From: Fructobacillus sp. CRL 2054
GTDB taxonomy: Bacteria > Bacillota > Bacilli > Lactobacillales > Lactobacillaceae
Assembly (NCBI RefSeq): GCF_028764065.1
Contig: NZ_JACOFN010000002.1
Location: 1 to 64,000, forward strand
DNA: 64,000 nt
Direction of reading: 5' to 3'
Both the position numbers and the translations under genes were made by a program. The notes under the pieces are model-generated. The model ran no database searches, had not been told where the DNA came from, and saw nothing but the letters and a program-made list of their open reading frames with translations. Positions 1-64,000 of the stretch are shown in pieces. How positions within the stretch are numbered: position 1 is the first letter of the stretch; every line of letters starts with the position of its first letter.

Positions 1-228
1 CAATTTGCTAAGGATCCTAAGTTGTCAGCAATTTCTGGTCGTATGCACTCATCTGGTGAAGGTAAGTGGACTGTTGAAGAATCACTTGATTTGGAAGTTC
101 CAGCACCAGTTATTTACTTGTCACTTGTTATGCGTTACCGTTCATTGCAAGAAGATACTTTCTCAGGAAAGGTTGTTTCTGCTTTGCGTAACGGCTTCGG
201 TGGTCACGCAATGGACTCTGCTAAGTAA
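1..228 (+). CDS. gnd: 6-phosphogluconate dehydrogenase, C-terminal part (cut by window start)
   Basis: Only the last 75 codons are present, and the reading frame is open from base 1. The protein catalyses oxidative decarboxylation of 6-phosphogluconate to ribulose 5-phosphate in the cytosol. The visible tail contains SALRNGFGGHA close to the C-terminus, typical of the short YqeC/GntZ-type enzymes of about 300 residues rather than the 470-residue Gnd. The gluconate kinase and gluconate permease genes follow, so this enzyme probably uses the 6-phosphogluconate they supply. A terminator-like hairpin lies 22 bases after the stop. The family call rests on a fragment; the choice between short and long type is inferred from the tail. 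Confidence 0.85.
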   Translation, partial: QFAKDPKLSAISGRMHSSGEGKWTVEESLDLEVPAPVIYLSLVMRYRSLQEDTFSGKVVSALRNGFGGHAMDSAK

Positions 229-250
229 GCATTCGAAGAAACCTGCACTA

Positions 251-275
251 AGCTCCCTAATGCTGGGGGCTTTTT
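251..275 (+). terminator. Intrinsic terminator after gnd
   Basis: A 7-bp stem (AGCTCCC with GGGGGCT, one G-U pair) around an AATGCT-like loop runs into five T. It is modest in strength, so some readthrough into gntK is likely. Between it and gntK there is only a weak TAGAAT at 302-307 and a short inverted repeat TTATC/GATAA at 327-341. Confidence 0.6.
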
Positions 276-360
276 GTGTGGTCGCAACATGTATCACAGT
301 TTAGAATAATATGCTGTACCGACATTTTATCTTATAGATAAGTAAAGATGGAGACATAAC

Positions 361-1905
361 ATGGACTATATGATTGGAATTGACTTGGGGACAACGTCCA
401 CTAAGGCAGTTCTGTTCGACGATCAAAACCAAGTGGCTGCACAAGCTAACTTCGGCTACCCCCTTTACCGGGAAACAACCGATATGGCCGAAGAGGACTT
501 GGATGAAATTTTCGTAGCCTTTACCAATGCATTAGGCGAGGTAGTACGAAAGGCTGAGTTAGGCAAGGGAAACACGATTAAAGCCGTGTCTTTCTCATCT
601 GCCATGCACTCATTGATTGCCTTCGATAAGGATTGGCAACCATTGACTCGTGTGATTACTTGGGCCGACACACGTGCGGTCAAGTACACCGATGAATTGA
701 AGGCTTCTGGTTTGGGAATGGAAATTTACCAAAAGACCGGAACCCCAATTCACCCAATGGCACCTTTGTCAAAAATGCTTTGGTTGAAGAATGACCAGAC
801 CGCTATTTTTGAAAAGGCTGCTCACTACCTTGGAATTAAGGAATACTTGTTCCACCGTTTGTTCGGTTCTAACAAGATGGATATTTCAATCGCATCTGGA
901 ACCGGCCTCTTTAACATCTTTGAACTCGATTGGGATAAGCAGGCTTTGGAAGTAACTGGTTTGTCAAAGGACCAGTTGCCTGAACCTGTTTCACCTTATG
1001 AATATGAAACCGGTATGAACAAGGAATTGGCTGCTGTTATCGGTTTGCCAGACGATGTACCATTTGTCTATGGTGCCGGTGATGGACCTTTGTCAAACCT
1101 CGGTGTCGACGCCGTTCAACCAGGCGTCGCTGCCATCACGATTGGTACTTCTGGTGCCATCCGTGTCGTTTCAGATAAGCCAGTTATTGATCCAAAGGGA
1201 CGTACATTTACATACGCTTTGGATAAGGATCACTGGGTTGTTGGTGGACCAGTTAACAACGGTGGGGACGTCTTCCGTTGGGCCCGCGATAACCTCTTTG
1301 ATGCTGAAAAGTCAACAGCTGCCTTGCTTGGGCAAGATGCTTACGACTTAATGACTGAAATTGCCTCAAAGATTCCTGCGGGATCTGATGGCTTGCTCTT
1401 CCACCCATACCTTGGTGGCGAACGTGCTCCAATTTGGGATGCCAACGCTCGTGGATCATTCTTTGGATTGAACCATTCTCACACCCGTGCCAACATGCTC
1501 CGTGCCGTTCTTGAAGGAATTACCTTCAACGTCTACATGGTTTCATTGGCATTGGAAGAAGTGGTTGGTTCCTTGAAGTCCATTCAAGCAACCGGTGGAT
1601 TTGCACGTTCACCACTTTGGCGTCAAATGTTTGCAGATATTTTTGAACAACCTGTGACTGTTCCACAAGCCTTTGAATCAGGGGCTTTGGCAGCGGTTAT
1701 TGTTGCTCAAAAGTCACTCGGCCAAATTGACGATTTGTACGAGATTTCCAAGTACATTGGTAAGTCCAACACTTACCAACCTGATCCTGAAAACTTCGAA
1801 GCCTACCGTGAATTGGCACCTATTTTCATTCGCCTCTCACGTCAATTGCAGACGGAGTATGACAACATTGCCGACTATCAGCGTAAGCATACGCGTCCGG
1901 CTTAA
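361..1905 (+). CDS. gntK: Gluconate kinase (FGGY family)
   Basis: This 514-residue FGGY carbohydrate kinase should phosphorylate D-gluconate to 6-phosphogluconate with ATP in the cytosol. The N-terminal phosphate-binding segment IGIDLGTTSTKAVLFD is at residues 5-20. GAGDG is near 240, the GTSGAIR segment near 262, and the C-terminal FGGY motif GGFARSPLWRQMF starts near 411. A GGAG ribosome site lies 7 bases before the ATG. Placement between gnd and gntP fixes gluconate as the likely substrate; on sequence alone, xylulokinase-type enzymes of the same family would be hard to exclude. The length is normal for GntK of the Bacillus/Lactobacillus type. Confidence 0.9.
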   Translation: MDYMIGIDLGTTSTKAVLFDDQNQVAAQANFGYPLYRETTDMAEEDLDEIFVAFTNALGEVVRKAELGKGNTIKAVSFSSAMHSLIAFDKDWQPLTRVITWADTRAVKYTDELKASGLGMEIYQKTGTPIHPMAPLSKMLWLKNDQTAIFEKAAHYLGIKEYLFHRLFGSNKMDISIASGTGLFNIFELDWDKQALEVTGLSKDQLPEPVSPYEYETGMNKELAAVIGLPDDVPFVYGAGDGPLSNLGVDAVQPGVAAITIGTSGAIRVVSDKPVIDPKGRTFTYALDKDHWVVGGPVNNGGDVFRWARDNLFDAEKSTAALLGQDAYDLMTEIASKIPAGSDGLLFHPYLGGERAPIWDANARGSFFGLNHSHTRANMLRAVLEGITFNVYMVSLALEEVVGSLKSIQATGGFARSPLWRQMFADIFEQPVTVPQAFESGALAAVIVAQKSLGQIDDLYEISKYIGKSNTYQPDPENFEAYRELAPIFIRLSRQLQTEYDNIADYQRKHTRPA

Positions 1906-1912
1906 GAGAAAT

Positions 1913-1950
1913 AAGGGAGTGGGGCGTTTACGCCCTAAACAAATACCATG
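1913..1950 (+). promoter_or_regulatory. gntP translation start: SD, hairpin, AUG
   Basis: The only SD-like sequence (AAGGGAG, 1913-1919) ends 28 bases before the ATG at 1948. The gap holds the hairpin GGGCG-TTTA-CGCCC (1922-1935), extendable to 1920-1937. If folded, the hairpin shortens the effective spacing to about 10 bases. The same layout recurs at purR and glk. A second in-frame ATG at 1960 has no better SD. Confidence 0.5.
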
Positions 1951-3330
1951 GAATTTATCATGTTAATTCTGTCCATTTTGCTTTTGTTGGTCTTGATCAC
2001 CAAATTCAAATTGAACACATTCGTTTCATTGGTCATTACAGCGATTGTATTGGCTTTGCTCTTGGGTATGAACCCATCTAAGATTCCAAACGCCGTTTTG
2101 GGTAACCAGGGAATGGGAAACATCCTTGGTTCAAACGCCGTCATCTTCATTTTTGGTGGAATGATTGGCCGTTTGGTTGCTGACGCTGGAGGTTCTTACC
2201 GAATCGCTAAGACTTTGATTGCTTGGTTCGGTTTGAAGCGTTTGCAATGGGCCGTTTTGTTGGCCTCATTCATCATCGGAATTTCAATGATTTTCGGTGT
2301 TGGTATGGTGCTTTTGATTCCAATCGTCTTTGCGGTTGCTATCGAAGCCGGTGTGCCATTGCTATACTTGGGTATCTCAATGACAGCCGCCTTGTCATCT
2401 GCACAAGGTTTCTTGCCTCCACAACCAGCTCCTACAGCCGTTGCCTCACAGTTGAACGCTAACATTGGTTTGATGCTTTTGGTTGGACTTTTCGTGTCAG
2501 TGATTACTGCCGTTGTTGCCGGACCAGTCTTTACTAAGTTGGCTCAGAAGTATGCTCCTGATGCTTTCCAGTTTAAGGAACATATCGAAGCCGTTGGGGA
2601 TGTGAAGGAATACGATTTGGACAAGACACCATCATTTGGATTGTCTGTTTTGACTTCTGTTTTCCCATTGATCTTTATGATCATCGCAACCATTTACAAG
2701 TTGGTTGTAACGGGTGGTAAGACACCTAAGAACCCTGATGCTGTGTACCAAGTAATTGATTTCTTGGCAAACCCAGCGATTGCCATGACCATTTCTTTGA
2801 TTTTGGCCATCTTCACAATGGGGTTGATGCAAAAGCGTGATATGAAGACGGTTGGTGCTTCATTGAACGAAGGAATGAACGCCGTTTCAGGGATCTTGTT
2901 GATTGTTGGTGGTGGTGGAGCCCTTCGTGGTGTTCTTGTTACCTCAGGAATGTCAGATAAGATTGCCGACCTCTTCCAGTCATCTGGTTCAATGTCACCA
3001 ATTGCCATTGTTTTCTTTGCATGGGCAGTTGCCTCATTGCTTCGTATTGCCGTTGGTTCAGCCACAGTTGCCGGTATCACAGCCGTTGGTGTTGTGAACG
3101 GTATCTTGTTAGCCAACCCACACGGGGACATGCTTTTGGTATTGGTTGCCTTGGCCATCGGTGCCGGATCGTTGATTGCTTCTCACGTTAACGATGCTGG
3201 ATTCTGGATTTTCAAGGAATTCTTCGACTTATCAGTGAAACAGACTTTCCAAATCTGGACGGTTTTGGAAACGGTTATCTCCGTAACTGGTTTGATTGTT
3301 ATTTTGATTTTAACGGCGGTCTTAGTCTAA
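1948..3330 (+). CDS. gntP: Gluconate:H+ symporter (GntP family)
   Basis: This 460-residue polytopic membrane protein imports gluconate with protons. It is hydrophobic throughout, with about 12-14 predicted helices. The family-like segments FGGMIGRLVADAGGSYRIA (near residue 68) and GSATVAGITAVGVVNGIL and SHVNDAGFW in the C-terminal half are typical of GntP. It lies 42 bases after gntK with no terminator between, so both are probably on one message. The start at 1948 lacks a close ribosome site; the real SD appears to be upstream of a small hairpin. A strong terminator follows directly. Confidence 0.9.
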   Translation: MEFIMLILSILLLLVLITKFKLNTFVSLVITAIVLALLLGMNPSKIPNAVLGNQGMGNILGSNAVIFIFGGMIGRLVADAGGSYRIAKTLIAWFGLKRLQWAVLLASFIIGISMIFGVGMVLLIPIVFAVAIEAGVPLLYLGISMTAALSSAQGFLPPQPAPTAVASQLNANIGLMLLVGLFVSVITAVVAGPVFTKLAQKYAPDAFQFKEHIEAVGDVKEYDLDKTPSFGLSVLTSVFPLIFMIIATIYKLVVTGGKTPKNPDAVYQVIDFLANPAIAMTISLILAIFTMGLMQKRDMKTVGASLNEGMNAVSGILLIVGGGGALRGVLVTSGMSDKIADLFQSSGSMSPIAIVFFAWAVASLLRIAVGSATVAGITAVGVVNGILLANPHGDMLLVLVALAIGAGSLIASHVNDAGFWIFKEFFDLSVKQTFQIWTVLETVISVTGLIVILILTAVLV

Positions 3331-3334
3331 GACC

Positions 3335-3362
3335 AAAGCCACCGCTAAGGCGGTGGCTTTTT
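3335..3362 (+). terminator. Strong terminator of the gluconate genes
   Basis: An 11-bp perfect stem (AAAGCCACCGC with GCGGTGGCTTT, loop TAAG) is followed by T residues, beginning four bases after the gntP stop. Confidence 0.92.
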
Positions 3363-3392
3363 GCTTGCCGTCGTAAAATGTAAAAATGAATT

Positions 3393-3420
3393 TTGCATTT
3401 CAAAGTGTTTCTGGTAAAAT
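3393..3420 (+). promoter_or_regulatory. Promoter of the first APC permease
   Basis: A -35 TTGCAT at 3393-3398 and an extended -10 TGGTAAAAT at 3412-3420 are separated by 16 bases. Transcription would begin inside the inverted repeat that follows. Confidence 0.65.
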
Positions 3421-3455
3421 AGTGACCATCGGATGATTACTTACGAGTGGTCACT
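3421..3455 (+). repeat. 8-bp inverted repeat at the permease transcription start
   Basis: AGTGACCA (3421-3428) and TGGTCACT (3448-3455) are perfect complements 19 bases apart, starting immediately after the -10 box. They could form an operator for a dimeric repressor or a 5' leader hairpin. There is no T run after it, so it is not a terminator. Confidence 0.7.
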
Positions 3456-3478
3456 TTGAAAAGAGACGAAAGGTTATT

Positions 3479-5089
3479 ATGAAATCTAATAAAATTGGTT
3501 TATTGCAGCTGGTTCTGCTGGGGTTAGGTTCTTTGATTGGTTCCGGATGGTTGTTCGGTTCTTGGGAAGCAACCCGTGTGGCTGGACCAGCGGCTATCAT
3601 TTCTTGGGTGATTGGTGCCGTGGTTATCGGTGTCATTGCCTACACGTACGTTGAATTGGGAACGATGTTTCCACAGTCTGGGGGGATGTCAAAGTTCGCT
3701 CAGTACACGCACGGTTCACTGCTCGGCTTCATTGCTTCTTGGGCCAACTGGGTGTCTTTGATTACCTTGATTCCTATTGAAGCGGTTGCAGCCGTTCAGT
3801 ATATGGCAACATGGCCTTGGTCATGGGCGAACTGGACGCACCACTTCCTTGAGGGTGGTCAGATTACCACTCCCGGTTTGTTGGTTGTCTTTGCCTTCAT
3901 TGCCATCTTTACATTATTGAACTACTGGTCAGTGACATTGCTGACACGCTTTACGTCATTTATCTCCTTCTTCAAGTTGGGGGTACCATTGTTGACAATT
4001 ATTATGTTGACGATTGCATCTTTCCACCCATCAAACTATGGGTCAAACATGCATGAATTCATGCCATACGGTTCAGCCCCAATCTTTGCGGCGACGACTG
4101 TTTCTGGTATTATTTTCTCCTTCAACGCTTTCCAGACCATCATTAACTTTGGTTCTGAAGTGAAGGACCCTACGAAGGATATCTCACGTGGAATTGTGAT
4201 TTCACTTGGAATTGCGACTGTTATGTACATCTTGATTCAGTCGACCTTCATCACAGCCATCGAACCTTCTGAAATTGCAAAGTTCGGTTGGCATGGAATT
4301 GATTTCCAATCACCATTTGCTGATTTGGCTATCTTGGTTGGTTTGAACTGGTTATCAATCTTGCTTTATACCGATGCCTTTATTTCACCATTCGGAACCG
4401 GTGTTTCTTTCGCCGCTTCAACCGGTCGTGTCTTGGCAGCGATGGCATCCGACAAGCACATCCCACAATTCATTGGTAAGATTAACAAGAAGTACGGTAT
4501 CCCACGTATGGCGATGGTGACCGATGCTGTTCTTTCAATGATCATGGTTTCCTTGTTCCGTTCATGGGCAACTTTGGCCGCTGTTATTTCAACAGCGACA
4601 TTGATTGCTTACATGACTGGACCAGTTACGGTTATGTCACTTCGTGAAATGGCGCCAAACTTCACGCGTCCATTTAAGTCAAAGTCAATGAAGTGGATGG
4701 CACCATTGGCCTTTATCTTGGCATCACTTGCTACGTACTGGGCAATGTGGCCAACAACCATTGAAGTTATCTTGATTATCATCCTTGGTTTGCCATTCTA
4801 CTTCTACTATGAGTGGAAGCAAGGCTTCACTTGGGAAAAGACGAAGAAGCAATTGAAGGGTTCATTCTGGTTGCTTTCATACCTTATCGTTTTGTCAATT
4901 GAATCATACATCGGTTCAGTTGAATTTAACGGTGTGGGTTGGGTTCACTATCCATGGGACTTCGTGATGGTTGCCTTTGTATCCTTGGCGTTCTATGCCT
5001 GGGGTAAGGGTTCACACTTGATTACAAAGCACTTCAAGCGTGCTAAGAAGGTTAACGATACAGTTGACTACGAAGAACCAGCTGAATAA
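3479..5089 (+). CDS. APC-superfamily amino acid permease
   Basis: This 536-residue integral membrane transporter has about 12 hydrophobic segments. The N-terminal glycine-rich helix LVLLGLGSLIGSGWLFGSW (residues 11-29) is the APC substrate and ion-site helix 1. The segment SGIIFSFNAFQTIINFGSEVKDP near residue 205 is the conserved helix-6 region. Overall it resembles YveA-type acidic amino acid:proton symporters, but the substrate cannot be read from the sequence. It is transcribed alone, from its own promoter with an inverted repeat at the start point and with its own terminator. The ATG is preceded by AAAGG. The C-terminus is charged and cytosolic. Confidence 0.85.
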   Translation: MKSNKIGLLQLVLLGLGSLIGSGWLFGSWEATRVAGPAAIISWVIGAVVIGVIAYTYVELGTMFPQSGGMSKFAQYTHGSLLGFIASWANWVSLITLIPIEAVAAVQYMATWPWSWANWTHHFLEGGQITTPGLLVVFAFIAIFTLLNYWSVTLLTRFTSFISFFKLGVPLLTIIMLTIASFHPSNYGSNMHEFMPYGSAPIFAATTVSGIIFSFNAFQTIINFGSEVKDPTKDISRGIVISLGIATVMYILIQSTFITAIEPSEIAKFGWHGIDFQSPFADLAILVGLNWLSILLYTDAFISPFGTGVSFAASTGRVLAAMASDKHIPQFIGKINKKYGIPRMAMVTDAVLSMIMVSLFRSWATLAAVISTATLIAYMTGPVTVMSLREMAPNFTRPFKSKSMKWMAPLAFILASLATYWAMWPTTIEVILIIILGLPFYFYYEWKQGFTWEKTKKQLKGSFWLLSYLIVLSIESYIGSVEFNGVGWVHYPWDFVMVAFVSLAFYAWGKGSHLITKHFKRAKKVNDTVDYEEPAE

Positions 5090-5095
5090 TTTATC

Positions 5096-5126
5096 AAAAG
5101 TCGAATCGAAAGATTCGACTTTTTTT
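5096..5126 (+). terminator. Intrinsic terminator, GAAA loop
   Basis: A 12-bp stem (AAAAGTCGAATC with GATTCGACTTTT) is capped by a GAAA tetraloop and ends in seven T, right after the first permease gene. Confidence 0.93.
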
Positions 5127-5157
5127 AATATTTATTAAATTTTTCATGTGAGAGAAA

Positions 5158-5186
5158 TTGACATGCAGCAGAAATACTGGTAATAT
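5158..5186 (+). promoter_or_regulatory. Consensus promoter of the second APC permease
   Basis: TTGACA (5158-5163), 17 bases, then TAATAT (5181-5186). This is close to the sigma-A consensus and one of the best promoters in the window. Confidence 0.85.
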
Positions 5187-5221
5187 TCTAAGAAGTTTAT
5201 TAGAAAGAACTGAGGGGAATT

Positions 5222-6640
5222 ATGACATCAGAGAATAAAAAAGGTGCTTGGCTAAAAAAAGCTGATCCAAGCGCCTTTGAACAATCAGATAAGCATCTGA
5301 ATAAGACGCTTGGCGTAAAGGAAATGCTCGCTTTGGGTGTTGGAACCATTGTTGGTGCCGCCATCTTTACTTTGCCTGGTATTGTTGCCGCAACGCACGC
5401 TGGTGCAGCCGTGACGATTTCATTCTTGATTGCAGCCGTAGTTTCTGGCTTGACGGCCTTTGCCTACGCTGAATTTGCTTCTGTTTTGCCATTTGCAGGT
5501 TCTGTTTACTCTTGGGCTTCCGTTGTTTTCGGTAAAGTCTTTGGTTGGGTTGCTGGTTGGGCACTTTTAGCTGAATACTTTATCGCCGTTGCCTTCGTTG
5601 CAGCGGGGTGGTCAGCCAACTTTAAGCTCTTCTTGTCTTCATTTGGTTGGACTTTGCCAAATGCCTTAGCCAATCCATTGGCTGGTGGTAATGGGGGAAT
5701 CGTTGACCTCTTTGCCTTGTTGGCTATCTTGACAGTGACGACTCTTTTGTTCCGTGGAACGAAGAACACGGCCCGTGTTGAAAATACTTTGGTTGTTTTG
5801 AAGGTTGCCGTTATCATCCTCTTCATCATCGTTGGGGCAACCGCCATCCAGCCAAGCAACTACGCACACTTTATTCCTACCCATGTTGAAGGTACTACCT
5901 TCGGTGGTTGGCAGGGAATTGCTGCTGGTGCTTCCCAAATTTTCTTGGCTTACATTGGTTTTGATTCAATCGCTGCCAACTCAGCCGAAGCCAAGGACCC
6001 ACAAAAGACAATGCCACGTGGAATCATTGGTTCGTTGTTGATTGCCACTGCACTCTTTGTGACGGTTTCTATGGTTCTTGTTGGAATGTTCCACTACAGC
6101 CGTTACGCAAACAACGCGGCGCCTGCTGCCTGGGCCCTTCTTGAATCTGGTCACACTTGGACTTCACACATCCTGTCAGTGGTTTCACTGGCTGGTATGT
6201 TTACTGGTTTGATTGGAATGATGCTAGCTGGTTCACGTTTGCTTTACGCCTTTGGACGTGATGGTTTGTTGCCAAGCTTTTTGGGTAAGGTTTCTGAAAA
6301 GGGACAGCCAAACAACGCTTTGTTGACTCTTACAGTGATCGCCATCTTGATTGGTTCGGTCTTCTCATTTACTGAATTGGCTGACCTAATTTCTGCCGGA
6401 ACCTTGATTGCCTTCATGATCGTGTCACTTGGTATCTACGCCTTGCGTCCACGAGAAGGAAAGGACCTACCAGTTCCTGGCTTTAAGATGCCTTTTTACC
6501 CAGTTTTGCCAGCATTGGCAGCCCTTGGTGCAGGATACATCTTCTACACGTTGGATACACAAGCACAGCTTTACGCCGGGGCTTGGTTCCTAATCGGTCT
6601 CTTGGTTTACGCCTTCTACGGTGCCAAGAACTCAAAGTAA
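5222..6640 (+). CDS. APC permease, cationic amino acid transporter-like
   Basis: This 472-residue transporter has about 12 membrane helices. A cytosolic N-terminus of about 35 residues precedes helix 1 with MLALGVGTIVGAAIFTLPGI. IFLAYIGFDSIAANSAEAKD near residue 240 is the helix-6 signature shared by the CAT/YfnA group. MLAGSRLLYAFGRDGLLP near residue 335 is also typical. Amino acid import is certain at family level, the substrate is not. The start is preceded by TGAGGGG. The gene is monocistronic, with its own strong promoter and terminator, and is only about 30% similar by eye to its upstream neighbour, so this is not a recent duplication. Confidence 0.86.
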   Translation: MTSENKKGAWLKKADPSAFEQSDKHLNKTLGVKEMLALGVGTIVGAAIFTLPGIVAATHAGAAVTISFLIAAVVSGLTAFAYAEFASVLPFAGSVYSWASVVFGKVFGWVAGWALLAEYFIAVAFVAAGWSANFKLFLSSFGWTLPNALANPLAGGNGGIVDLFALLAILTVTTLLFRGTKNTARVENTLVVLKVAVIILFIIVGATAIQPSNYAHFIPTHVEGTTFGGWQGIAAGASQIFLAYIGFDSIAANSAEAKDPQKTMPRGIIGSLLIATALFVTVSMVLVGMFHYSRYANNAAPAAWALLESGHTWTSHILSVVSLAGMFTGLIGMMLAGSRLLYAFGRDGLLPSFLGKVSEKGQPNNALLTLTVIAILIGSVFSFTELADLISAGTLIAFMIVSLGIYALRPREGKDLPVPGFKMPFYPVLPALAALGAGYIFYTLDTQAQLYAGAWFLIGLLVYAFYGAKNSK

Positions 6641-6648
6641 GTTTTATA

Positions 6649-6674
6649 AAAGTCGGCCTCAGCCGGCTTTTTTG
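6649..6674 (+). terminator. Intrinsic terminator after the second permease
   Basis: A 9-bp stem (AAAGTCGGC with GCCGGCTTT, loop CTCA) is followed by a T run. Confidence 0.87.
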
Positions 6675-6687
6675 TTGCTTTAAATGG

Positions 6688-6714
6688 TTGACGGCGGCGC
6701 TCTTATGCTATAAT
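6688..6714 (+). promoter_or_regulatory. Promoter of the alaS T-box leader
   Basis: TTGACG at 6688-6693 and an extended -10 TGCTATAAT at 6706-6714. The spacer is 15 bases, short, which the TGn element may compensate. The expected start is near 6721. Confidence 0.65.
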
Positions 6715-6720
6715 GGCAGT

Positions 6721-6925
6721 ATTGATTGGTCATGCAGTAATGACTAGCCTTTAAGCGAGACCCTGGTTGGTGAAAAGGGTTAGGCGGCCATTTTCTGTGC
6801 TCCCAGTTGCAAGCCCGCAAGGGCGCTTTCCTGGCGTTACAAGGTTTGAGGTAAGACTTTAACAGTCATTACAAACAGCGGTGGTACCACGGTCACGCGT
6901 CCGCTCTTTGTGATGGCTTTTTCTA
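6721..6925 (+). promoter_or_regulatory. T-box riboswitch controlling alaS
   Basis: The leader of about 205 bases ends in the conserved T-box core GGTGGTACCACGG (6880-6892). Its UGGU bulge (6882-6885) would pair with the ACCA end of uncharged tRNA-Ala. The arms GTCAC (6892-6896) and GTGAT (6910-6914), followed by a T run, form a candidate terminator that overlaps the T-box core. A GCC at 6787-6789 followed by A, opposite an AGTA on the 5' side of stem I, is a plausible alanine specifier; that assignment is inferred. Uncharged tRNA-Ala would prevent termination and raise alaS expression. The 307-base gap before alaS is filled by the terminator, promoter and this leader. Confidence 0.87.
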
Positions 6926-6947
6926 TTGTTTTAAAAAGGAGCTGTCT

Positions 6948-9626
6948 ATGAAAGAATTATCATCAGCAGAAATCCGACAAATGTTCTTGGATTTCTTCGC
7001 ATCAAAGGACCACTTGGTGGTCCCTTCTAAGTCACTAATTCCTGACAACGATCCATCTTTGTTGTGGATTAACTCAGGGGTTGCCACTTTGAAGAAGTAC
7101 TTTGATGGTTCAGTTGTGCCACCAAAGCCTCGTTTGACTAACGCCCAAAAGGCCATCCGTACTAACGATATCGAAAACGTTGGAAAGACAGCCCGCCACC
7201 ATACATTGTTTGAAATGATGGGAAACTTCTCAATTGGTGATTACTTCAAGGAAGAAGTCATTCCTTGGGCTTGGGAATTATTGACGTCACCTGAATGGTA
7301 CGGCTTGGATAAGGAAAAGTTGTACGTGACGGTTTACCCTAAGGACCAGGAATCAAAGGCAATCTGGGAAAAGACCGACTTGCCAGATGGCCACATCTAC
7401 GAAGTGGAAGACAACTTCTGGGATATTGGTGAAGGTCCTTCAGGTCCCGATTCAGAAATTTTCTACGACCGTGGCGAAGCTTTTGCGGACTTGCCTGCTG
7501 ATGACCCTGAAATGTACCCAGGTGGTGAAAACGAACGTTACTTGGAAATCTGGAACATTGTTTTCTCACAGTTTAACCACTTGCCTGGATTAACTGACAA
7601 CAGTACTTACCCAGAACTACCACATAAAAACATTGATACGGGGATGGGACTTGAACGATTGGTTTCTGTTTTCCAGAACGGTCGTACAAACTTTGATACG
7701 GATCTTTTCTTACCAATTATCCACGCCATCGAACCATTGACGGATGGTAAGAAGTACGATGAAACCAAGGATACGGAAGACAACGTTTCCTTCAAGGTGA
7801 TTGCCGATCACGTCCGTGCTGTTGCCTTTGCCATCTCAGATGGAGCCAAGCCTTCTAACGAAGGTCGTGGTTATGTTATCCGCCGTTTGCTCCGTCGTGC
7901 CGTTTTGCACGGTCAAAAGTTAGGCATCCAAGGAAACTTCTTAGCTAAGATTGTTCCTTCAATGGTTGGTACGCTCGATGCCTTCTATCCTGAATTGAAG
8001 GAAAAGGAAAGCTTGATTGAATCTATCATGACGGCCGAAGAAAAGCGTTTCAACAAGACCTTGAAGGCCGGCTTGGCCATGTTCGACCAATTCGTTGAAG
8101 AAGCGAAGGCTGCTGGCTCAAAGGAAATCTCAGGGGAAAACGCTTTCAAGTTGTCTGATACCTACGGTTTCCCAGTTGAATTGACTGCTGAACAAGCAAC
8201 TGACTTGGGGATGACGGTTGACATGGAAGGCTTCAAGAAGGCCCTCCAAGAACAAAAGGACCGTGCTCGTGCTGCGCGTGGTAAGGAACACGCCATGGGT
8301 GTTCAAAACGCTGCCTTGACTGATTTGACGGTTGACTCTAAGTACGTTGGTTGGTCAAAGACGGCTGTTGATGGTGCCAAGATTGTAGCCATCATCGCTC
8401 ATGACGATTCTGGCGTAGCCGTGAACACCGACTCTGCTAAGGCCGGCGCCACTGCCTGGTTGGTCTTCGACCAAACACCATTCTATGCAGAAATGGGTGG
8501 TCAGGTAGCCGACTTTGGTACAGTCAAGGACGAGAATGGCGACATCGTTGCCGAAGTGCGTGACGTGCAGGCTGGACCAAATGGTCAAAACATCCACGAA
8601 GTGGAATTGGCTGATGATGTTCAAGTTGGACAAGTGGTTGACCTCGCCGTTGATATGGAACGTCACCACGCTGTTTCATTGAACCACACGGCTACCCACT
8701 TGCTTGACCAAGCTTTGCGTAACGTGATTGGTGGGGATGTCCACCAGGCCGGTTCATTGGTTGAACCTGAATACTTGCGCTTTGACTTCAACCACGAAGG
8801 ACCTGTTGATCAGGCTACTTTGAACAAGGTGCAAGACGAAGTGAACCGTCAAATTCAACGAAACTTGCCAATTACTTGGGAAGAAATGTCAATTGAAGAC
8901 GCCAAGAAGCTTGGTGCCGTTGCCGTCTTTGACGACAAGTACGGTGACACGGTTCGTATCGTTTCAATCGGCGATTACAACCGTGAATTCGATGGTGGTA
9001 CACACGCTAAGTCAACGGCCGAATTAAACCTCTTTAAGATTACTTCTGAATCAGGGGTTGCCGCTGGTATCCGTCGTATTGAAGCGATGACATCATTGCC
9101 TGCTTTGACTGACTTTGAAGCCGAAGAACAAACTTTGCAAACAATCGCAAAGAACTTGAAGGTGCCAAACCTTTTGGCTGTTTCAGACCGTGTGGCCGAT
9201 TTGGCTGCCGAATTGAAGGAAGCTAAGACGCAGATGGGGGCCTTGCAAGGTCAGTTGGCAGCTTTGCAGGCCACTGAACTTTGGCAGAACCCAGCAGACA
9301 TTAACGGCTTGTCCGTTGTTGCTGCTTCTGTGAAGGTTGAAAACGCTTCTGGTTTGCGTCAAATGGCCGATGCTTGGCGTGATAAGGGCGCTTCCAACGT
9401 CTTGATTTTGGCTGCTGCCATTGGCGAAAAGGTGAACCTCTTGGTTGCCGCTGATAAGACGGCCAACGGCGCTGGCGTAAAGGCCGGTGACATTGTTAAA
9501 GCCATTGCTCCAATTGTTGGTGGTGGCGGTGGTGGTCGTCCTGACATGGCGCAAGCCGGTGGTAAGGACCAAGACCAGATTCCAGCCGCTTTGGATAAGG
9601 CCAAGGAATTAATTGCTGAAGTTTAA
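6948..9626 (+). CDS. alaS: Alanyl-tRNA synthetase
   Basis: This 892-residue class II synthetase charges tRNA-Ala. The catalytic domain occupies the first ~440 residues (motif 2 region around [18 protein letters not shown]). The editing domain carries HTATH at 580-584. The C-Ala domain ends with a glycine-rich [16 protein letters not shown] near 862. In the usual CGGTH editing/zinc motif, residue 682 is Asp (FDGGTH), so one of the four expected metal ligands is missing. The start is supported by AAGGAG 8 bases upstream. Expression is governed by the T-box leader. The length is normal for the family. Confidence 0.97.
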
Positions 9627-9695
9627 AAAGTCGAGTTGGTGCTGATTTAGTTGGCTAGAACTGTTCTAGCTGTCTAGACCGACACCGACTTTTTT
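9625..9695 (+). terminator. Long compound terminator after alaS
   Basis: The outer stem AAAAAGTCG pairs with CGACTTTTTT. A second segment, GTTGGT (9635-9640), pairs with ACCGAC (9678-9683). An inner hairpin, GCTAGAA-CTG-TTCTAGC, sits in the loop. The first base overlaps the alaS stop. The tiered structure ends in six T. Confidence 0.78.
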
Positions 9696-9697
9696 GA

Positions 9698-9735
9698 TAG
9701 TTTAACTGTCCAAGACCGGAAATCGTGTTAAACTA
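9698..9735 (+). repeat. 9-bp inverted repeat in the ireB promoter region
   Basis: TAGTTTAAC (9698-9706) and GTTAAACTA (9727-9735) are perfect complements 20 bases apart. The right arm overlaps an extended -10-like TGTTAAACT (9726-9734). A regulator binding both arms would cover the promoter of the ireB operon. Confidence 0.65.
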
Positions 9736-9782
9736 GAGGCAAGAAGAAACCTTAAGATTTGTTAAAGAAAGGAGTGTGTACG

Positions 9783-10034
9783 ATGAGCGTAAGTGATAAG
9801 ACAGCCATTTTTGATTTTGGCCAACAGGAGCCAAAGGACATACATGATACGATGTTTTTGGTTTATGCAGCCTTGGAAGAGAAGGGCTATAACCCAATTA
9901 ACCAAATCGTTGGTTACTTGATGTCTGGTGACCCAGCCTATATTCCTCGCTTGCACGATGCCCGTAATTTGATTAAGCGGCATGAACGTGACGAGATTAT
10001 CGAGGAACTCGTACACGCCTATTTGAAAAAGTAA
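9783..10034 (+). CDS. ireB: IreB family regulatory protein (UPF0297)
   Basis: The 83-residue cytosolic protein [13 protein letters not shown]... belongs to the YrzL/IreB family. In Enterococcus, IreB is phosphorylated by the PASTA kinase IreK and controls cephalosporin tolerance. The segments [21 protein letters not shown] and [19 protein letters not shown] are diagnostic. The ATG at 9783 is chosen because AAAGGAG sits 8 bases before it; an in-frame ATG at 9759 lacks a ribosome site. The stop overlaps the next start (TAATG), so it is translationally coupled to yqgF. The order ireB-yqgF-yrzB is conserved in Firmicutes. Confidence 0.94.
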
Positions 10035-10468
10035 TGCGGATACTCGGATTAGATGTAGGTTCCAGAACAGTTGGTGTGGCGGTCTCAGATCCCATGGGCT
10101 GGACGGCTCAAGGTGTTGAAATCATTCGCATCAATGAGGATGAGAAGGAATTCGGCTTGGATCGCCTTGGTGAGATTATCAAGGAGAAAAATGCTCACGC
10201 TGTTGTTTTAGGTTTACCTAAAAATATGAATAATTCAGAAGGTCCCCGTGCAGAAGCTTCTAGAGCCTATGCTAAAATGGTGGAAGACCGTTTTGGTCTA
10301 CCAACGGACTTTCAAGATGAACGTTTAACGACGGTTCAAGCGGAGCGAATGCTAATCGAAGAAGCCGATGTTTCTCGTAAAAAGCGTAAGCAGGTCATTG
10401 ATAAAATTGCCGCAGAGTTTATTTTGAAAAACTATTTAGATGCAAACGGCAAGTTGACCAAACTATAA
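10034..10468 (+). CDS. yqgF: Pre-16S rRNA nuclease / Holliday junction resolvase-like YqgF
   Basis: This 144-residue RNase H-fold protein is also called RuvX. It is implicated in 16S rRNA 5' maturation and resembles Holliday junction resolvases. [19 protein letters not shown] (residues 1-19) holds the first catalytic Asp. [17 protein letters not shown] near 57 and [15 protein letters not shown] near 96 carry the other acidic positions, and [10 protein letters not shown] is near the end. The start overlaps the ireB stop by one base and there is no independent ribosome site, so it probably depends on coupling. It is part of the ireB-yqgF-yrzB operon. Confidence 0.94.
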
Positions 10469-10488
10469 GATTTAAAAAGGATAATAGC

Positions 10489-10788
10489 ATGGCAAAACAA
10501 AACCCTGAAATTGATAAGATTACCCTTGTGGATGACAACGGCGATGAAGCCTTGTACGAAGTGCTCTTCACTTTCCATTCAGAAGAATACGATAAGTCAT
10601 ACATCTTGCTCGTCCCAGATGGTGTTGAAGAAGATGAACAGGTTGATGTTCAAGCATACATCTTCAACCCTGAAGAAGACGGTGAGTCAAAGGAAGGCAA
10701 CTTGATGCCAATCGAAGACGATGCCGAATGGGCAATGGTCGAAGAAGTGTTGAACACTTTCTTGGATGATGATTCAAATTTTGAATAA
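10489..10788 (+). CDS. yrzB: DUF1292 family protein YrzB
   Basis: This 99-residue acidic cytosolic protein has ITLVDDNGDEALYEVLFTF and SYILLVPDG, typical of DUF1292/YrzB. The family's molecular role is not established. It is the third gene of the ireB operon, 20 bases after yqgF, with AAGGAT before the ATG. It has a very acidic C-terminal third (DDDSNFE end) and is followed directly by a terminator. Confidence 0.9.
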   Translation: MAKQNPEIDKITLVDDNGDEALYEVLFTFHSEEYDKSYILLVPDGVEEDEQVDVQAYIFNPEEDGESKEGNLMPIEDDAEWAMVEEVLNTFLDDDSNFE

Positions 10789-10796
10789 AACTTAAG

Positions 10797-10826
10797 AAAA
10801 AGTCCCTTTTTAGGGGCTTTTTTTTG
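10797..10826 (+). terminator. Terminator of the ireB operon
   Basis: AAAAAGTCCC and GGGGCTTTTT form a stem around TTTTTA, ending in a run of eight T. Confidence 0.87.
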
Positions 10827-10909
10827 ACAGCTATTCGCTGAAGTGTTTAAATGGCCTTGACTTTCTAACTCAGAAGAATAGTCTAGATAAGAAAAGAGGT
10901 ATTGAAATT

Positions 10910-11308
10910 ATGGCAGAAAAGTCTTCAAAAAAGTTTAGCTTGAAAAACATATCTAAGAAGAGCAAGTGGATCACAGCGATTGTCGTATTGCTCGTTGTTA
11001 TTATTGCTGGAGCCGGTGTTGGCTATAAGGTATATGAGGACAGCACGAAGCTTTCTGGACAATATACTTACAAGACAACGGATGGAACTGCGGTTCTTTC
11101 ATTCACGAAGTCAACTTATTCTTTCTATAACAAGTCGAACCCAAGCAACAAGGTGGGTGGTAAGTACTACGTTAATGGTGATACTGTTGTTTTGATGTAC
11201 GATAAGAACTCATCGATTTCACAACAAACCGGTAGCCGTGGCGCCGTTTTCCAATTGTCTAACAAGCACAAGACAATTAATCTACAAGGTGCAGATTTCA
11301 AAAAGTAA
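10910..11308 (+). CDS. Small single-pass membrane protein, family with 40153 and 40653
   Basis: I do not recognise this 132-residue protein from a named family. A basic cytosolic N-terminus (residues 1-20) is followed by one membrane helix, WITAIVVLLVVIIAGAGVGY (22-41), and an outward domain of about 85 residues. That domain begins KLSGQYTYKT, contains GGKYYVNGDTVVLMY and ends in DFKK. The same plan (SGxY, then GxYxIxGDxLxL, then a final F with one or two Lys) occurs in the genes at 40153 and 40653, so all three look like paralogues with a small beta-rich ectodomain. It is monocistronic with a GAGG ribosome site 11 bases upstream and a terminator. The function is unknown. Confidence 0.78.
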   Translation: MAEKSSKKFSLKNISKKSKWITAIVVLLVVIIAGAGVGYKVYEDSTKLSGQYTYKTTDGTAVLSFTKSTYSFYNKSNPSNKVGGKYYVNGDTVVLMYDKNSSISQQTGSRGAVFQLSNKHKTINLQGADFKK

Positions 11309-11316
11309 GTTTTATC

Positions 11317-11341
11317 AAAGCCCAGAATCAGGGCTTTTTTT
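11317..11341 (+). terminator. Intrinsic terminator
   Basis: AAAGCCC (11317-11323) pairs with GGGCTTT (11331-11337) and runs into seven T. Confidence 0.82.
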
Positions 11342-11409
11342 ATTGCTATTTTTACTTATTATTAAAAAGTTGTATAGTAAATAAATGTAATAAAAGTCAG
11401 GAGGAAGGC

Positions 11410-12039
11410 ATGGCAAAAAGAAAGCGACGCAAGTGGCTGAAAATACCGCGAAATAAAAAAGAACGACGCCGTTATTTTATTGCTGTGCTGGCTCTATTGA
11501 CTCTGATTGTTGCAGCGGGTGTTATGACACCTCAATTTATTCAAGACCGTAAGGAAGCCCGCTTAGAGGATGAACGTTCAAAGCAATTGAAGGCCTGGGC
11601 GCCATATGCTCAAAAGATACAGCAGCAGTATGGTATTTTTGCATCAATTTCTTTGGGACAAGCAGCCCTCGAATCAGATTTTGGTAAATCTGAATTAGCT
11701 ACTCAAGCTCATAACCTTTTTGGGGTGAAAGCATCGGCGGGTCAACCATCGGTAACCATGGCAACGAAAGAGTATGAAAACGGCTCTTGGGTAACGGTTA
11801 ATGCCGCCTTTGTTTCTTACTCTTCCTGGCAGGCTTCCATGTTAGCCCATGCGCAATTGCTGAAGTCAGGGACCTCTTGGAATCCAACGCAGTATGCCCA
11901 CGTACTAGCGGCAAAAAATTACCAAGATGCAGCAAAGGGGTTAGTGACTGATGGTTATGCGACTGATCCTGATTACGCCGAGAAGTTGATTCAGGTGATT
12001 GATAAATACCATTTGCATCGTTTTGATTTAGTGAGTTAA
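11410..12039 (+). CDS. Membrane-anchored glucosaminidase (GH73)
   Basis: This 209-residue cell-wall hydrolase has a very basic N-terminus (KRKRRKWLKIPRNKKERRR), one membrane helix (residues 27-44), and an extracellular GH73 domain from about 63 on. ISLGQAALESDFGKSELA near residue 80 holds the catalytic Glu, and AHNLFGVK follows, as in FlgJ/LytG-type N-acetylglucosaminidases. There are no SH3, LysM or other wall-binding repeats, so it is a minimal anchored enzyme. It likely trims peptidoglycan near the membrane. GGAGGAAGGC precedes the ATG. It is monocistronic with a clean terminator. Confidence 0.87.
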   Translation: MAKRKRRKWLKIPRNKKERRRYFIAVLALLTLIVAAGVMTPQFIQDRKEARLEDERSKQLKAWAPYAQKIQQQYGIFASISLGQAALESDFGKSELATQAHNLFGVKASAGQPSVTMATKEYENGSWVTVNAAFVSYSSWQASMLAHAQLLKSGTSWNPTQYAHVLAAKNYQDAAKGLVTDGYATDPDYAEKLIQVIDKYHLHRFDLVS

Positions 12040-12053
12040 TGGATAGTGAATTT

Positions 12054-12076
12054 GTCCGCTTTAGCGGACTTTTTTT
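12054..12076 (+). terminator. Intrinsic terminator
   Basis: Perfect stem GTCCGC-TTTA-GCGGAC followed by seven T. Confidence 0.92.
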
Positions 12077-12185
12077 GTGGGAAAAGTCCTGTACATTGTT
12101 CCTTTTTCCCCGGGAGATAGGGTAAGAGAAAGCGTCTTTCTATGCTAAAATGGAAGGAGCGATATTAAGACTTTAGGATGGCAAA

Positions 12186-14438
12186 ATGACTGTTGAAGAA
12201 TTAACCAAGGGGATGAACGAGAAGCAGGCCGAGGCGGTTCGAACGACTGAAGGACCACTGTTGATTATGGCCGGCGCCGGTTCAGGTAAAACCCGTGTGC
12301 TAACACACCGTGTGGCACACCTGATTGAAGATTTAGATGTTCGGCCATGGCGGATTTTAGCCATTACCTTTACGAACAAGGCCGCTCGTGAGATGCGTGA
12401 GCGTATTGGAAAACTAGTTGATCCAGAAGTGGCACAATCCGTTTGGGTATCAACCTTCCACGCCCTAGCCGTGCGAATTCTCCGTCGCGATGGGGAACAG
12501 ATTGGCTTGGGTAAGAACTTTACCATTTTGGACTCATCTGCTCAAAAGACCCTGGTCAAGCGAGTAGTTAACGAGTTGAACTTGGATTCTAACCAGTACG
12601 ATCCACGGACAATTTTGGGAACGATTTCAAACGCTAAGAATGAATTGCTGACGGCAAAGGATTACGCCCAGCAGGCTGGTAACTACTATGAGGAACGGGT
12701 GGCTGAGGTCTACCGTGCCTATCAGAAGGCTTTAGCCCAAACACAGTCGGTCGACTTTGACGATTTGATTATGAAGACGATTGAACTCTTCGAGAAGGCG
12801 CCAGAGGTCTTGCAGCGCTACCAAGAACAATTCCGTTATCTGCACGTCGATGAGTACCAGGATACCAACGACGCCCAGTATAAGATTGTCAACATGCTGG
12901 CGCAGGGATCACGCAACCTAGCCGTTGTTGGGGATGCCGACCAGTCAATCTATGGCTGGCGTGGTGCTAACATGCAAAACATCCTGAACTTTGAGAAGGA
13001 TTGGCCTGACGCTAAGTCTGTTTTCTTGGAACAGAACTACCGTTCAACACAAAATATCTTGGATGCCGCCAATGATGTGATTAACAATAACAACGAGCGT
13101 GTGCCAAAGAAGTTGTGGACGGAAAATGGTAAGGGTGAAAAGCTGACCTATTACCGTGCCCAATCAGCCCAGGACGAGGCTTACTATGTCTTGGGTAAGA
13201 TTCAAAAGTCCCAGCGGGAAGAGAAGAAGTCCCTGTCGGACTTTGCCATTCTCTACCGAACCAACGCGCAATCACGTGCGATGGAAGAAGCGCTGGTGAA
13301 GGCCAACATTCCTTACACAATTGTTGGTGGACACAAATTCTACGACCGTAAGGAAATTTTGGATATCATGGCCTACCTCTCTTTGGTAGCCAATCCAGCT
13401 GATAACGCTGCTCTGGAACGGATTATCAACGTGCCAAAGCGTTCCATTGGTCAAACAACTTTGGACCGACTCTTCACTTTTGCTGATTCAATTAACCTGC
13501 CAATGTTAGCCGCCATCGATCAAATCGAAATGGCACCGGACATTCGTCCAGCGGCTGCAACCAAGTTGCTGGCCTTTGCGGAAATGATTAACAACTTCCG
13601 CCAGCAGGCCGAGTTCTTGGAAGTGTCGGAATTGACTGATTTGATTCTGGACCAGTCGGGCTATCGTAAGGAGCTCCAGCAAAAGTCTGACCCTGAATCA
13701 CAGTCCCGTTTGGAAAACTTGGACGAATTTATTTCAGTTACCAAGGAATTTGAGGCGAAGTACGATAAGGATGCTGAGGATGCGGTTGATCCTTTGACGG
13801 ACTTCTTAGGTTCAACGGCTTTGATGGCCGATTTGGATAACGTTGAAGAAGATTCAGGGGCAGTAACGCTAATGACGTTGCACGCCGCCAAGGGATTGGA
13901 ATTCCCAGTCGTCTTCTTGATTGGCTTGGAAGAAGGATTGTTCCCACTAGGACGAGCTGCTCAGGACGAAGATTTACTCGAAGAAGAGCGCCGCTTGGCC
14001 TACGTTGGAATTACACGTGCCGAGAAGAAGTTATATTTGACCAACGCTTTCTCCCGTATGCTCTACGGAAAGACGCAGTCCAACCAGCCTTCCCGCTTTA
14101 TTGATGAAATTTCGGATGATTTGATTGAAAAGGCCTATCCAGCCGGTTCATCAGCCACTCAGCCTGGCTTATCATCGAAGTTCCTTCGTGCCACTGCCAC
14201 AACTTACCAGGGTCGTCCAGTTCAAGCCTCTGCTGTTCAGAAGTCTGAAAGTAAGACGACTGGTGCGGAAGGTGTGTCATGGCAGGCCGGTGATAAGGTC
14301 CAGCACAAGAAGTGGGGAATCGGAACGGTTGTTTCGGTGACCGGTTCGGCTGAGGACCAGGAGTTGAAGGTTGCCTTCCCAGAAGATGGCATCAAACAAC
14401 TTTTGGCTGCCTTTGCGCCAATTACCAAGGCAAATTAA
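12186..14438 (+). CDS. pcrA: ATP-dependent DNA helicase PcrA
   Basis: This 750-residue UvrD/PcrA superfamily 1A 3'-5' helicase acts in nucleotide excision repair, replication restart and RecA removal. Walker A AGAGSGKT is near residue 30, DEYQDTN (Walker B) near 222, VGDADQSIYGWRGA near 243 and the motif with TLHAAKGLEFPVVF near 563. A C-terminal Tudor-like RNA polymerase-binding segment, AGDKVQHKKWGIGTVVSV, is near 700. AGGATGG precedes the start, and an extended -10 TGCTAAAAT lies near 12143. The order pcrA-ligA-camS is conserved in Firmicutes. Confidence 0.97.
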   Translation: MTVEELTKGMNEKQAEAVRTTEGPLLIMAGAGSGKTRVLTHRVAHLIEDLDVRPWRILAITFTNKAAREMRERIGKLVDPEVAQSVWVSTFHALAVRILRRDGEQIGLGKNFTILDSSAQKTLVKRVVNELNLDSNQYDPRTILGTISNAKNELLTAKDYAQQAGNYYEERVAEVYRAYQKALAQTQSVDFDDLIMKTIELFEKAPEVLQRYQEQFRYLHVDEYQDTNDAQYKIVNMLAQGSRNLAVVGDADQSIYGWRGANMQNILNFEKDWPDAKSVFLEQNYRSTQNILDAANDVINNNNERVPKKLWTENGKGEKLTYYRAQSAQDEAYYVLGKIQKSQREEKKSLSDFAILYRTNAQSRAMEEALVKANIPYTIVGGHKFYDRKEILDIMAYLSLVANPADNAALERIINVPKRSIGQTTLDRLFTFADSINLPMLAAIDQIEMAPDIRPAAATKLLAFAEMINNFRQQAEFLEVSELTDLILDQSGYRKELQQKSDPESQSRLENLDEFISVTKEFEAKYDKDAEDAVDPLTDFLGSTALMADLDNVEEDSGAVTLMTLHAAKGLEFPVVFLIGLEEGLFPLGRAAQDEDLLEEERRLAYVGITRAEKKLYLTNAFSRMLYGKTQSNQPSRFIDEISDDLIEKAYPAGSSATQPGLSSKFLRATATTYQGRPVQASAVQKSESKTTGAEGVSWQAGDKVQHKKWGIGTVVSVTGSAEDQELKVAFPEDGIKQLLAAFAPITKAN

Positions 14439-14454
14439 TTAATAAAAAACTTAA

Positions 14455-14484
14455 AAGTTCTGTTCTTGTTTTTAGAACAGACTT
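14455..14484 (+). other. Hairpin between pcrA and ligA
   Basis: TCTGTTCT (14459-14466) pairs perfectly with AGAACAGA (14474-14481), extendable by AAG/CTT around a bulge. There is no T run after it, so it may be a processing or partial attenuation site rather than a true terminator. Confidence 0.5.
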
Positions 14485-14498
14485 GTACATAGCAATAA

Positions 14499-16559
<2,061 letters not shown>

Positions 16560-16593
16560 ATTTGATTATTATCTTTCATAAAGAGGAATATTT

Positions 16594-17733
16594 ATGTTAA
16601 AACGCATCAAAATGAGAACCTGGATTATTATTGGATTGGTTCTTGTCATCGTCTTAGGAATCTTCTTTTTCGTTGTTAATCTATCATCACAGGGCCCTTC
16701 AACTTCGAAAACAAAGGGTGTGCAGTTGACCCAAAACGGTGCGGGACAGTACCAGACGGTTATTAAAGATGGGCATTACCTCACTTCTGCCGCTCGTGGT
16801 TTGACGGCTACTTCCCAGGGAAATGCAGTTGATACGAAGGACTTTGAGTCCGGCTTGTTGACTTTGGCAAAGAGCCATTTCAAGACGGGACGTTATATCT
16901 TCCAAGAGGGACAGTATTTGTCATCAGACACAGTTAGCGGTCTCTTGGCCCGTCAAACTGATTCGAATACTACTGCTTTAAACCCTAAGGATAACGGAAA
17001 GACGGATTCTTCACGTAATCCAATTTACGTTCAGAGTTTGACTGAACAAGACTTCATGACCAAGGACGGTTCAAACTTGAAGTTGGCGGGAATGGTTGTC
17101 GGTGTGGCAATGAACACGCAGGATACCTACCAAAAGGAACAATATGGGGCCAACTACTACCAGAGCATTTCAGAAGAAGATCGAATTGCTTATGGTAAGA
17201 AGATTGCACCAAAGCTGATTAAGCAGATCCGTGCTCAAAATGGTGTTGCCAAGAACATTCCGATTGTGATTGCCATGTATGCGAATGCCTCTGAAGACTC
17301 ACTTGGTTCTGGTAATTTCTATTCAGAAACAACTTCAAAGTCTGGAACAAACATTTCGTCATGGACAGATATTGATGATAAAACCGTTGTATTCCCTAAG
17401 GAATCTTCTGATTCATCATCCGTTGGATCTGATGAAAACACTGGCTTTACTAACTTTAAGAATGATATTTCAAGCTTCTTCCCAAACATTGCTGGGGCGA
17501 CAGCTGTTGGTAAGTTTACCAACTCAAAGTTACAGTCAATGAAGGTCACTGTTACAACGCAGTTCTTCTCACAGACAGAAATTGAAGCCTTCGCAAACTA
17601 TGTGGCTTCAGCTGCCGTTAAGTTCTTACCTTCATCAGCGCCTGTTCAAATCACGATTAAGACGGCTAACGAAACGCAGGCAATCCTCGTTCGTAAGTCG
17701 GATGATAAGTCTTATACAACGACGATTATGTAA
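16594..17733 (+). CDS. camS: CamS family protein (sex pheromone precursor-like)
   Basis: This 379-residue protein of the CamS family, always downstream of pcrA-ligA in Firmicutes, lies outside the membrane. CamS proteins elsewhere are lipoproteins whose signal peptides give rise to pheromone peptides. Here residues 11-29 form a hydrophobic helix (TWIIIGLVLVIVLGIFFFV), but there is no lipobox cysteine, and I see no cysteine in the whole protein. It is therefore likely an uncleaved, helix-anchored variant. AGMVVGVAMNT and IVIAMYANASEDS are recognisable family segments. GAGGAA precedes the ATG. The gatCAB genes that often follow are absent here. Confidence 0.86.
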   Translation: MLKRIKMRTWIIIGLVLVIVLGIFFFVVNLSSQGPSTSKTKGVQLTQNGAGQYQTVIKDGHYLTSAARGLTATSQGNAVDTKDFESGLLTLAKSHFKTGRYIFQEGQYLSSDTVSGLLARQTDSNTTALNPKDNGKTDSSRNPIYVQSLTEQDFMTKDGSNLKLAGMVVGVAMNTQDTYQKEQYGANYYQSISEEDRIAYGKKIAPKLIKQIRAQNGVAKNIPIVIAMYANASEDSLGSGNFYSETTSKSGTNISSWTDIDDKTVVFPKESSDSSSVGSDENTGFTNFKNDISSFFPNIAGATAVGKFTNSKLQSMKVTVTTQFFSQTEIEAFANYVASAAVKFLPSSAPVQITIKTANETQAILVRKSDDKSYTTTIM

Positions 17734-17746
17734 ATAGTAAGTTAAT

Positions 17747-17786
17747 AAAAGGCAGTTCAATCGATTACGATTGGGCTGTCTTTTTT
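17747..17786 (+). terminator. Terminator of pcrA-ligA-camS
   Basis: A stem of about 13 bp with three G-U pairs (GGCAGTTCAATCG-ATTA-CGATTGGGCTGTC) ends in six T. Confidence 0.92.
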
Positions 17787-17811
17787 AGTTATTTTTAACT
17801 AATGAATAAAA

Positions 17812-17840
17812 TAAAAAATCATTAACACGAGGTTAACGAT
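17812..17840 (-). terminator. Terminator of the membrane gene at 17868
   Basis: Read on the minus strand, ATCGTTAAC pairs with GTTAATGAT around a 5-base loop and is followed by six T. Confidence 0.75.
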
Positions 17841-17867
17841 TTAATGGAAAGTTACAAATTCATTATT

Positions 17868-18716
17868 TTATAAAGCTAGTACTGAAAGTAAGAGGGCCAG
17901 CATCGCTGCAGCTGGTTGATAACGGTAGGTTAATGGTCGGATAAAGGAAAGGGTATAAACGCCGATTACTAGAATTAAGGCCAAGATGGTCGCTGGACCG
18001 AAAGAATGGAAGATAAGTAACCGACCGATGTATAGGCCGCCTGTTAGAAGGCCAAGAAGGCGCCCCTGAGACTTGGGTAAGAAGAGAGCGGTAAGATAGA
18101 AGAGAGTGGCGTAAAAAAACGTCCAGGAGCTGTTTAAGAAGGTCTGATCGACATAGTTGTTAGCCAGGAAGGCAACGCAGACTGGAACGGAGAAAGTAAT
18201 TAGGGAAGCTAGTGCGACTAATCCCAACCCGTTTTGTAATTGAACCATTGGGAATGGAAGAATGGCTAAAACTAAAATGAGTAATAGCAGTAGCACTAGA
18301 ATTTCAAAACGATTCCGCAGTGAGGAAGAAAAGAGCACAACAAGCGAAGCAGTAAGAAAGGCGTAGATACGCCAATCCTTCTTTTCAAAGCGTTCGACGA
18401 CTTCTAGAGCAATCGCTGCGGCACAGAAAATCGAGTAGGCCAGCAAAGGCCAGACCTGTTCGAAAGTTAATTTATCTGTTAAAGTTCCGTTTAGCATGGG
18501 CTTAATCCACCAGATGGCGGTTAAGGCCAATGTGATGATTGGCATTGTGTAAGCTTGAACTGCTGGAAGTTTTGCGTAAGGTTTTACTTGTTTGTCAGCT
18601 TCTTGTTCTTTTTCCTCACGTCGTCGACTACGGGAAAAGAAATTTTGAGCAGCTGTTGGTAATGTGGTTTCAGCAGTTTTGCTGCTTTGATTATCCTTTT
18701 GTGGCTCTTCGTTCAT
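17868..18716 (-). CDS. Polytopic membrane protein of unknown function
   Basis: I do not recognise this 282-residue protein. A polar, charged N-terminus of about 50 residues (RSRRREEKEQEADKQ) is followed by roughly eight or nine hydrophobic segments up to the end (first about 57-72, last about 266-281), with a loop holding ERFEKKDW near residue 108. No catalytic or transport motif is visible. It may be a small scaffold or transporter component. The ATG is supported by CGAGGAA six bases upstream. It is transcribed divergently from metK, and its extended -10 (TGATAAAAT on the minus strand, 18749-18757) overlaps the metK promoter spacer, so the two could interfere. Confidence 0.82.
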   Translation of the reverse strand: MNEEPQKDNQSSKTAETTLPTAAQNFFSRSRRREEKEQEADKQVKPYAKLPAVQAYTMPIITLALTAIWWIKPMLNGTLTDKLTFEQVWPLLAYSIFCAAAIALEVVERFEKKDWRIYAFLTASLVVLFSSSLRNRFEILVLLLLLILVLAILPFPMVQLQNGLGLVALASLITFSVPVCVAFLANNYVDQTFLNSSWTFFYATLFYLTALFLPKSQGRLLGLLTGGLYIGRLLIFHSFGPATILALILVIGVYTLSFIRPLTYRYQPAAAMLALLLSVLAL

Positions 18717-18736
18717 GTTATTCCTCGAGTGTTTTC

Positions 18737-18765
18737 TTGTACTTTCTCATTTTATCATGTAGAAT
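18737..18765 (+). promoter_or_regulatory. metK promoter
   Basis: TTGTAC (18737-18742), 17 bases, TAGAAT (18760-18765). The start would be near 18772, just ahead of the riboswitch. Confidence 0.72.
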
Positions 18766-18784
18766 AACAAATATACATTACAAC

Positions 18785-18912
18785 AGCTATCAAGAGCAGG
18801 GAAGTGATACAGCACGATGATCCTGCACCAACCGGCATGTGCACGGTGGTAATTCTGTAAGATAGGCAAAGTCATTGCGTCCAAAGGCTTGCTTTGGGCG
18901 CTTTTCTTTTGC
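18785..18912 (+). promoter_or_regulatory. SAM-I (S-box) riboswitch of metK
   Basis: The aptamer spans 18785-18867. P1 is CTATC/GATAG. The 5' CTATCAAGAG is the conserved S-box opening, GATGA-TCCTGC-ACCAACC follows the family pattern, and GGTGGTAATTCTG and AGATAG close it. A downstream terminator, GCGTCCAAAG (18877-18886) with CTTTGGGCGC (18892-18901) and a T-rich run, completes an expression platform. With SAM bound, transcription should stop and lower SAM synthetase. Motif order and spacing support SAM-I rather than the SMK box (SAM-III). Confidence 0.88.
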
Positions 18913-18946
18913 TCTTATGGTTTCTGATAGTAAGGAGGAATAGGAA

Positions 18947-20107
18947 ATGACAAAGTATTTTACAGCTGAATCGGTGGCCAATGGCCATCCTGATAAAGTC
19001 GCAGACCAAATTGCCGATGCTATCTTGGATGCGGTCTTGGAACAGGACCCTAAGGCCCGTGCGGCCATTGAAGTAACGACTTCTACTGGTGATGTCTCCA
19101 TCTTTGGAGAGCTCTCAACGACGGCCTATGTTAACATTCGTCAAATTGCCGTTGAGACGGTTCGCGCCATTGGTTATGATAAGCCAGAACTTGGGTTCTC
19201 AGCCGATTCTATTAACGTTTCAAACAAAATTGTTGAACAGTCTGCAGACATTGCCCAGGCCGTTGATAACGCCGATGATGACCCTGACCAACTGGGAGCA
19301 GGGGACCAAGGAATGGTCTTTGGTTATGCCACAAACGAAACGGCTGACTATCTACCATTGGCCCTGGATTTGTCCCACCAGTTGATGCGTAAGATTCGAG
19401 CCGTCCGTGAAGAAGGACAGGTTGCTTACCTCCGCCCAGACGCGAAGGGGGAAGTGACTTTGGCACTATCCGATGACGGTCAGGTGGAACGTATTGCGGC
19501 CGTTGTGTTGTCAACGCAGCATGATGCTGACGTATCCCTTGAACAGTTGCGTGAAGACATGAAGACGTTGGTTATTGATCAGGTCTTGCCTGCTGACCTC
19601 GTTGATGAAGAAACGAAGTACTACATTAACCCATCTGGTCGCTTTGTTCTTGGTGGCCCACAGGCCGACTCTGGTTTGACAGGCCGTAAGATTATCGTTG
19701 ATACATATGGTGGTGCTGCCCATCACGGTGGAGGAGCATTCTCTGGTAAGGATTCCACTAAGGTGGATCGCTCCGGTGCTTACTACGCCCGTTACGTGGC
19801 TAAGAACTTGGTTGCTGCTGGTTTGGCTGATAAGGCCGAACTGCAGGTAGCCTATGCTATCGGTGTGGCTGAACCCGTTTCACTAAACATTGAAACCTTC
19901 GGAACGGCTAAGGTTTCAGAAGATAAGATTGAACAAGTCGTGAAGGACCTCTTTGATTTCCGCCCACTTTCAATCATTCGTTCACTCGATTTGCAAAAGC
20001 CAATCTATAAGCAAACGGCTGCTTATGGTCACTTTGGACGTCCGGACCTGGACTTACCATGGGAGCGTTTGGATAAGGTAGATGAAATTAAGGCTGCCAT
20101 TCAATAA
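18947..20107 (+). CDS. metK: S-adenosylmethionine synthetase
   Basis: This 386-residue cytosolic enzyme makes SAM from methionine and [19 protein letters not shown] (residues 13-28) is the methionine/ATP motif. [12 protein letters not shown] near 117 and [17 protein letters not shown] near 263 are the two PROSITE-type signatures. AAGGAGGAAT lies 7 bases before the ATG. The gene stands alone behind a SAM-I riboswitch, which fits product feedback. The length is typical. Confidence 0.98.
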
Positions 20108-20110
20108 AAT

Positions 20111-20146
20111 AAAAAAGCCAGCATGTTCATCATGCTGGCTTTTTTG
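20111..20146. terminator. Bidirectional terminator between metK and the 20148 gene
   Basis: The 15-bp perfect stem AAAAAAGCCAGCATG/CATGCTGGCTTTTTT has loop TTCAT. It has T runs on both strands and serves both convergent genes. Confidence 0.94.
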
Positions 20147-20147
20147 A

Positions 20148-21077
20148 TTACTTTTTCTTTTTATCTTTTGAAAGATTTGCTGCTTGAATTACTGGGTAGG
20201 TGCCAGCCATTGAAAGGGTAAAGGAGTAGGCACCGTTTTCAAGTACGTTGCCATCTAGTTTGATACTTTCCAAATCGCGAATGTGGAAAGCAGCATCGTT
20301 ACCCAATGGGAAGGAAATGAAACCACGGCGGGAAGGGTTTTGCCGTCCCTTCTTTCCTTGCAAATAGGTTAGCAGAATCTTGGGCCAGGCAACCTGGTTA
20401 ACGACACGAACCGTGAAGGGCTCTTTTTCATTGTCCTTGTTTAATAGGACCTGAAGACCAAGTGTCTTTGGGTTGTGTTGGTAAGAAGTCCCGTGCCGCA
20501 GTGTCCAAGCAAAGAAAATCTTGCCTTGGTTGCGGGAGAAGTTACTCCAGAAGTTCAGAAACTGTTGACCGGCCTGCTTCCAAATGACTTTTTGATTAAA
20601 GGTTGGAAGTAGTGCAGAAAAGTCAGAACCAATCTGTAGATAGTCGAAGAAGTAGCGGGTTCCCTTCGTTGGAACATCGCCATCAATTTTGGCAATTGGC
20701 CGCTTGATAATCGTGTTCTGGTTCAAAGAAGCGTTAATCTCAGCTAAAATCTCGTGAACTTGAAGCCCCTTTTCTGGCCAGGAGACTAAGAGAAGGGGAA
20801 GCTTACGGTCCGGATTAATGGCTAGGAAACCAGAAAGGACTTCGTTAGCCGTTGCTTCATTTCCGATGACGATGATTGGTAGGTCAATGTTTTGGAAGGC
20901 GCGGGAACGAGCCACAATTTTGGCCTGTGCATAAAGGGAGTGGTGCTGTTTTTCAACACGGTAAGAAGCCATTAGATTGGCTTGTGTTAATTCTCCCTGT
21001 AATTGGTCGAGTAATCCCTGCTTATTTTTATGACGAATAAGAGAAGCGCCGACAAAGATATGTGCTTGCGTGGGCAT
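20148..21077 (-). CDS. Diacylglycerol kinase-like protein, degenerate nucleotide motif
   Basis: This 309-residue cytosolic protein has a layout like the lipid kinase (DagK/YegS) fold: an N-terminal alpha/beta domain, then a beta-rich C-terminal domain. LPIIVIGNEATANEVLSGFL, near residue 75, aligns with the kinase motif containing GGDGTxNEV, but the glycine-rich GGDGT is replaced by GNEAT, so normal ATP binding is doubtful. The start at 21077 is chosen because AGGAGGG lies just upstream. The longer frame to 21113 would run through the rnjA terminator. It is convergent with metK and transcribed in the same direction as rnjA. It may be a non-catalytic relative or have an altered substrate; the function is unproven. 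Confidence 0.75.
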   Translation of the reverse strand: MPTQAHIFVGASLIRHKNKQGLLDQLQGELTQANLMASYRVEKQHHSLYAQAKIVARSRAFQNIDLPIIVIGNEATANEVLSGFLAINPDRKLPLLLVSWPEKGLQVHEILAEINASLNQNTIIKRPIAKIDGDVPTKGTRYFFDYLQIGSDFSALLPTFNQKVIWKQAGQQFLNFWSNFSRNQGKIFFAWTLRHGTSYQHNPKTLGLQVLLNKDNEKEPFTVRVVNQVAWPKILLTYLQGKKGRQNPSRRGFISFPLGNDAAFHIRDLESIKLDGNVLENGAYSFTLSMAGTYPVIQAANLSKDKKKK

Positions 21078-21101
21078 AATAGCCCTCCTAAATAATTGGT
21101 A

Positions 21102-21127
21102 TAAAAAAGGCATGCTATTCGCATGCC
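21102..21127 (-). terminator. rnjA terminator
   Basis: On the minus strand GGCATGC-GAATA-GCATGCC is followed by six T, eight bases after the rnjA stop. Confidence 0.88.
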
Positions 21128-21134
21128 TTCGGCC

Positions 21135-22817
21135 TTAAACCATGATCAACATAGGTAGAATCATTGGCTTTCGGGCAGTTTCTTTATGAAGATACTTTGA
21201 GAGGTCATCGATGATTTCCTGTCGAATATCAGATTCAGAGGCGTTCTTTTGAGACATTGCCTTACGAATCGTATTGAAGATGACGTGACGACCGTCGTTA
21301 ATCAAATCACCAGACTCACGCATGTAAACGAAGCCTCGGGACAAGATATCAGGACCAGAAAGAATTTCTTTCTTCTTAAGGTCAATCGTTGCCGTTACGA
21401 TAACCAAACCATCTTGAGATAGCTTGAGTCGGTCGTGCAAGACAACAGATCCGATGTCACCAATTCCGGAACCGTCGATATAGGTATCTTCGGCTGGGAA
21501 GTGTCCAGCAAGGCGGGGTGGGTTCACACCGTCCATTGCCAAAACATCACCGTTTTCTTGGATGAAAGTGTTTTCTGCTGGTACGTCGAGTTCTTCAGCG
21601 AGTCCGGCATGGACTTTTAGCATACGGAACTCACCGTGGACAGGCATAAAGTACTTTGGCTTCATCAAGGAAATCATCAATTTCTGTTCTTCTTGGCCAC
21701 CGTGACCAGAAGTGTGAATGTTGTTTAACTTTCCATGAATAACGTTTGCACCTGCTTCTTCCAACTTGTTAATCACAGCGTTAACAGAGGCTGTGTTACC
21801 AGGAATTGGAGAAGAAGAGAAGATGACGTTATCCTTTGGCTTCAAGCGAACTTGCTTGTGGGTACCGTTGGCGATACGAGCCAAGGCAGCCATTGATTCA
21901 CCCTGTGATCCAGTTGACATGATTAAGAGTTCATCATCGGGGATGTTCTTAATTTGTGACTGTTCGACAAGGGCATCATCAGGAATATCCAAATAACCAA
22001 GGGCGCGACCGTTTGACATGGCAGATTCCATTGAACGTCCGAAGACGGCAATTTTACGACCATGACGGATGGCAGCATCCGTTGCCATTTTGATACGGTT
22101 CATGTTCGAAGCGAAAGTGGCAAAGATGATTCGACCGTGCTGCAACTGATTGAAGAGCTTGTCGACCGTCTTTTGAACCCAGGCTTCGGACTTGGTCCAT
22201 TCAGGACGTTCCGCGTTCGTTGAATCAGACATCAAGAGGAGAACACCTTCGTGACCAATGCGAGCCATTGACCAGAGGTTTGGCTTTTGTTTGGTAGTTG
22301 GTGTCAAATCAAACTTGAAGTCACCCGTTTCAACGATTGTTCCAACAGGTGTCTTGATGGCGATACCAAAGACATCGGGAATGGAGTGGGTGGTACGGAA
22401 GAATTCGGCGGATGTCTTACCAAAATTGATTACGGAGCCATCCGTAATTTCGTGGAGTTCCACGCGGTTTAACATTTGCTTTTCTTCCAGTTTGTTTTTA
22501 ATCAAGGCCATGGCTAGTGGTCCTGCGTAAACTGGGACGTTAACAGCCTGCAAGAAGTAGGCAATCGCTCCAATGTGGTCTTCGTGTCCGTGGGTAATGA
22601 CAAGGCCTTTGACCCGGTCAATGTTTTCGACTAAGTACGAGTAGTCAGGAATGACGTAATCGATTCCTAAGAGGGAATCTTCAGGGAACTTAATTCCGGC
22701 ATCGACGATGACAATTTCATCTTGGTATTCGATTCCGTAGGTATTCTTCCCAATTTCGCCAAGACCCCCGAGAGCGTAGACCGCAACTTCGTTGGGCTTA
22801 ATATCAATTTTATCCAT
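21135..22817 (-). CDS. rnjA: Ribonuclease J1
   Basis: This 560-residue metallo-beta-lactamase/beta-CASP ribonuclease has 5'-3' exo- and endonuclease activity in mRNA decay and rRNA maturation. ALGGLGEIGKNTYGIEY at residues 15-31, the metal motif HGHEDH at 76-81, GDFKFD near 168 and SDSTNAERP near 199 are typical of RNase J1. The C-terminal domain is complete. It follows rpoY by four bases and lacks a clear ribosome site, so it is probably translated by coupling. The rpoY-rnjA pair is conserved in Firmicutes. Confidence 0.96.
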   Translation of the reverse strand: MDKIDIKPNEVAVYALGGLGEIGKNTYGIEYQDEIVIVDAGIKFPEDSLLGIDYVIPDYSYLVENIDRVKGLVITHGHEDHIGAIAYFLQAVNVPVYAGPLAMALIKNKLEEKQMLNRVELHEITDGSVINFGKTSAEFFRTTHSIPDVFGIAIKTPVGTIVETGDFKFDLTPTTKQKPNLWSMARIGHEGVLLLMSDSTNAERPEWTKSEAWVQKTVDKLFNQLQHGRIIFATFASNMNRIKMATDAAIRHGRKIAVFGRSMESAMSNGRALGYLDIPDDALVEQSQIKNIPDDELLIMSTGSQGESMAALARIANGTHKQVRLKPKDNVIFSSSPIPGNTASVNAVINKLEEAGANVIHGKLNNIHTSGHGGQEEQKLMISLMKPKYFMPVHGEFRMLKVHAGLAEELDVPAENTFIQENGDVLAMDGVNPPRLAGHFPAEDTYIDGSGIGDIGSVVLHDRLKLSQDGLVIVTATIDLKKKEILSGPDILSRGFVYMRESGDLINDGRHVIFNTIRKAMSQKNASESDIRQEIIDDLSKYLHKETARKPMILPMLIMV

Positions 22818-22821
22818 GAAG

Positions 22822-23037
22822 TTAGTTGAACTTTGTCAATTTGAATTCTGGGTCAGCCTGTTCGTACACCAGTGCTGCGTCAGAGAGTTCTTCAACTGTT
22901 TCAATGTTGTAATCAGTGTTCTTTTGAGCCATTGCGTAGGCGTCGGCCTGATTGTCAGCCTCTAGATAGAAAGATTGTGTTAGTTCACGCTTTGGGTTGC
23001 GGTCCATACTTTCTTGGTAATAAACTTTGTAAACCAT
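22822..23037 (-). CDS. rpoY: RNA polymerase epsilon subunit
   Basis: The 71-residue RpoY (YkzG, DUF1447), the small epsilon subunit of Firmicute RNA polymerase, has a Gp2-like fold. MVYKVYYQES, TQSFYLEA and the region YNIETVEELSDAALVYEQ are characteristic. GGAGG lies seven bases before the ATG. It is the first gene of the rpoY-rnjA operon. Confidence 0.93.
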   Translation of the reverse strand: MVYKVYYQESMDRNPKRELTQSFYLEADNQADAYAMAQKNTDYNIETVEELSDAALVYEQADPEFKLTKFN

Positions 23038-23095
23038 TGTGGTTCCTCCAAAATATTTAATTCTTTTTTGTCACGAATCGAAAACCTTATTTGTC

Positions 23096-23104
23096 ATTTT
23101 ACCA
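23096..23104 (-). promoter_or_regulatory. Extended -10 of rpoY-rnjA
   Basis: TGGTAAAAT on the minus strand lies 59 bases before the rpoY start. No good -35 is visible, as with several extended -10 promoters here. Confidence 0.5.
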
Positions 23105-23186
23105 TAGATAGAAGGAAGTGGCGACTTTTATTAGAGTAAAATTCTAGACAAAATCGTTCTGTAAACGTGCGAAATGTTGTTTTTTT

Positions 23187-23195
23187 TGTTATAAT
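23187..23195 (+). promoter_or_regulatory. Extended -10 of efp
   Basis: TGTTATAAT, preceded by a run of T. The -35 region is poor. It diverges from the rpoY promoter about 85 bases away. Confidence 0.55.
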
Positions 23196-23228
23196 AACAC
23201 CAATTACGAATAAACGAGGGATATGCTC

Positions 23229-23789
23229 ATGGCAATTGGCATGAATGATTTGAAGACAGGTTTGACAATTGAGTACTCAAACTCAATCTGGCGCGTGATT
23301 GAATTCCAACACGTGAAGCCTGGTAAGGGAGCGGCTTTTGTTCGCTCAAAGTTGAAGAACTTGCGTACTGGTGCGGTTAACGAAGTAACGTTCCGTCCTG
23401 GTGATAAGTTCGAACAAGCAGATATTTCGACACGTCCAATGTCTTACTTGTACGCTGAAAACGGTGGACGAGTATTCATGGATACTGAAACATTTGAACA
23501 AATCAACATTCCTGATGATCACTTGAAGGAAGCCTTGAAGTACATGCTTGAAGGTATGGAAGTGAAGATCACGATGTTCGGTTCAGAAGTCTTGGGGGCT
23601 GAATTGCCTTCATCAGTTCAATTGAAGGTTGTTGAAACACAACCAGGTATCAAGGGCGCAACTGCAACTGGTTCTGGTAAGCCAGCCGTTGTTGAAACAG
23701 GCGCAACGATCACAGTTCCTGACTTTGTTAACGAAGGTGAAACAATCATCGTTAACACTGAAGACGGTTCATACAAGGGTCGCGCTTAA
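23229..23789 (+). CDS. efp: Elongation factor P
   Basis: This 186-residue translation factor relieves ribosome stalling at proline runs. It has three beta-barrel domains: KOW-like (1-64), the middle OB domain, and a C-terminal OB domain with the signature [14 protein letters not shown]-like segment near residue 136. The loop lysine is K33 in [12 protein letters not shown], matching the Bacillus-type unmodified or 5-aminopentanol-modified loop. The ATG at 23229 is chosen because GAGGG is 8 bases upstream. The in-frame ATG at 23223 is only 2 bases from it, and the resulting length fits the family. Confidence 0.97.
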
Positions 23790-23796
23790 TTATGTC

Positions 23797-23826
23797 GACT
23801 GCTTTGCTCTGGTAAAGCAGTCTTTT
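23797..23826 (+). terminator. efp terminator
   Basis: The 9-bp stem GACTGCTTT/AAAGCAGTC with an 8-base loop is followed by only four T. Confidence 0.8.
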
Positions 23827-23838
23827 GTGTTATGTTAG

Positions 23839-23852
23839 ACCGTCAAGACGGT
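23839..23852 (+). other. Short palindrome before yqhY
   Basis: ACCGTC-AA-GACGGT, a perfect 6-bp inverted repeat 29 bases before the yqhY start codon. It may be an operator or a small leader hairpin. Confidence 0.4.
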
Positions 23853-23880
23853 TAATCTTGGTCAATCAAGGAGGAAGCTC

Positions 23881-24348
23881 ATGGCAAAGTCAACTGATTT
23901 AACAAACAAGAACTTTTTACTGACAAAAGAGCAAATGGCTGACGGGCAGATGCTCGTTTCTAAGACTGCTCTTGAGGCAGTTGCTCAGGCAGCTGCACAA
24001 GGCGTTGATGGGGTTGTTGCCATGCAAGCCAAGGTTTACGAGCACTTGCCAAAGTACTTGACTAAGGTTGCGGGTCTTCAGCCAGCTGTTCCGGGTGTCA
24101 TGATGAAGAAGGACGAGCGGGGAACAATCTCGTTCGACCTTTCAGTGATTCTTGAATACGGTGCTGTTATTCCTAAGGTTGCCTTCGCCGTTCAACAGGC
24201 TGTGAAGTCTGACCTTACGAACTTAGCTGGTTTGACGGTTGACTCGGTTAACGTAACTGTTGCTGGATTGGTACCAGATGAAGACCACCAGACGATTGAT
24301 CCAGAACACCTTTTTGATGAAAGTGCGAAGAAGGAGTCAGCAAAATGA
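23881..24348 (+). CDS. yqhY: Asp23/Gls24 family protein YqhY
   Basis: This 155-residue cytosolic protein of the Asp23/Gls24 alkaline-shock family is of the YqhY type, found beside nusB and lipid synthesis genes in Firmicutes. In Bacillus, YqhY is linked to control of acetyl-CoA carboxylase. LVSKTALEAVAQAAAQGVDGVV (residues 25-46), FDLSVILEYGAVIPKVAFAVQQAV and VNVTVAGLV are the family core. GGAGGAAGCTC precedes the ATG. It overlaps nusB by four bases (ATGA), showing coupling. Confidence 0.91.
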   Translation: MAKSTDLTNKNFLLTKEQMADGQMLVSKTALEAVAQAAAQGVDGVVAMQAKVYEHLPKYLTKVAGLQPAVPGVMMKKDERGTISFDLSVILEYGAVIPKVAFAVQQAVKSDLTNLAGLTVDSVNVTVAGLVPDEDHQTIDPEHLFDESAKKESAK

Positions 24349-24758
24349 CCCAGATGTCACGACATGAGGAGCGCCGCGCTGCCTTGCAAATTCTATTTGC
24401 AGCCGTTAAGGAAGTTCCTGATGACAATCAAATGGACTTGAACTACGACTTGGTATTGCGTAACGACGCCTACCAAGCATTTCTTCCTCAACTAGTGAAC
24501 GGTGTTTTGGCAACATCTAAGGAATTGGATGAAAACTTGTCAAAGCACTTGGCAACTGGTTGGAAGTTAGACCGTATTTCACGTATTGATTTAGTTATCT
24601 TGCGTATTGCGGCTTACGAACTGACTTTGCCAGAACCAACTCCTTATAAGGTTGTTGTAGACGAAGCGGTTGAGTTGGCAAAGGAATTTGCAACGAAGGA
24701 AGACGCGCAGTTCGTTAACGGTGTGTTGAAGAATTATGCACCTGAAAATGTTCAATAA
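24345..24758 (+). CDS. nusB: Transcription antitermination factor NusB
   Basis: This 137-residue all-helical NusB binds boxA RNA with NusE (S10) in rRNA antitermination. SRHEERRAALQILFAA at residues 4-19 and LDRISRIDLVILRIAAYEL near 83 are diagnostic. DEAVELAKEFATKEDAQFVNGVL at the end is the standard closing motif. It overlaps yqhY by four bases and is followed by a terminator. Confidence 0.95.
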   Translation: MTQMSRHEERRAALQILFAAVKEVPDDNQMDLNYDLVLRNDAYQAFLPQLVNGVLATSKELDENLSKHLATGWKLDRISRIDLVILRIAAYELTLPEPTPYKVVVDEAVELAKEFATKEDAQFVNGVLKNYAPENVQ

Positions 24759-24773
24759 ATTTTAAGTGGAATT

Positions 24774-24797
24774 GTCGGCTCTTGGGCCGACTTTTTT
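24774..24797 (+). terminator. yqhY-nusB terminator
   Basis: GTCGGCT-CTTG-GGCCGAC (7 bp, one G-U pair) followed by six T. Confidence 0.88.
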
Positions 24798-24889
24798 ATT
24801 TGGCTTTTATTTGATAAACGAATCACGTGGGAGAGAGGTGTGAACGCCTATCCTGTGCTAAAATAAGGGGAGATACTTAGGAGGATTTC

Positions 24890-25684
24890 ATGGCAATTTA
24901 TCACCCAAACGAACAACCTGCACCAACTTACGACGCGCACACTCACTTAAACGATGACGCGCTTTATTTTGACGTGCCTGCCTACCTTGGCCGCGCACAC
25001 GAATTCCAAGTTTTGGAAATGAACGTGGTTGGTTATAACAAAGTCGGAAATGCCCGCGCTTTGGAAATTGCCCATGAAAACGATGGGGTCTATGCCGTTC
25101 TTGGCTATCAGCCAGAAGATACGCCGGACTTCGATGAAGCGGCTGCTGCTGAGTTAGAAGAGCAGTTGAAGGACCCATCCGTTGTCGGTGTTGGTGAAAC
25201 AGGCTTAGACTACCACTGGGATACGGACCGTGATGTACAAATGAAGTCTTTTCTTGCCCACATCGCCCTTGCAAAAAAGTACGATTTGCCTGTAATTATC
25301 CACAACCGTGATGCTTTCAACGATGTTTACCGTGTGTTGAAGGAGCAGGGCGTGAAGAAGGCGGTGATTCATTCCTTCTCCGGAACTGCTGAACAGGCCA
25401 AGGCCTGGGCTGATTTGGGTTACTACGTTTCCTTCTCGGGTGTTGTGACCTTTAAGAAGGCAAACGATGTGCGTGAGGGCGCCAAAGTTGTACCATTGAA
25501 TCAAATTTTGGTAGAAACGGATGCACCTTATTTAGCACCAACGCCATACCGTGGTAAAACAAACGAACCAGGCTGGACGAAGTACGTGGTGGATTCATTG
25601 GCGGAAACTTTGGATATGGACCGTGATGAATTGGCATCCAAGACGGTTGAAAACGCACACCGGGCCTTTTTGAACCATGACTGA
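24890..25684 (+). CDS. tatD: TatD family metal-dependent DNase
   Basis: This 264-residue TIM-barrel hydrolase has DAHTHLND (residues 16-23) for the first metal, VGVGETGLDYHWD near 102 with the Glu, IIHNRDA near 136, VIHSFSG near 160 and ETDAPYLAP near 207. All expected metal ligands are seen. TatD enzymes are 3'-5' exonucleases or DNases. TAGGAGG precedes the start, and an extended -10 TGCTAAAAT is at 24856-24864. It overlaps rnmV by eight bases. The order tatD-rnmV-rsmA-veg is conserved in Firmicutes. Confidence 0.93.
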   Translation: MAIYHPNEQPAPTYDAHTHLNDDALYFDVPAYLGRAHEFQVLEMNVVGYNKVGNARALEIAHENDGVYAVLGYQPEDTPDFDEAAAAELEEQLKDPSVVGVGETGLDYHWDTDRDVQMKSFLAHIALAKKYDLPVIIHNRDAFNDVYRVLKEQGVKKAVIHSFSGTAEQAKAWADLGYYVSFSGVVTFKKANDVREGAKVVPLNQILVETDAPYLAPTPYRGKTNEPGWTKYVVDSLAETLDMDRDELASKTVENAHRAFLNHD

Positions 25685-26276
25685 AAGTGTTGGTGAAAAG
25701 CGGCCGGTAATTGATGCTGTGGTCGTTGTTGAAGGCTGGTCGGATACTCAGCGTCTGGCCCTTGCAGTTGAATGCGACACCATTGAAACCGGAGGCTCTG
25801 CTTTGGGGGACGAAGTGGTTGAACGAATTCGTCTAGCTCAAGAACGGCGGGGTGTGATTGTTTTAACCGATCCGGACTTCAACGGGAACCGTTTGCGTCA
25901 GCTGATTTTAACGGCGGTGCCGGGGGTGACTTTGGCAAGTATTTCTAGAGATGAGGGACGGGCCGAGAAGGATAACCCGCACAAGTCCTTGGGAATCGAA
26001 CATGCTCCTGTTACTGTTTTGCGAAGGGTCTTGTTAGAGGCCGATAAAAAGACCAAGGGGGAGCGGACGGCATCTGACATTGACCGTTCCATTATGATGG
26101 CCTGTGGATTAATGGGAGCACCAGAATCCCGTGAAAAACGTCGGATTTTGGGTGACCTACTGTCGATTGGCTATGGAAATGGAAAGCAGTTTTTAGCCCG
26201 CTTACAGGCCCTTGGCTACCAAAAGAAAGATTTAATTGAAGCATTAGAAGGAGGCCAGGATGGCCAAAACGATTGA
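25677..26276 (+). CDS. rnmV: Ribonuclease M5
   Basis: This 199-residue Toprim-domain ribonuclease matures 5S rRNA together with ribosomal protein L18. The Toprim Glu is in VVVEGWSDTQ (near residue 19) and the Asp pair in VLTDPDFNG (near 62). HKSLGIEHA near 102 is a family segment. It overlaps tatD upstream and rsmA downstream, so translation is coupled along the operon. Confidence 0.94.
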   Translation: MTESVGEKRPVIDAVVVVEGWSDTQRLALAVECDTIETGGSALGDEVVERIRLAQERRGVIVLTDPDFNGNRLRQLILTAVPGVTLASISRDEGRAEKDNPHKSLGIEHAPVTVLRRVLLEADKKTKGERTASDIDRSIMMACGLMGAPESREKRRILGDLLSIGYGNGKQFLARLQALGYQKKDLIEALEGGQDGQND

Positions 26277-27144
26277 TATTGCATCACCTGCACGTACGCA
26301 GGCGATTTTGAACCAGTACGGTCTTCGTGCTAAGAAAAAGTTTGGCCAGAATTTTTTGACGGATGGCAACATCCTGTCTGGCATTGTTGATGCAGCGGAA
26401 TTAACAAAGGAAGATAACGTTGTTGAGATTGGACCTGGTATCGGTGGCTTGACCGAGTACTTGGCCCGTGCAGCTAAGCAGGTCTTGGCCTTTGAAATTG
26501 ATCCAGACATGGTGAAGATTTTGGCGGAAACCTTGTCACCATACGATAATGTTCAAGTCCTTGAACAAGATGTTTTGGAAGCGGATTTAAAGACGGTCTT
26601 GTCCGATGCTTTTGGCGAAAATGCGCCAGTCAAAGTCGTGGCGAACTTACCTTATTACATTACAACGCCAATCCTGCTGGCTTTGCTGCAGGCGGGTATT
26701 AACTGGCAAAAGTTAGTGGTGATGATGCAAAAGGAAGTGGCTGACCGACTTTCCGCTAAGCCAGGGACCAAGGAATACGGCGTTCTGACCGTTATGCTGG
26801 ACTACTATGCTTCTGTTTCGGTGGCTTTAAAAGTACCTGCAGCAGCCTTTAATCCCGCGCCAAATGTCGACTCAGCGGTTGTTTCATTGTCACCAAAGCC
26901 AGCCGAACACCCAGTGGAAGAACCAAAGCAACTTTTCTCACTTGTGAAGGCCTGTTTTGCCCACCGTCGTAAGTCACTTTGGAATAACTTGCTTCAACGT
27001 TTTGGCAAGGAAGAGAAGACAAAAGTCAAGCTGACTTCAGCCCTGGAAAAGGCCGGAATTGAACCTGGGATTCGTGCTGAACGCTTGACGTTAGCGGAGT
27101 TCACTGATCTCTACAATGCTCTAAAAGTTGAATCAGTTTTTTAA
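26260..27144 (+). CDS. rsmA: 16S rRNA dimethyladenosine transferase (KsgA)
   Basis: This 294-residue SAM-dependent methyltransferase dimethylates two adjacent adenines (A1518, A1519 in E. coli numbering) of 16S rRNA. AKKKFGQNFLTDGNI near residue 24 is the family N-terminus. VVEIGPGIGGLTEYLA near 52 binds SAM, and the catalytic NLPYYITTPIL is near 130. CFAHRRKSLWNNL near 230 lies in the C-terminal helical domain. It overlaps rnmV by 17 bases, with GAAGGAGG before the ATG. Confidence 0.97.
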   Translation: MAKTIDIASPARTQAILNQYGLRAKKKFGQNFLTDGNILSGIVDAAELTKEDNVVEIGPGIGGLTEYLARAAKQVLAFEIDPDMVKILAETLSPYDNVQVLEQDVLEADLKTVLSDAFGENAPVKVVANLPYYITTPILLALLQAGINWQKLVVMMQKEVADRLSAKPGTKEYGVLTVMLDYYASVSVALKVPAAAFNPAPNVDSAVVSLSPKPAEHPVEEPKQLFSLVKACFAHRRKSLWNNLLQRFGKEEKTKVKLTSALEKAGIEPGIRAERLTLAEFTDLYNALKVESVF

Positions 27145-27181
27145 GTAAAATTGAATGATTCTACATAAATTGCCCCTTCAC

Positions 27182-27210
27182 TTGATAAATTATTAACATT
27201 AGGTTATAAT
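27182..27210 (+). promoter_or_regulatory. veg promoter
   Basis: TTGATA (27182-27187), 17 bases, perfect TATAAT (27205-27210). This is strong, as for veg in Bacillus. Confidence 0.85.
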
Positions 27211-27240
27211 CATTATTGTTAAATGAGAAAGGCGGTTCCT

Positions 27241-27471
27241 ATGTCAACCTTAGAAGAGATTAAGTCGCGCCTCGATGCGCACATCGGAGAAGAAGTGACA
27301 GTTGTTTCTCAAGCTGGCCGCAAGAAATATACAAGACGTTCAGGTATTCTTCGTTCAACTTTCCCTTCCCTATTTGTTGTGGAATTAGACGAAGAAGCAC
27401 AGTTTGAACGTGCCTCTTATAGTTATACTGACGTATTAACTAAAAACGTAGATATTGATTTTGCTGATTAA
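27241..27471 (+). CDS. veg: Veg family protein
   Basis: This 76-residue small cytosolic protein begins MSTLEEIKSRLDAHIGEEVTVV and has KKYTRRSGILRSTFPSLFVVEL, the Veg signature. Bacillus Veg stimulates biofilm formation, but the biochemical role is not settled. The ATG at 27241 is chosen because AAAGGCGG sits just before it; an in-frame ATG at 27223 would put that sequence inside the gene. It is strongly transcribed from its own promoter, downstream of rsmA as in other Firmicutes. Confidence 0.9.
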   Translation: MSTLEEIKSRLDAHIGEEVTVVSQAGRKKYTRRSGILRSTFPSLFVVELDEEAQFERASYSYTDVLTKNVDIDFAD

Positions 27472-27490
27472 GGTAATTTCAAATTAAAAT

Positions 27491-27512
27491 GACCCGCTTG
27501 TGGGTCTTTTTT
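27491..27512 (+). terminator. veg terminator
   Basis: GACCC-GCTTGT-GGGTC with six T. It lies inside the longer upstream frame of the next ORF, which supports a later start for that gene. Confidence 0.78.
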
Positions 27513-27530
27513 GATACCGAGGAAATGATG

Positions 27531-28232
27531 ATGACAGAACAGATTCAAGTGAACCATTATACCGTTTCTTTTGGAAAAAAGATGATCTTAAAGGACGTTT
27601 CCTTTGCTCTAGCTGGTGATCAACTGACCGTTGTTCTTGGTGAAAACGGAGCAGGGAAGACGACTCTTATTAGAGCGTTGATCCAATCCGCTTTGACTGG
27701 GGAGAGTTCAGATACCATTCAGGTCCACACGAATAAATTGGCCTATGTACCTCAGTTTCGAGATTTGGGAGATGACTATCCCTTATCAATTAAAGCATTT
27801 GTTGGCTTGGGGATTCGGGACGCGGGCTTGCCTTGGTTAAGTCACGAAGAAAAGGAACGCGTGTCAGATGCCCTCGCTCGCCTCGACCTTAGTGAGCTGG
27901 CTGATATGCCTTTGGCTCAGGCATCTGGGGGGCAGAAGCAACGGGCTTACATTGCTCAAGCGCTTGCCAAAAAGCCAGATTTGTTGATTCTAGATGAGCC
28001 GAGTTCTGCTTTAGATAGTATGCACACGGCGGAATTGGTTAATCAGATTCGTCAGGCACAGCGGGACTGGAAGATTGGCGTACTTTGGATTTCCCACGAT
28101 ACTTCCTGGGTAAAGGAGTCGGCTGATTCCTACCTCTGGTTACACGACCAAACAATTACCATGGGACCGGCTGCTGAATTACCGGACGGGGCTTCTTCAA
28201 AGCATTCGGAGGAGGTAAAACATGTTCTCTGA
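27531..28232 (+). CDS. Zinc/manganese-type ABC transporter, ATP-binding protein
   Basis: This 233-residue ABC ATPase has Walker A GENGAGKTT near residue 38, the Q-loop at YVPQF, signature ASGGQKQR near 129, Walker B LLILDEPSSALDS near 150 and switch His in WISHDTSW. It resembles ZnuC/AdcC, and the permease partner overlaps it downstream. AGGA lies before three consecutive ATG codons (27525, 27528, 27531); the third gives the best spacing. No metal-binding lipoprotein gene is next to it, so the binding protein must be encoded elsewhere. Zinc versus manganese cannot be decided. Confidence 0.88.
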   Translation: MTEQIQVNHYTVSFGKKMILKDVSFALAGDQLTVVLGENGAGKTTLIRALIQSALTGESSDTIQVHTNKLAYVPQFRDLGDDYPLSIKAFVGLGIRDAGLPWLSHEEKERVSDALARLDLSELADMPLAQASGGQKQRAYIAQALAKKPDLLILDEPSSALDSMHTAELVNQIRQAQRDWKIGVLWISHDTSWVKESADSYLWLHDQTITMGPAAELPDGASSKHSEEVKHVL

Positions 28233-29010
28233 AACTTATATGGTTAACGCCTATCTGGCTGGAACAGTCATCTCAATTATCTCAGCTTTGGTTGGGACCT
28301 TTGTTGTGGCTCGTTCTTATAACTTTTTGACCCACTCGTTATCTGAAATTGCTTTTGCTGGTGCTGCCATGGGCTTCTGGCTAGGTTTTGCACCACTCCT
28401 TGGAATGGTTGCTTTGACAGCCTTATCCGCCATTGCCATCGGCTCTTTGGAAAACGCCAAAGTCAAGTCCGACAACGTGACCTCAGCCATTTCCGCTCTG
28501 GCCATTGGCCTCGGAATTCTATTCCTTGCCTTGGGACATTCCTCGTCTTCATCGGCCACAGGGATTCTCTTTGGGTCAGTATTAGGAATTTCGGTTGGTG
28601 ACATTCAATTGCTCCTTGGAATGGCAGCCTTTATTTTGGTGCTTTTCTTCCTGCTTTTCCGCCCACTTTCACTTTTGGCTTTTGATGAAGCTGGTTTGCT
28701 TCTATCAAATAAGAAGAAGGGCTTACTGCGAATCGTCTTCTTACTTGTAATGGCCTTATCTGTTGCCATTTCATCGCAGTTGGTTGGTTCTTTGCTGATT
28801 TTTGTGCTTGTGACTTTGCCAGCCGCTTCAGCCCGTACCTATCAGAAAACGATTCCTGGCTTGATTGCTTTGAGCATTTTCTTTGCTCTGTTTGGAACCT
28901 GGTTGGGATTGGCACTGGCCTATATGACGAATTTGCCAACGTCAGTCTTTATTGCTTTAATCGAAGTCGCTATATACTTGCTATCACTGGCTTTGGCTAA
29001 GGTTAATTAA
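28222..29010 (+). CDS. Zinc/manganese-type ABC transporter, permease (ABC-3)
   Basis: This 262-residue permease with about 8-9 helices belongs to the ZnuB/AdcB/MntB family. YNFLTHSLSEIAFAGAAMGF near residue 33 and LLIFVLVTLPAASARTY near 192 match the conserved family regions. It overlaps the ATPase gene by 11 bases with GGAGG upstream. It ends in an AT-poor hairpin terminator that also abuts the purR promoter. Confidence 0.89.
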   Translation: MFSETYMVNAYLAGTVISIISALVGTFVVARSYNFLTHSLSEIAFAGAAMGFWLGFAPLLGMVALTALSAIAIGSLENAKVKSDNVTSAISALAIGLGILFLALGHSSSSSATGILFGSVLGISVGDIQLLLGMAAFILVLFFLLFRPLSLLAFDEAGLLLSNKKKGLLRIVFLLVMALSVAISSQLVGSLLIFVLVTLPAASARTYQKTIPGLIALSIFFALFGTWLGLALAYMTNLPTSVFIALIEVAIYLLSLALAKVN

Positions 29011-29035
29011 GTCAAAAAAGAAATCAAATTGTTAT

Positions 29036-29073
29036 CCGATAAAGACGAATGTTCGCCTTTATCGGCTTTTTTT
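29036..29073 (+). terminator. Terminator of the metal transporter genes
   Basis: CCGATAAAG pairs with CTTTATCGG, and CGAA with TTCG inside, followed by seven T. Confidence 0.9.
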
Positions 29074-29074
29074 A

Positions 29075-29083
29075 TGCTATAAT
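29075..29083 (+). promoter_or_regulatory. Extended -10 of purR
   Basis: TGCTATAAT begins directly after the terminator T run, so the -35 region falls inside the terminator stem. Transcription would start near 29090. Confidence 0.6.
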
Positions 29084-29103
29084 TATTTGGATATTTTGTT
29101 TAT

Positions 29104-29143
29104 AAAAGGGGGCGGACTAAAGAGTCCGACACTATTAATTATG
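29104..29143 (+). promoter_or_regulatory. purR translation start: SD, hairpin, AUG
   Basis: AAAAGGGGG (29104-29112) is followed at once by the perfect hairpin CGGACT-AAAG-AGTCCG (29113-29128). Then come 12 bases and the ATG at 29141. No SD lies after the hairpin. Linear SD-AUG distance is 28 bases; with the hairpin folded it is 12. This is the cleanest of three such leaders in the window. Confidence 0.6.
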
Positions 29144-29974
29144 AAGACACGTCGTGCAGATCGTTTGGTCGATATGACCCATTATTTACTCGAGCACCCA
29201 CGCAAGCTCGTTTCATTGAATTTCTTTGCTGAACGTTACGAAACCGCTAAGTCATCAATTTCTGAAGATTTGGCCATTGTTCGTCGCGTTTTTAAAACAC
29301 GTGGAACTGGTGATTTGAAGACTTATCCTGGCGCAGCTGGTGGTGTTTTTTACACACCATTGATGGGCGAAGAGGAAGCAACGGCTTTTGTTGATGAAGT
29401 GATTGCTGAAGTTTCAAATGAAGACCGTGTGTTACCAGGTGGCTATGTGTACCTGTCTGATTTGTTAGGACAACCAGACGTTTTGCGTCAAACGGGTCGA
29501 CTACTCTCAACGGAATACGTTGGTGAAGAAATCGATGCTGTGATGACGGCTGCTACCAAGGGAATTCCTTTGGCACAGGCTGTCGCATCTGAATTAAACG
29601 TGCCTTTCGTTATCGTTCGTGACGATGCCAAGGTGACGGAAGGATCAATGATTTCTGTTAACTATTTGACGGGCTCATCAAAGCGTGTTGAAAAGATGGC
29701 TTTGTCAAAGCGTTCATTGCGCTCAGGTTCACGTGTGTTGATTGTTGATGACTTCATGAAGGCTGGTGGAACCATTCAAGGAATGCAGACACTAGTTCGT
29801 GAATTCGGCGGAACAGTTGTTGGAACGGCAGTCTTTGCTGAAGGTCGTTCAAACGTTCGTTTGATTGAAGACTTCACCTCACTTTTGCACGTTGAGACAA
29901 CCCCTGATACCACTGGCCAAATTAAGGTTACAGCTGGAAACTATTTGTCACGTATTTATCAAAAGAAGGACTAA
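29141..29974 (+). CDS. purR: Pur operon repressor PurR
   Basis: This 277-residue regulator of purine synthesis genes has an N-terminal winged helix (MKTRRADRLVDMTHYLLEHP, then FAERYETAKSSISEDLAIV) and a phosphoribosyltransferase-like domain. The PRPP-sensing motif VLIVDDFMKAGGT is near residue 200. In Bacillus and Lactococcus it binds PurBox DNA and responds to PRPP. The start at 29141 matches the family N-terminus, although its SD lies upstream of a hairpin. It is followed after two bases by glmU; purR-(yabJ/spoVG)-glmU order is common in Firmicutes. Confidence 0.94.
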   Translation: MKTRRADRLVDMTHYLLEHPRKLVSLNFFAERYETAKSSISEDLAIVRRVFKTRGTGDLKTYPGAAGGVFYTPLMGEEEATAFVDEVIAEVSNEDRVLPGGYVYLSDLLGQPDVLRQTGRLLSTEYVGEEIDAVMTAATKGIPLAQAVASELNVPFVIVRDDAKVTEGSMISVNYLTGSSKRVEKMALSKRSLRSGSRVLIVDDFMKAGGTIQGMQTLVREFGGTVVGTAVFAEGRSNVRLIEDFTSLLHVETTPDTTGQIKVTAGNYLSRIYQKKD

Positions 29975-29976
29975 TC

Positions 29977-31350
29977 ATGAAGGGAACAAACGTTGTCATT
30001 TTAGCGGCCGGTAACGGTTCGCGAATGAAGTCAAACTTGCCAAAGGTTTTGCATCAAGTGGCAGGGAAGGCGATGGTTGACTGGGTTATTTCAGCCGTTT
30101 CACCATTGGCACCCGAAAAGATTTTAACCGTTACTGGTGTTGGTAACGAAAAGGTTCAAGCTCACATCGGTAACCGTTCTGACTTTGTTATTCAAGAAAA
30201 GCAGCTTGGAACTGGTCACGCAGTCTTGCAAACGAAGGCAGCATTGGGTGATGCCAAAGGGTCTACTTTGATTCTTTCAGGAGACACGCCACTCTTTACG
30301 ACAAAGACGCTGGAAGCCCTGTTGGAAGAACACGACCGGACGAAGGCAGCAGTGACTGTTTTGACTGCCCATGCCGATGACCCAACGGGTTACGGCCGTA
30401 TCGTTCGTGACGATGACGGTTTGGTTTTGAAGATTGTTGAAGAAAAGGACGCTTCAATCACGGAACGTCGCATCCAAGAAATCAACACGGGTGTTTACGT
30501 TTTCGATAACCAATTGCTCTTTGAAGCACTTGGTAAAGTCGGTAACGACAACGCCCAGGGTGAGTACTACTTGCCAGATACATTGGATATTCTCCGTGAG
30601 TCAGGCCATCAAATTGCTGCTTACGAAACGATGGACTTCTCAGAATCCCTCGGTGTTAACGACCGCGTGGCCTTAGCGAAGGCCAACGAAATTATGCGCG
30701 CTCGTATTAACGAAAAGCACATGCGAAACGGTGTTGAACTACTAGCACCCGCCCAAACCTACATTGAAGCTGATGTTCAAATTGGTCAGGATACGGTGAT
30801 TGAAGGTAACGTGACGATTACTGGAAAGACGGTGATTGGTCGCGATAATGTGTTGACCAACGGTACTCGTATCGAAGATTCAACGATTGGGGACGGGAAC
30901 GTGATTACTTCTTCCCACATGGAAGAAGCCACTGTTAAGAACAAGACCACCATTGGCCCTTACGCCCACCTTCGTCCTTTGGCTGTCATTGAAGACGAAG
31001 CCCACTTGGGTAACTTCGTTGAAGTCAAGAAGGCAACGGTTGGATTGCGTTCAAAGGTTGGTCACTTGTCATACGTTGGAAACGCCACCCTTGGCGAAGA
31101 CGTCAACGTCGGTGCAGGTACCATCTTCGTTAACTATGACGGTGTTCATAAGTTTGATAGCAAAGTCGGCGACCGAGCCTTCATTGGTTCCAACACCAAA
31201 ATCATTGCGCCAGTGACGATTGCAGACGAAGCGATTACAGCTGCTGGATCAACCATTACCGATGACATCGCGAAACATGAAATGGGAATCGCTCGTTCAC
31301 GTCAAAGCAACAAGGCTGATTTCTGGAAGCGGATGCCACATAAGAAGTAA
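29977..31350 (+). CDS. glmU: Bifunctional UDP-GlcNAc pyrophosphorylase / GlcN-1-P acetyltransferase
   Basis: The 457-residue GlmU makes UDP-GlcNAc for wall synthesis. The uridyltransferase domain starts with VILAAGNGSRMKSNLPKVLH (residues 6-25), has LSGDTPLF near 103 and NTGVYVF near 170. The left-handed beta-helix domain (about 250-440) shows hexapeptide repeats such as VIGRDNVLTNGT and VGAGTIFVNYDG, where the acetyltransferase site lies. AAGGA precedes the ATG inside the end of purR. Confidence 0.97.
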   Translation: MKGTNVVILAAGNGSRMKSNLPKVLHQVAGKAMVDWVISAVSPLAPEKILTVTGVGNEKVQAHIGNRSDFVIQEKQLGTGHAVLQTKAALGDAKGSTLILSGDTPLFTTKTLEALLEEHDRTKAAVTVLTAHADDPTGYGRIVRDDDGLVLKIVEEKDASITERRIQEINTGVYVFDNQLLFEALGKVGNDNAQGEYYLPDTLDILRESGHQIAAYETMDFSESLGVNDRVALAKANEIMRARINEKHMRNGVELLAPAQTYIEADVQIGQDTVIEGNVTITGKTVIGRDNVLTNGTRIEDSTIGDGNVITSSHMEEATVKNKTTIGPYAHLRPLAVIEDEAHLGNFVEVKKATVGLRSKVGHLSYVGNATLGEDVNVGAGTIFVNYDGVHKFDSKVGDRAFIGSNTKIIAPVTIADEAITAAGSTITDDIAKHEMGIARSRQSNKADFWKRMPHKK

Positions 31351-31355
31351 AACGA

Positions 31356-31384
31356 AAAGAACTGCGAGAGCGGTTCTTTTTTCT
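31356..31384 (+). terminator. glmU terminator
   Basis: AAAGAACTGC-GAGA-GCGGTTCTTT with a GNRA loop and a T run. Its core resembles the terminators at 32226 and 50596. Confidence 0.88.
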
Positions 31385-31398
31385 TTTTGTTTACAAAT

Positions 31399-31427
31399 TT
31401 AACAAATATTACAGTTAGGTGTATACT
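31399..31427 (+). promoter_or_regulatory. Promoter of the interrupted ORF
   Basis: TTAACA (31399-31404), 17 bases, TATACT (31422-31427), with AGGAGAG at 31445-31451 before the ATG at 31461. Confidence 0.72.
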
Positions 31428-31460
31428 GAATTTAAATTTTAATAGGAGAGATTGAGAAAC

Positions 31461-32222
31461 ATGGCAAGCCAAGATACTATCGACGGAATGAGTCGAAAAA
31501 GAGTAGAGATAAGTGATTTAGTGTATTTGTATAAGTATTATTCAGAGGTGAATAGTTTAAATCGCACCTACGCTAATATTAATTCACAAAAAAATGGGTT
31601 GTTAAATGAATAACGCCGTTTAGCAGCCCCAAAAGAAAATCGAAAAGTAACTAAGAAGCAAATTTTTATGTACATTGGTATTTGGATGGTTGCAAGTATA
31701 TTTGCACCATTTTTACCATCAACTGTCGTAGCAATTGCTGTTATAGTTGGTATCGGTTGGGCGATTATTCATTATCGAAACAAAAGGAATGCACAATCTA
31801 ATCAGGTTCGTCAGGAATCGCAAGCCATTAATGAACGTTTGATTCAATTGAATGATGCTAAAAACGATGCTGTTAACCGTATGAATCAACTACCAGTTGT
31901 ATCGGATGTTGAACAGTTGTTGCCATCTGAATTCCGTAATGAGGGTGCGGTAGCTGATTTATTTAAGTCTATTTATGAGAATGAAGCCGATTCAATTAAA
32001 GAAGGAATCCGTGTTGTTCGTGATAATTGGCACCGTGCAAAGATGGAAGGGCTCTCTCAACAAATGCTTGATGAACAACGCCGTTCTACAGCACAAATTT
32101 TGGAGAATCAACGTGTGCAAAATGCAGTTCAGGCACGTCAATTATCTGCTTTGCAAGATATTCGAAACAATGTTCAAGGTATGGCAGATCGCGATCGTGA
32201 ACGTTTCTCACGTTACTATTAA
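31461..32222 (+). pseudogene. Membrane/coiled-coil protein interrupted by one in-frame stop
   Basis: A promoter, ribosome site and ATG at 31461 open a 50-codon ORF ending in TAA at 31611-31613. The same frame then continues without another stop to 32222, which would make a 253-residue protein. The second part has two hydrophobic segments (IYIGIWMVASIFAPF-like and VVAIAVIVGIGWAII), then a long helical, Gln/Arg-rich region (EQRRSTAQILENQRVQNAVQ). The ATG at 31668 has no good ribosome site. The simplest reading is a recent nonsense mutation; a sequencing error or stop-codon readthrough are alternatives. I do not recognise the family. The region is AT-richer than its neighbours. Confidence 0.6.
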
Positions 32223-32225
32223 TAG

Positions 32226-32252
32226 AAAGAACCGTGACAGCGGTTCTTTTTT
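32226..32252 (+). terminator. Terminator after the interrupted ORF
   Basis: AAAGAACCG-TGACAG-CGGTTCTTT followed by T residues. Confidence 0.88.
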
Positions 32253-32390
32253 TGTTGCTTTAAAAGAGATGTGATTACTTTGGCTTCGTAAAATAGAAAG
32301 TATACCAATTTACACAAACGACTTTTATATGCTAAAATGTAAGCGTAGTTTTGTTAGACAGATTATTTTATTTTTTTAAAAGGAGTGCTT

Positions 32391-33734
32391 ATGGACTTTT
32401 CAGTATTATATATTGGCTCAGGACAGGCAACTTGGAACGGTGCGGTACCATTGGCCAAGTCCGGTGTTAAGGTCGGCGTGATTGAAGAATCGCAGTATGG
32501 TGGTGTTTGTTCCAACAAGGGCTGCAACGCCAAGATTATTTTAGACAAGCCACTGGTTTTGATTGATCAAATTAAAGCTTTACAAGGCCGTGGCTTGGAT
32601 GGTGTACCCAAGGTAAACTGGGAAGACCTGATGGCCCATAAGCATGAATTAATTGTTCCGCAAGACCAACACGGGAAGGAACGTCTAGATAACGTCGGTA
32701 TCACAACTATTAACGGTCATGCAGAATTCGTCGATGCACATACGGTAAAGGTGGGTGAAAAGACCTATACTGCCGATAAAATTGTGATTGCAACGGGAAT
32801 GCGCCCACACCGTTTGACGATTCCTGGTGCTGAGAACTTTGCGGATTCAACGGATTTCTTGTCATTGCCACACATGCCAAAGCATGTAACGATTTTGGGT
32901 GGTGGTTTTGTCGCCATTGAATTCGCCACCATTGCCGCTGCAGTCGGTGCCAAAGTCGATGTGATTACCCGTGGCAACCGGATCTTAAAGCAATTCCCAG
33001 CCGAATACGTTGCTGAGGTTCAAGAGGATTTGAAGATGGCCGGCGTACGCTTTATCCCTGATATGAGCATTGAGCGTGCTGAAAAGGATGCGGATGGTTC
33101 GTTGACTTTGTACGGTCCTAAAGCCTTCCAGTTAAGCACTGATTACGTCTTGGATGCAACGGGTCGTGTACCAAACCACGATCAATTGAATTTGGAAGCA
33201 GTCGGAGTGGAAGCAACCAACCGTGGGATTGTTGTGAACGACAATTTGCAGACCAACGTGCCAAACATTTATGCCTCAGGGGATGCCATTGATAAGACCA
33301 TTGCCAAGTTGACACCAACTGCTGCATTCGAATCACGCTATTTGGCAGCTAAGTTCATGGGAACAAACGATGGTCCAATCGTTTACCCTGCAATTTCAGA
33401 GATTGTCTTTACTTCGCCACGAATTGCCCAAGTGGGTGTTTCCTTGGATAAGGCCAAGGCTAATCCAGAACAGTATGAAGTAGTGGAAGCCTCATACGAT
33501 GGGGACTGGTACCGCCAAATTAAGAATGAACAGGGTGCTCAGTTGGCCTTGATTTTCGATAAAGGGAACCAGAAACTCGTTGGAGCGGCTGAGATGGCCA
33601 TGGATGCCGAAGAAACAATTAATACGATTGTTCCTTACGTGCAGATGGGACTGACGAAGGAACAGTTAAACGACTTCGTTTACGTCTTTCCTTCCATTGC
33701 TTATACCTTGCAGCGCCGCTTGCCATTAGTTTAA
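32391..33734 (+). CDS. Pyridine nucleotide-disulfide oxidoreductase, class I
   Basis: This 447-residue FAD enzyme belongs to the glutathione reductase / dihydrolipoamide dehydrogenase family. It has an FAD-binding YIGSGQATWNGA (residues 7-18), redox-active C40-SNKG-C45, ATGMRPHRLTIPG near 129, NAD-binding ILGGGFVAIEFA near 168 and ASGDAIDK near 297. The C-terminal dimerisation domain is present. The usual catalytic His-Pro-Thr near the end is VFPSIAYTL here, lacking the His, so the substrate is probably not glutathione or lipoamide. No pyruvate dehydrogenase genes are near. The ATG is preceded by AAAAGGAG. Confidence 0.9.
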   Translation: MDFSVLYIGSGQATWNGAVPLAKSGVKVGVIEESQYGGVCSNKGCNAKIILDKPLVLIDQIKALQGRGLDGVPKVNWEDLMAHKHELIVPQDQHGKERLDNVGITTINGHAEFVDAHTVKVGEKTYTADKIVIATGMRPHRLTIPGAENFADSTDFLSLPHMPKHVTILGGGFVAIEFATIAAAVGAKVDVITRGNRILKQFPAEYVAEVQEDLKMAGVRFIPDMSIERAEKDADGSLTLYGPKAFQLSTDYVLDATGRVPNHDQLNLEAVGVEATNRGIVVNDNLQTNVPNIYASGDAIDKTIAKLTPTAAFESRYLAAKFMGTNDGPIVYPAISEIVFTSPRIAQVGVSLDKAKANPEQYEVVEASYDGDWYRQIKNEQGAQLALIFDKGNQKLVGAAEMAMDAEETINTIVPYVQMGLTKEQLNDFVYVFPSIAYTLQRRLPLV

Positions 33735-33741
33735 GTGAAAT

Positions 33742-33775
33742 AAATCCACCGCTTTTTATCGGAGCGGTGGATTTT
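33742..33775 (+). terminator. Long-stem terminator
   Basis: A 12-bp perfect stem, AAATCCACCGCT/AGCGGTGGATTT, with only about four T. Confidence 0.75.
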
Positions 33776-33834
33776 GACTTTTGTAGCGTCTTTGGCTATG
33801 CTATACTTTTTTTGTTAAGTAAAAGGAGATTCTG

Positions 33835-34359
33835 ATGGAATTAGCAGGCGATGCCATTGTCGATTTGGTCGACAATCAGTCATATCAAGATAAAGTTGTT
33901 GAAAATCCAGCTGGACAAGCGGTTGATTTGGACGCACTCTTTGAAGCCTTCAAAGAGCTAGCCAAGAATGAAGAACCAGCCCGTGCGGCACTTGATATCG
34001 ATGGCGGAATTGAACAGGGTGGTACTACTTTGTCGATGGAAGCTAACGTCATTAACTTGCCATTGCGCTATAAGAATCAAGAAAAGAAGTTAGTCTTTGT
34101 TGATCAGGCTTACGAATTAAACGTTTACCTGATTGTGGACAACGCCCACGTTAGCAAGTCTGCTTTGAAGATTGAAAAGTTATCTTCATTGTCAGCTTTC
34201 TTGGATGACCCAGATTCTGTTTTGGCCAAGGCGGCTAGCCGCTTTGCCGAACTGCTCGATACCATTCGCGAGAATCAGGAAAAAGCGGTGGAAGAAGAAA
34301 AGGAAGCAGCTGAAGAAGAGAAGGCTGCGGACAAGAAAGTTTCAACTAAGAAAAAATAA
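33835..34359 (+). CDS. Uncharacterised cytosolic protein with charged C-terminal helix
   Basis: This 174-residue protein belongs to no family I recognise. Residues 1-130 are mixed alpha/beta without membrane segments. The last 40 residues are a highly charged helix (EEEKEAAEEEKAADKK) ending in STKKK, reminiscent of coiled-coil or nucleic-acid-contacting tails. AAAGGAG lies before the ATG, and an extended -10 TGCTATACT at 33797-33805 drives it. It is monocistronic with no informative neighbours. Confidence 0.75.
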   Translation: MELAGDAIVDLVDNQSYQDKVVENPAGQAVDLDALFEAFKELAKNEEPARAALDIDGGIEQGGTTLSMEANVINLPLRYKNQEKKLVFVDQAYELNVYLIVDNAHVSKSALKIEKLSSLSAFLDDPDSVLAKAASRFAELLDTIRENQEKAVEEEKEAAEEEKAADKKVSTKKK

Positions 34360-34370
34360 TGCGTAGTAAA

Positions 34371-34402
34371 AAAGCCTCCCGGTTGAATAACCGGGAGGTT
34401 TT
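34371..34402. terminator. Bidirectional terminator
   Basis: CCTCCCGGTT-GAAT-AACCGGGAGG. The T run is six long on the minus strand and four on the plus strand. It serves the convergent genes at 33835 and 34404 and supports the reality of the minus-strand gene. Confidence 0.88.
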
Positions 34403-34403
34403 C

Positions 34404-34901
34404 TTATTCTTCATGAATTTTGGCGGATAAGTGGTAGGCAACGTTGTCCTTTTCCACAGTCGCTTTCAAAACGTTCGGTGACGAAACATGTGAAAGGGTG
34501 GTGAGTTCGCCAAGGTCGTAAGCGTCAATCACTTCTTGGACTAATTCTTTTTTGGAGGAAAAGTCCATGGCGGGAATGGCCAGGTCCTCGTATTCACGGG
34601 TATCGGCACGTCCCATCGACTTGAGTTCTTTTGTCTGAATTTTTGTAATGATTAGCATAGCTTGATTATAGGGGTTGGGGGAAGAATAATCTAGCTTGCC
34701 TTTTTGCCCTTTAGCTGGCATAATAAAAGTATGCGATGAGTCGAGCGCGTCTTTTAAGACGCCCACGCGGCCTGCTAGGATTAAATTCCAAGCCACGGAT
34801 TTGGTGCAGGTGTAATGGTTGTTGTGGAACTTCCATTTCTCACCATGACTACTAGCGCAAGCTAGGGTGACGCTGACTTGTTTGGTTCGTGACTGAATCA
34901 A
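34404..34901 (-). CDS. Hypothetical protein, possibly 5'-truncated
   Basis: This minus-strand frame encodes 165 residues from a TTG at 34901. I do not recognise the product: a Cys-containing N-terminal part (KWKFHNNHYTCTKSVAWN) and a C-terminal half ending in VAYHLSAKIHEE. The frame stays open upstream of the TTG, reading WHAEFASTGG, to a stop at 34941-34943, with no ATG or GTG. The gene may therefore use TTG (weak GGGCGG upstream) or have lost its 5' end. An internal ATG lies at 'MPAKGQKGKLDYS'. A good minus-strand terminator follows immediately, which argues that the frame is or was transcribed. Confidence 0.45.
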   Translation of the reverse strand: MIQSRTKQVSVTLACASSHGEKWKFHNNHYTCTKSVAWNLILAGRVGVLKDALDSSHTFIMPAKGQKGKLDYSSPNPYNQAMLIITKIQTKELKSMGRADTREYEDLAIPAMDFSSKKELVQEVIDAYDLGELTTLSHVSSPNVLKATVEKDNVAYHLSAKIHEE

Positions 34902-34935
34902 ACCGCCCGTCGAAGCGAATTCGGCATGCCAAACT

Positions 34936-34963
34936 AAGAGCTAACTTCGGTTAGCTCTTTTTT
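34936..34963 (+). terminator. UUCG-loop terminator without an obvious plus-strand gene
   Basis: AAGAGCTAAC-TTCG-GTTAGCTCTT is a perfect 10-bp stem with the very stable UUCG loop, then T residues, functional on the plus strand only. The nearest plus-strand gene ends 577 bases upstream behind its own terminator. Confidence 0.87.
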
Positions 34964-34993
34964 ACTGTCTAAAGCTACAGCTAAAAGACTTTC

Positions 34994-35002
34994 TGATATA
35001 AT
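34994..35002 (+). promoter_or_regulatory. Extended -10 of the xseA operon
   Basis: TGATATAAT; the -35 is weak (GCTACA, 34974-34979). The following leader can pair GAAAGC (35006-35011) with GCTTTC (35033-35038), placing the SD AAAGGGG beside the stem. Confidence 0.58.
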
Positions 35003-35039
35003 AAAGAAAGCTAAAACAAGTTATGGAAAGGGGCTTTCG

Positions 35040-36314
35040 GTGGAAGAATCACAGTATGTCAGCGTTGCTGCACTAACGAAATATTTATCCGCGAAGTTTG
35101 ATCGAGACCCACACTTGGGTAAAGTTTACCTAACGGGAGAAATTTCGAACCTGGGTAACCGTCGTTCCCGCCATCTTTACTTTTCCATCAAGGACCCGGA
35201 GGCTAAAGCCGTGATTCGGGCCGCCATGTTCTCCTATGCTTCACGATTAAAGTTTGAGCCGGAAGAGGGGATGAAGGTCCAGGCCGTTGGTCGAGTACAA
35301 ATCTATGAGCCATCTGGTTCCTACTCAATTATTTTGGAGCAGATGACGCCAGCCGGTGTTGGTGACCTTTTCTTAGCCCTACAGCAGTTGAAGGATAAGT
35401 TGGAAAAGGAAGGCCTTTTCTCAGCCCCTAAGCGACCAATTCCACCACTGCCTCGTAAGATTGCCGTGATTACCTCCCCAACTGGAGCGGTTGTCGAAGA
35501 TGTGGCCAAGACGGTTGAGCGCCGCCTGCCACAGGCACAGGTAGTTTTGCTGCCAGCCGTTGTACAGGGGGATGGTGCGGTACCATCACTCTTGAAGCAG
35601 TTGGATAAGGTTGATGAACTCGGCTTTGACACGGCGATTATCGGTCGTGGTGGTGGTTCGATTGAAGACCTCTGGGCCTTTAACGACGAGGCTCTGGTTC
35701 GTAAAGTCGCAGCCTTGAAAACGCCAATCATCTCCTCTGTTGGACACGAAACGGACAACACACTAGTTGATTTGGTGGCTGACCAACGTGCGGCGACACC
35801 AACGGCTGCCGCCGAATTGGCAACACCAATTTCAAAGCAGAACCTGGTGGATCGAGTATTGGAATTGTCCTCTCGTTTGACTTTGGCTGGGCAGAAGTTG
35901 CTGGCTAAAAAAGAGCAGGACTTAAAGTACGTGATTGACCGGCCAATCATGAAGCAACCGGACCGCTTGTACGCAGCCTACCAGCAGGAAGTAGATTCCT
36001 TGGAGAAACGTTTGTACCAAGCTTTTTCACGGAAGACAGAACGGGCCAAGTACCAGGAAAAGGCTTTGGCTGAACGCTTGGCTGCCCAGCAGACCCAGAT
36101 GCTACGTCCTTACCAGGAACGGGTAGCACTAGCGGCTGCTAAGTTGGATTTGGTTTCACCGTTGAAGATTTTGTCAGCGGGTTACACCATTGTGAAGGGA
36201 CCTGAGGGTCAGGTAGTGAAATCAAAGAGTGATTTGAAGGCGGGCGAGAAGGTCGGACTGACTTTTGCAGACGGCCAGTTGGAAGCTGAGATTTTAGGAG
36301 AGAAACATGACTAA
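35040..36314 (+). CDS. xseA: Exodeoxyribonuclease VII large subunit
   Basis: The 424-residue XseA is the catalytic subunit of the single-strand-specific exonuclease VII. The N-terminal OB domain (about 1-110; [24 protein letters not shown]) is followed by the nuclease domain with [12 protein letters not shown] near 143 and [16 protein letters not shown] near 203. A helical C-terminal domain binds XseB. It starts at GTG with GAAAGGGG upstream. It overlaps xseB by eight bases and heads the operon xseA-xseB-ispA-tlyA. Confidence 0.96.
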
Positions 36315-36534
36315 CGAAGCATCATTTGAAGATAAGTTGAAGCAGTTGGACCAAATCGTGACGGCTTTGGAACAGGGTGACCGTCCATTGGAAACGGCCT
36401 TGGCTGATTTTAAGACAGGGGTTGTTTTGGCAAAGGACTTGCAAAAGACTTTGGCTGAGGCTGAGAAGACTTTGGCAAAGGTTATGCAGGACGACGGCTC
36501 CATGACTGATTTGGAATTGACAAACAATGACTAG
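36307..36534 (+). CDS. xseB: Exodeoxyribonuclease VII small subunit
   Basis: The 75-residue helical XseB carries the family segment [33 protein letters not shown] (here given in part only as its start and end define it). It is required for exonuclease VII assembly. It overlaps xseA (8 bases) and ispA (8 bases), with TAGGAG before the ATG. Confidence 0.93.
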
Positions 36535-37402
36535 TTTCAAGGATTTCATTCAAACTTATAAATCCCAGGTGGAAGACGCCTTGGTGACTGAGAGTCAGCA
36601 ACATGGTTCGGAAGTGTCCGATTCTTACGAACAGGCTTTGCAGTACGCCTTGCTAACGAAGGGAAAGCGCTTGCGTCCGCTTTTGGTTTTGGCGGTGATT
36701 GATTCCTTTGGAAAGCCAATTGATGGGCAAGCGGTGAAGGCTGCTTCAGCCATCGAATGGGTGCATGCCTATTCGCTCGTTCACGACGATTTGCCAGAAA
36801 TGGATAACGATGCTTACCGTCGTGGTAAGCTCTCGGTACACGCCTTGTACGGACCAGCCTTAGCCGTTTTAGTGGGGGATGCCTTGCAGGCCCAGGCCTA
36901 CCAAATTCTGTCTGCTGTCGAAAGTATTTCAGCGGAGCAAAAGATGCGGATGGTCGCGACTTTGTCAGCCCGTTCAGGGGCCTTTGGCATGGTTTATGGT
37001 CAAGTGCTTGACATGGAGAACCACAACGTTGCCCACGACGCTGTGGCACAGGAAGCCGTATTGAACCAGGTTTACCAGAAGAAGACGGCGGACCTCTTGA
37101 CGGCTGCGGCCTTGATTGGTGGCCATTACTTGGATTTGAACGAGGCGGCCATGACCTTGCTGGAAAAGTACGGTCAGAAACTGGGTCTTTTCTTCCAGAT
37201 TCAAGATGACTTCGATGATTACGAGCAGGATGCCGAAGAGGGCGTGGTTTCCCTCGTTCATCTCTATGGTTTGGAAAAGTCGAAGCAGATGATTGCTGAT
37301 TTGAGAGCAGAAGCTAAACAGGCTTTGTCTGATTTAGCAGAATTGGAACCAGCCTTTGATGCCGGTCTATTAACAAATTTGATTGATTTAATTGGAGCAT
37401 AA
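36527..37402 (+). CDS. ispA: Farnesyl (polyprenyl) diphosphate synthase
   Basis: This 291-residue trans-prenyltransferase condenses isopentenyl diphosphate with dimethylallyl/geranyl diphosphate. [11 protein letters not shown] is near residue 46. The first Asp-rich motif, [10 protein letters not shown], is near 86 and the second, [10 protein letters not shown], near 225. The short-chain (C15) product is inferred from overall similarity and genomic place after xseB, as in other Firmicutes. It supplies precursors for undecaprenyl carrier lipid. Confidence 0.94.
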
Positions 37403-37404
37403 GA

Positions 37405-38229
37405 ATGGCAGTTGCAAAAGAACGTGTCGATATCTTACTTGTTCAGCAGGGGCTCTTTACCTCCCGTGAACAGGCCAAGCGAGCCGTGATGGCTGGCCAA
37501 ATTCTCGGTGAGAACGAGGAGCGCTTGGATAAGGCTGGACAGAAAATTCCAGTGACAACGGAATTACATTTTAAGGGACAACCACTGCCCTTCGTGTCTC
37601 GTGGTGGCTACAAGTTGGTCAAAGCCATTGAGACTTTTGGAATGGACATGACGGACCAAATCGTCTTGGATATTGGTTCTTCAACCGGTGGTTTTACCGA
37701 CGTTTCCTTGCAGAACGGGGCTAAGCACGTTTATGCTTTGGATGTTGGAACTAATCAGCTGGCTTGGAAGCTCCGGATTGACGAACGGGTGACGGTAATG
37801 GAAAATACCAACTTCCGTTACGCTAAGTTGGCTGACTTCATGGAGGGGCAGCCAACCCGTGCCACCATTGACGTTTCCTTCATTTCACTGGGATTGATTT
37901 TGCCAACTTTGAAGGATATCTTGGCTAAGGGCGGTGAAGTTGCTGCCTTGATTAAGCCTCAGTTTGAAGCCGGTCGTGAGCTAGTTGGAAAGCATGGGAT
38001 TATCAAGGACCCTGCTGTTCATCGTTTGGTGCTCGAGAAGACTTTGCCAATGATGGTTGAATCCGGCTTTTCAGTGAAGGGCTTGACCTACTCACCAATT
38101 AAGGGTGGTCAGGGAAACATCGAGTTCTTGGCCTGGTTGGAACGTTCGGATGAACCAGTTATCGCTGATAACGTGAATATCGCTCAAGTGATTGCCGATG
38201 CCCACGGTCAGTTGGACCAAGAAGGTTAA
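37405..38229 (+). CDS. tlyA: TlyA family rRNA methyltransferase
   Basis: This 274-residue protein has an N-terminal S4 RNA-binding domain (ERVDILLVQQGLFTSREQAK, residues 6-25) and a FtsJ-like SAM methyltransferase domain (IVLDIGSSTGGFTD near 88, AALIKPQFEAGRE near 187). Mycobacterial TlyA 2'-O-methylates rRNA; this Firmicute version (YqxC) is presumed similar. It begins two bases after ispA. The arginine repressor gene that often lies between tlyA and recN is absent here. Confidence 0.93.
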   Translation: MAVAKERVDILLVQQGLFTSREQAKRAVMAGQILGENEERLDKAGQKIPVTTELHFKGQPLPFVSRGGYKLVKAIETFGMDMTDQIVLDIGSSTGGFTDVSLQNGAKHVYALDVGTNQLAWKLRIDERVTVMENTNFRYAKLADFMEGQPTRATIDVSFISLGLILPTLKDILAKGGEVAALIKPQFEAGRELVGKHGIIKDPAVHRLVLEKTLPMMVESGFSVKGLTYSPIKGGQGNIEFLAWLERSDEPVIADNVNIAQVIADAHGQLDQEG

Positions 38230-38278
38230 TTCAGTCGCCTCTTTGTAGGCGAGTACATATTTTGTTTGGAGGCAGGGG

Positions 38279-39976
38279 ATGCTTGAACAACTTGTCATTG
38301 AAAATTTTGCCATCATCGATCAGGTCGAACTGTCTTTTGACGACCGCTTGACGGTTTTAACCGGGGAAACGGGGGCTGGTAAGTCAATTATTATCGATGC
38401 TCTGGCCATGTTAACTGGTGGCCGTGCCAGTACCGAAATGATTCGAAACGGTGCTGATAAGGCCGTTTTGCAGGCCCTTTTCACGTTAGATGCCAAGCCA
38501 GAATCTCGAAACGAGGAGTTGAAGGCGGCCTTCGAAGAAGCAGGGATTGATGTTTCCGATAACCAGGTTGCCATTTACCGTGAGTTTAACCAGAAGGGCC
38601 GCTCCGTATCCCGTATCAATGGGATGATTGTGCCCCTGAAAACACTTGCCTCCCTGGGCGCGCGCTTGGTTGAAATTCAAGGTCAGCACGATACCTCTTT
38701 GCTCTTAAACCCTGATTCTCACTTGGCTCTCCTAGATGACTTTGCTGATGCTTCTTTGAAGCAGGCCAAGATTGAGTACGATAAAGTCTTTACTCGCTAT
38801 CGTGACTTGGCTCAACGCTTGAACCAGGTAAAGAACCAGGCCCATGATTTAAACCAGCGTTTAGACTTGCTGACATTCCAGGCCGAAGAGTTGAAGACGG
38901 CTAATTTGCAACCGGGTGAAGAGGACGAGTTACTCGAAGAACGGGCGAAGTTGGCCAACCACAAGAAGATTGCTGATTCTCTTGATCAAGCTCAGCAGGC
39001 TTTGAATCCTGGTTTGGAAGGCGGGGCCATTGATTTGCTAGCGGCTGCGAACGCTGCCTTGGAGACAGCCGCATCCTTTGATAAAGATTACGAGAATTTA
39101 TCTCAGTCAATTTCAGAAGCCTACTACGCCGCCCAGGACGCCGGGCGGGACTTGGATGAGTCGGTGGCGAACTTGACTTTTGACGAAGAAGCCCTGGTGA
39201 AAATTGACGATCGATTGCAAGTTATCCACCAGTTGAAGCGCAAGTACGGCGATACGGTGGATGAGATTTTGGCCTTCCAGCAAAAAGTCGAAGCGGACCT
39301 ATCCGCATTGGATGGTGGCTCACTCGATATCGACCAGCTAACGGCCGAAAAAGCAGCCTTGAAGGAAAAGATGGACGTTGCAGCCATCACCCTGCGCGAG
39401 CGCCGTCAGAAGGTGGCCAAGAAGCTGGAAGAAGCCGTTAATCAGGAACTGCACGACCTGCTAATGAAGGAAGCCTTCTTCGAAGTTCATTTCGAACCGG
39501 TTGAAGGATTCTTACCTAGTGGATCTGACCGCGTAACCTTTAACGTTCAGACCAACAAGGGGGAAGGCGTCAAGCCTTTGGAAAAGGCTGCTTCGGGTGG
39601 AGAAGCTTCGCGATTGATGTTGGCTTTAAAGACGATTTTCATTTCGCAACAGGGACTGTCAACGGTTGTCTTTGATGAAATCGATACCGGAGTTTCGGGA
39701 CGAGTTGGTTCAGCCATCGCCTCTAAGATGCGAGCCATTTCGGTTCAAACCCAGGTACTGGCCATTACTCACCTACCACAGGTGGCCGCAGCAGCTGACC
39801 ACCACTTCTTAATTGAAAAGTCGACGGTCGGTGACCGTACGGTGACCCATGTGACCGATTTGAAAGAGGCTGACCGTGACCGTGCAGTGGCCATGATGCT
39901 TTCCGGTGATGAAATTACCGATGTTGCTCTCGCCAATGCTAAGGATCTACGGGCTAAGGCCGGAAATAACAAGTAA
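38279..39976 (+). CDS. recN: DNA repair protein RecN
   Basis: This 565-residue SMC-like ATPase acts in double-strand break repair. Walker A GETGAGKSIIIDAL is near residue 30. The Q-loop region QGQHDTSLLLN is near 136, with long coiled coils around 150-350. The signature KAASGGEASRLMLALK and Walker B VFDEIDTGVSG are near 437 and 466. GGAGG precedes the ATG. A short hairpin, TCGCCT/AGGCGA, without T run, separates it from tlyA. It ends in a strong terminator. Confidence 0.97.
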   Translation: MLEQLVIENFAIIDQVELSFDDRLTVLTGETGAGKSIIIDALAMLTGGRASTEMIRNGADKAVLQALFTLDAKPESRNEELKAAFEEAGIDVSDNQVAIYREFNQKGRSVSRINGMIVPLKTLASLGARLVEIQGQHDTSLLLNPDSHLALLDDFADASLKQAKIEYDKVFTRYRDLAQRLNQVKNQAHDLNQRLDLLTFQAEELKTANLQPGEEDELLEERAKLANHKKIADSLDQAQQALNPGLEGGAIDLLAAANAALETAASFDKDYENLSQSISEAYYAAQDAGRDLDESVANLTFDEEALVKIDDRLQVIHQLKRKYGDTVDEILAFQQKVEADLSALDGGSLDIDQLTAEKAALKEKMDVAAITLRERRQKVAKKLEEAVNQELHDLLMKEAFFEVHFEPVEGFLPSGSDRVTFNVQTNKGEGVKPLEKAASGGEASRLMLALKTIFISQQGLSTVVFDEIDTGVSGRVGSAIASKMRAISVQTQVLAITHLPQVAAAADHHFLIEKSTVGDRTVTHVTDLKEADRDRAVAMMLSGDEITDVALANAKDLRAKAGNNK

Positions 39977-39988
39977 TGATCATAAATC

Positions 39989-40024
39989 AAAAACGACCCT
40001 TAGTGAATTCTAAGGGTCGTTTTT
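39989..40024 (+). terminator. recN terminator
   Basis: A 15-bp perfect stem, AAAAACGACCCTTAG/CTAAGGGTCGTTTTT, loop TGAATT, with T run. Confidence 0.94.
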
Positions 40025-40152
40025 AGTTCACATCACTGTTATCGTAGATATGTGACACTTGTATATGTTTGTAATATTACGTATCATGTTAAAATGATTA
40101 TTTAAATAAACCGATTTATTGAACACCAGGAAGTAGATGAGAAGGTATTCCC

Positions 40153-40515
40153 ATGATGCTCAATCGATTACGCGAATTAATCGAAAAAATAATACGTTAT
40201 AAAAAGAAAAGAATGCTGCAGTGCTTCTTTGCTTACACCATTGCGGTACTTTTATTTGTGACAATTTGTTACCAATCATCTCGTTTGCACGGAGCCTATG
40301 AGGGGACGAACAATTCGTCAGTCGTTTTTCATGGTGAAAGTCTTGTCAGCAATTTAGATGGTACTGACGCTTGGGATGACGGTACGTATACCATTCATAA
40401 TCGGCAGCTATCCCTTACAATTGATGGGCAAACCTATTATGGACAGATGGATAAAGACCAAGAACACTTTTGGCTAGATATCGATAATGCGAAAGTTTGG
40501 TTTAAAAAATACTAA
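40153..40515 (+). CDS. Small single-pass membrane protein, paralogue of the 40653 gene
   Basis: This 120-residue protein has a basic N-terminus (EKIIRYKKKR), one membrane helix (about residues 23-40, FFAYTIAVLLFVTICY), and an outer domain. The domain starts LHGAYEGT and ends with GTYTIHNRQLSLTIDGQTYYG and IDNAKVWFKKY. Its last 45 residues align position by position with those of the neighbouring gene at 40653, and more weakly with the one at 10910. The function is unknown. AGAAGG lies seven bases before the ATG, and an extended -10 TGTTAAAAT is near 40087. It has its own terminator, so it is not in one operon with its paralogue. Confidence 0.75.
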   Translation: MMLNRLRELIEKIIRYKKKRMLQCFFAYTIAVLLFVTICYQSSRLHGAYEGTNNSSVVFHGESLVSNLDGTDAWDDGTYTIHNRQLSLTIDGQTYYGQMDKDQEHFWLDIDNAKVWFKKY

Positions 40516-40520
40516 TTAGT

Positions 40521-40551
40521 AAAAGTTCTGCTATTAGCGGGACTTTTTTTT
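40521..40551 (+). terminator. Intrinsic terminator
   Basis: AAAAGTTCTGC-TATTA-GCGGGACTTTT (two G-U pairs) with a T run of eight. Confidence 0.84.
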
Positions 40552-40652
40552 GTTTTGTTATTTTTGTATTGATATCGTAAAACTTGTTATTGTTTTGATT
40601 ATTTTGTATCATTATAAAGTTGTTTATTGAGAGAGTAGAGAGAAGGAAAATG

Positions 40653-41096
40653 ATGGAAAACGAACAAAACGTACAAAATACGCCAGATGCTCCAAATAAT
40701 TGGAAGAACTGGGCTAAGCAAAATAAGAAGTGGATTATTATCGCAATCGTTGTTTTGCTTGGAATCTTTGGTTACCACTACCATAACACGCACATTTCAG
40801 GTACTTATTCAGCAACGGATAAGTGGACAAACGTGACTTACAAAGCAACCTTTAAGGGCAGTGATGTTACTTTGAAGACAGATTCATCTGACTCATATGC
40901 CAGTGCGGTAACTAGTTTGTTCGGTGGTTCAAGCTCAAGTTCAGATACGAAAACAACGTCTGGATCATATAAGATTTCTGGTGATGACATCACCTTGAAC
41001 CTTGGTAAGGATTCTTACACTGGTTCATTGAGCAGCGATAAGAAGAGCTTTACGGTAAAGATTGACGGCGACAAGGTTGACTTTACGAATAAGTAA
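40653..41096 (+). CDS. Small single-pass membrane protein, paralogue of the 40153 gene
   Basis: This 147-residue protein has a polar Asn/Gln-rich cytosolic start (ENEQNVQNTPDAPNNWKNW), a helix KKWIIIAIVVLLGIFGYHY (about 25-43), and an ectodomain starting HISGTYSATDKW. A Ser-rich linker (GGSSSSSDTKTTSG) leads to the conserved end GSYKISGDDITLNLGKDSY ... KIDGDKVDF. The repeated turn-rich pattern suggests a small beta barrel or sandwich. The ATG at 40653 has AGAAGGAAA at good spacing; the adjacent ATG at 40650 is too close. Unknown function; membrane-anchored surface exposure is inferred from the helix and charge pattern. Confidence 0.78.
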   Translation: MENEQNVQNTPDAPNNWKNWAKQNKKWIIIAIVVLLGIFGYHYHNTHISGTYSATDKWTNVTYKATFKGSDVTLKTDSSDSYASAVTSLFGGSSSSSDTKTTSGSYKISGDDITLNLGKDSYTGSLSSDKKSFTVKIDGDKVDFTNK

Positions 41097-41109
41097 TAAG
41101 TGATTGAAG

Positions 41110-41134
41110 GCACTGACTGATTCAGTGCTTTTTT
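41110..41134 (+). terminator. Terminator of the 40653 gene
   Basis: GCACTGA-CTGAT-TCAGTGC followed by six T. Confidence 0.88.
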
Positions 41135-41141
41135 AATACAA

Positions 41142-41171
41142 AAAAGTCCTTTCCGTTAGGAAAGGACTTTT
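41142..41171 (-). terminator. Terminator of the purine permease
   Basis: On the minus strand AAAAGTCCTTTCC-TAAC-GGAAAGGACTTTT with six T. Plus-strand T are fewer, so it mainly serves the minus-strand gene. Confidence 0.87.
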
Positions 41172-41185
41172 AATTTGGATAATTT

Positions 41186-42496
41186 TTAGCTATGTGTATA
41201 GAAGAGGAAGGCAACGAAGATGACAGCCAGGCTGTACATCAAGAAGTTGACTTCCTTACCGCGCTTTGCGGCAATCATCGTAACAGGGTAGGCGATGAAA
41301 CCAAGAGCAATTCCATCAGAGATTGAGTATGTCAAAGGCATTCCAATCACAATCAAGAAGGCAGGTGCCGCAATGGCCATGTCTTCCCACTTAATCTTCT
41401 TCAAGTTACCGGCCATCATGATTCCAACCACAATCAAGGCAGGTGCCGTTACCTGTGAGGTAACAACCGTTAGCAATGGTGAGAAGAAGAGAGCCAAAAT
41501 GAAGAGGCCAGCTGTAATAACTGAGGCGAAACCTGAACGACCACCAACAGCGATACCTGATGATGATTCAACGAAAGCAGATGTTGGGGATGTACCAAGG
41601 GTTGCACCAACAGTCATACCCACGGCGTCGGCCATCAAGGCCTTACCGGCACGTGGCATCTTACCGTTTTCATCAAGCAAACCAGCTTGTTCAGTCAAAC
41701 CAATCAAAGTACCGGCTGTATCGAAGAAAACAACGATCAAGAAAGTCAAAGAAACAATCAACATTTCAAAGGTGTTGATGTCGCCCAAGTGCATCCAAGC
41801 TTGACCAAAGGTTGGCTTCAAAGATGGTGCAGCAGAGATAATAGAGGTTGGCATTGGAATTTGCTTAAAGATCAAACCAACAACGGCTGTTCCAACCATT
41901 CCGAAGAAGATGGCGGCTGGGACTTTCTTAACAATTAAAATCAAAGTCAACGCGATACCGAAGATGGCCAAAAGAGTGGTTCCCTTTGTTAGAGTACCCA
42001 TTGCGACCATTGTTTCTGAGTTAGCAATAATTAATCCGGCGTTGTGCAAACCAATGAAGGCAATGAACAGGCCGATACCAGCGGCGATAGCCACACGTAA
42101 GTTGTATGGAATGGCATCGATGATTTTTTCACGAATGTGTGTCAGAGTTAGCGCCAAGAAGATCAAGGCAGCAACCAAGATACCCGCGATGGCCGTTTGC
42201 CAAGGAACTTTCATCCCAATGACAACCGAGTAGGCAAAGTAGGCGTTTACGCCAAGGCCAGGGCCAATCGCGATTGGATATTTTGCAACAATTCCCATGA
42301 AAAGGGTAGCCGTTGCAGCAGCTAAAGCGGAAGCGGTGAAGACCGCCCCCTTGTCCATGCCAGCAGCGGCAAGAACGTTTGGGTTCAAGAAAAGAATGTA
42401 AGACATCGCCACGAAGGTAGTGATACCCGCGATGCTCTCTTTCTTAAATGAAGTGCCCAGTTCTTTAAACTGGAAGTAAGATGCAATTTTAGACAT
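41186..42496 (-). CDS. NCS2/AzgA family purine permease
   Basis: This 436-residue, about 13-helix transporter is of the AzgA (PbuG/PbuO) type for hypoxanthine, guanine or adenine uptake. FKKESIAGITTFVAMSYILFLNP (residues 17-39) and IGPGLGVNAYFAY near 76 are family hallmarks. GTSPTSAFVESSSGIAVGGRSG near 308 is the AzgA signature. The exact base is not determinable. GAGGAG lies upstream of the ATG, and an extended -10 TGGTAAACT (minus strand, 42534-42542) is 40 bases away. No purine riboswitch core is visible; one CGAAC half-box lies at 42593-42597. Confidence 0.92.
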   Translation of the reverse strand: MSKIASYFQFKELGTSFKKESIAGITTFVAMSYILFLNPNVLAAAGMDKGAVFTASALAAATATLFMGIVAKYPIAIGPGLGVNAYFAYSVVIGMKVPWQTAIAGILVAALIFLALTLTHIREKIIDAIPYNLRVAIAAGIGLFIAFIGLHNAGLIIANSETMVAMGTLTKGTTLLAIFGIALTLILIVKKVPAAIFFGMVGTAVVGLIFKQIPMPTSIISAAPSLKPTFGQAWMHLGDINTFEMLIVSLTFLIVVFFDTAGTLIGLTEQAGLLDENGKMPRAGKALMADAVGMTVGATLGTSPTSAFVESSSGIAVGGRSGFASVITAGLFILALFFSPLLTVVTSQVTAPALIVVGIMMAGNLKKIKWEDMAIAAPAFLIVIGMPLTYSISDGIALGFIAYPVTMIAAKRGKEVNFLMYSLAVIFVAFLFYTHS

Positions 42497-42709
42497 GTAT
42501 AACTCCTCAATAAGTAAAAAAGACTACCTGAATAGTTTACCAGTAATAAATGTGGATAGCTGAATAAAAATGAAAAAAACAGAAGTAAAAAACGAACGAT
42601 TACATAAAAATCAAATAAATGTTTGCTTTTTATCTTTCTGATTTGTGCGATAGCCAGATATTTCTTTTGATAGGCGGACATTGACTTTTTGATTTCTTTT
42701 AAAAGGACT

Positions 42710-42739
42710 TTGGCAGCCTGTTTGAGATTGAGATATAAT
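42710..42739 (+). promoter_or_regulatory. Promoter of the M42 peptidase-ftsW genes
   Basis: TTGGCA (42710-42715), 18 bases, TATAAT (42734-42739). The 278-base divergent gap upstream (42497-42774) is AT-rich and otherwise holds only the minus-strand purine permease promoter. Confidence 0.72.
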
Positions 42740-42774
42740 TGGGTATCGTAAACTTTTTTAGAGGGGGCAGAATA

Positions 42775-43848
42775 ATGGATCAAACAACTTGGGAACGTCT
42801 TGTTAAATATACAGAATTGCAGGGAACCTCCGGACAGGAAGATGCTGTTCGAAAGGCTTTTCGAGAGGACATTAGCCCCTTAGTTGACCGAGTAGAAGAA
42901 AATGGTATGGGTGGTCTTTTTGGAGTGAAGGAGGGGGCTGTCGATGCGCCCCGTGTTATGTTTGCAGCCCATCTAGACGAAGTTGGCTTCATGGTTGCCG
43001 GTATCCTACCAACCGGTGCTCTTCAAGTAGTCGCCCTTGGTGGGTGGAATCCAATGACGGTACCAGCTCACCGCTTTACTTTGTTTACTAAGGAAGGTAA
43101 GTATCCTGTTGTTTCTTCATCCATTGCGCCCCACCTCTTGCGAGGTAAGGGTGGTGCTGCCCAAGCATTGACGATTGATGACATTCTTTTTGATGCCGGA
43201 TTTGAATCGAAAGAACAGGCAGAAGCCATGGGCGTTCGTCCAGGGGACTTCATCGTTCCTGAAACAAAGACGGTCCGCATGGCTAACCCAAACCGTGGTT
43301 TGTCAAAGGCCTATGACAATCGTTTTGGTGTATCGGCCATTGTTTCAGCCTTGAATGATTTGCAAGGCGTTCAAACTCCTAACACTTTGATTATGGGAGC
43401 GAACACGCAAGAGGAAGTTGGCCTACGTGGTGCTTTGCCTGCCGTACAGCAAATGAAGCCTGATGTATTCTTTGCGGTTGATTCATCTGCAGCCAACGAT
43501 GTTGATCAAACGGTTGGACGTCAGGGAATTATGGACCAAGGAACCTTGATTCGTGTCTTTGATCCAACTGTGGTTACTTCACCACGTTTGAAGGAATTTA
43601 TTTTGCAGACGGCAGAAGATAATCATATTCCTTACCAGTACTTTGTTTCAAAGGGTGGGACGGATGCAGGTGGTGTTCAAAAGTACGGACAGGGATTGCC
43701 TGCCGTTGCTTTGGGTGTTGCTTCTCGCTATATCCATACACACGAAACGGTCTGGTCAATTCCTGACTTCGATGCAGCCCGTGAATTAATTGTTGCTTTA
43801 GCTAAGAACTTAGATCGTTCAGCTCTTGATGATATTGTGGGGAACTGA
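42775..43848 (+). CDS. M42 family metallopeptidase (glutamyl aminopeptidase type)
   Basis: This 357-residue di-zinc aminopeptidase is of the PepA/FrvX/YsdC type, cytosolic and forming tetrahedral assemblies. Metal and catalytic residues are visible in FAAHLDEVGFMV (near residue 63), KAYDNRFG near 178, NTQEEVGLRGA near 211 and FAVDSS near 236, with IHTHETVWS near 322. It likely trims acidic or other N-terminal residues from peptides. The ATG at 42775 has GAGGGGGC at 10 bases. The longer frame from 42739 begins inside the -10 box and is rejected. Its stop overlaps the ftsW start. Confidence 0.92.
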   Translation: MDQTTWERLVKYTELQGTSGQEDAVRKAFREDISPLVDRVEENGMGGLFGVKEGAVDAPRVMFAAHLDEVGFMVAGILPTGALQVVALGGWNPMTVPAHRFTLFTKEGKYPVVSSSIAPHLLRGKGGAAQALTIDDILFDAGFESKEQAEAMGVRPGDFIVPETKTVRMANPNRGLSKAYDNRFGVSAIVSALNDLQGVQTPNTLIMGANTQEEVGLRGALPAVQQMKPDVFFAVDSSAANDVDQTVGRQGIMDQGTLIRVFDPTVVTSPRLKEFILQTAEDNHIPYQYFVSKGGTDAGGVQKYGQGLPAVALGVASRYIHTHETVWSIPDFDAARELIVALAKNLDRSALDDIVGN

Positions 43849-45032
43849 TGTTTAAGAAATTACAGCGACTCGATTATTGGATAGCCGTGCCCTTTGCCGT
43901 GCTGTCCTTACTCGGAATCGTCATGGTCTTTTCGGCCACTCAGAATGCCTATTTGGCACCGGTGATGTCCTTTGCCAAGCAGGCTATTTTCGTTATTGTT
44001 GGTTGGGCAGCGGCCTTTATGACCTTTAAAATTAATCGTAATGCTTTGCGCTCGCCAGCCCTGTTAAACATCCTGCTTTTTGGAACAACTATTTTAATGG
44101 TAATCGCTCGTTTAGCGCCTGCTGTCAACGGTGCTCATGGTTGGATTAATTTAGGACAAGTGACTTTGCAACCAGTCGAGTTGGCGAAGATTATGTTGAT
44201 TCTCTACTTTGCCCACTGGTTTACGGTGTATCCTTGGAAACCCGGAAAGGGGCTTGGCGGGTTTGTCCGAACCTGGGTACAGCCCGGTCGCCCCGCTAAG
44301 TTACTCTGGCCGATTGCTATCTTAGTTTTGACTTTGATCATGCCTGATTTGGGGAATTTGTTCATTACGGTTTCTGTTTTGATACTGATGGTTTTGGCTT
44401 CTGGTGTGAAACCAAAAGCAAACTTGATTTTGGTTGTTATCTTTTTCCTGATGTTGGCCTTTTTGCCTCAGATTATTTCGGCCCTAGACCTGAAGGAATC
44501 GTCATCTTATGCCGTTCGTCGTTTATCAAACTTCGTTGATCCTTGGTATAATATGGACCAGAGCCGACAGCTACTATACTCTTACTATGCGATTTCGCAC
44601 GGTGGATTATTCGGGGTCGGTTTGGGGAATTCATTGATTAAACCTTACCTACCTGAATCAAATACCGATTTCATTATGGCGGTTGCCACAGAAGAGCTTG
44701 GGGCCGTTTTGGTTGTTGTTGTGCTTGGCTTAATGATGCTGTTGATTGGCCGTTTGGTCGTACTTGGTATTCGCCAAAAGTCCCAGTACAACCGACTCTT
44801 CCTATATGGACTAGCTGGTCTACTCACGATGCAGTCCTTTGTTAACTTGGGTGGTGTATTGGGCTTGCTCCCAATTACGGGGGTCGTCTTCCCATTTATT
44901 TCAGGTGGGGGATCATCCTTTGTCTTCTTTTCTGCTGCGGTGGGCTATGCCCTAAACATCGCGGCACAGAACGTTCAACCAACTCGGCCAAGTCCTCAAG
45001 ATGATGCGGCACGAAGGGAATTAAAACACTAA
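43848..45032 (+). CDS. ftsW: Peptidoglycan glycosyltransferase / division protein FtsW
   Basis: This 394-residue SEDS protein with ten predicted helices polymerises lipid II at the septum with its cognate class b PBP. LSLLGIVMVFSAT (residues 18-30), GWINLGQVTLQPVELAKI near 102, SNTDFIMAVATEELG near 265 and PFISGGGSSF near 346 are the SEDS signatures. FtsW rather than RodA is inferred from the adjoining ylbG-rsmD-coaD cluster, as in related bacteria. The start overlaps the M42 gene stop by one base. Confidence 0.92.
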   Translation: MFKKLQRLDYWIAVPFAVLSLLGIVMVFSATQNAYLAPVMSFAKQAIFVIVGWAAAFMTFKINRNALRSPALLNILLFGTTILMVIARLAPAVNGAHGWINLGQVTLQPVELAKIMLILYFAHWFTVYPWKPGKGLGGFVRTWVQPGRPAKLLWPIAILVLTLIMPDLGNLFITVSVLILMVLASGVKPKANLILVVIFFLMLAFLPQIISALDLKESSSYAVRRLSNFVDPWYNMDQSRQLLYSYYAISHGGLFGVGLGNSLIKPYLPESNTDFIMAVATEELGAVLVVVVLGLMMLLIGRLVVLGIRQKSQYNRLFLYGLAGLLTMQSFVNLGGVLGLLPITGVVFPFISGGGSSFVFFSAAVGYALNIAAQNVQPTRPSPQDDAARRELKH

Positions 45033-45415
45033 TGTTTGAAATGCAAAAACGACGAGCCATCTACGTTTATATGCGTGGACTCAAGCAAGTTGGCCAATTA
45101 AAAAAGTTTGGTGACATTGCCTATATTTCTAATAAGATGAATTATGTTGCTTTGTATGTAAATGATGACGATGTTGAAGAATTGACATCGAAATTAAAGA
45201 AGTACCGTTTTGTTAAGACAGTTAAGGAATCACCACGTCCTGATATTGATCCTGATTTAGGTGACTTGCATGACGATGTCTTCTTTGAGGCATATGATAA
45301 GGGCCAAGATGAGGAAAAGACTGTGCAAGAAACGGAAAAACCGGCTACTGTCTCAGAATCACCAAAGAATACTGAAAAAAGTCAGCCTGAGCAAATAAAG
45401 GTGGAGGAAAAGTAA
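45032..45415 (+). CDS. ylbG: YlbG family protein (DUF2129) with acidic tail
   Basis: This 127-residue cytosolic protein contains the DUF2129 domain in residues 1-88 (RRAIYVYMRGLKQVGQLKKFG, YISNKMNYVALYV). A tail of about 40 residues rich in Glu, Lys and Pro (ETEKPATVSESPKNTEKSQP) makes it longer than the roughly 90-residue Bacillus YlbG. Its role is unknown. It overlaps ftsW by one base and abuts rsmD. Confidence 0.9.
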   Translation: MFEMQKRRAIYVYMRGLKQVGQLKKFGDIAYISNKMNYVALYVNDDDVEELTSKLKKYRFVKTVKESPRPDIDPDLGDLHDDVFFEAYDKGQDEEKTVQETEKPATVSESPKNTEKSQPEQIKVEEK

Positions 45416-45970
45416 ATGCGAGTCATTGCTGGAAAGTTTGGTGGCTTGCATTTGGAAGCCGTTAAAGGTCGTGCAACGCGACCAACCACTGATAAGGTGA
45501 AAGAAGCAATCTTTTCAATGTTGATGCCATATTTGGATGGCGGACGTGTGCTGGATTTGTATGCTGGTACTGGTGGATTAGCGATTGAAGCGATTTCACG
45601 GGGAATGGATGAAGCGGTTCTAGTTGATAAGCAGCCGGCCGCTTTAGCAGTTATTCAAAAGAACATTGAGAAGACACACGCCGAAGATGCCTTCACCGTG
45701 TTGAAAGCGCCTGCTGCGTCAGCGTTGACACGGTTGGCTGGTCAGGGCTTGACTTTTGATATGGTCTTGCTGGATCCACCCTATGCTAAGGAAAAGTTAA
45801 AGCAAGATATTGATAAAATGATTTCTTCTGGGTTATTAGTTGATGGCGCCATTGTGATGATTGAATCGGACCAAGTGGCAGACCTACCAGAAGCGAATCA
45901 AGAACTTGCTTTGTTGAAGCAGAAGGACTACGGGATTACCCGGGTCTCAATCTACCGATACGAAGCCTAA
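45416..45970 (+). CDS. rsmD: 16S rRNA (guanine966-N2)-methyltransferase
   Basis: This 184-residue SAM methyltransferase starts MRVIAGKFGGLHLEAVKGRATRPTTD, which is in full agreement with RsmD. The SAM site VLDLYAGTGGLAIEAISRG is near residue 43 and the catalytic LLDPPYAKE near 119. GGAGG sits seven bases before the ATG. It lies between ylbG and coaD, the usual order. Confidence 0.94.
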   Translation: MRVIAGKFGGLHLEAVKGRATRPTTDKVKEAIFSMLMPYLDGGRVLDLYAGTGGLAIEAISRGMDEAVLVDKQPAALAVIQKNIEKTHAEDAFTVLKAPAASALTRLAGQGLTFDMVLLDPPYAKEKLKQDIDKMISSGLLVDGAIVMIESDQVADLPEANQELALLKQKDYGITRVSIYRYEA

Positions 45971-45982
45971 GGAGTAGTAAGA

Positions 45983-46459
45983 ATGAAGAAGGCCGTTTTT
46001 CCAGGGTCCTTTGATCCATTAACCAATGGTCACTTAGATATTATTGAACGTGCGGCCAGCCTCTTTGACGAAGTTGTCGTAGCCGTCGGTAAAAACACGA
46101 ATAAGAAGGGACTGTTTCTTCCTGAAGAACGCTTAGCATTAGCTAAAGCAGCCGTTGCCCACATTCCCAATGTTACGGTTGGCCAAATTGATGGCTTAAC
46201 TGTTGACTATATGGAACAGATTGGCGCTCAATATATTATTCGAGGCTTACGTAACTGTAAGGATTTTGAGTATGAACGTGATATTGCCGGTGTGAACTCT
46301 GTTTTGGATAATGTTGAAACGGTCTTGCTCTTTGCAAAACCAGAGAACCAGAATATTTCATCATCGATGGTGAAGGAAATTTCGAAACTTTCTTCCAATC
46401 GCTTAGCAGCTTTCGTACCGCCCGTTGTGGTCGAAGCTTTACAAAGTCATTTTGAATAA
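45983..46459 (+). CDS. coaD: Phosphopantetheine adenylyltransferase
   Basis: This 158-residue nucleotidyltransferase performs the fourth step of CoA synthesis. AVFPGSFDPLTNGHLDII (residues 4-21) holds the HxGH-type motif (NGHL). IIRGLRNCKDFEYE near 87 and ISSSMVKEISKL near 126 complete the site. AAGGAG precedes the ATG. It is followed by a terminator. The PDZ protease gene (ylbL) often found between coaD and comEA is missing. Confidence 0.96.
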   Translation: MKKAVFPGSFDPLTNGHLDIIERAASLFDEVVVAVGKNTNKKGLFLPEERLALAKAAVAHIPNVTVGQIDGLTVDYMEQIGAQYIIRGLRNCKDFEYERDIAGVNSVLDNVETVLLFAKPENQNISSSMVKEISKLSSNRLAAFVPPVVVEALQSHFE

Positions 46460-46467
46460 AATTAGTT

Positions 46468-46497
46468 AAAAAGCTTCCGATTTCGGAAGCTTTTTTT
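46468..46497 (+). terminator. coaD terminator
   Basis: AAAAAGCTTCCG-ATTT-CGGAAGCTTTTT followed by T residues. Confidence 0.9.
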
Positions 46498-46535
46498 CTC
46501 TGCCTTTCGTGATATGTCATTAAGGAGGGTGAAAG

Positions 46536-47204
46536 ATGTTTGAAAGTATAAACTTTGAAGAGATTCTCAGATGGTTGAAAAGTCATTGGAAGTGGGTGCT
46601 TTCGGGGAGCCTCGGCCTATTAGCTTTACTGGCGACGCTTATCCTGGTGTTAAGTATTCATAAAAAGGAGGAGCCCGTGAAAGCCTTGCCGGTGCTTAGC
46701 CAGTATTCGTCTGTAAGAAAAGGTGAGCATGTTGCAACGACTTTAAAGGTTGATGTGAAGGGGGCAGTGCGAAAGCCAGGACTATATCAATTAAAGGTGG
46801 GGGATCGAATTGAAGATGCTTTGGCAAAGGCTGGTGGTGTCACTGATGAAGCGGATGTTAATCAATTGAATCGGGCTCAGTTACTTGCAGATGGCATGTT
46901 CATTTATGTCTTGAAGGTGGGCGAGGAAGAAGTACCAGAAGTAAAGAATGCTGGAAGTCTACCAGGGATGCCGTCTAGTGGCAACGTTGGCGAAGCAGGT
47001 ACAGATGTTACGACTGGTAAAATCCATTTAAACCAGGCGAGTCAAAAGGAGTTAGAAAGTTTAACAGGGATTGGGCCTAAAAAGGCGGAACAGATTATTG
47101 CCTATCGAGAGCAGCATCCATTTAAATCGGTTGATGAATTGAAGGAAATTCCTGGCATTGGGCCCAAGCGCTTTGACCAGTTAAAGGATCAAGTTCAACT
47201 ATGA
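46536..47204 (+). CDS. comEA: Competence protein ComEA
   Basis: This 222-residue membrane-anchored DNA receptor has a helix at about 22-41 and an SLBB domain (VDVKGAVRKPGLYQLKVGDRI near 72). A linker precedes a C-terminal helix-hairpin-helix pair (ESLTGIGPKKAEQIIAYREQ, ELKEIPGIGPKRFDQL). It binds incoming double-stranded DNA outside the membrane. TAAGGAGG precedes the ATG. It overlaps comEC by four bases (ATGA). Confidence 0.95.
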   Translation: MFESINFEEILRWLKSHWKWVLSGSLGLLALLATLILVLSIHKKEEPVKALPVLSQYSSVRKGEHVATTLKVDVKGAVRKPGLYQLKVGDRIEDALAKAGGVTDEADVNQLNRAQLLADGMFIYVLKVGEEEVPEVKNAGSLPGMPSSGNVGEAGTDVTTGKIHLNQASQKELESLTGIGPKKAEQIIAYREQHPFKSVDELKEIPGIGPKRFDQLKDQVQL

Positions 47205-49519
47205 GAAGGGTTCGTTTTCCCTTCCTGTTGGCCATTAGTTGGGGCGCTATTGCATCCGCTTTTTATCGGCCAAACAGTTTCACTTTATTTTTAGTCGTGT
47301 TAATTTTGATTTGTTCTTTCTCATTAGGATGGAATCGTAACTTATTCTATTTTTGGTCCTTAATTTTGGCATTCAGTGCTTATGGATTGTTAGGAAGTAA
47401 TCGATTAAACCAACAGGCTAATCAGGAAGTGGGGCAAATGACTGTTCGTCTCATCGTTCAACCAGACCAAGTTAAGGTAAATGAGGAGGGTATCGTTCAC
47501 GGAAGTGGAGTTGATGAAAAGGGACAGAAGCTACTCTTCTTTTATCGTTGTCAGAATCAAGAAGAAGTGACGCTTTTTGATAATGCACGGGACACTCTTG
47601 ATATTGAAGGGGTTGCTGAAAAAGAACGGATTTTACCAGCTACTAATGAGTACCAATTTGATTTTCAACAGTTTTGGCGCAGTCAAAATATTACCCACCA
47701 GTTATCTTTTCAGACGTTGCGTACCAAACGTGCGAAGCCAAAGAATATCTGGCAGACTTTTTCTTTTAAAATTCATCAGTTGCATAAGAGCGCTGAAATG
47801 TATGCTAGTCGTTTACCTAATCCGCTACGGGACTATTGCTTGTCTTTGCTTTTGGGTAGTAAAAAGAGCCAGCTTTACGAACATAATCCCCAAATTGCTG
47901 AGTTAGGACTGATTCATCTATTTGCTCTGTCTGGCTTGCACGTTTCATTTTTTCTGACTTTCATACAGTATCTGGGTAGAAAAATACGAATTACTCGGGA
48001 GATTTCAGACGGGTTAATTGTTCTTTTCTTGCCTGTTTTTTATCTATTTACGGGGGCACCGGCTGTCCTTTTTCGAGCTTTAGTTGCAGGAGAACTGCGA
48101 ATTATCGCTAGAAACCTTTTACATCCCTTGCCAGGAATAACCGTTTGGTCAGGGTCACTCTTAGCGTCATTAATTATATATCCGCAAGTTTTACTGACTA
48201 TGGGTGGTCGCTTATCCTTTGCGTTGACTTTTGCGATTTTACAGGTTGGGAAAATGACTTATTGGAAAAGGGGCGTGTATTTATCTACCGTGACTTTTCC
48301 AATTATCTTGGCCCAACAATATGCATGGAATATTTGGCAGACTCTGGCTAATCTTTTAGCTGTCCCGGTTTTTTCAACGGTTATTTTACCAGTTACATTA
48401 TTAGGCTATTTCATTCCAGGAATGGCTACAGTAGCCAATGTGATTCTTCTGATCTTTGATGGAACTGTTGCGTTGCTTGGCAAGCTACCCGGTCAGATTG
48501 TCCTTGGAGCCTTATTTTGGCCAACACTTTTTTTCTTGTTGATAGTACCCTTTCTATCGTTGGCCGTTAGGAAACGTGGCAAAGCGATTCTGACTGTTTG
48601 TGCGTTGTCTTTCTTGGTAACCAACTACTTGCTTATTCGTTTTCCACGGGATGGTGAGTGGACGACGTTTGATATTGGGCAGGGGGATGCTGCGGTGATA
48701 ATAGAACCCAGAATGCGTTCAGTGACCCTAATTGATACGGGTGGAAAGGTCAGCTTTGGGCCGCAAAAATCCTATCAGCTGCAGCGATTGGCAGAGAGTC
48801 CTTCTGAAAGAAGCCAATGGACTTTAAAGAAGCAGGAGGGACTGGCTAGAAACGTGATTCTGCCATATTTACATGCTCATGGAATTTCGAGAATCAATAC
48901 TTTAGCCCTTTCGCATCAAGACCAAGACCATATTGGAGATGCTCGGATTATTTTGGAAAATTTTCGCGTGGATAAGGTTGTGATGCCGGCGGGGATGGCT
49001 TCACTTCCGGCATATCAAAAGAAAATCAGACCTTATTTGAGAGGGGCAAAGGTGATCGAGGCAACGAACCAGACTTGGATTACCAACTGCCCGCTTCAAA
49101 TTGTTTATCCCTTTGAAGCCGGGTTAGCTGGTAATGATGATTCTTTAGCATGGATTGGTCGCTTAGGTGGAAAGAACATTTATACAGCGGGCGATTTGGA
49201 CAAGGAAGGGGAGAAAAAGATTCTAGCCAAGTATCCAGACTTTTCTCCTCAGATAGTGAAGTTTGGCCATCACGGGTCGAAAACATCGACGGATGAACAG
49301 GTCTTTGCGAGTTGGCAGCCTAAAGTAGGGATTGTATCGGCTGGTCGAAACTCCCGCTATGGGCATCCACATAAGGAAACTTTGGAAGTGGCAGAAAAAG
49401 AGAAAATGATTGTTTATAATACGCAAAGTCAGGGTATGCTAAGATATGTATATCAAAAGAATCATGGACATTTTGAGGTGACATTACATGACCCTGCAGG
49501 ACTTAAAAGTACAAATTGA
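47201..49519 (+). CDS. comEC: DNA channel protein ComEC/Rec2
   Basis: The 772-residue membrane channel for DNA uptake has N-terminal helices, an OB-like outer loop, and the competence domain (LGLIHLFALSGLHVSFFLTF near residue 240). A C-terminal metallo-beta-lactamase domain carries SHQDQDHIGD near 570 and FGHHGSKTSTDE near 687. All three parts are intact, so the uptake channel could work if the other com genes exist elsewhere. comEB is absent, as in other lactic acid bacteria. The 3' end overlaps holA by 32 bases. Confidence 0.95.
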   Translation: MRRVRFPFLLAISWGAIASAFYRPNSFTLFLVVLILICSFSLGWNRNLFYFWSLILAFSAYGLLGSNRLNQQANQEVGQMTVRLIVQPDQVKVNEEGIVHGSGVDEKGQKLLFFYRCQNQEEVTLFDNARDTLDIEGVAEKERILPATNEYQFDFQQFWRSQNITHQLSFQTLRTKRAKPKNIWQTFSFKIHQLHKSAEMYASRLPNPLRDYCLSLLLGSKKSQLYEHNPQIAELGLIHLFALSGLHVSFFLTFIQYLGRKIRITREISDGLIVLFLPVFYLFTGAPAVLFRALVAGELRIIARNLLHPLPGITVWSGSLLASLIIYPQVLLTMGGRLSFALTFAILQVGKMTYWKRGVYLSTVTFPIILAQQYAWNIWQTLANLLAVPVFSTVILPVTLLGYFIPGMATVANVILLIFDGTVALLGKLPGQIVLGALFWPTLFFLLIVPFLSLAVRKRGKAILTVCALSFLVTNYLLIRFPRDGEWTTFDIGQGDAAVIIEPRMRSVTLIDTGGKVSFGPQKSYQLQRLAESPSERSQWTLKKQEGLARNVILPYLHAHGISRINTLALSHQDQDHIGDARIILENFRVDKVVMPAGMASLPAYQKKIRPYLRGAKVIEATNQTWITNCPLQIVYPFEAGLAGNDDSLAWIGRLGGKNIYTAGDLDKEGEKKILAKYPDFSPQIVKFGHHGSKTSTDEQVFASWQPKVGIVSAGRNSRYGHPHKETLEVAEKEKMIVYNTQSQGMLRYVYQKNHGHFEVTLHDPAGLKSTN

Positions 49520-50483
49520 ACATCAGGCTCTCCCTGACTTGTACCTTGTGACAGGGGATGAAACTGCCTTACTTCAAAAGGCAAAGCGACTCTTTACCTC
49601 GATTATTCCTGAAGAAGATCAGGAAATGAACTTCGCTTCCTATGACTTTGGTGCGGTTGGTTTGGATGACGCCATTGCGGACTTAACGGCACCACCATTC
49701 TTTGGTGATCACCGGGTTGTGATGTTGACGAATCCGACTTTTATGACTGCTAGTGGAAAGTTAACAGACGGGCAGGAAAAGGCGCTATTGTCTTTGATTG
49801 ATAACCCTGTGCCTGGCAACTTACTGGTGGTTTTTGCGGCTGACATGAAGTTGGATAAGCGTAAAAAAGTTACGAAGGCGATTACTTCAAAAGCTGAGAA
49901 GTTAGATTTGGTCCGTTTGAATGAGCGTCAAGTAGGACAAGCCTTGCATCAGTTGCTTAATCAGCGTGGATTCCAGATTGAACCAGCTGCTGAGCAGGAG
50001 CTAATGCTTCGAGTGCAAGCGTCTTACAGCAAGATGCTGCAGGAATTGCCAAAGCTCTTAGCTTATGCCGCGGATAGTAAGAAAATCACAGCCCAGGCCG
50101 TAGACGATTTGGTCATCAAGGAATCAACGGCCCAGGCCTTTGATTTGGCCGACCTGGTACTCAAGGGCAAGCAGGAAGCAGCTATCCGGACCTATCATGA
50201 TTTAGTTAAGAATGGTGAAGCGCCACTGCGTTTGAATGCACTATTACTAGGGCAGTTCCGACTCTTACTACAGGTGGCTTCCATGCAGGGAAGTGATGCC
50301 GAGGCGGGGAAGGCCTTGGGTATTCACCCATTCCGAGTGAAACTGGCCCGTCAATCTTTGCGTCAATATCCCTTGGGGAAGGTGCGTGAAGGCTTCTTGA
50401 AAATCTTAGATATGGAAATTCAGATGAAGTCCAAGCAGGTGGATCCGCTCTTCTTGTTTGAAAGCTTTATGGTGAATTTTTAG
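49488..50483 (+). CDS. holA: DNA polymerase III delta subunit
   Basis: This 331-residue clamp-loader subunit has LPDLYLVTGDETALLQKAKR (residues 15-34), FFGDHRVVMLTNP near 72 and LNALLLGQFRLLLQVASMQG near 246, which match HolA. It lacks a functional Walker motif, as expected for delta. AGGTGA lies eight bases before the ATG, inside comEC. The comEC-holA order is conserved, but the rpsT gene that normally lies just beyond is not seen here. Confidence 0.94.
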   Translation: MTLQDLKVQIEHQALPDLYLVTGDETALLQKAKRLFTSIIPEEDQEMNFASYDFGAVGLDDAIADLTAPPFFGDHRVVMLTNPTFMTASGKLTDGQEKALLSLIDNPVPGNLLVVFAADMKLDKRKKVTKAITSKAEKLDLVRLNERQVGQALHQLLNQRGFQIEPAAEQELMLRVQASYSKMLQELPKLLAYAADSKKITAQAVDDLVIKESTAQAFDLADLVLKGKQEAAIRTYHDLVKNGEAPLRLNALLLGQFRLLLQVASMQGSDAEAGKALGIHPFRVKLARQSLRQYPLGKVREGFLKILDMEIQMKSKQVDPLFLFESFMVNF

Positions 50484-50488
50484 TTAAT

Positions 50489-50523
50489 AAAAAATCGGCT
50501 CGTTAAAATACTAGTCGATTTTT
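50489..50523 (+). terminator. holA terminator
   Basis: AAAATCGGCT pairs with AGTCGATTTT (one G-U) around a 12-base loop, then T-rich sequence. Confidence 0.78.
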
Positions 50524-50538
50524 CTTTTATTTAATTTG

Positions 50539-50640
50539 GCAGTGGATATGATTATCCATCTGCTAGAGTATGTCGAAAGACATATTAAAGATAATAAAAA
50601 GAACCGCTAAAAAGCTTTGACCGGCTGACGGTTCTTTTTT
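50539..50640 (+). other. Hairpin-rich segment, possible small RNA
   Basis: Within the 340-base gap between holA and the peroxidase gene, three hairpins follow one another on the plus strand. The first is GCAG-TGGATA/TATCCA-CTGC (50539-50563). The second is TATGTC-GAAA-GACATA (50569-50584). The third is the terminator at 50596-50640. No ORF with a ribosome site is present on this strand. The promoter is unclear (TATGAT at 50547-50552 is weak). Confidence 0.35.
50596..50640. terminator. Bidirectional terminator of the small locus
   Basis: AAAAAGAACCG (50596-50606) pairs with CGGTTCTTTTT (50629-50639), with T runs on both strands. It can end a plus-strand RNA from the left and a minus-strand RNA from the right. 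Confidence 0.8.
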
Positions 50641-50643
50641 GAA

Positions 50644-50688
50644 CTAAAGGCCACCTCCGCATCTGCGGCATCGCCGGGAGTTGAGCAT
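50644..50688 (-). CDS. Putative 14-residue Cys/Arg peptide
   Basis: Read on the minus strand, AAGGAG (50697-50702) lies 8 bases before an ATG that opens MLNSRRCRRCGGGL and a TAG stop. The SD is inside the stem GGAGTTGA/TCAACTCC and the start codon is in its loop, so translation would be structure-controlled. A longer minus-strand frame from 50708 (33 residues, MKKELNTC... to 50607) has no ribosome site and would be nearly leaderless. Expression is unproven; this is a candidate small protein or leader peptide, not a confident gene. Confidence 0.3.
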   Translation of the reverse strand: MLNSRRCRRCGGGL

Positions 50689-50712
50689 GTGTTCAACTCC
50701 TTTTTCATGATT

Positions 50713-50721
50713 AGTATAACA
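50713..50721 (-). promoter_or_regulatory. Extended -10 facing the small locus
   Basis: TGTTATACT on the minus strand. Transcription would begin near 50707, making an RNA of about 110 bases that ends at the bidirectional terminator. The -35 is weak. Confidence 0.5.
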
Positions 50722-50775
50722 GAATGGCAGAGTTCATTTGGCTGTTATTCTGAAGAGTCATAATGTTTTATAAGT

Positions 50776-50815
50776 AAAAAGCCTTGGATGACCGATAAGG
50801 TCATCCAGGACTTTT
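50776..50815 (-). terminator. Terminator of the DyP peroxidase gene
   Basis: TGGATGACC/GGTCATCCA, with flanking partial pairing of AAAAGTCC and GCCTT-AAAAA, is followed by T on the minus strand, nine bases past the stop. Confidence 0.86.
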
Positions 50816-50823
50816 AAAGTTTA

Positions 50824-51783
50824 TTAGTTAAATTCGCCATCTGCGATTTGTGCAAGTGTATCGCGTGATGGGATGAAGAAGAGTTGACCAGTTAAGATGT
50901 CTGAGAAGGTCAACAAGAAGTCGGATTGATCCAACATGTTAATCAACATACCCTTGGTTACGTGCCAGTAGCGTGAGTAACCCATGAAGTAAGTTCCAGT
51001 AATACCCGTTGCAGGGTCTGAATAAGGAACGTTCATACGGATAATCTTTTGTTCTTCACCGTTTTCATCGTATTGAGAAGCAACGTTGTGGGCGTTCTTG
51101 TACTTGTCTTCGTCATCCAATTCCAAGTCGGTGAACTTTTCACGTCCAACAGCCTTTTCTTGGTGTTCAGTCTTCATCTTGTTCCAGAAGTCCATGTCGT
51201 GACGCCACTTTTGAGCAAAGGCATAAGAACCGTTGATGTAATCAGGGTCTTCTTCGCCGATGATTGCGTAAGGTGCGGCATCTGCTTCAGCAGGTGCTTC
51301 TGTTCCATCGATAAAGCCGATGATAGCACGGCCTTCGAAGTAACGGAATCCTTGAGTTGAGTCCAAAACTTCAGTGTAGTCCTTTAAGAACTTCATGAAT
51401 TGAGTCTGGCATTCGACAACAACGGCTTGGTTGTTTGAACGAATGTGGAAGAACAAGTCACCTTCGGTGGCTGGCATTTGGTACTTAGGACCTTCAAGGG
51501 TTTCATAAGTAACCAATTCCTTAGGCTTCGTTGTGTTTGGGAACATGATGTCCCAAGCGTGGTTTGAAATACCGATGGCAACCTTCAATTGTGAAGGGGT
51601 TTCATCGTTTTGACCGTCGCGAATACGCAATGAGCGGATGATCGCTTGTGAGCGGTCGGCAAAGTCTTCGAACATTTCCTTTAAGTCTTCAGCAGGCAAG
51701 TCCTTGAACTTCAATACAGTAAATTGTACGCTTTGCCCGATATCCTTCCAGACATCTTGGGCCATCGCTGGGTTGATTGGCAT
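50824..51783 (-). CDS. DyP-type heme peroxidase
   Basis: This 319-residue DyP family enzyme should oxidise substrates with hydrogen peroxide using heme. The distal motif GFIDGTEAP (GxxDG, near residue 156), IIRMNVPYSDP near 248 with the active-site Arg, and the late LLTFSDILTGQLFFIPS segment are typical. No Tat or Sec signal is seen, so it is cytosolic, unlike EfeB, and could be encapsulin cargo or free. No encapsulin gene is next to it. GAGGA is 11 bases before the ATG, and a perfect TATAAT is on the minus strand at 51818-51823. In a heme-non-synthesising lactic acid bacterium, activity would need external heme. Confidence 0.93.
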   Translation of the reverse strand: MPINPAMAQDVWKDIGQSVQFTVLKFKDLPAEDLKEMFEDFADRSQAIIRSLRIRDGQNDETPSQLKVAIGISNHAWDIMFPNTTKPKELVTYETLEGPKYQMPATEGDLFFHIRSNNQAVVVECQTQFMKFLKDYTEVLDSTQGFRYFEGRAIIGFIDGTEAPAEADAAPYAIIGEEDPDYINGSYAFAQKWRHDMDFWNKMKTEHQEKAVGREKFTDLELDDEDKYKNAHNVASQYDENGEEQKIIRMNVPYSDPATGITGTYFMGYSRYWHVTKGMLINMLDQSDFLLTFSDILTGQLFFIPSRDTLAQIADGEFN

Positions 51784-52094
51784 AATGTAAAATCCTCACT
51801 TCTCTTTGATAAAAAATATTATAGCTTATTTTTTGTATAGATAACATAGTAAATTAGAGTCATTTTAGCCTAGTCTAAAGTAGAATGAAAGATTAGAAAA
51901 TCAAGGGATAAAAAGAAAGCTTTTTGCTTATTTAGCTAATGTTAATACGAAATAATTCAAAAAAATTACGAAATTTCTTTTTTAGTATTTAGGAGAATAC
52001 TTTAGAATTAAAACAGATGTTTGCAATTGTTCTTGAAAAAGTCATCTTATCTGGGCAACTTTCTTTTTTGGACTTTCCTCTATAAAATAAGGAC
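51784..52094. other. Intergenic region between the peroxidase and recX genes
   Basis: A 311-base AT-rich divergent gap. It holds the minus-strand -10 of the peroxidase (51818-51823). It also has an AGTATT-TAGGAG-AATACT hairpin (51985-52002 region), a weak AAAAAG/CTTTTT hairpin near 51911, and TATAAA at 52082-52087 just before recX. I see no gene or RNA that I could defend. Confidence 0.5.
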
Positions 52095-52898
52095 ATGGCA
52101 AAAATCACGAAAATCTCCACTCAAAAACGAGCGGGAAGATACAATCTTGAATTAGACGGACGCTTCGCATTTGGTATCTCTGAAAATATTTTGGCTAAGT
52201 TTGGCCTGATGAAGGGGCGTGAACTCAGCAAAGAAGAGATTGAACGCATTAAAGAAGCCAACCTGGTTGATCAGGGCTTGCAAATTGCTCTGAACTACCT
52301 GGGACCTGCTTTGCATACTGAAAAGCAAGTTCGTGATCGGTTAAAAAGTAAGGACATCAAAGAAGAGATTATTGACCAGGTCATTGACTACCTGCAGGGG
52401 CAACTGCTGTTAAATGATGCCACTTATGCTAAGGCTTATGTGAATACAAAACAGTTCTTTTCTCCTAAGGGTCCTAGGGCGATTGCCATGGATTTGAAAA
52501 GGGCAGGGGTCAAGGATGATTTGATTGAGGATGCACTTCTAGAGTATCCGGAAGAAGCGCAGTTGGAAGTGGCAACCAAGATGGCGGAAAAAATTGCCCG
52601 AACACATAAGCGGGATTCAACCCGAATCCGCCAGCAAAAGACTGCCCAGTCCTTGGCTCAAAAGGGTTTCTCTTTCGACATTGCGACTGCAGCGATTAAC
52701 CAAATCGACATTGCCTCCGACGAAGAGGACGAGAAGGCAAACGCCTTGAAGGAGGCGGAGAAGGCAGCCCGTCGGCAACGAACAGGGACGGCCAAAGAAC
52801 GCTATTACAAAGTTAAGGCTAAGCTCTATACGAAAGGTTTCCCAAGTGAGGTGATTGACTGGGCGTTGGCGGAGCTGGATTTTGGTGAAGAAATCTGA
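52095..52898 (+). CDS. recX: Regulatory protein RecX
   Basis: This 267-residue modulator of RecA filaments consists of three-helix repeats: LNYLGPALHTEKQVRDRLKS near residue 68, KQFFSPKGPRAIAMDLKRAG near 118 and KGFSFDIATAAINQI near 190. The start at 52095 has AAGG only two bases upstream, so initiation may be inefficient or the message nearly leaderless. The order recX then a DUF402 gene is common in lactic acid bacteria. Length is as in Lactobacillus RecX. Confidence 0.91.
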   Translation: MAKITKISTQKRAGRYNLELDGRFAFGISENILAKFGLMKGRELSKEEIERIKEANLVDQGLQIALNYLGPALHTEKQVRDRLKSKDIKEEIIDQVIDYLQGQLLLNDATYAKAYVNTKQFFSPKGPRAIAMDLKRAGVKDDLIEDALLEYPEEAQLEVATKMAEKIARTHKRDSTRIRQQKTAQSLAQKGFSFDIATAAINQIDIASDEEDEKANALKEAEKAARRQRTGTAKERYYKVKAKLYTKGFPSEVIDWALAELDFGEEI

Positions 52899-52968
52899 TT
52901 TTAATCTTTTTTGACGGAATATATGATATAATCTAAAAGGAATTTTTTGTCAGAAAAGTGGGACGAGC

Positions 52969-53538
52969 ATGATTGTTGATAAGCCAAGTCGCGGTCCACG
53001 CGAAGGGGATGTCATCACGATCAAGAGTTATAAGCATGACGGCTCGTTGCATCGAACATGGCGTGACACCATGGTGTTAAAAACCAGTGAGAATGCCATC
53101 ATTGGATTAAACGACCATACTTTGGTGACAGAAGATAACGGCCGCCGCTGGGTAACCCGCGAGCCGGCCATTGTGTACTTTCATAAAAAGTACTGGTTTA
53201 ATATTATCGCGATGATTCGCGATAACGGGGTTTCCTACTACTGCAACCTGGCTTCTCCTTATACCTTAGATAAAGAGGCGCTCAAGTACATCGATTATGA
53301 CTTGGACGTTAAAGTTTTCCCTGACGGGGAGAAGCACCTGTTGGACGCTGATGAATATGCAGCCCACAGTAAGAAATGGCACTATCCAAAAGAGGTAGAC
53401 CAAATCTTGAAGGCCCATGTTAAAATTTTGGTCGACTGGATTGACCAAGAAAAAGGACCTTTTTCGCAAGGGTACGTGGACGTTTGGTATTCCCGTTACC
53501 AATATTTGATGCAACAGCGGTTGAATGATCGTCGTTGA
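52969..53538 (+). CDS. DUF402 family nucleoside tri-/diphosphatase
   Basis: This 189-residue cytosolic protein of the DUF402/YgaC group is related to a Streptomyces nucleotide phosphatase (Sc4828) that hydrolyses [26 protein letters not shown] (residues 16-35), [15 protein letters not shown] and YYCNLASPY near 94 are the conserved core, with acidic [14 protein letters not shown] after. A TGATATAAT extended -10 is at 52925-52933. It starts with GTGGGACG upstream and ends at a strong terminator. Confidence 0.88.
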
Positions 53539-53542
53539 CTGT

Positions 53543-53574
53543 AAAAAAGCAGGAATAATTTTCCTGCTTTTTTT
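53543..53574 (+). terminator. Intrinsic terminator
   Basis: AAAAAAGCAGGAA-TAATT-TTCCTGCTTTTTT and further T. It may be bidirectional, but no minus-strand gene is near. Confidence 0.92.
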
Positions 53575-53641
53575 GTACAATAAAGTCGTAGAATTTTTAT
53601 GATGATACTGATTCATGAAAGCAAAAAAGTAAGGGGTAGAC

Positions 53642-56600
53642 ATGACCGTTACAGTTAATATAGCAACAGGTGAAGTGGACAGCCGTGCCCATTTTGTTTC
53701 AGAAATAAAGGAAAAGATTCGACAGGGTGAACGGCGTCGTATCTTTTATATCGTGCCAAACCACGTGAAGTTTGACAGTGAAGTGGATGTGCTCTCCCGT
53801 CTGGCTTCAGCAGGTGGTCAGCGGGATGGACAGCATTCCTATGCCCAATCACAGGTCCAAGTCTATTCGTTGAGTCGTTTGGCTTGGCGTTTGTTGGAAG
53901 ATGAGGGGATGGTGCAACCACCTGTTTTGGGTGAAGCCGGGTTATTTGTCATGGTCTCTGACATCTTGCATGAAGAGAAGGGGCGTTTACCAATCTTTGC
54001 TCGCATGGCTGCCAAGCGTGGCTTTATTGAAAAGCTGGTGGCGCAGTTGGCTGAATTGCGTGCATCACGAGTCACTCCGGAAGAATTGTTGAACATTGTG
54101 TCTGAAATTGATACATCAAATGATCAACAGAAGGCTTTGAATGCGTCAGCATTGCAGCAGAAGCTGCGCGATTTAGCGGTTGTGGCAGATGCCTTTAATA
54201 AGAAGATGGGGAATGATTACTTGTTAGCGCAAGAGACATTGCCTTACTTTGTTGAGCAGATGAAGAATCCAAATCTGACCGATTCCATCTTTTACTTTGA
54301 CGGTTTTACTGGATTTACGGCGGCGGAATGGTCCTTAGTGCAGTTGTTAGTTCAACATACAGATGTCAACTTTGCACTGCTGGGAAACGTTGATGCAGCT
54401 GATCCGCTGAAGTATGAACAGGCGGGATCTGTTTTTGATAAGCCTTTGGAAACGGCTCGTACGATTCGAGCGCTGGCCACAACGGCTGATGTTGATTTTA
54501 CTGTGAAAGTCTTAAACGAATCAACGAATCAGGTACAGGTGAATACTCGGACCAACCTTTTGCGTGCTTGGGAAAAAATCGGTGCATACCGGGACTTTTC
54601 CGCAGATGAGAAACAAAAACAAGTAACCAATTTAAATGTTTTTGTGGGTGCTAACGTTGTGACAGAACTTGAAGAAGTCGCACGCCGTATTCGAGAAGAT
54701 TTGCGTGGGGATGCTAACTTGCATCTGCGCGATATTTTAGTTTTGGCCCGTGATTTGAATCCATATGCTAAGCACTTGCCTGCCGTGATGGATTCCTTTG
54801 ATTTGTCTTACTTCTTGGATAACGATGTTAAGATGGGTAACCATCCCTTGGTTGAGTTGACCACGACATTGTTAGCGAATCCTTCAGTTTTGTACCAGAA
54901 AGATAAGATCTTAACGATTTTGAAGACCGGCTACTTGCGTCCGGTTGTAGACGGTGAGTTGATGGATTCGGATACGTACTTCGAGGCGGTTTCCTATTTG
55001 GAAAACTATTTGGATGGGCACCGGGTTGCTCGCCGTACTTGGCAAGATGACTCCGCTGAATTTGCTCTTTTTAAGGTGGAGGGGAATGAAGAAACCGCTG
55101 CCTTTAGTGAGGACCAAGCGGTTAATAATTTAATAAATACATTGAAGCGTTTTGTTCATCATCTTTTGGATGCTTTGACGGATGCTTTTGCTGAAGTCAA
55201 AACGATTGAAGAGAGTGCGCGAGCATTAATGACTTTCTTGCAAGAAGAGAAGTTGCCAGAAGCTGTTTTGGAACAGCGAGACGATTTGACAGATGCTGGA
55301 GAGTTAATGAAGGCACAACAGCTGCAGGAGGTTTGGCAACTCTTCACCAAGATTTTGGAACAGTTAGTTGCCGTAGCGGGGGATGAAGACTTTGCCCGTT
55401 CAACTTTTCTATCAGCCTTACAGGCCGGTTTCTCAGGTGGAACCTTCTCTGGAATTCCGAACCAGTTGGACCAGTTAACGATTTCCGAAGCGGGAATTGT
55501 TCAGAGTCAAAAGTACAAGAAGTTGTACTTTATCGGGGCCACCCGTTCGGCTTTGCCAGCACAGGCGAACAATAAGTCCTTGCTTTCGGACCAGGATCGT
55601 CTGATGGTGCAACCAGCACTGGCAGACCAAGCAGATCCACGCTACTTGCAGGAAAGCGCTCAACAGCAAATGGCCAGTGAATCCCTGCTCTTTTATAATG
55701 CCTTGCAAACGGCGGCGGATTCGGTCACCATGTCTTATCCGTTGCTTGACCAGGATGGCAATGTGAACGAACCGTCACCATATTTGATGCGCTTGGCACA
55801 TGCTTTTGGTTTGAATGAAGATGACTTTGATAAAGTCACAGCCCAGGCGGACGGCTTGGTAGATTTGGTTGAAAACTACGCTGGTACGGCATCGGCTACG
55901 TTGAGTCAGTTGGTGAAGTTGCCGACTGATGAAAATGATAAACCTACTATTCAGCGCTTGTTAAGGAGTTTGGATGAAGCAGGTTATGCGGATAAAGCAA
56001 AACGGGTATTGGCGAGTCATGATTACGATAATACGCCGGAAAATCTTAAACCTGAATTGGCAAAAGAACTCTTTGGTGGTCCACTCGTCTTGTCAATTTC
56101 ACAGGTTGAGTCTTTCTATCGTAATCCATATGAGTATTTCTTAAAATATGGCTTGCATTTGAATGAAAAGCCCACGGCTGAAATTGATAACCGTACTGAG
56201 GGAACAGTTTACCACGCGATTTTTGAAAAGACTGTCAATCAGGTAATTAGCCAACAGGAACGACTGGCTGATGCAACGAATGAAGAAATTAGTAAGGATG
56301 TAAATGCCGCCTTGCAGTTGTTGCTGACAGACCCTGCATATAGTGAATTGACTGAAGAGGGTCAGGGGATTGCACTCGCTAAGGCGATGAACAAGCAGGC
56401 CAATAAGGTACTGCAAAACCTACGCGATGTTTCTCGATTGTCTGCTGCCTCACAACCTACTGCGGTTGAAGAGGGATTCGGTTTGAAAGGTGGCGGTTTA
56501 CCAACCATTGAACTGAAGGACGGCCAGCATTCTGTAAAGCTTCGCGGAAAGGTCGACCGCTTTGACCGCCAAGATGCTGTGGGCGACTTTGGAACAATTA

Positions 56601-57247
56601 TTGACTATAAGTTGTCGGGTAAGACCTTTAAGTATGCGGATGCTGCCAATGGTTTGGAGTTGCAGTTGTTGGCGTACTGGCAGGCTGTTAATGAAAATAA
56701 TCAAAAGTTAGGTTTGGCTACGAATGGCCAGGTCGGTGGTGCCTTCTTTGCTCCAATTAATGATCAGCAGACAGCATATAAAGACTTTAAGGGCAATTTT
56801 GACGAACTGTTCTCGGGGGATTTGAAGGCGCCAGGAAATAAGCTACGTGGTCTATATCTAGATGACGAAGATTACGCAGATTCTCTTGATAATGTTGATA
56901 GGGGAGAAGCTTCTTCTGCTTATGCGATGAAGAAAAATAAATCAAAAGCTGGTTATGATACAAAATCTTCTGACTTTATTACTACTGATAATCTTGACCT
57001 TTTGATGCGCCGTAACCGTGAGTTGATTTTGGATGCAGCAGAGAAGATTGAGAACGGCCAGTTTGATTTGAGCCCTGCAAAGAATGCTCTTACTTATTCG
57101 AAATACCTAGATGTAATGCGTTTTGATGCAGCTCTGAACGATAAGTATCAGAACTTCCGTTACAGCGGTCAAAAGGGACCTGTTATGAAAGCTTTAACGG
57201 CCGATTACGAAGCAGAAGATGCAGAAAAGGAGAACGGTCATGCCTGA
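53642..57247 (+). CDS. rexB: ATP-dependent nuclease subunit B (AddB/RexB)
   Basis: This 1201-residue subunit belongs to the AddAB-type double-strand break-processing enzyme. The N-terminal inactive helicase-like half lacks a Walker A. The C-terminal nuclease shows EGTVYHAIFEK near 855, GKVDRFDR near 968 and TIIDYKLSGK near 985. I find no cysteine, so the AddB iron-sulfur cluster is absent, as described for lactic acid bacterial RexB. GGGG lies upstream of the ATG. It overlaps rexA by eight bases. Confidence 0.94.
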   Translation: MTVTVNIATGEVDSRAHFVSEIKEKIRQGERRRIFYIVPNHVKFDSEVDVLSRLASAGGQRDGQHSYAQSQVQVYSLSRLAWRLLEDEGMVQPPVLGEAGLFVMVSDILHEEKGRLPIFARMAAKRGFIEKLVAQLAELRASRVTPEELLNIVSEIDTSNDQQKALNASALQQKLRDLAVVADAFNKKMGNDYLLAQETLPYFVEQMKNPNLTDSIFYFDGFTGFTAAEWSLVQLLVQHTDVNFALLGNVDAADPLKYEQAGSVFDKPLETARTIRALATTADVDFTVKVLNESTNQVQVNTRTNLLRAWEKIGAYRDFSADEKQKQVTNLNVFVGANVVTELEEVARRIREDLRGDANLHLRDILVLARDLNPYAKHLPAVMDSFDLSYFLDNDVKMGNHPLVELTTTLLANPSVLYQKDKILTILKTGYLRPVVDGELMDSDTYFEAVSYLENYLDGHRVARRTWQDDSAEFALFKVEGNEETAAFSEDQAVNNLINTLKRFVHHLLDALTDAFAEVKTIEESARALMTFLQEEKLPEAVLEQRDDLTDAGELMKAQQLQEVWQLFTKILEQLVAVAGDEDFARSTFLSALQAGFSGGTFSGIPNQLDQLTISEAGIVQSQKYKKLYFIGATRSALPAQANNKSLLSDQDRLMVQPALADQADPRYLQESAQQQMASESLLFYNALQTAADSVTMSYPLLDQDGNVNEPSPYLMRLAHAFGLNEDDFDKVTAQADGLVDLVENYAGTASATLSQLVKLPTDENDKPTIQRLLRSLDEAGYADKAKRVLASHDYDNTPENLKPELAKELFGGPLVLSISQVESFYRNPYEYFLKYGLHLNEKPTAEIDNRTEGTVYHAIFEKTVNQVISQQERLADATNEEISKDVNAALQLLLTDPAYSELTEEGQGIALAKAMNKQANKVLQNLRDVSRLSAASQPTAVEEGFGLKGGGLPTIELKDGQHSVKLRGKVDRFDRQDAVGDFGTIIDYKLSGKTFKYADAANGLELQLLAYWQAVNENNQKLGLATNGQVGGAFFAPINDQQTAYKDFKGNFDELFSGDLKAPGNKLRGLYLDDEDYADSLDNVDRGEASSAYAMKKNKSKAGYDTKSSDFITTDNLDLLMRRNRELILDAAEKIENGQFDLSPAKNALTYSKYLDVMRFDAALNDKYQNFRYSGQKGPVMKALTADYEAEDAEKENGHA

Positions 57248-60200
57248 GTTTACAGATAGTCAGAAAGCAGCCATTGAACAATCTGGTCATAATATTCTAG
57301 TTTCAGCTTCTGCTGGTTCAGGAAAAACAACCGTTTTGATTGAACGTTTGATTCGTAAAATCATGGCGGGTACACCGGTCGATAAGTTCTTGATTGTGAC
57401 CTTTACCCGTGCGGCAGCTGGAGAAATGAAGGACCGTTTGGAAGCAGCGTTGACAAAGCGTCTGCAGACAGAAGAAGACCAAGATACACGCGTTTATTTA
57501 CAGGAACAGTTAGCCCTTTTGCCAACGGCGGCAGTTACGACTATTGATGGTTTTGCTCTGAAGTTGATTGAGTCTTACTATTATCAAATTGACTTAGATC
57601 CAGCTTTCCGCTTGGTGGCCGATTCGGCTGAGGAAGCGCTGTTTAAGAACCGGGTTCTGGATGGACTCTTCGATGAGATGTTTGATGAAGAGCATCCAAA
57701 GCACCAGGCTTTTCTTCAGGTGTTGGAAAATTTTGCTTCGGTTTCCCATAGTCAAAATTTGAAGGACATTATTTTAAAGTTAGCGAACTTTGATATTGCC
57801 CGGCCGGAGGAAGATAACTGGCTGGACTCTTTGACTGAGAATTACGATGCTGGATTGGCAATGAAGGACCAAAAGGCCTACCAAAATTATTTGGTGGGTG
57901 AGGTGCGTCCATTAGTAGAAGAAGCCTTGAATGATTTGCCAGCTGCTTTGTCGGCGGTTGAGGGTGAAGAGGATGAGGACTTGGCAAAAGCCGCCAGTGC
58001 TTTGTTTGAGCGGCAGGATTATTTAAAGAATTTATTGTCTGCTATTGATAACAATGTAGATTATGACAATCTACGGGCAACTATTTCGCAGAATTTCTCA
58101 ATTGGTTTTCCAACACGAAGTAAAGATAACGATGAAGATAAGGCTGAAACACTGGAGATGGCTTTATCATACAAAGACCGCTACTTCTCAGGTAAGAAAG
58201 CGCCAATTAATACGGTTATTGACTCCTTCTTCCGTCTCACCGAAGAACAGTGGCAGACTGTTAACGCTCGTAGTCAGCGAATCGTTTCTGATTTGGTAAT
58301 GGTGACTAAGGAGTATTTGGCTGCACTAAAAAAGGCCAAGGCGGAAGCCAATATCTTGTACTTCTCGGACTTGGTTGTGCTTGCTCGACAAATTTTGAAG
58401 AATGATGAAATTCGTCAATTAGTCCAGGGGCAGTTTGCTGAAGTGATGGTCGATGAGTACCAGGATGTGAACCGTTTGCAAGAGGCCTTTTTGAAGGATA
58501 TGTCGAACGGCCACAACATGTACATGGTGGGCGACATTAAGCAGTCCATCTACGGTTTCCGTCAAGCAGCGCCACAGCTCTTTGCCAATAAGTACAACGC
58601 CTTTGCAAAGGATGAGAATGATGACGAGCGAATCGAATTAGCCGAGAATTTCCGTTCTGAAAATAACGTGACGAAGGTGATTAACCTGATTTTCACGCAG
58701 ATTATGGACCAGGAGTTGGGCGATGTGGCCTACGAAGGGTCAGCCAAGCTGATTGCTAAAGCGGCCTTTCCTGATGATGTAACGCCCGTATTTAACTTGG
58801 ATTTGTTGGCTATTAAGCAGGGAAAGAAGAGCCAAAGTGATGATGGCGATGACGGGGATGGTGACGATGATGATCGTGAAACCCGTGAGAAGACTTTGAC
58901 ATACCTGTTGAAGAAGGTCCAAGAGATTCAGGCCCATGGTCAGGTTTATGACAAGAACGTGGGGATGCGTCCGGTTCAGTATTCGGATATTGCCATTTTG
59001 ACCCGTTCGAAAACCTCTTACCCAGACTTGCTTCGTTTGGCCCACCAGGCTGGCATTCCAATTCAGTCTGAATCCGTTGGTGACTACTACAAGGCGATGG
59101 AAGTTTACATTGTCTTAGATATTTTGCGTATCTTGGATAACCCACACCAGGACATTCCACTGGCGGCTGTTCTGCGTTCGCCTATCTATGGTTACGATGA
59201 AAACGATTTGGCAAAGGTGCGTTTAGCCGATAAGGCCCATGATTTCTACATGGCCTTGAAGGCGGATGCTAAAGAGAACGAAAAGAGCCAAAAAGTCTTG
59301 GATGATTTGGCTGCTTGGCGTGTTTACGCAAGCCAAAATGACCTCGTTGGTTTGATTTGGGCAATTTATCAGGACACCGGTTGGTTAGATTACGTGGCTG
59401 GTTTGGCTGGTGGCGCTCAGCGTCAGGCCAACTTGCACGCCTTGTATCAGCGGGCAACGACTTTCCAAGAAAACGGACAGTCAGGTCTCTTTGCCTTTAT
59501 CGCCTATATCGAAGAGGTGCAGGATTCGGGTGGTAACGTGGGCGAGGTTGCTCAGGAAACATCGAACTCAGCGCTTTCGTTGATGACCATTCACAAGTCA
59601 AAGGGATTGGAGTTCCCAATCGTAATCTTGCCAGAGTTAGATAAGCGCTTTAATGCCATGGATATGAACTCTGCCTTCGTTCTTCAGAAGGATGCGGGAA
59701 TTGGTTTGGATTATTTGGAACCAAATGCCAAAGTCAAGGTGCCTAACTTAGGGAAGTACGCGGTTAAGCAGTCCTTGAAGCGTCAGAGCTGGTCAGAAGA
59801 GATGCGGCTCTACTACGTTGCTTTGACCCGTGCTAAGCAGCAGCTGTATTTGATTGGTCGTGTTGATCCGATTGAGCATAAGGAGACGGCTGAAGCAAAG
59901 TTGTATAAAAATGCCGTTGAATCAACGGAGCAGTTCTTGCCTGAAAGTCAGCGTTTGAAGGCCAAGTCCTACTTGGATTGGACTCTGCAGTCCTTTGCTC
60001 GTTTGGAAATCCCAAGCCTGCAGCGGTATTTCATGGGCGACGAGAAGCCATTACACCAGTGGCTTTCAGAGGAAAAGAATGGTTCTTGGTCGATTGAGGC
60101 CCAGGTTATTGCCGAAGAAGATATTCCAAAGCAGGATGATTTGAAGGGACAGTTACCAAAGGTCGAAAAGGATGAGGCCGAGAACGAAGCTAGAGTAAAA

Positions 60201-61049
60201 TCTGCTGACTTTGATGCCCAACTTTTGAAGGATAAGCTTTCTTATCGCTATCTTTATGAGGCAGCAACGAAGACCGCTGCCTACCAGTCAGTTTCAGAAA
60301 TTAAGCAGCTCTTTGAGGACCCAGACCGTCCATATTTAGAAGATTTGTATTTGGATGAAAATGGCCAGGCAGTTGAGAAACCGGACGAACAGTCGGTTGA
60401 AACGGATGCTTTGGAGGACAAGTCCGAGCAGCAAGCGGCTAATATGCTAACTAAGCAGGAGTTACCAATGCCTGCCTTCATGACGGATGGCAAAGTCAAG
60501 CCATCACCAACGGCTGTTGGAACTGCTACCCACTTAATCATGCAATTGTTGAACTTTGAAGCTTGGATTGATGAATCCGACTTGCAGGATATGGTTGACC
60601 GTTTGGTAGCGACGGGTAAGATTGCCAAGGAAGTGGCACCGCTCATTAATTTGGGGCAGATTATCGATTTCTTGCGTTCGGACTTTGCTGATACAATTGC
60701 TCGTCATAACGACACTCTGAAGCGGGAAGCACCATTTGCCATGATTATTCCGGCAAAGCGTGTTTATCAGAATGTTGACGATGAAGAACCAATTTTGATT
60801 CACGGAATTATTGATGGTTACTTCGTTGATGAAGCGAAGAAGACGGTAACAATCTTTGACTATAAGACCGACTTTGTTCCAAAACGTGCGGGAGAGCGTC
60901 AGCGAATGGCTCTTCAACGAATGAAGAAGAACTATACGGGTCAGTTGAACTTGTACCGTCAGGCCTTGCAGGATGAATTCCCCGATTATGAAGTACTTCC
61001 TGGCCGATTGATTCTCTTATCGGCGGGGATTACTTTGGATTTAGATTAG
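57240..61049 (+). CDS. rexA: ATP-dependent helicase/nuclease subunit A (AddA/RexA)
   Basis: This 1269-residue UvrD-type helicase and nuclease has Walker A SASAGSGKTTVL (near residue 27), VDEYQDVN near 403, MVGDIKQSIYGFRQA near 423 and MTIHKSKGLEFPIVILPE near 781. The C-terminal RecB nuclease motif HGIIDGYF ... TIFDYKTDF lies near 1190-1210. An acidic insert of about 15 residues (SDDGDDGDGDDDDRE) sits near 535. The ATG at 57240 is chosen for AAAAGGAG upstream. With rexB it forms the recombination exonuclease that responds to Chi. Confidence 0.96.
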   Translation: MPEFTDSQKAAIEQSGHNILVSASAGSGKTTVLIERLIRKIMAGTPVDKFLIVTFTRAAAGEMKDRLEAALTKRLQTEEDQDTRVYLQEQLALLPTAAVTTIDGFALKLIESYYYQIDLDPAFRLVADSAEEALFKNRVLDGLFDEMFDEEHPKHQAFLQVLENFASVSHSQNLKDIILKLANFDIARPEEDNWLDSLTENYDAGLAMKDQKAYQNYLVGEVRPLVEEALNDLPAALSAVEGEEDEDLAKAASALFERQDYLKNLLSAIDNNVDYDNLRATISQNFSIGFPTRSKDNDEDKAETLEMALSYKDRYFSGKKAPINTVIDSFFRLTEEQWQTVNARSQRIVSDLVMVTKEYLAALKKAKAEANILYFSDLVVLARQILKNDEIRQLVQGQFAEVMVDEYQDVNRLQEAFLKDMSNGHNMYMVGDIKQSIYGFRQAAPQLFANKYNAFAKDENDDERIELAENFRSENNVTKVINLIFTQIMDQELGDVAYEGSAKLIAKAAFPDDVTPVFNLDLLAIKQGKKSQSDDGDDGDGDDDDRETREKTLTYLLKKVQEIQAHGQVYDKNVGMRPVQYSDIAILTRSKTSYPDLLRLAHQAGIPIQSESVGDYYKAMEVYIVLDILRILDNPHQDIPLAAVLRSPIYGYDENDLAKVRLADKAHDFYMALKADAKENEKSQKVLDDLAAWRVYASQNDLVGLIWAIYQDTGWLDYVAGLAGGAQRQANLHALYQRATTFQENGQSGLFAFIAYIEEVQDSGGNVGEVAQETSNSALSLMTIHKSKGLEFPIVILPELDKRFNAMDMNSAFVLQKDAGIGLDYLEPNAKVKVPNLGKYAVKQSLKRQSWSEEMRLYYVALTRAKQQLYLIGRVDPIEHKETAEAKLYKNAVESTEQFLPESQRLKAKSYLDWTLQSFARLEIPSLQRYFMGDEKPLHQWLSEEKNGSWSIEAQVIAEEDIPKQDDLKGQLPKVEKDEAENEARVKSADFDAQLLKDKLSYRYLYEAATKTAAYQSVSEIKQLFEDPDRPYLEDLYLDENGQAVEKPDEQSVETDALEDKSEQQAANMLTKQELPMPAFMTDGKVKPSPTAVGTATHLIMQLLNFEAWIDESDLQDMVDRLVATGKIAKEVAPLINLGQIIDFLRSDFADTIARHNDTLKREAPFAMIIPAKRVYQNVDDEEPILIHGIIDGYFVDEAKKTVTIFDYKTDFVPKRAGERQRMALQRMKKNYTGQLNLYRQALQDEFPDYEVLPGRLILLSAGITLDLD

Positions 61050-61060
61050 AATGAACGTTG

Positions 61061-61089
61061 TTGCGCTTTTGACTTTATCCGCCTATAAT
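61061..61089 (+). promoter_or_regulatory. yqgQ promoter
   Basis: TTGCGC (61061-61066), 17 bases, TATAAT (61084-61089). Confidence 0.78.
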
Positions 61090-61143
61090 GGCAAACAAGT
61101 TTAACGCAATAGTGAGCGCTTCCATAAGATTAAGGAGATTTTC

Positions 61144-61398
61144 GTGAAAAACTTTTATGATATTTTGCAGTACCTGAAGAAGTACGAAATTTATATTCAC
61201 GTGGGTCATCGGCTTTGGGATATTGAAGTAGCTGCTTTAGAAGTGGATAACTTGTATAAAGCGAAGGTCTTATCCGCATCGGATTATCAAACGATGAAGG
61301 TGATTTTGGCCAAAGAACACAAGGAAGAGGCGGAACGCTCCGGTGAACTTGGTCATTACAACGGCCAAAAGTCTTCACAATCCACATCAAAAGCTTGA
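61144..61398 (+). CDS. yqgQ: YqgQ family protein (DUF910)
   Basis: This 84-residue small cytosolic helical protein has FYDILQYLKKYEIYIHVGHR and DIEVAALEVDNLY, the YqgQ signature. It starts at GTG with AAGGAG upstream. Its role is unknown, but the gene lies immediately upstream of glucokinase in Firmicutes, as here. It is followed by a separate cre-controlled promoter for glk rather than a terminator. Confidence 0.9.
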   Translation: MKNFYDILQYLKKYEIYIHVGHRLWDIEVAALEVDNLYKAKVLSASDYQTMKVILAKEHKEEAERSGELGHYNGQKSSQSTSKA

Positions 61399-61432
61399 AC
61401 TTAGAATGGGCATAAGCCTGAAAAGAAAGTTT

Positions 61433-61472
61433 TTGTAAACGCTTGCAAAACTTTCCTAACCTTTGTTAAAAT
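61433..61472 (+). promoter_or_regulatory. cre site overlapping the glk promoter
   Basis: TTGTAAACGCTTGCAA (61433-61448) fits the CcpA operator pattern TGNAANCGNNNNCA and is nearly palindromic out to TTTTG/CAAAA. The likely -35 TTGCAA (61443-61448) lies within it, followed 18 bases later by the extended -10 TGTTAAAAT (61464-61472). CcpA binding would block RNA polymerase. Confidence 0.82.
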
Positions 61473-61492
61473 ATATTTGTAATTAAGGAAAT

Positions 61493-61545
61493 AGGAGGCG
61501 GACCCCCGATTTGCCTTGGCCATCGGGGGCCAATCGATCATCATG
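61493..61545 (+). promoter_or_regulatory. glk translation start: SD, hairpin, AUG
   Basis: AGGAGG (61493-61498) is 44 bases before the ATG at 61543. Between them, CCCCCGAT (61503-61510) pairs with ATCGGGGG (61522-61529) across an 11-base loop. Folding brings SD and AUG to about 13-17 bases. An in-frame TTG at 61516 lies in the loop. There is no SD after the hairpin. Confidence 0.55.
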
Positions 61546-62502
61546 ACTAAAGATAAATTAATCGGTGTTGACCTTGGTGGAACAACCATCAAGTTTGCAA
61601 TTTTGACTGACCAAGGGGAAATCCAACAAAAGTGGTCAATTCAAACAAACATTTTGGGTGACGGAAAGCACATCGTGCCTGACATCATCGAATCAATTAA
61701 CCACCACTTGGACATTTACCAATTGGATCGCTCACGCGTGATTGGTATTGGTATGGGAACTCCTGGAACTGTTGACCGTGAAAACGGAACAGTTAAGGGT
61801 GCCTACAACCTTGGTTGGGCTAAGGAAAACGCAGTGAAGGAACCAATCCAAGCTGGAACTGGTTTCCCATTGTACATTGATAACGATGCTAACGTTGCTG
61901 CCTTGGGTGAAGCCTGGAAGGGTGCCGGAAACAACGATGCTGACGTTTCATTTATCACACTTGGGACTGGTGTCGGTGGTGGATTGGTTGCTAACCACCA
62001 ATTGATTCACGGTGTTGCCGGTGCCGGTGGTGAAGTTGGCCACATCATCGTTGAACCTAACGGTTACTTGTGTACTTGTGGAAACCACGGTTGTTTGGAA
62101 CAATATGCTTCAGCAACTGGTGTTGTTCACTTGGCACAGGACTTCGCAGAACAATACGTTGGTGAATCACGCTTGAAGAAGATGATTGACGACGGTGACG
62201 AAGTTACTTCAAAGATTATCTTTGATTTGGCTAAGGAAGGTGACTACCTTGCCAACGAAGCTGTTGATAAGGTTGCCTACTACTTGGGTTACGCATCAGC
62301 AACTATCTCAAACATCTTGAACCCATCAGCCATCGTTATCGGTGGTGGGGTTGCTGCTGCCGGTGAATTCTTGCGCGAACGTGTTGAGAAGAACTGGTCA
62401 GTATTCGCCTTCCCAACTGTTCGTACTTCAACAGTTGTTAAGTTGGCTGAATTGGGTAACGACGCCGGTGTTATCGGTGCTGCCTCATTGGCACGTAAGT
62501 AA
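61543..62502 (+). CDS. glk: Glucokinase (ROK family)
   Basis: This 319-residue cytosolic kinase makes glucose 6-phosphate with ATP. The phosphate motif LIGVDLGGTTIKFAIL is at residues 6-21, the sugar site IDNDANVAALGEAW near 113, and LGTGVGGGLV near 137. The zinc motif has His and CTCGNHGCLE (CxCGxxGCxE) near 166-187. The start at 61543 fits the family N-terminus; the earlier TTG at 61516 lies in a hairpin loop. Transcription is under a cre site, and the leader has the SD-hairpin-AUG layout. Codon choice is highly biased (AAG, TTG, GGT), suggesting high expression. Confidence 0.95.
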   Translation: MTKDKLIGVDLGGTTIKFAILTDQGEIQQKWSIQTNILGDGKHIVPDIIESINHHLDIYQLDRSRVIGIGMGTPGTVDRENGTVKGAYNLGWAKENAVKEPIQAGTGFPLYIDNDANVAALGEAWKGAGNNDADVSFITLGTGVGGGLVANHQLIHGVAGAGGEVGHIIVEPNGYLCTCGNHGCLEQYASATGVVHLAQDFAEQYVGESRLKKMIDDGDEVTSKIIFDLAKEGDYLANEAVDKVAYYLGYASATISNILNPSAIVIGGGVAAAGEFLRERVEKNWSVFAFPTVRTSTVVKLAELGNDAGVIGAASLARK

Positions 62503-62535
62503 TAATAAGTTTAATGAGTCGTTTTTGACTCGATT

Positions 62536-62570
62536 AAAAAAGAGTTATCCGTACGGATAGCTCTTTTTTG
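62536..62570 (+). terminator. glk terminator
   Basis: AAAAAAGAGTTATCC-GTAC-GGATAGCTCTTTTTT, 15 bp with one G-U, and T run. Confidence 0.93.
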
Positions 62571-62654
62571 TGCGCTTTAGTAGAAGCTAAAATATGGTAA
62601 AATGGAAAAGTATTGTGGCGATATTTTGCCATGTTGAGAAAAGGAGGCCCAACC

Positions 62655-63227
62655 GTGGAGTGGGAGAAGTTTTTTGAACCTTATGAACAGGCCGTAGCCG
62701 AGCTGAAAGTAAAGCTTGGTTATTTGACGACCGGTCAGGTGAAAACAGGAACCCGTCCGGTTGAGTCGGTAACGGGACGTGTGAAGTCCCAGGCCTCCAT
62801 TGAAGAAAAGATTGTCCGTCGTCATTTGCACGAAGATCGTTTGGCCTTGGATCTCCAAGACATCGCCGGGTTGCGAATCATGACCAAGTACATCGATGAT
62901 ATTTATAAAGTCGTCGAGTTACTTCGGAAGCGCACCGACTTTACTATCTTGGAAGAACGTGACTATGTGATGAACGCCAAGCCTTCCGGTTACCGTTCTT
63001 ACCACATTGTGATTGAATACCCAGTTTCTTTGTATTCAGGGGAAACGAAGGTTCTAGCTGAAATTCAAATTCGAACAATGGCCATGCACTTCTGGGCAAC
63101 CATCGAACACGATTTGAACTATAAGCACGGTGAGATTAAGCCGGAAATGGCCAAGCAGTTGGCTGAAATTTCGGAAGAGACTTTTTCATTGGAACAAGAG
63201 TTGTCTGAGATTAAGGACATGGAGTAG
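62655..63227 (+). CDS. relQ: Small alarmone synthetase RelQ
   Basis: This 190-residue GTP pyrophosphokinase makes (p)ppGpp. VTGRVKSQASIEEK (near residue 39) is the ATP-site region, LQDIAGLRIMTKYIDDI near 66 and KPSGYRSYHIVIEYP near 112 form the GTP site, and AEIQIRTMAMHFWATIEHD near 133 holds the catalytic Glu. It starts at GTG with AAAGGAGG seven bases upstream. The extended -10 TGGTAAAAT is at 62595-62603. It ends about 20 residues earlier than Bacillus RelQ, exactly where tRNA T-arm-like sequence begins. nadK follows, as in the usual relQ-nadK-rluD order. Confidence 0.93.
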   Translation: MEWEKFFEPYEQAVAELKVKLGYLTTGQVKTGTRPVESVTGRVKSQASIEEKIVRRHLHEDRLALDLQDIAGLRIMTKYIDDIYKVVELLRKRTDFTILEERDYVMNAKPSGYRSYHIVIEYPVSLYSGETKVLAEIQIRTMAMHFWATIEHDLNYKHGEIKPEMAKQLAEISEETFSLEQELSEIKDME

Positions 63228-63228
63228 G

Positions 63229-63312
63229 GTTCGACTCCCCCTCAGCGCATAAATTGAAGATGGGTTCGATTCCTGTCATCGGCATTGAAGATGCACCTGC
63301 CTAGAGTCGAAC
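63229..63312. repeat. tRNA T-arm-like repeats between relQ and nadK
   Basis: GTTCGACTC (63229-63237) and GAGTCGAAC (63304-63312) are a perfect 9-bp inverted repeat. Between them, ATGGG-TTCGATT-CCTGT followed by CATCGGCA (63260-63284) has the form of a tRNA T arm plus 3' acceptor strand. ATTGAAGATG is directly repeated (63253-63262 and 63284-63293). No tRNA 5' half is present, so these look like 3'-end remnants. Confidence 0.45.
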
Positions 63313-63334
63313 TAAGAAACAAGAAAGAAGCTTT

Positions 63335-64000
63335 ATGAAAGTCGCACTCTATCACAATGACCAAGAACGGTCATTACGAATTGTGAAAGAATTGAATAAA
63401 GAATTGAAGGAGCAGGGGATCACCCGCGACGATGACCATCCTGACCTAGTTATTACGGTTGGTGGAGACGGGACCCTTTTAGGCGCCTTTCACGAATATA
63501 TCGGTTATGACCCTGACCTACGCTTTGTGGGCTTGCACACAGGCCACCTTGGTTTCTACACGGACTGGCTGGGGAACGAAGTGAAGGAACTCGTGGCTTC
63601 CTTGAAGAATGATTCAGGACAGCGTGTTTCTTACCCACTCTTGAAGTTAACGACGACTCAGTCGGATGGGTCGACACAGGAGTATCTGGCATTAAACGAA
63701 GCCACGATTAAGCAGCCAATCGGGACATTGGTATCCGATATCTATTTGGGTAACCACCTCTTTGAAGGATTTCGAGGAGACGGGGTTGCCATTGCGACGC
63801 CAACTGGTTCGACAGCTTATAACAAGGCGAACGGTGGGGCAGTCTTGCACCCATCCTTGCAGGCCATTCAGATGTCTGAAATTGCCTCAATCAATAACCG
63901 GGTCTTTCGAACACTTGGTTCACCATTGATTGTGCCAAAGGGCCAGACTATTACGGTAAAGCCTAAGCACCAATCATTTTTGATTACTTGTGACCAATTA
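63335..64000 (+). CDS. nadK: NAD kinase (cut by window end)
   Basis: 222 codons are present and the frame is open at the window end. The enzyme phosphorylates NAD to NADP. LVITVGGDGTLLGAF near residue 40 holds the GGDG motif with catalytic Asp. ALNEATIK near 117 and GDGVAIATPTGSTAYNKANGG near 149 are the NAD/ATP-binding regions. The Firmicute-type short N-terminus starts MKVALYHND. The ribosome site is GAAAGAAG, weak. It lies 108 bases after relQ across the tRNA-like repeats. Confidence 0.96.
   Translation, partial: MKVALYHNDQERSLRIVKELNKELKEQGITRDDDHPDLVITVGGDGTLLGAFHEYIGYDPDLRFVGLHTGHLGFYTDWLGNEVKELVASLKNDSGQRVSYPLLKLTTTQSDGSTQEYLALNEATIKQPIGTLVSDIYLGNHLFEGFRGDGVAIATPTGSTAYNKANGGAVLHPSLQAIQMSEIASINNRVFRTLGSPLIVPKGQTITVKPKHQSFLITCDQL

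Follow-up and report, generated by a model that had tools for sequence, protein, structure and literature searches.

How does a ribosome reach the start codon of purR in Fructobacillus sp. CRL 2054, when the Shine–Dalgarno (SD) sequence of this gene lies 28 nt upstream of its ATG and is separated from it by a hairpin? The gene is encoded in what we call the window, that is, the whole stretch of 64,000 nt analyzed here (contig NZ_JACOFN010000002.1, all features below being on the forward strand), which belongs to a genome of 1.33 Mb; the PurR encoded there and the one of Fructobacillus durionis are 100% identical. The best reading of our observations is that the leaders of purR, gntP, glk, and ffh are accommodated ribosome-binding sites comparable to those of the phage T4 genes 25 and 38, here in several bacterial genes across a clade, and that the hairpin very probably acts as a constitutively folded spacer that bridges the SD to the AUG.

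The purR, gntP, and glk leaders of the window

The purR coding sequence (29141–29974) specifies a pur operon repressor of 277 aa that matches the NCBIfam model purR_Bsub (E 1.1e-102), and the ATG at 29141 is the conserved PurR start (MKTRR...), common to most of the orthologs read. In front of it, the leader at 29104–29143 has the letters and the distances given by the initial annotation: an SD read from the sequence as AAAAGGGGG (29104–29112) is adjoined without gap by CGGACT-AAAG-AGTCCG, which folds into a perfect hairpin of 6 bp (29113–29128), and a 12-nt tail, ACACTATTAATT (29129–29140), unpaired upon folding, leads to the start codon, so that the recomputed SD–ATG spacing is 28 nt along the chain and 12 nt across the fold. 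As the 3′ tail of the 16S rRNA is in this genome the usual ACCTCCTTTCT, AAAGGGGG makes a good SD with one G-U pair. The same order of SD, hairpin, tail, and ATG had also been claimed for two other genes of the window, and scanning, folding, and inspection of the sequence bear this out with small corrections. Before gntP (gluconate:H+ symporter, 1948–3330), the SD TAAGGGAG (1912–1919) is followed by the hairpin TGGGGCG-TTTA-CGCCCTA (1920–1937), whose stem can be read as 5–7 bp, the tail then being of 10–12 nt. Before glk (ROK family glucokinase, 61543–62502), the SD ATAGGAGG (61491–61498) is followed by a 32-nt imperfect hairpin with a bulged A (61500–61531, −19.3 kcal/mol).

Such arrangements are rare by chance in the window. 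A strict test (SD energy of −7 or lower, an uninterrupted stem of at least 5 bp, a hairpin set off from the SD by no more than 5 nt and from the ATG by 6–14 nt) is passed by 3 of 51 window genes when 0.1 are expected upon shuffling of the SD–ATG stretch, and mononucleotide shuffles of the single stretches give p values of 0.0026 (purR), 0.0044 (gntP), and 0.0048 (glk). Under looser criteria, applied to each ATG, GTG, and TTG of the window, 34 matches emerge, among which the recognized gene starts are those of purR, gntP, and glk. The U run of an intrinsic terminator or attenuator is absent after the stem in all three window tails (ACACTATTAATT, AACAAATACC, and AATCGATCATC), and no known Rfam family is found at the three window leaders at gathering thresholds. 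The only Rfam match in the window is a SAM riboswitch (RF00162, 45 bits, 18784–18868) upstream of metK at 18947.

The region upstream of the purR leader is itself compact. The gene before purR ends in a terminator-like hairpin followed by a T run (29036–29073, arms 29036–29044 and 29057–29065, read from the sequence), the loop region of which contains a palindrome, CGAATGTTCG (29046–29055), that we take to be PurBox-like. The T run abuts a putative extended −10 promoter-like element, TGCTATAAT (29075–29083), so that terminator, palindrome, and promoter overlap, and the predicted element would place the expected start of the purR mRNA near 29090. Similar layouts are seen in several other Fructobacillus purR leaders. 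When the RNA is folded over a longer range (29090–29185), its overall stability is unremarkable (z −1.35, with 22 of 200 shuffles folding as well), and the SD has 5 of its 9 bases paired in the minimum free energy structure and 3 of 9 in the centroid. This longer fold also contains a weak A/U helix between UUUAUAA in the 5′ leader (29099–29105, including two A of the SD) and UUAUGAA over the start codon (29139–29145), which in this folding model is a weak competitor of initiation.

Geometry and conservation of the leaders across relatives

If the hairpin matters as a fold, its pairing should outlive its letters. We compared purR leaders from the best 80 loci, from 13 Fructobacillus-group genomes, and from 20 further genomes, partly of the same species, purR of Leuconostoc G027, G094, and G317 and of G122 (genus g19) being left out of the leaders read. 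The succession of SD, hairpin, 8–12 nt, and ATG is present in all Fructobacillus purR leaders except that of ESL0958, as well as in the Leuconostoc, Convivina, and L1_55_11-type leaders read, with a weak stem in one of them (L151). The initial annotation had proposed to look for compensatory changes in related genera, and there the pairing is indeed kept as the letters vary (CGGACT/AGTCCG, CGGGCC/GGCCCG, GGGTA/TACCC, TGTGCTAA/TTAGCACA, ATGGATT/AATCCAT, and others). Between the window and its nearest relative, F. durionis, the gntP stem carries a compensatory change from G-C to T-A and the glk stem a change from C-G to T-G, the purR hairpin differing in its loop only. As MAFFT alignments of the leaders misalign unequal stems, the stems were compared by script from their closing pair over the outer 5 bp. 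The two arms of a same stem pair at 1.00 of positions in purR (17 distinct stems), 0.96 in gntP (9), 0.91 in glk (9), and 1.00 in ffh (8), against 0.44, 0.70, 0.49, and 0.59, respectively, when arms are swapped between species; the arms being taken from the fold, which favors their own pairing, the shuffles below are the fairer control. With its fold preserved from one species to the next despite the changing letters, the hairpin most likely works by drawing the SD and the start codon together.

The same arrangement extends to orthologs of the other genes. For gntP and for glk, we read the leaders of 13 Fructobacillus-group genomes each; 4 of the 26 (gntP L136; glk L117, L121, and L123) fail our geometry script, yet fold as one domain. 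A fourth gene surfaced by our survey, which from its sequence we take to be ffh, has the bridged arrangement in 13 of 13 Fructobacillus-group genomes. Within Leuconostoc, glk is bridged in 18 of 19 genomes across 37–89 nt and ffh in 18 of 19 across 32–81 nt, all 36 leaders forming a single closed domain with 1–5 nt before and 6–13 nt after it; the two exceptions are glk of G206 (L260), where our motif list finds no SD, and ffh of G347 (L308), a fragment with stops. The Leuconostoc glk domains measure 27–79 nt, range from simple hairpins to branched structures, and have no common sequence core that we could see by eye. Five Leuconostoc leaders are weak (L264, L265, L267, L291, and L292, z −0.5 to −1.5). 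In several Fructobacillus (L112–L117 and L124), the glk loop (61511–61521 in the window) stays close to TTGCCTTGGCC while the stem varies, a resemblance that may possibly reflect a second constraint.

It is in this comparison that a role of the inverted repeats as DNA operators for transcription factors can be weighed. The repeats are palindromic and, in purR, near the promoter; however, their sequences vary between species and between genes with pairing kept, many Leuconostoc domains are interrupted by internal loops or branches, and gntP starts 42 nt after gntK in an operon-like arrangement, all of which makes operators a very improbable explanation.

To describe the geometry, we gathered 70 leaders, or 67 once 3 duplicates were removed, the purR leader of ESL0958 (G011), which has an ordinary SD, being left out. 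Adding 34 Leuconostoc glk and ffh leaders to 66 of these 67 gives 100 distinct SD-to-AUG stretches, mostly from Fructobacillus and Leuconostoc (glk 11 + 17, gntP 13, purR 11 + 18, ffh 13 + 17). When folded from SD to AUG, 100 of 100 form one closed domain that begins 0–5 nt after the SD and ends 6–13 nt before the AUG, when 17.1 of 100 mononucleotide and 17.5 of 100 dinucleotide shuffles would do so, although these leaders are related and therefore not independent trials; the far SD was placed by rule, in one case by hand, before folding. Length-matched stretches before other genes show this geometry at a similar rate to the shuffles, with 150 of 806 in Fructobacillus and 49 of 278 in Leuconostoc (18–19%). 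Measured against dinucleotide shuffles, the sets have median z values from −1.9 to −3.4, and 83 of 100 stretches are below −1.64. Across the 67 leaders, a linear spacing of 22–45 nt contracts to a folded one of 8–16 nt, with means of 11.4 nt for purR, about 11 for gntP (including L137, with its SD set by hand and a folded distance of 14), 12.2 for glk, and 10.7 for ffh. The contraction also removes most of the variation: purR leaders span 25–45 nt linearly (SD of the distribution 4.9) versus 9–15 nt folded (1.9), and Fructobacillus ffh leaders 25–41 nt (3.9) versus 8–12 nt (1.1). In the same genomes, ordinary genes that have one AGGRGG mostly show a spacing of 4–10 nt, and the some 5 nt by which the folded distance of about 11 nt exceeds this may correspond to the width of the helix.

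The far SDs are strong, with a median pairing energy to the anti-SD of −9.6 kcal/mol (range −11.3 to −5.2 in the 100 leaders). As for a second SD, which the initial annotation had reported to be lacking, none of the 100 unpaired tails of purR, gntP, glk, and ffh reaches −4 kcal/mol with the anti-SD. Computed with 25 nt of upstream sequence and 30 nt of gene, the far SD has a median unpaired probability of 0.57 (32 of 100 below 0.5; purR 0.50, gntP 0.37, and glk 0.66 in the window). In the same samples, ordinary SDs have a median of 0.53, with 46 of 98 below 0.5, so that the far SD is no more hidden than usual. RNA thermometers and other SD-sequestering hairpins are local hairpins of the initiation region that hold the SD inside a helix. 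Here, by contrast, the SD lies ahead of the helix, and in the 100 leaders for which accessibility was computed, it is no less exposed than the SDs of ordinary genes.

This bears on the possibility that the folded domains are regulatory switches, opened or stabilized by temperature, a ligand, a protein, or an RNA, and thereby turning translation off or on. Several carriers are metabolic regulators or entry points (purR, gntP, glk), the Leuconostoc glk domains are large, and the loop near TTGCCTTGGCC is kept in several Fructobacillus despite changes in the stem, which would all be in keeping with a switch. Against it, SD accessibility is that of ordinary genes, no shared sequence core is seen between genes or within Leuconostoc glk, the domains of one gene vary from a simple hairpin to 79 nt, ffh has no obvious signal in common with purR, and Rfam has no family for the three window leaders. 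Likewise, the conserved aptamer core of a riboswitch is found neither by eye in Leuconostoc glk nor by Rfam at the window leaders, and many of the stems look too stable to melt within the growth range. We consequently regard switches as unlikely. The initial annotation had proposed both that the hairpin restores the spacing in a recurrent design and that a factor, temperature, or an RNA partner might melt or hold it: The former proposal is sustained by the changing stems, the near-constant folded spacing, and the enrichment in the clade, whereas the stem sequences, the SD accessibility, and Rfam at the window leaders lend no support to control by temperature, a ligand, or a partner.

Relatives that lack the stem and have a normal SD spacing had been regarded beforehand as evidence against a role of the hairpin. 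Such relatives exist, since Weissella, Oenococcus, ESL0958, and four leaders of the genus g19 have no purR hairpin and an SD near the start, but a near SD is exactly what the bridging model predicts where the domain is missing. In g19, an outgroup, the SD is near the same start codon in all the leaders read (4 of 4 for purR, 5 of 5 for ffh, and 5 of 5 for glk, the glk SDs being at the long end of ordinary spacing). The hairpins could also serve another RNA role, such as mRNA stability, processing, or pausing, their placement between SD and AUG being incidental. Leader hairpins can stabilize an mRNA, as in aprE of Bacillus subtilis (PMC11805744); however, the domains close 0–5 nt from the SD and end 6–13 nt before the AUG with a tail devoid of another SD, and the orthologs read without a domain keep their SD near the start, so that we deem an incidental placement quite improbable. 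As separate observations, the coding sequence of purR in ESL0958 (L041) apparently begins at an ATG further upstream that is preceded by an ordinary SD, when glk of the same genome (L124) is bridged, and in most Weissella purR leaders (L056–L064 and L068–L072), the palindrome CGAACGTTCG extends into the SD (CGAACGTTCGAGG), meaning that operator and ribosome site nearly coincide there.

A probable folded spacer and its known counterparts

The position of the domain, its conservation with changing stems, a folded distance that is nearly constant for linear distances of 22–89 nt, an SD-free tail, and a near absence from the sampled outgroups together speak for the bridge. On this basis, the 30S subunit would pair with the SD, the RNA domain starting 0–5 nt past it would sit, still folded, at the platform side of the ribosome, and the next 6–13 nt would reach the P site with the AUG. 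We infer that the domain is folded while the ribosome initiates at this AUG and that translation would drop if the domain were opened. Pulling the other way are the pairing of the AUG with the 5′ leader in the longer purR fold, the purR leader of ESL0958 that does without a hairpin, and the modest stability of some leaders. The bridging domain may also have a role in setting expression level or mRNA stability, or its persistence may just mean that a bridge is difficult to shed after it has been gained.

The kind of leader is known from phage T4. According to PMC3014915, the 27 nt that separate SD and AUG in gene 25 are brought down to 11 by an intervening RNA structure, which was tested by reporters and DMS probing and is conserved among close T-even phages; in gene 38, which the initial annotation had rightly named as a precedent, such a structure cuts 22 nt to 5; and in both genes, mutations that weaken the structure lower initiation. 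Our leaders have the same features, namely a linear distance that is too long, a structure between SD and AUG, a folded distance of 8–16 nt, and no alternative SD. The folded 11 nt described for gene 25 is close to their mean of about 11, but gene 25 is one phage gene, whereas we deal with several chromosomal genes of a bacterial clade and predicted domains of up to 79 nt; gene 38, likewise a single phage gene, is described there with a folded distance of 5 nt instead of 8–16. The ribosome-binding region of Escherichia coli thrS offers a looser parallel. In thrS, the hairpin is placed not between SD and AUG but on the 5′ side of the SD, which it separates from a remote single-stranded site. 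What our leaders would have in common with it is a split ribosome-binding site whose long hairpin the ribosome accommodates without unfolding it (PMC3936740).

Within open-licence PMC papers, we found no such leaders in Fructobacillus or Leuconostoc and no multi-gene bacterial set, subscription journals having been outside this scope, which leaves priority uncertain. No earlier case of accommodated ribosome-binding sites shared across a clade by cellular genes is known to us, and the present set, if true, would be the first, spread across unrelated genes. With a conserved bacterial set, initiation across a folded spacer would prove to be routine for ribosomes, and a class of genes could escape start-site predictors that rely on linear spacing. 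Moreover, about 100 bridging RNAs would amount to a natural library of the structures tolerated on the 30S platform between the SD and the P site, and a folded distance of about 11 nt would be a directly testable geometric rule.

Prevalence of the putative bridged leaders

The strict test was also applied to 400-kb samples of clade genomes, where it retained 7 of 291 genes in F. durionis, 6 of 307 in G008, 6 of 306 in G001, and 2 of 332 in Leuconostoc G064, for expectations of 0.8, 0.7, 0.7, and 0.3, that is, about 2% of genes in the Fructobacillus samples. Outside the clade, it retained 0 of 147 and 0 of 156 genes in two other Lactobacillaceae, 1 of 194 at Weissella loci, 0 of 570 at Bacilli loci, and 0 of 36 in Oenococcus (expected 0.2, 0.2, 0.4, 2.0, and 0.0). 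Pooled, with related genomes counted apart, this represents 21 of 1,236 clade genes versus 1 of 1,103 outgroup genes (Fisher p 1.7e-5). By eye, 3 of the 19 Fructobacillus matches (L161, L199, and L210) look like wrong or internal starts and are still counted, while large or bulged domains escape the strict test. A relaxed survey gave 8 of 285, 9 of 298, 6 of 290, and 7 of 321 genes inside the clade (expected 1.8, 2.2, 2.5, and 1.0), some of them false by eye, and 0 of 142, 1 of 147, 0 of 190, and 7 of 536 outside it (expected 1.2, 0.7, 1.4, and 5.8), which is the level of chance; our conclusions rest on the strict survey and on the orthologs, the relaxed survey being set aside. Chance hairpins or wrong start codons could thus produce matches, as those 7 in Bacilli for 5.8 expected illustrate, but as an account of the bridged leaders they are scarcely credible given that four genes are conserved over many species and that the outgroup orthologs share the start codon.

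Further carriers from the strict survey, named by us from reading their sequences, would be a GNAT acetyltransferase and asnS (two species each) as well as lysC and rsmD (one each); asnS of G008 has an SD-like tail near its start. Extending the bridging interpretation, we tentatively entertain a second regular mode of start selection for Leuconostoc, Fructobacillus, and Convivina, in which some genes, including ffh, carry between SD and AUG a domain of 12–79 nt and arbitrary sequence that must stay folded, some of the large domains, as in Leuconostoc glk, perhaps being switches.

A further gene, presumably dagK as recognized from its sequence, passes the script for this geometry in 12 of 13 Fructobacillus, the failure (L326) being a case where the stem itself was taken as the SD and where the hairpin is present by eye. 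We dropped it as a fifth clear bridged gene because in 6 of the 13 genomes its tail, in a departure from the T4 type, is SD-like (−7.4 to −8.4 kcal/mol), and this near SD may serve where present. The leaders in question (L324, L325, and L328–L331) combine a far SD and a bridging domain with a near AGGTGA-like site, and perhaps represent a transition between the two modes.
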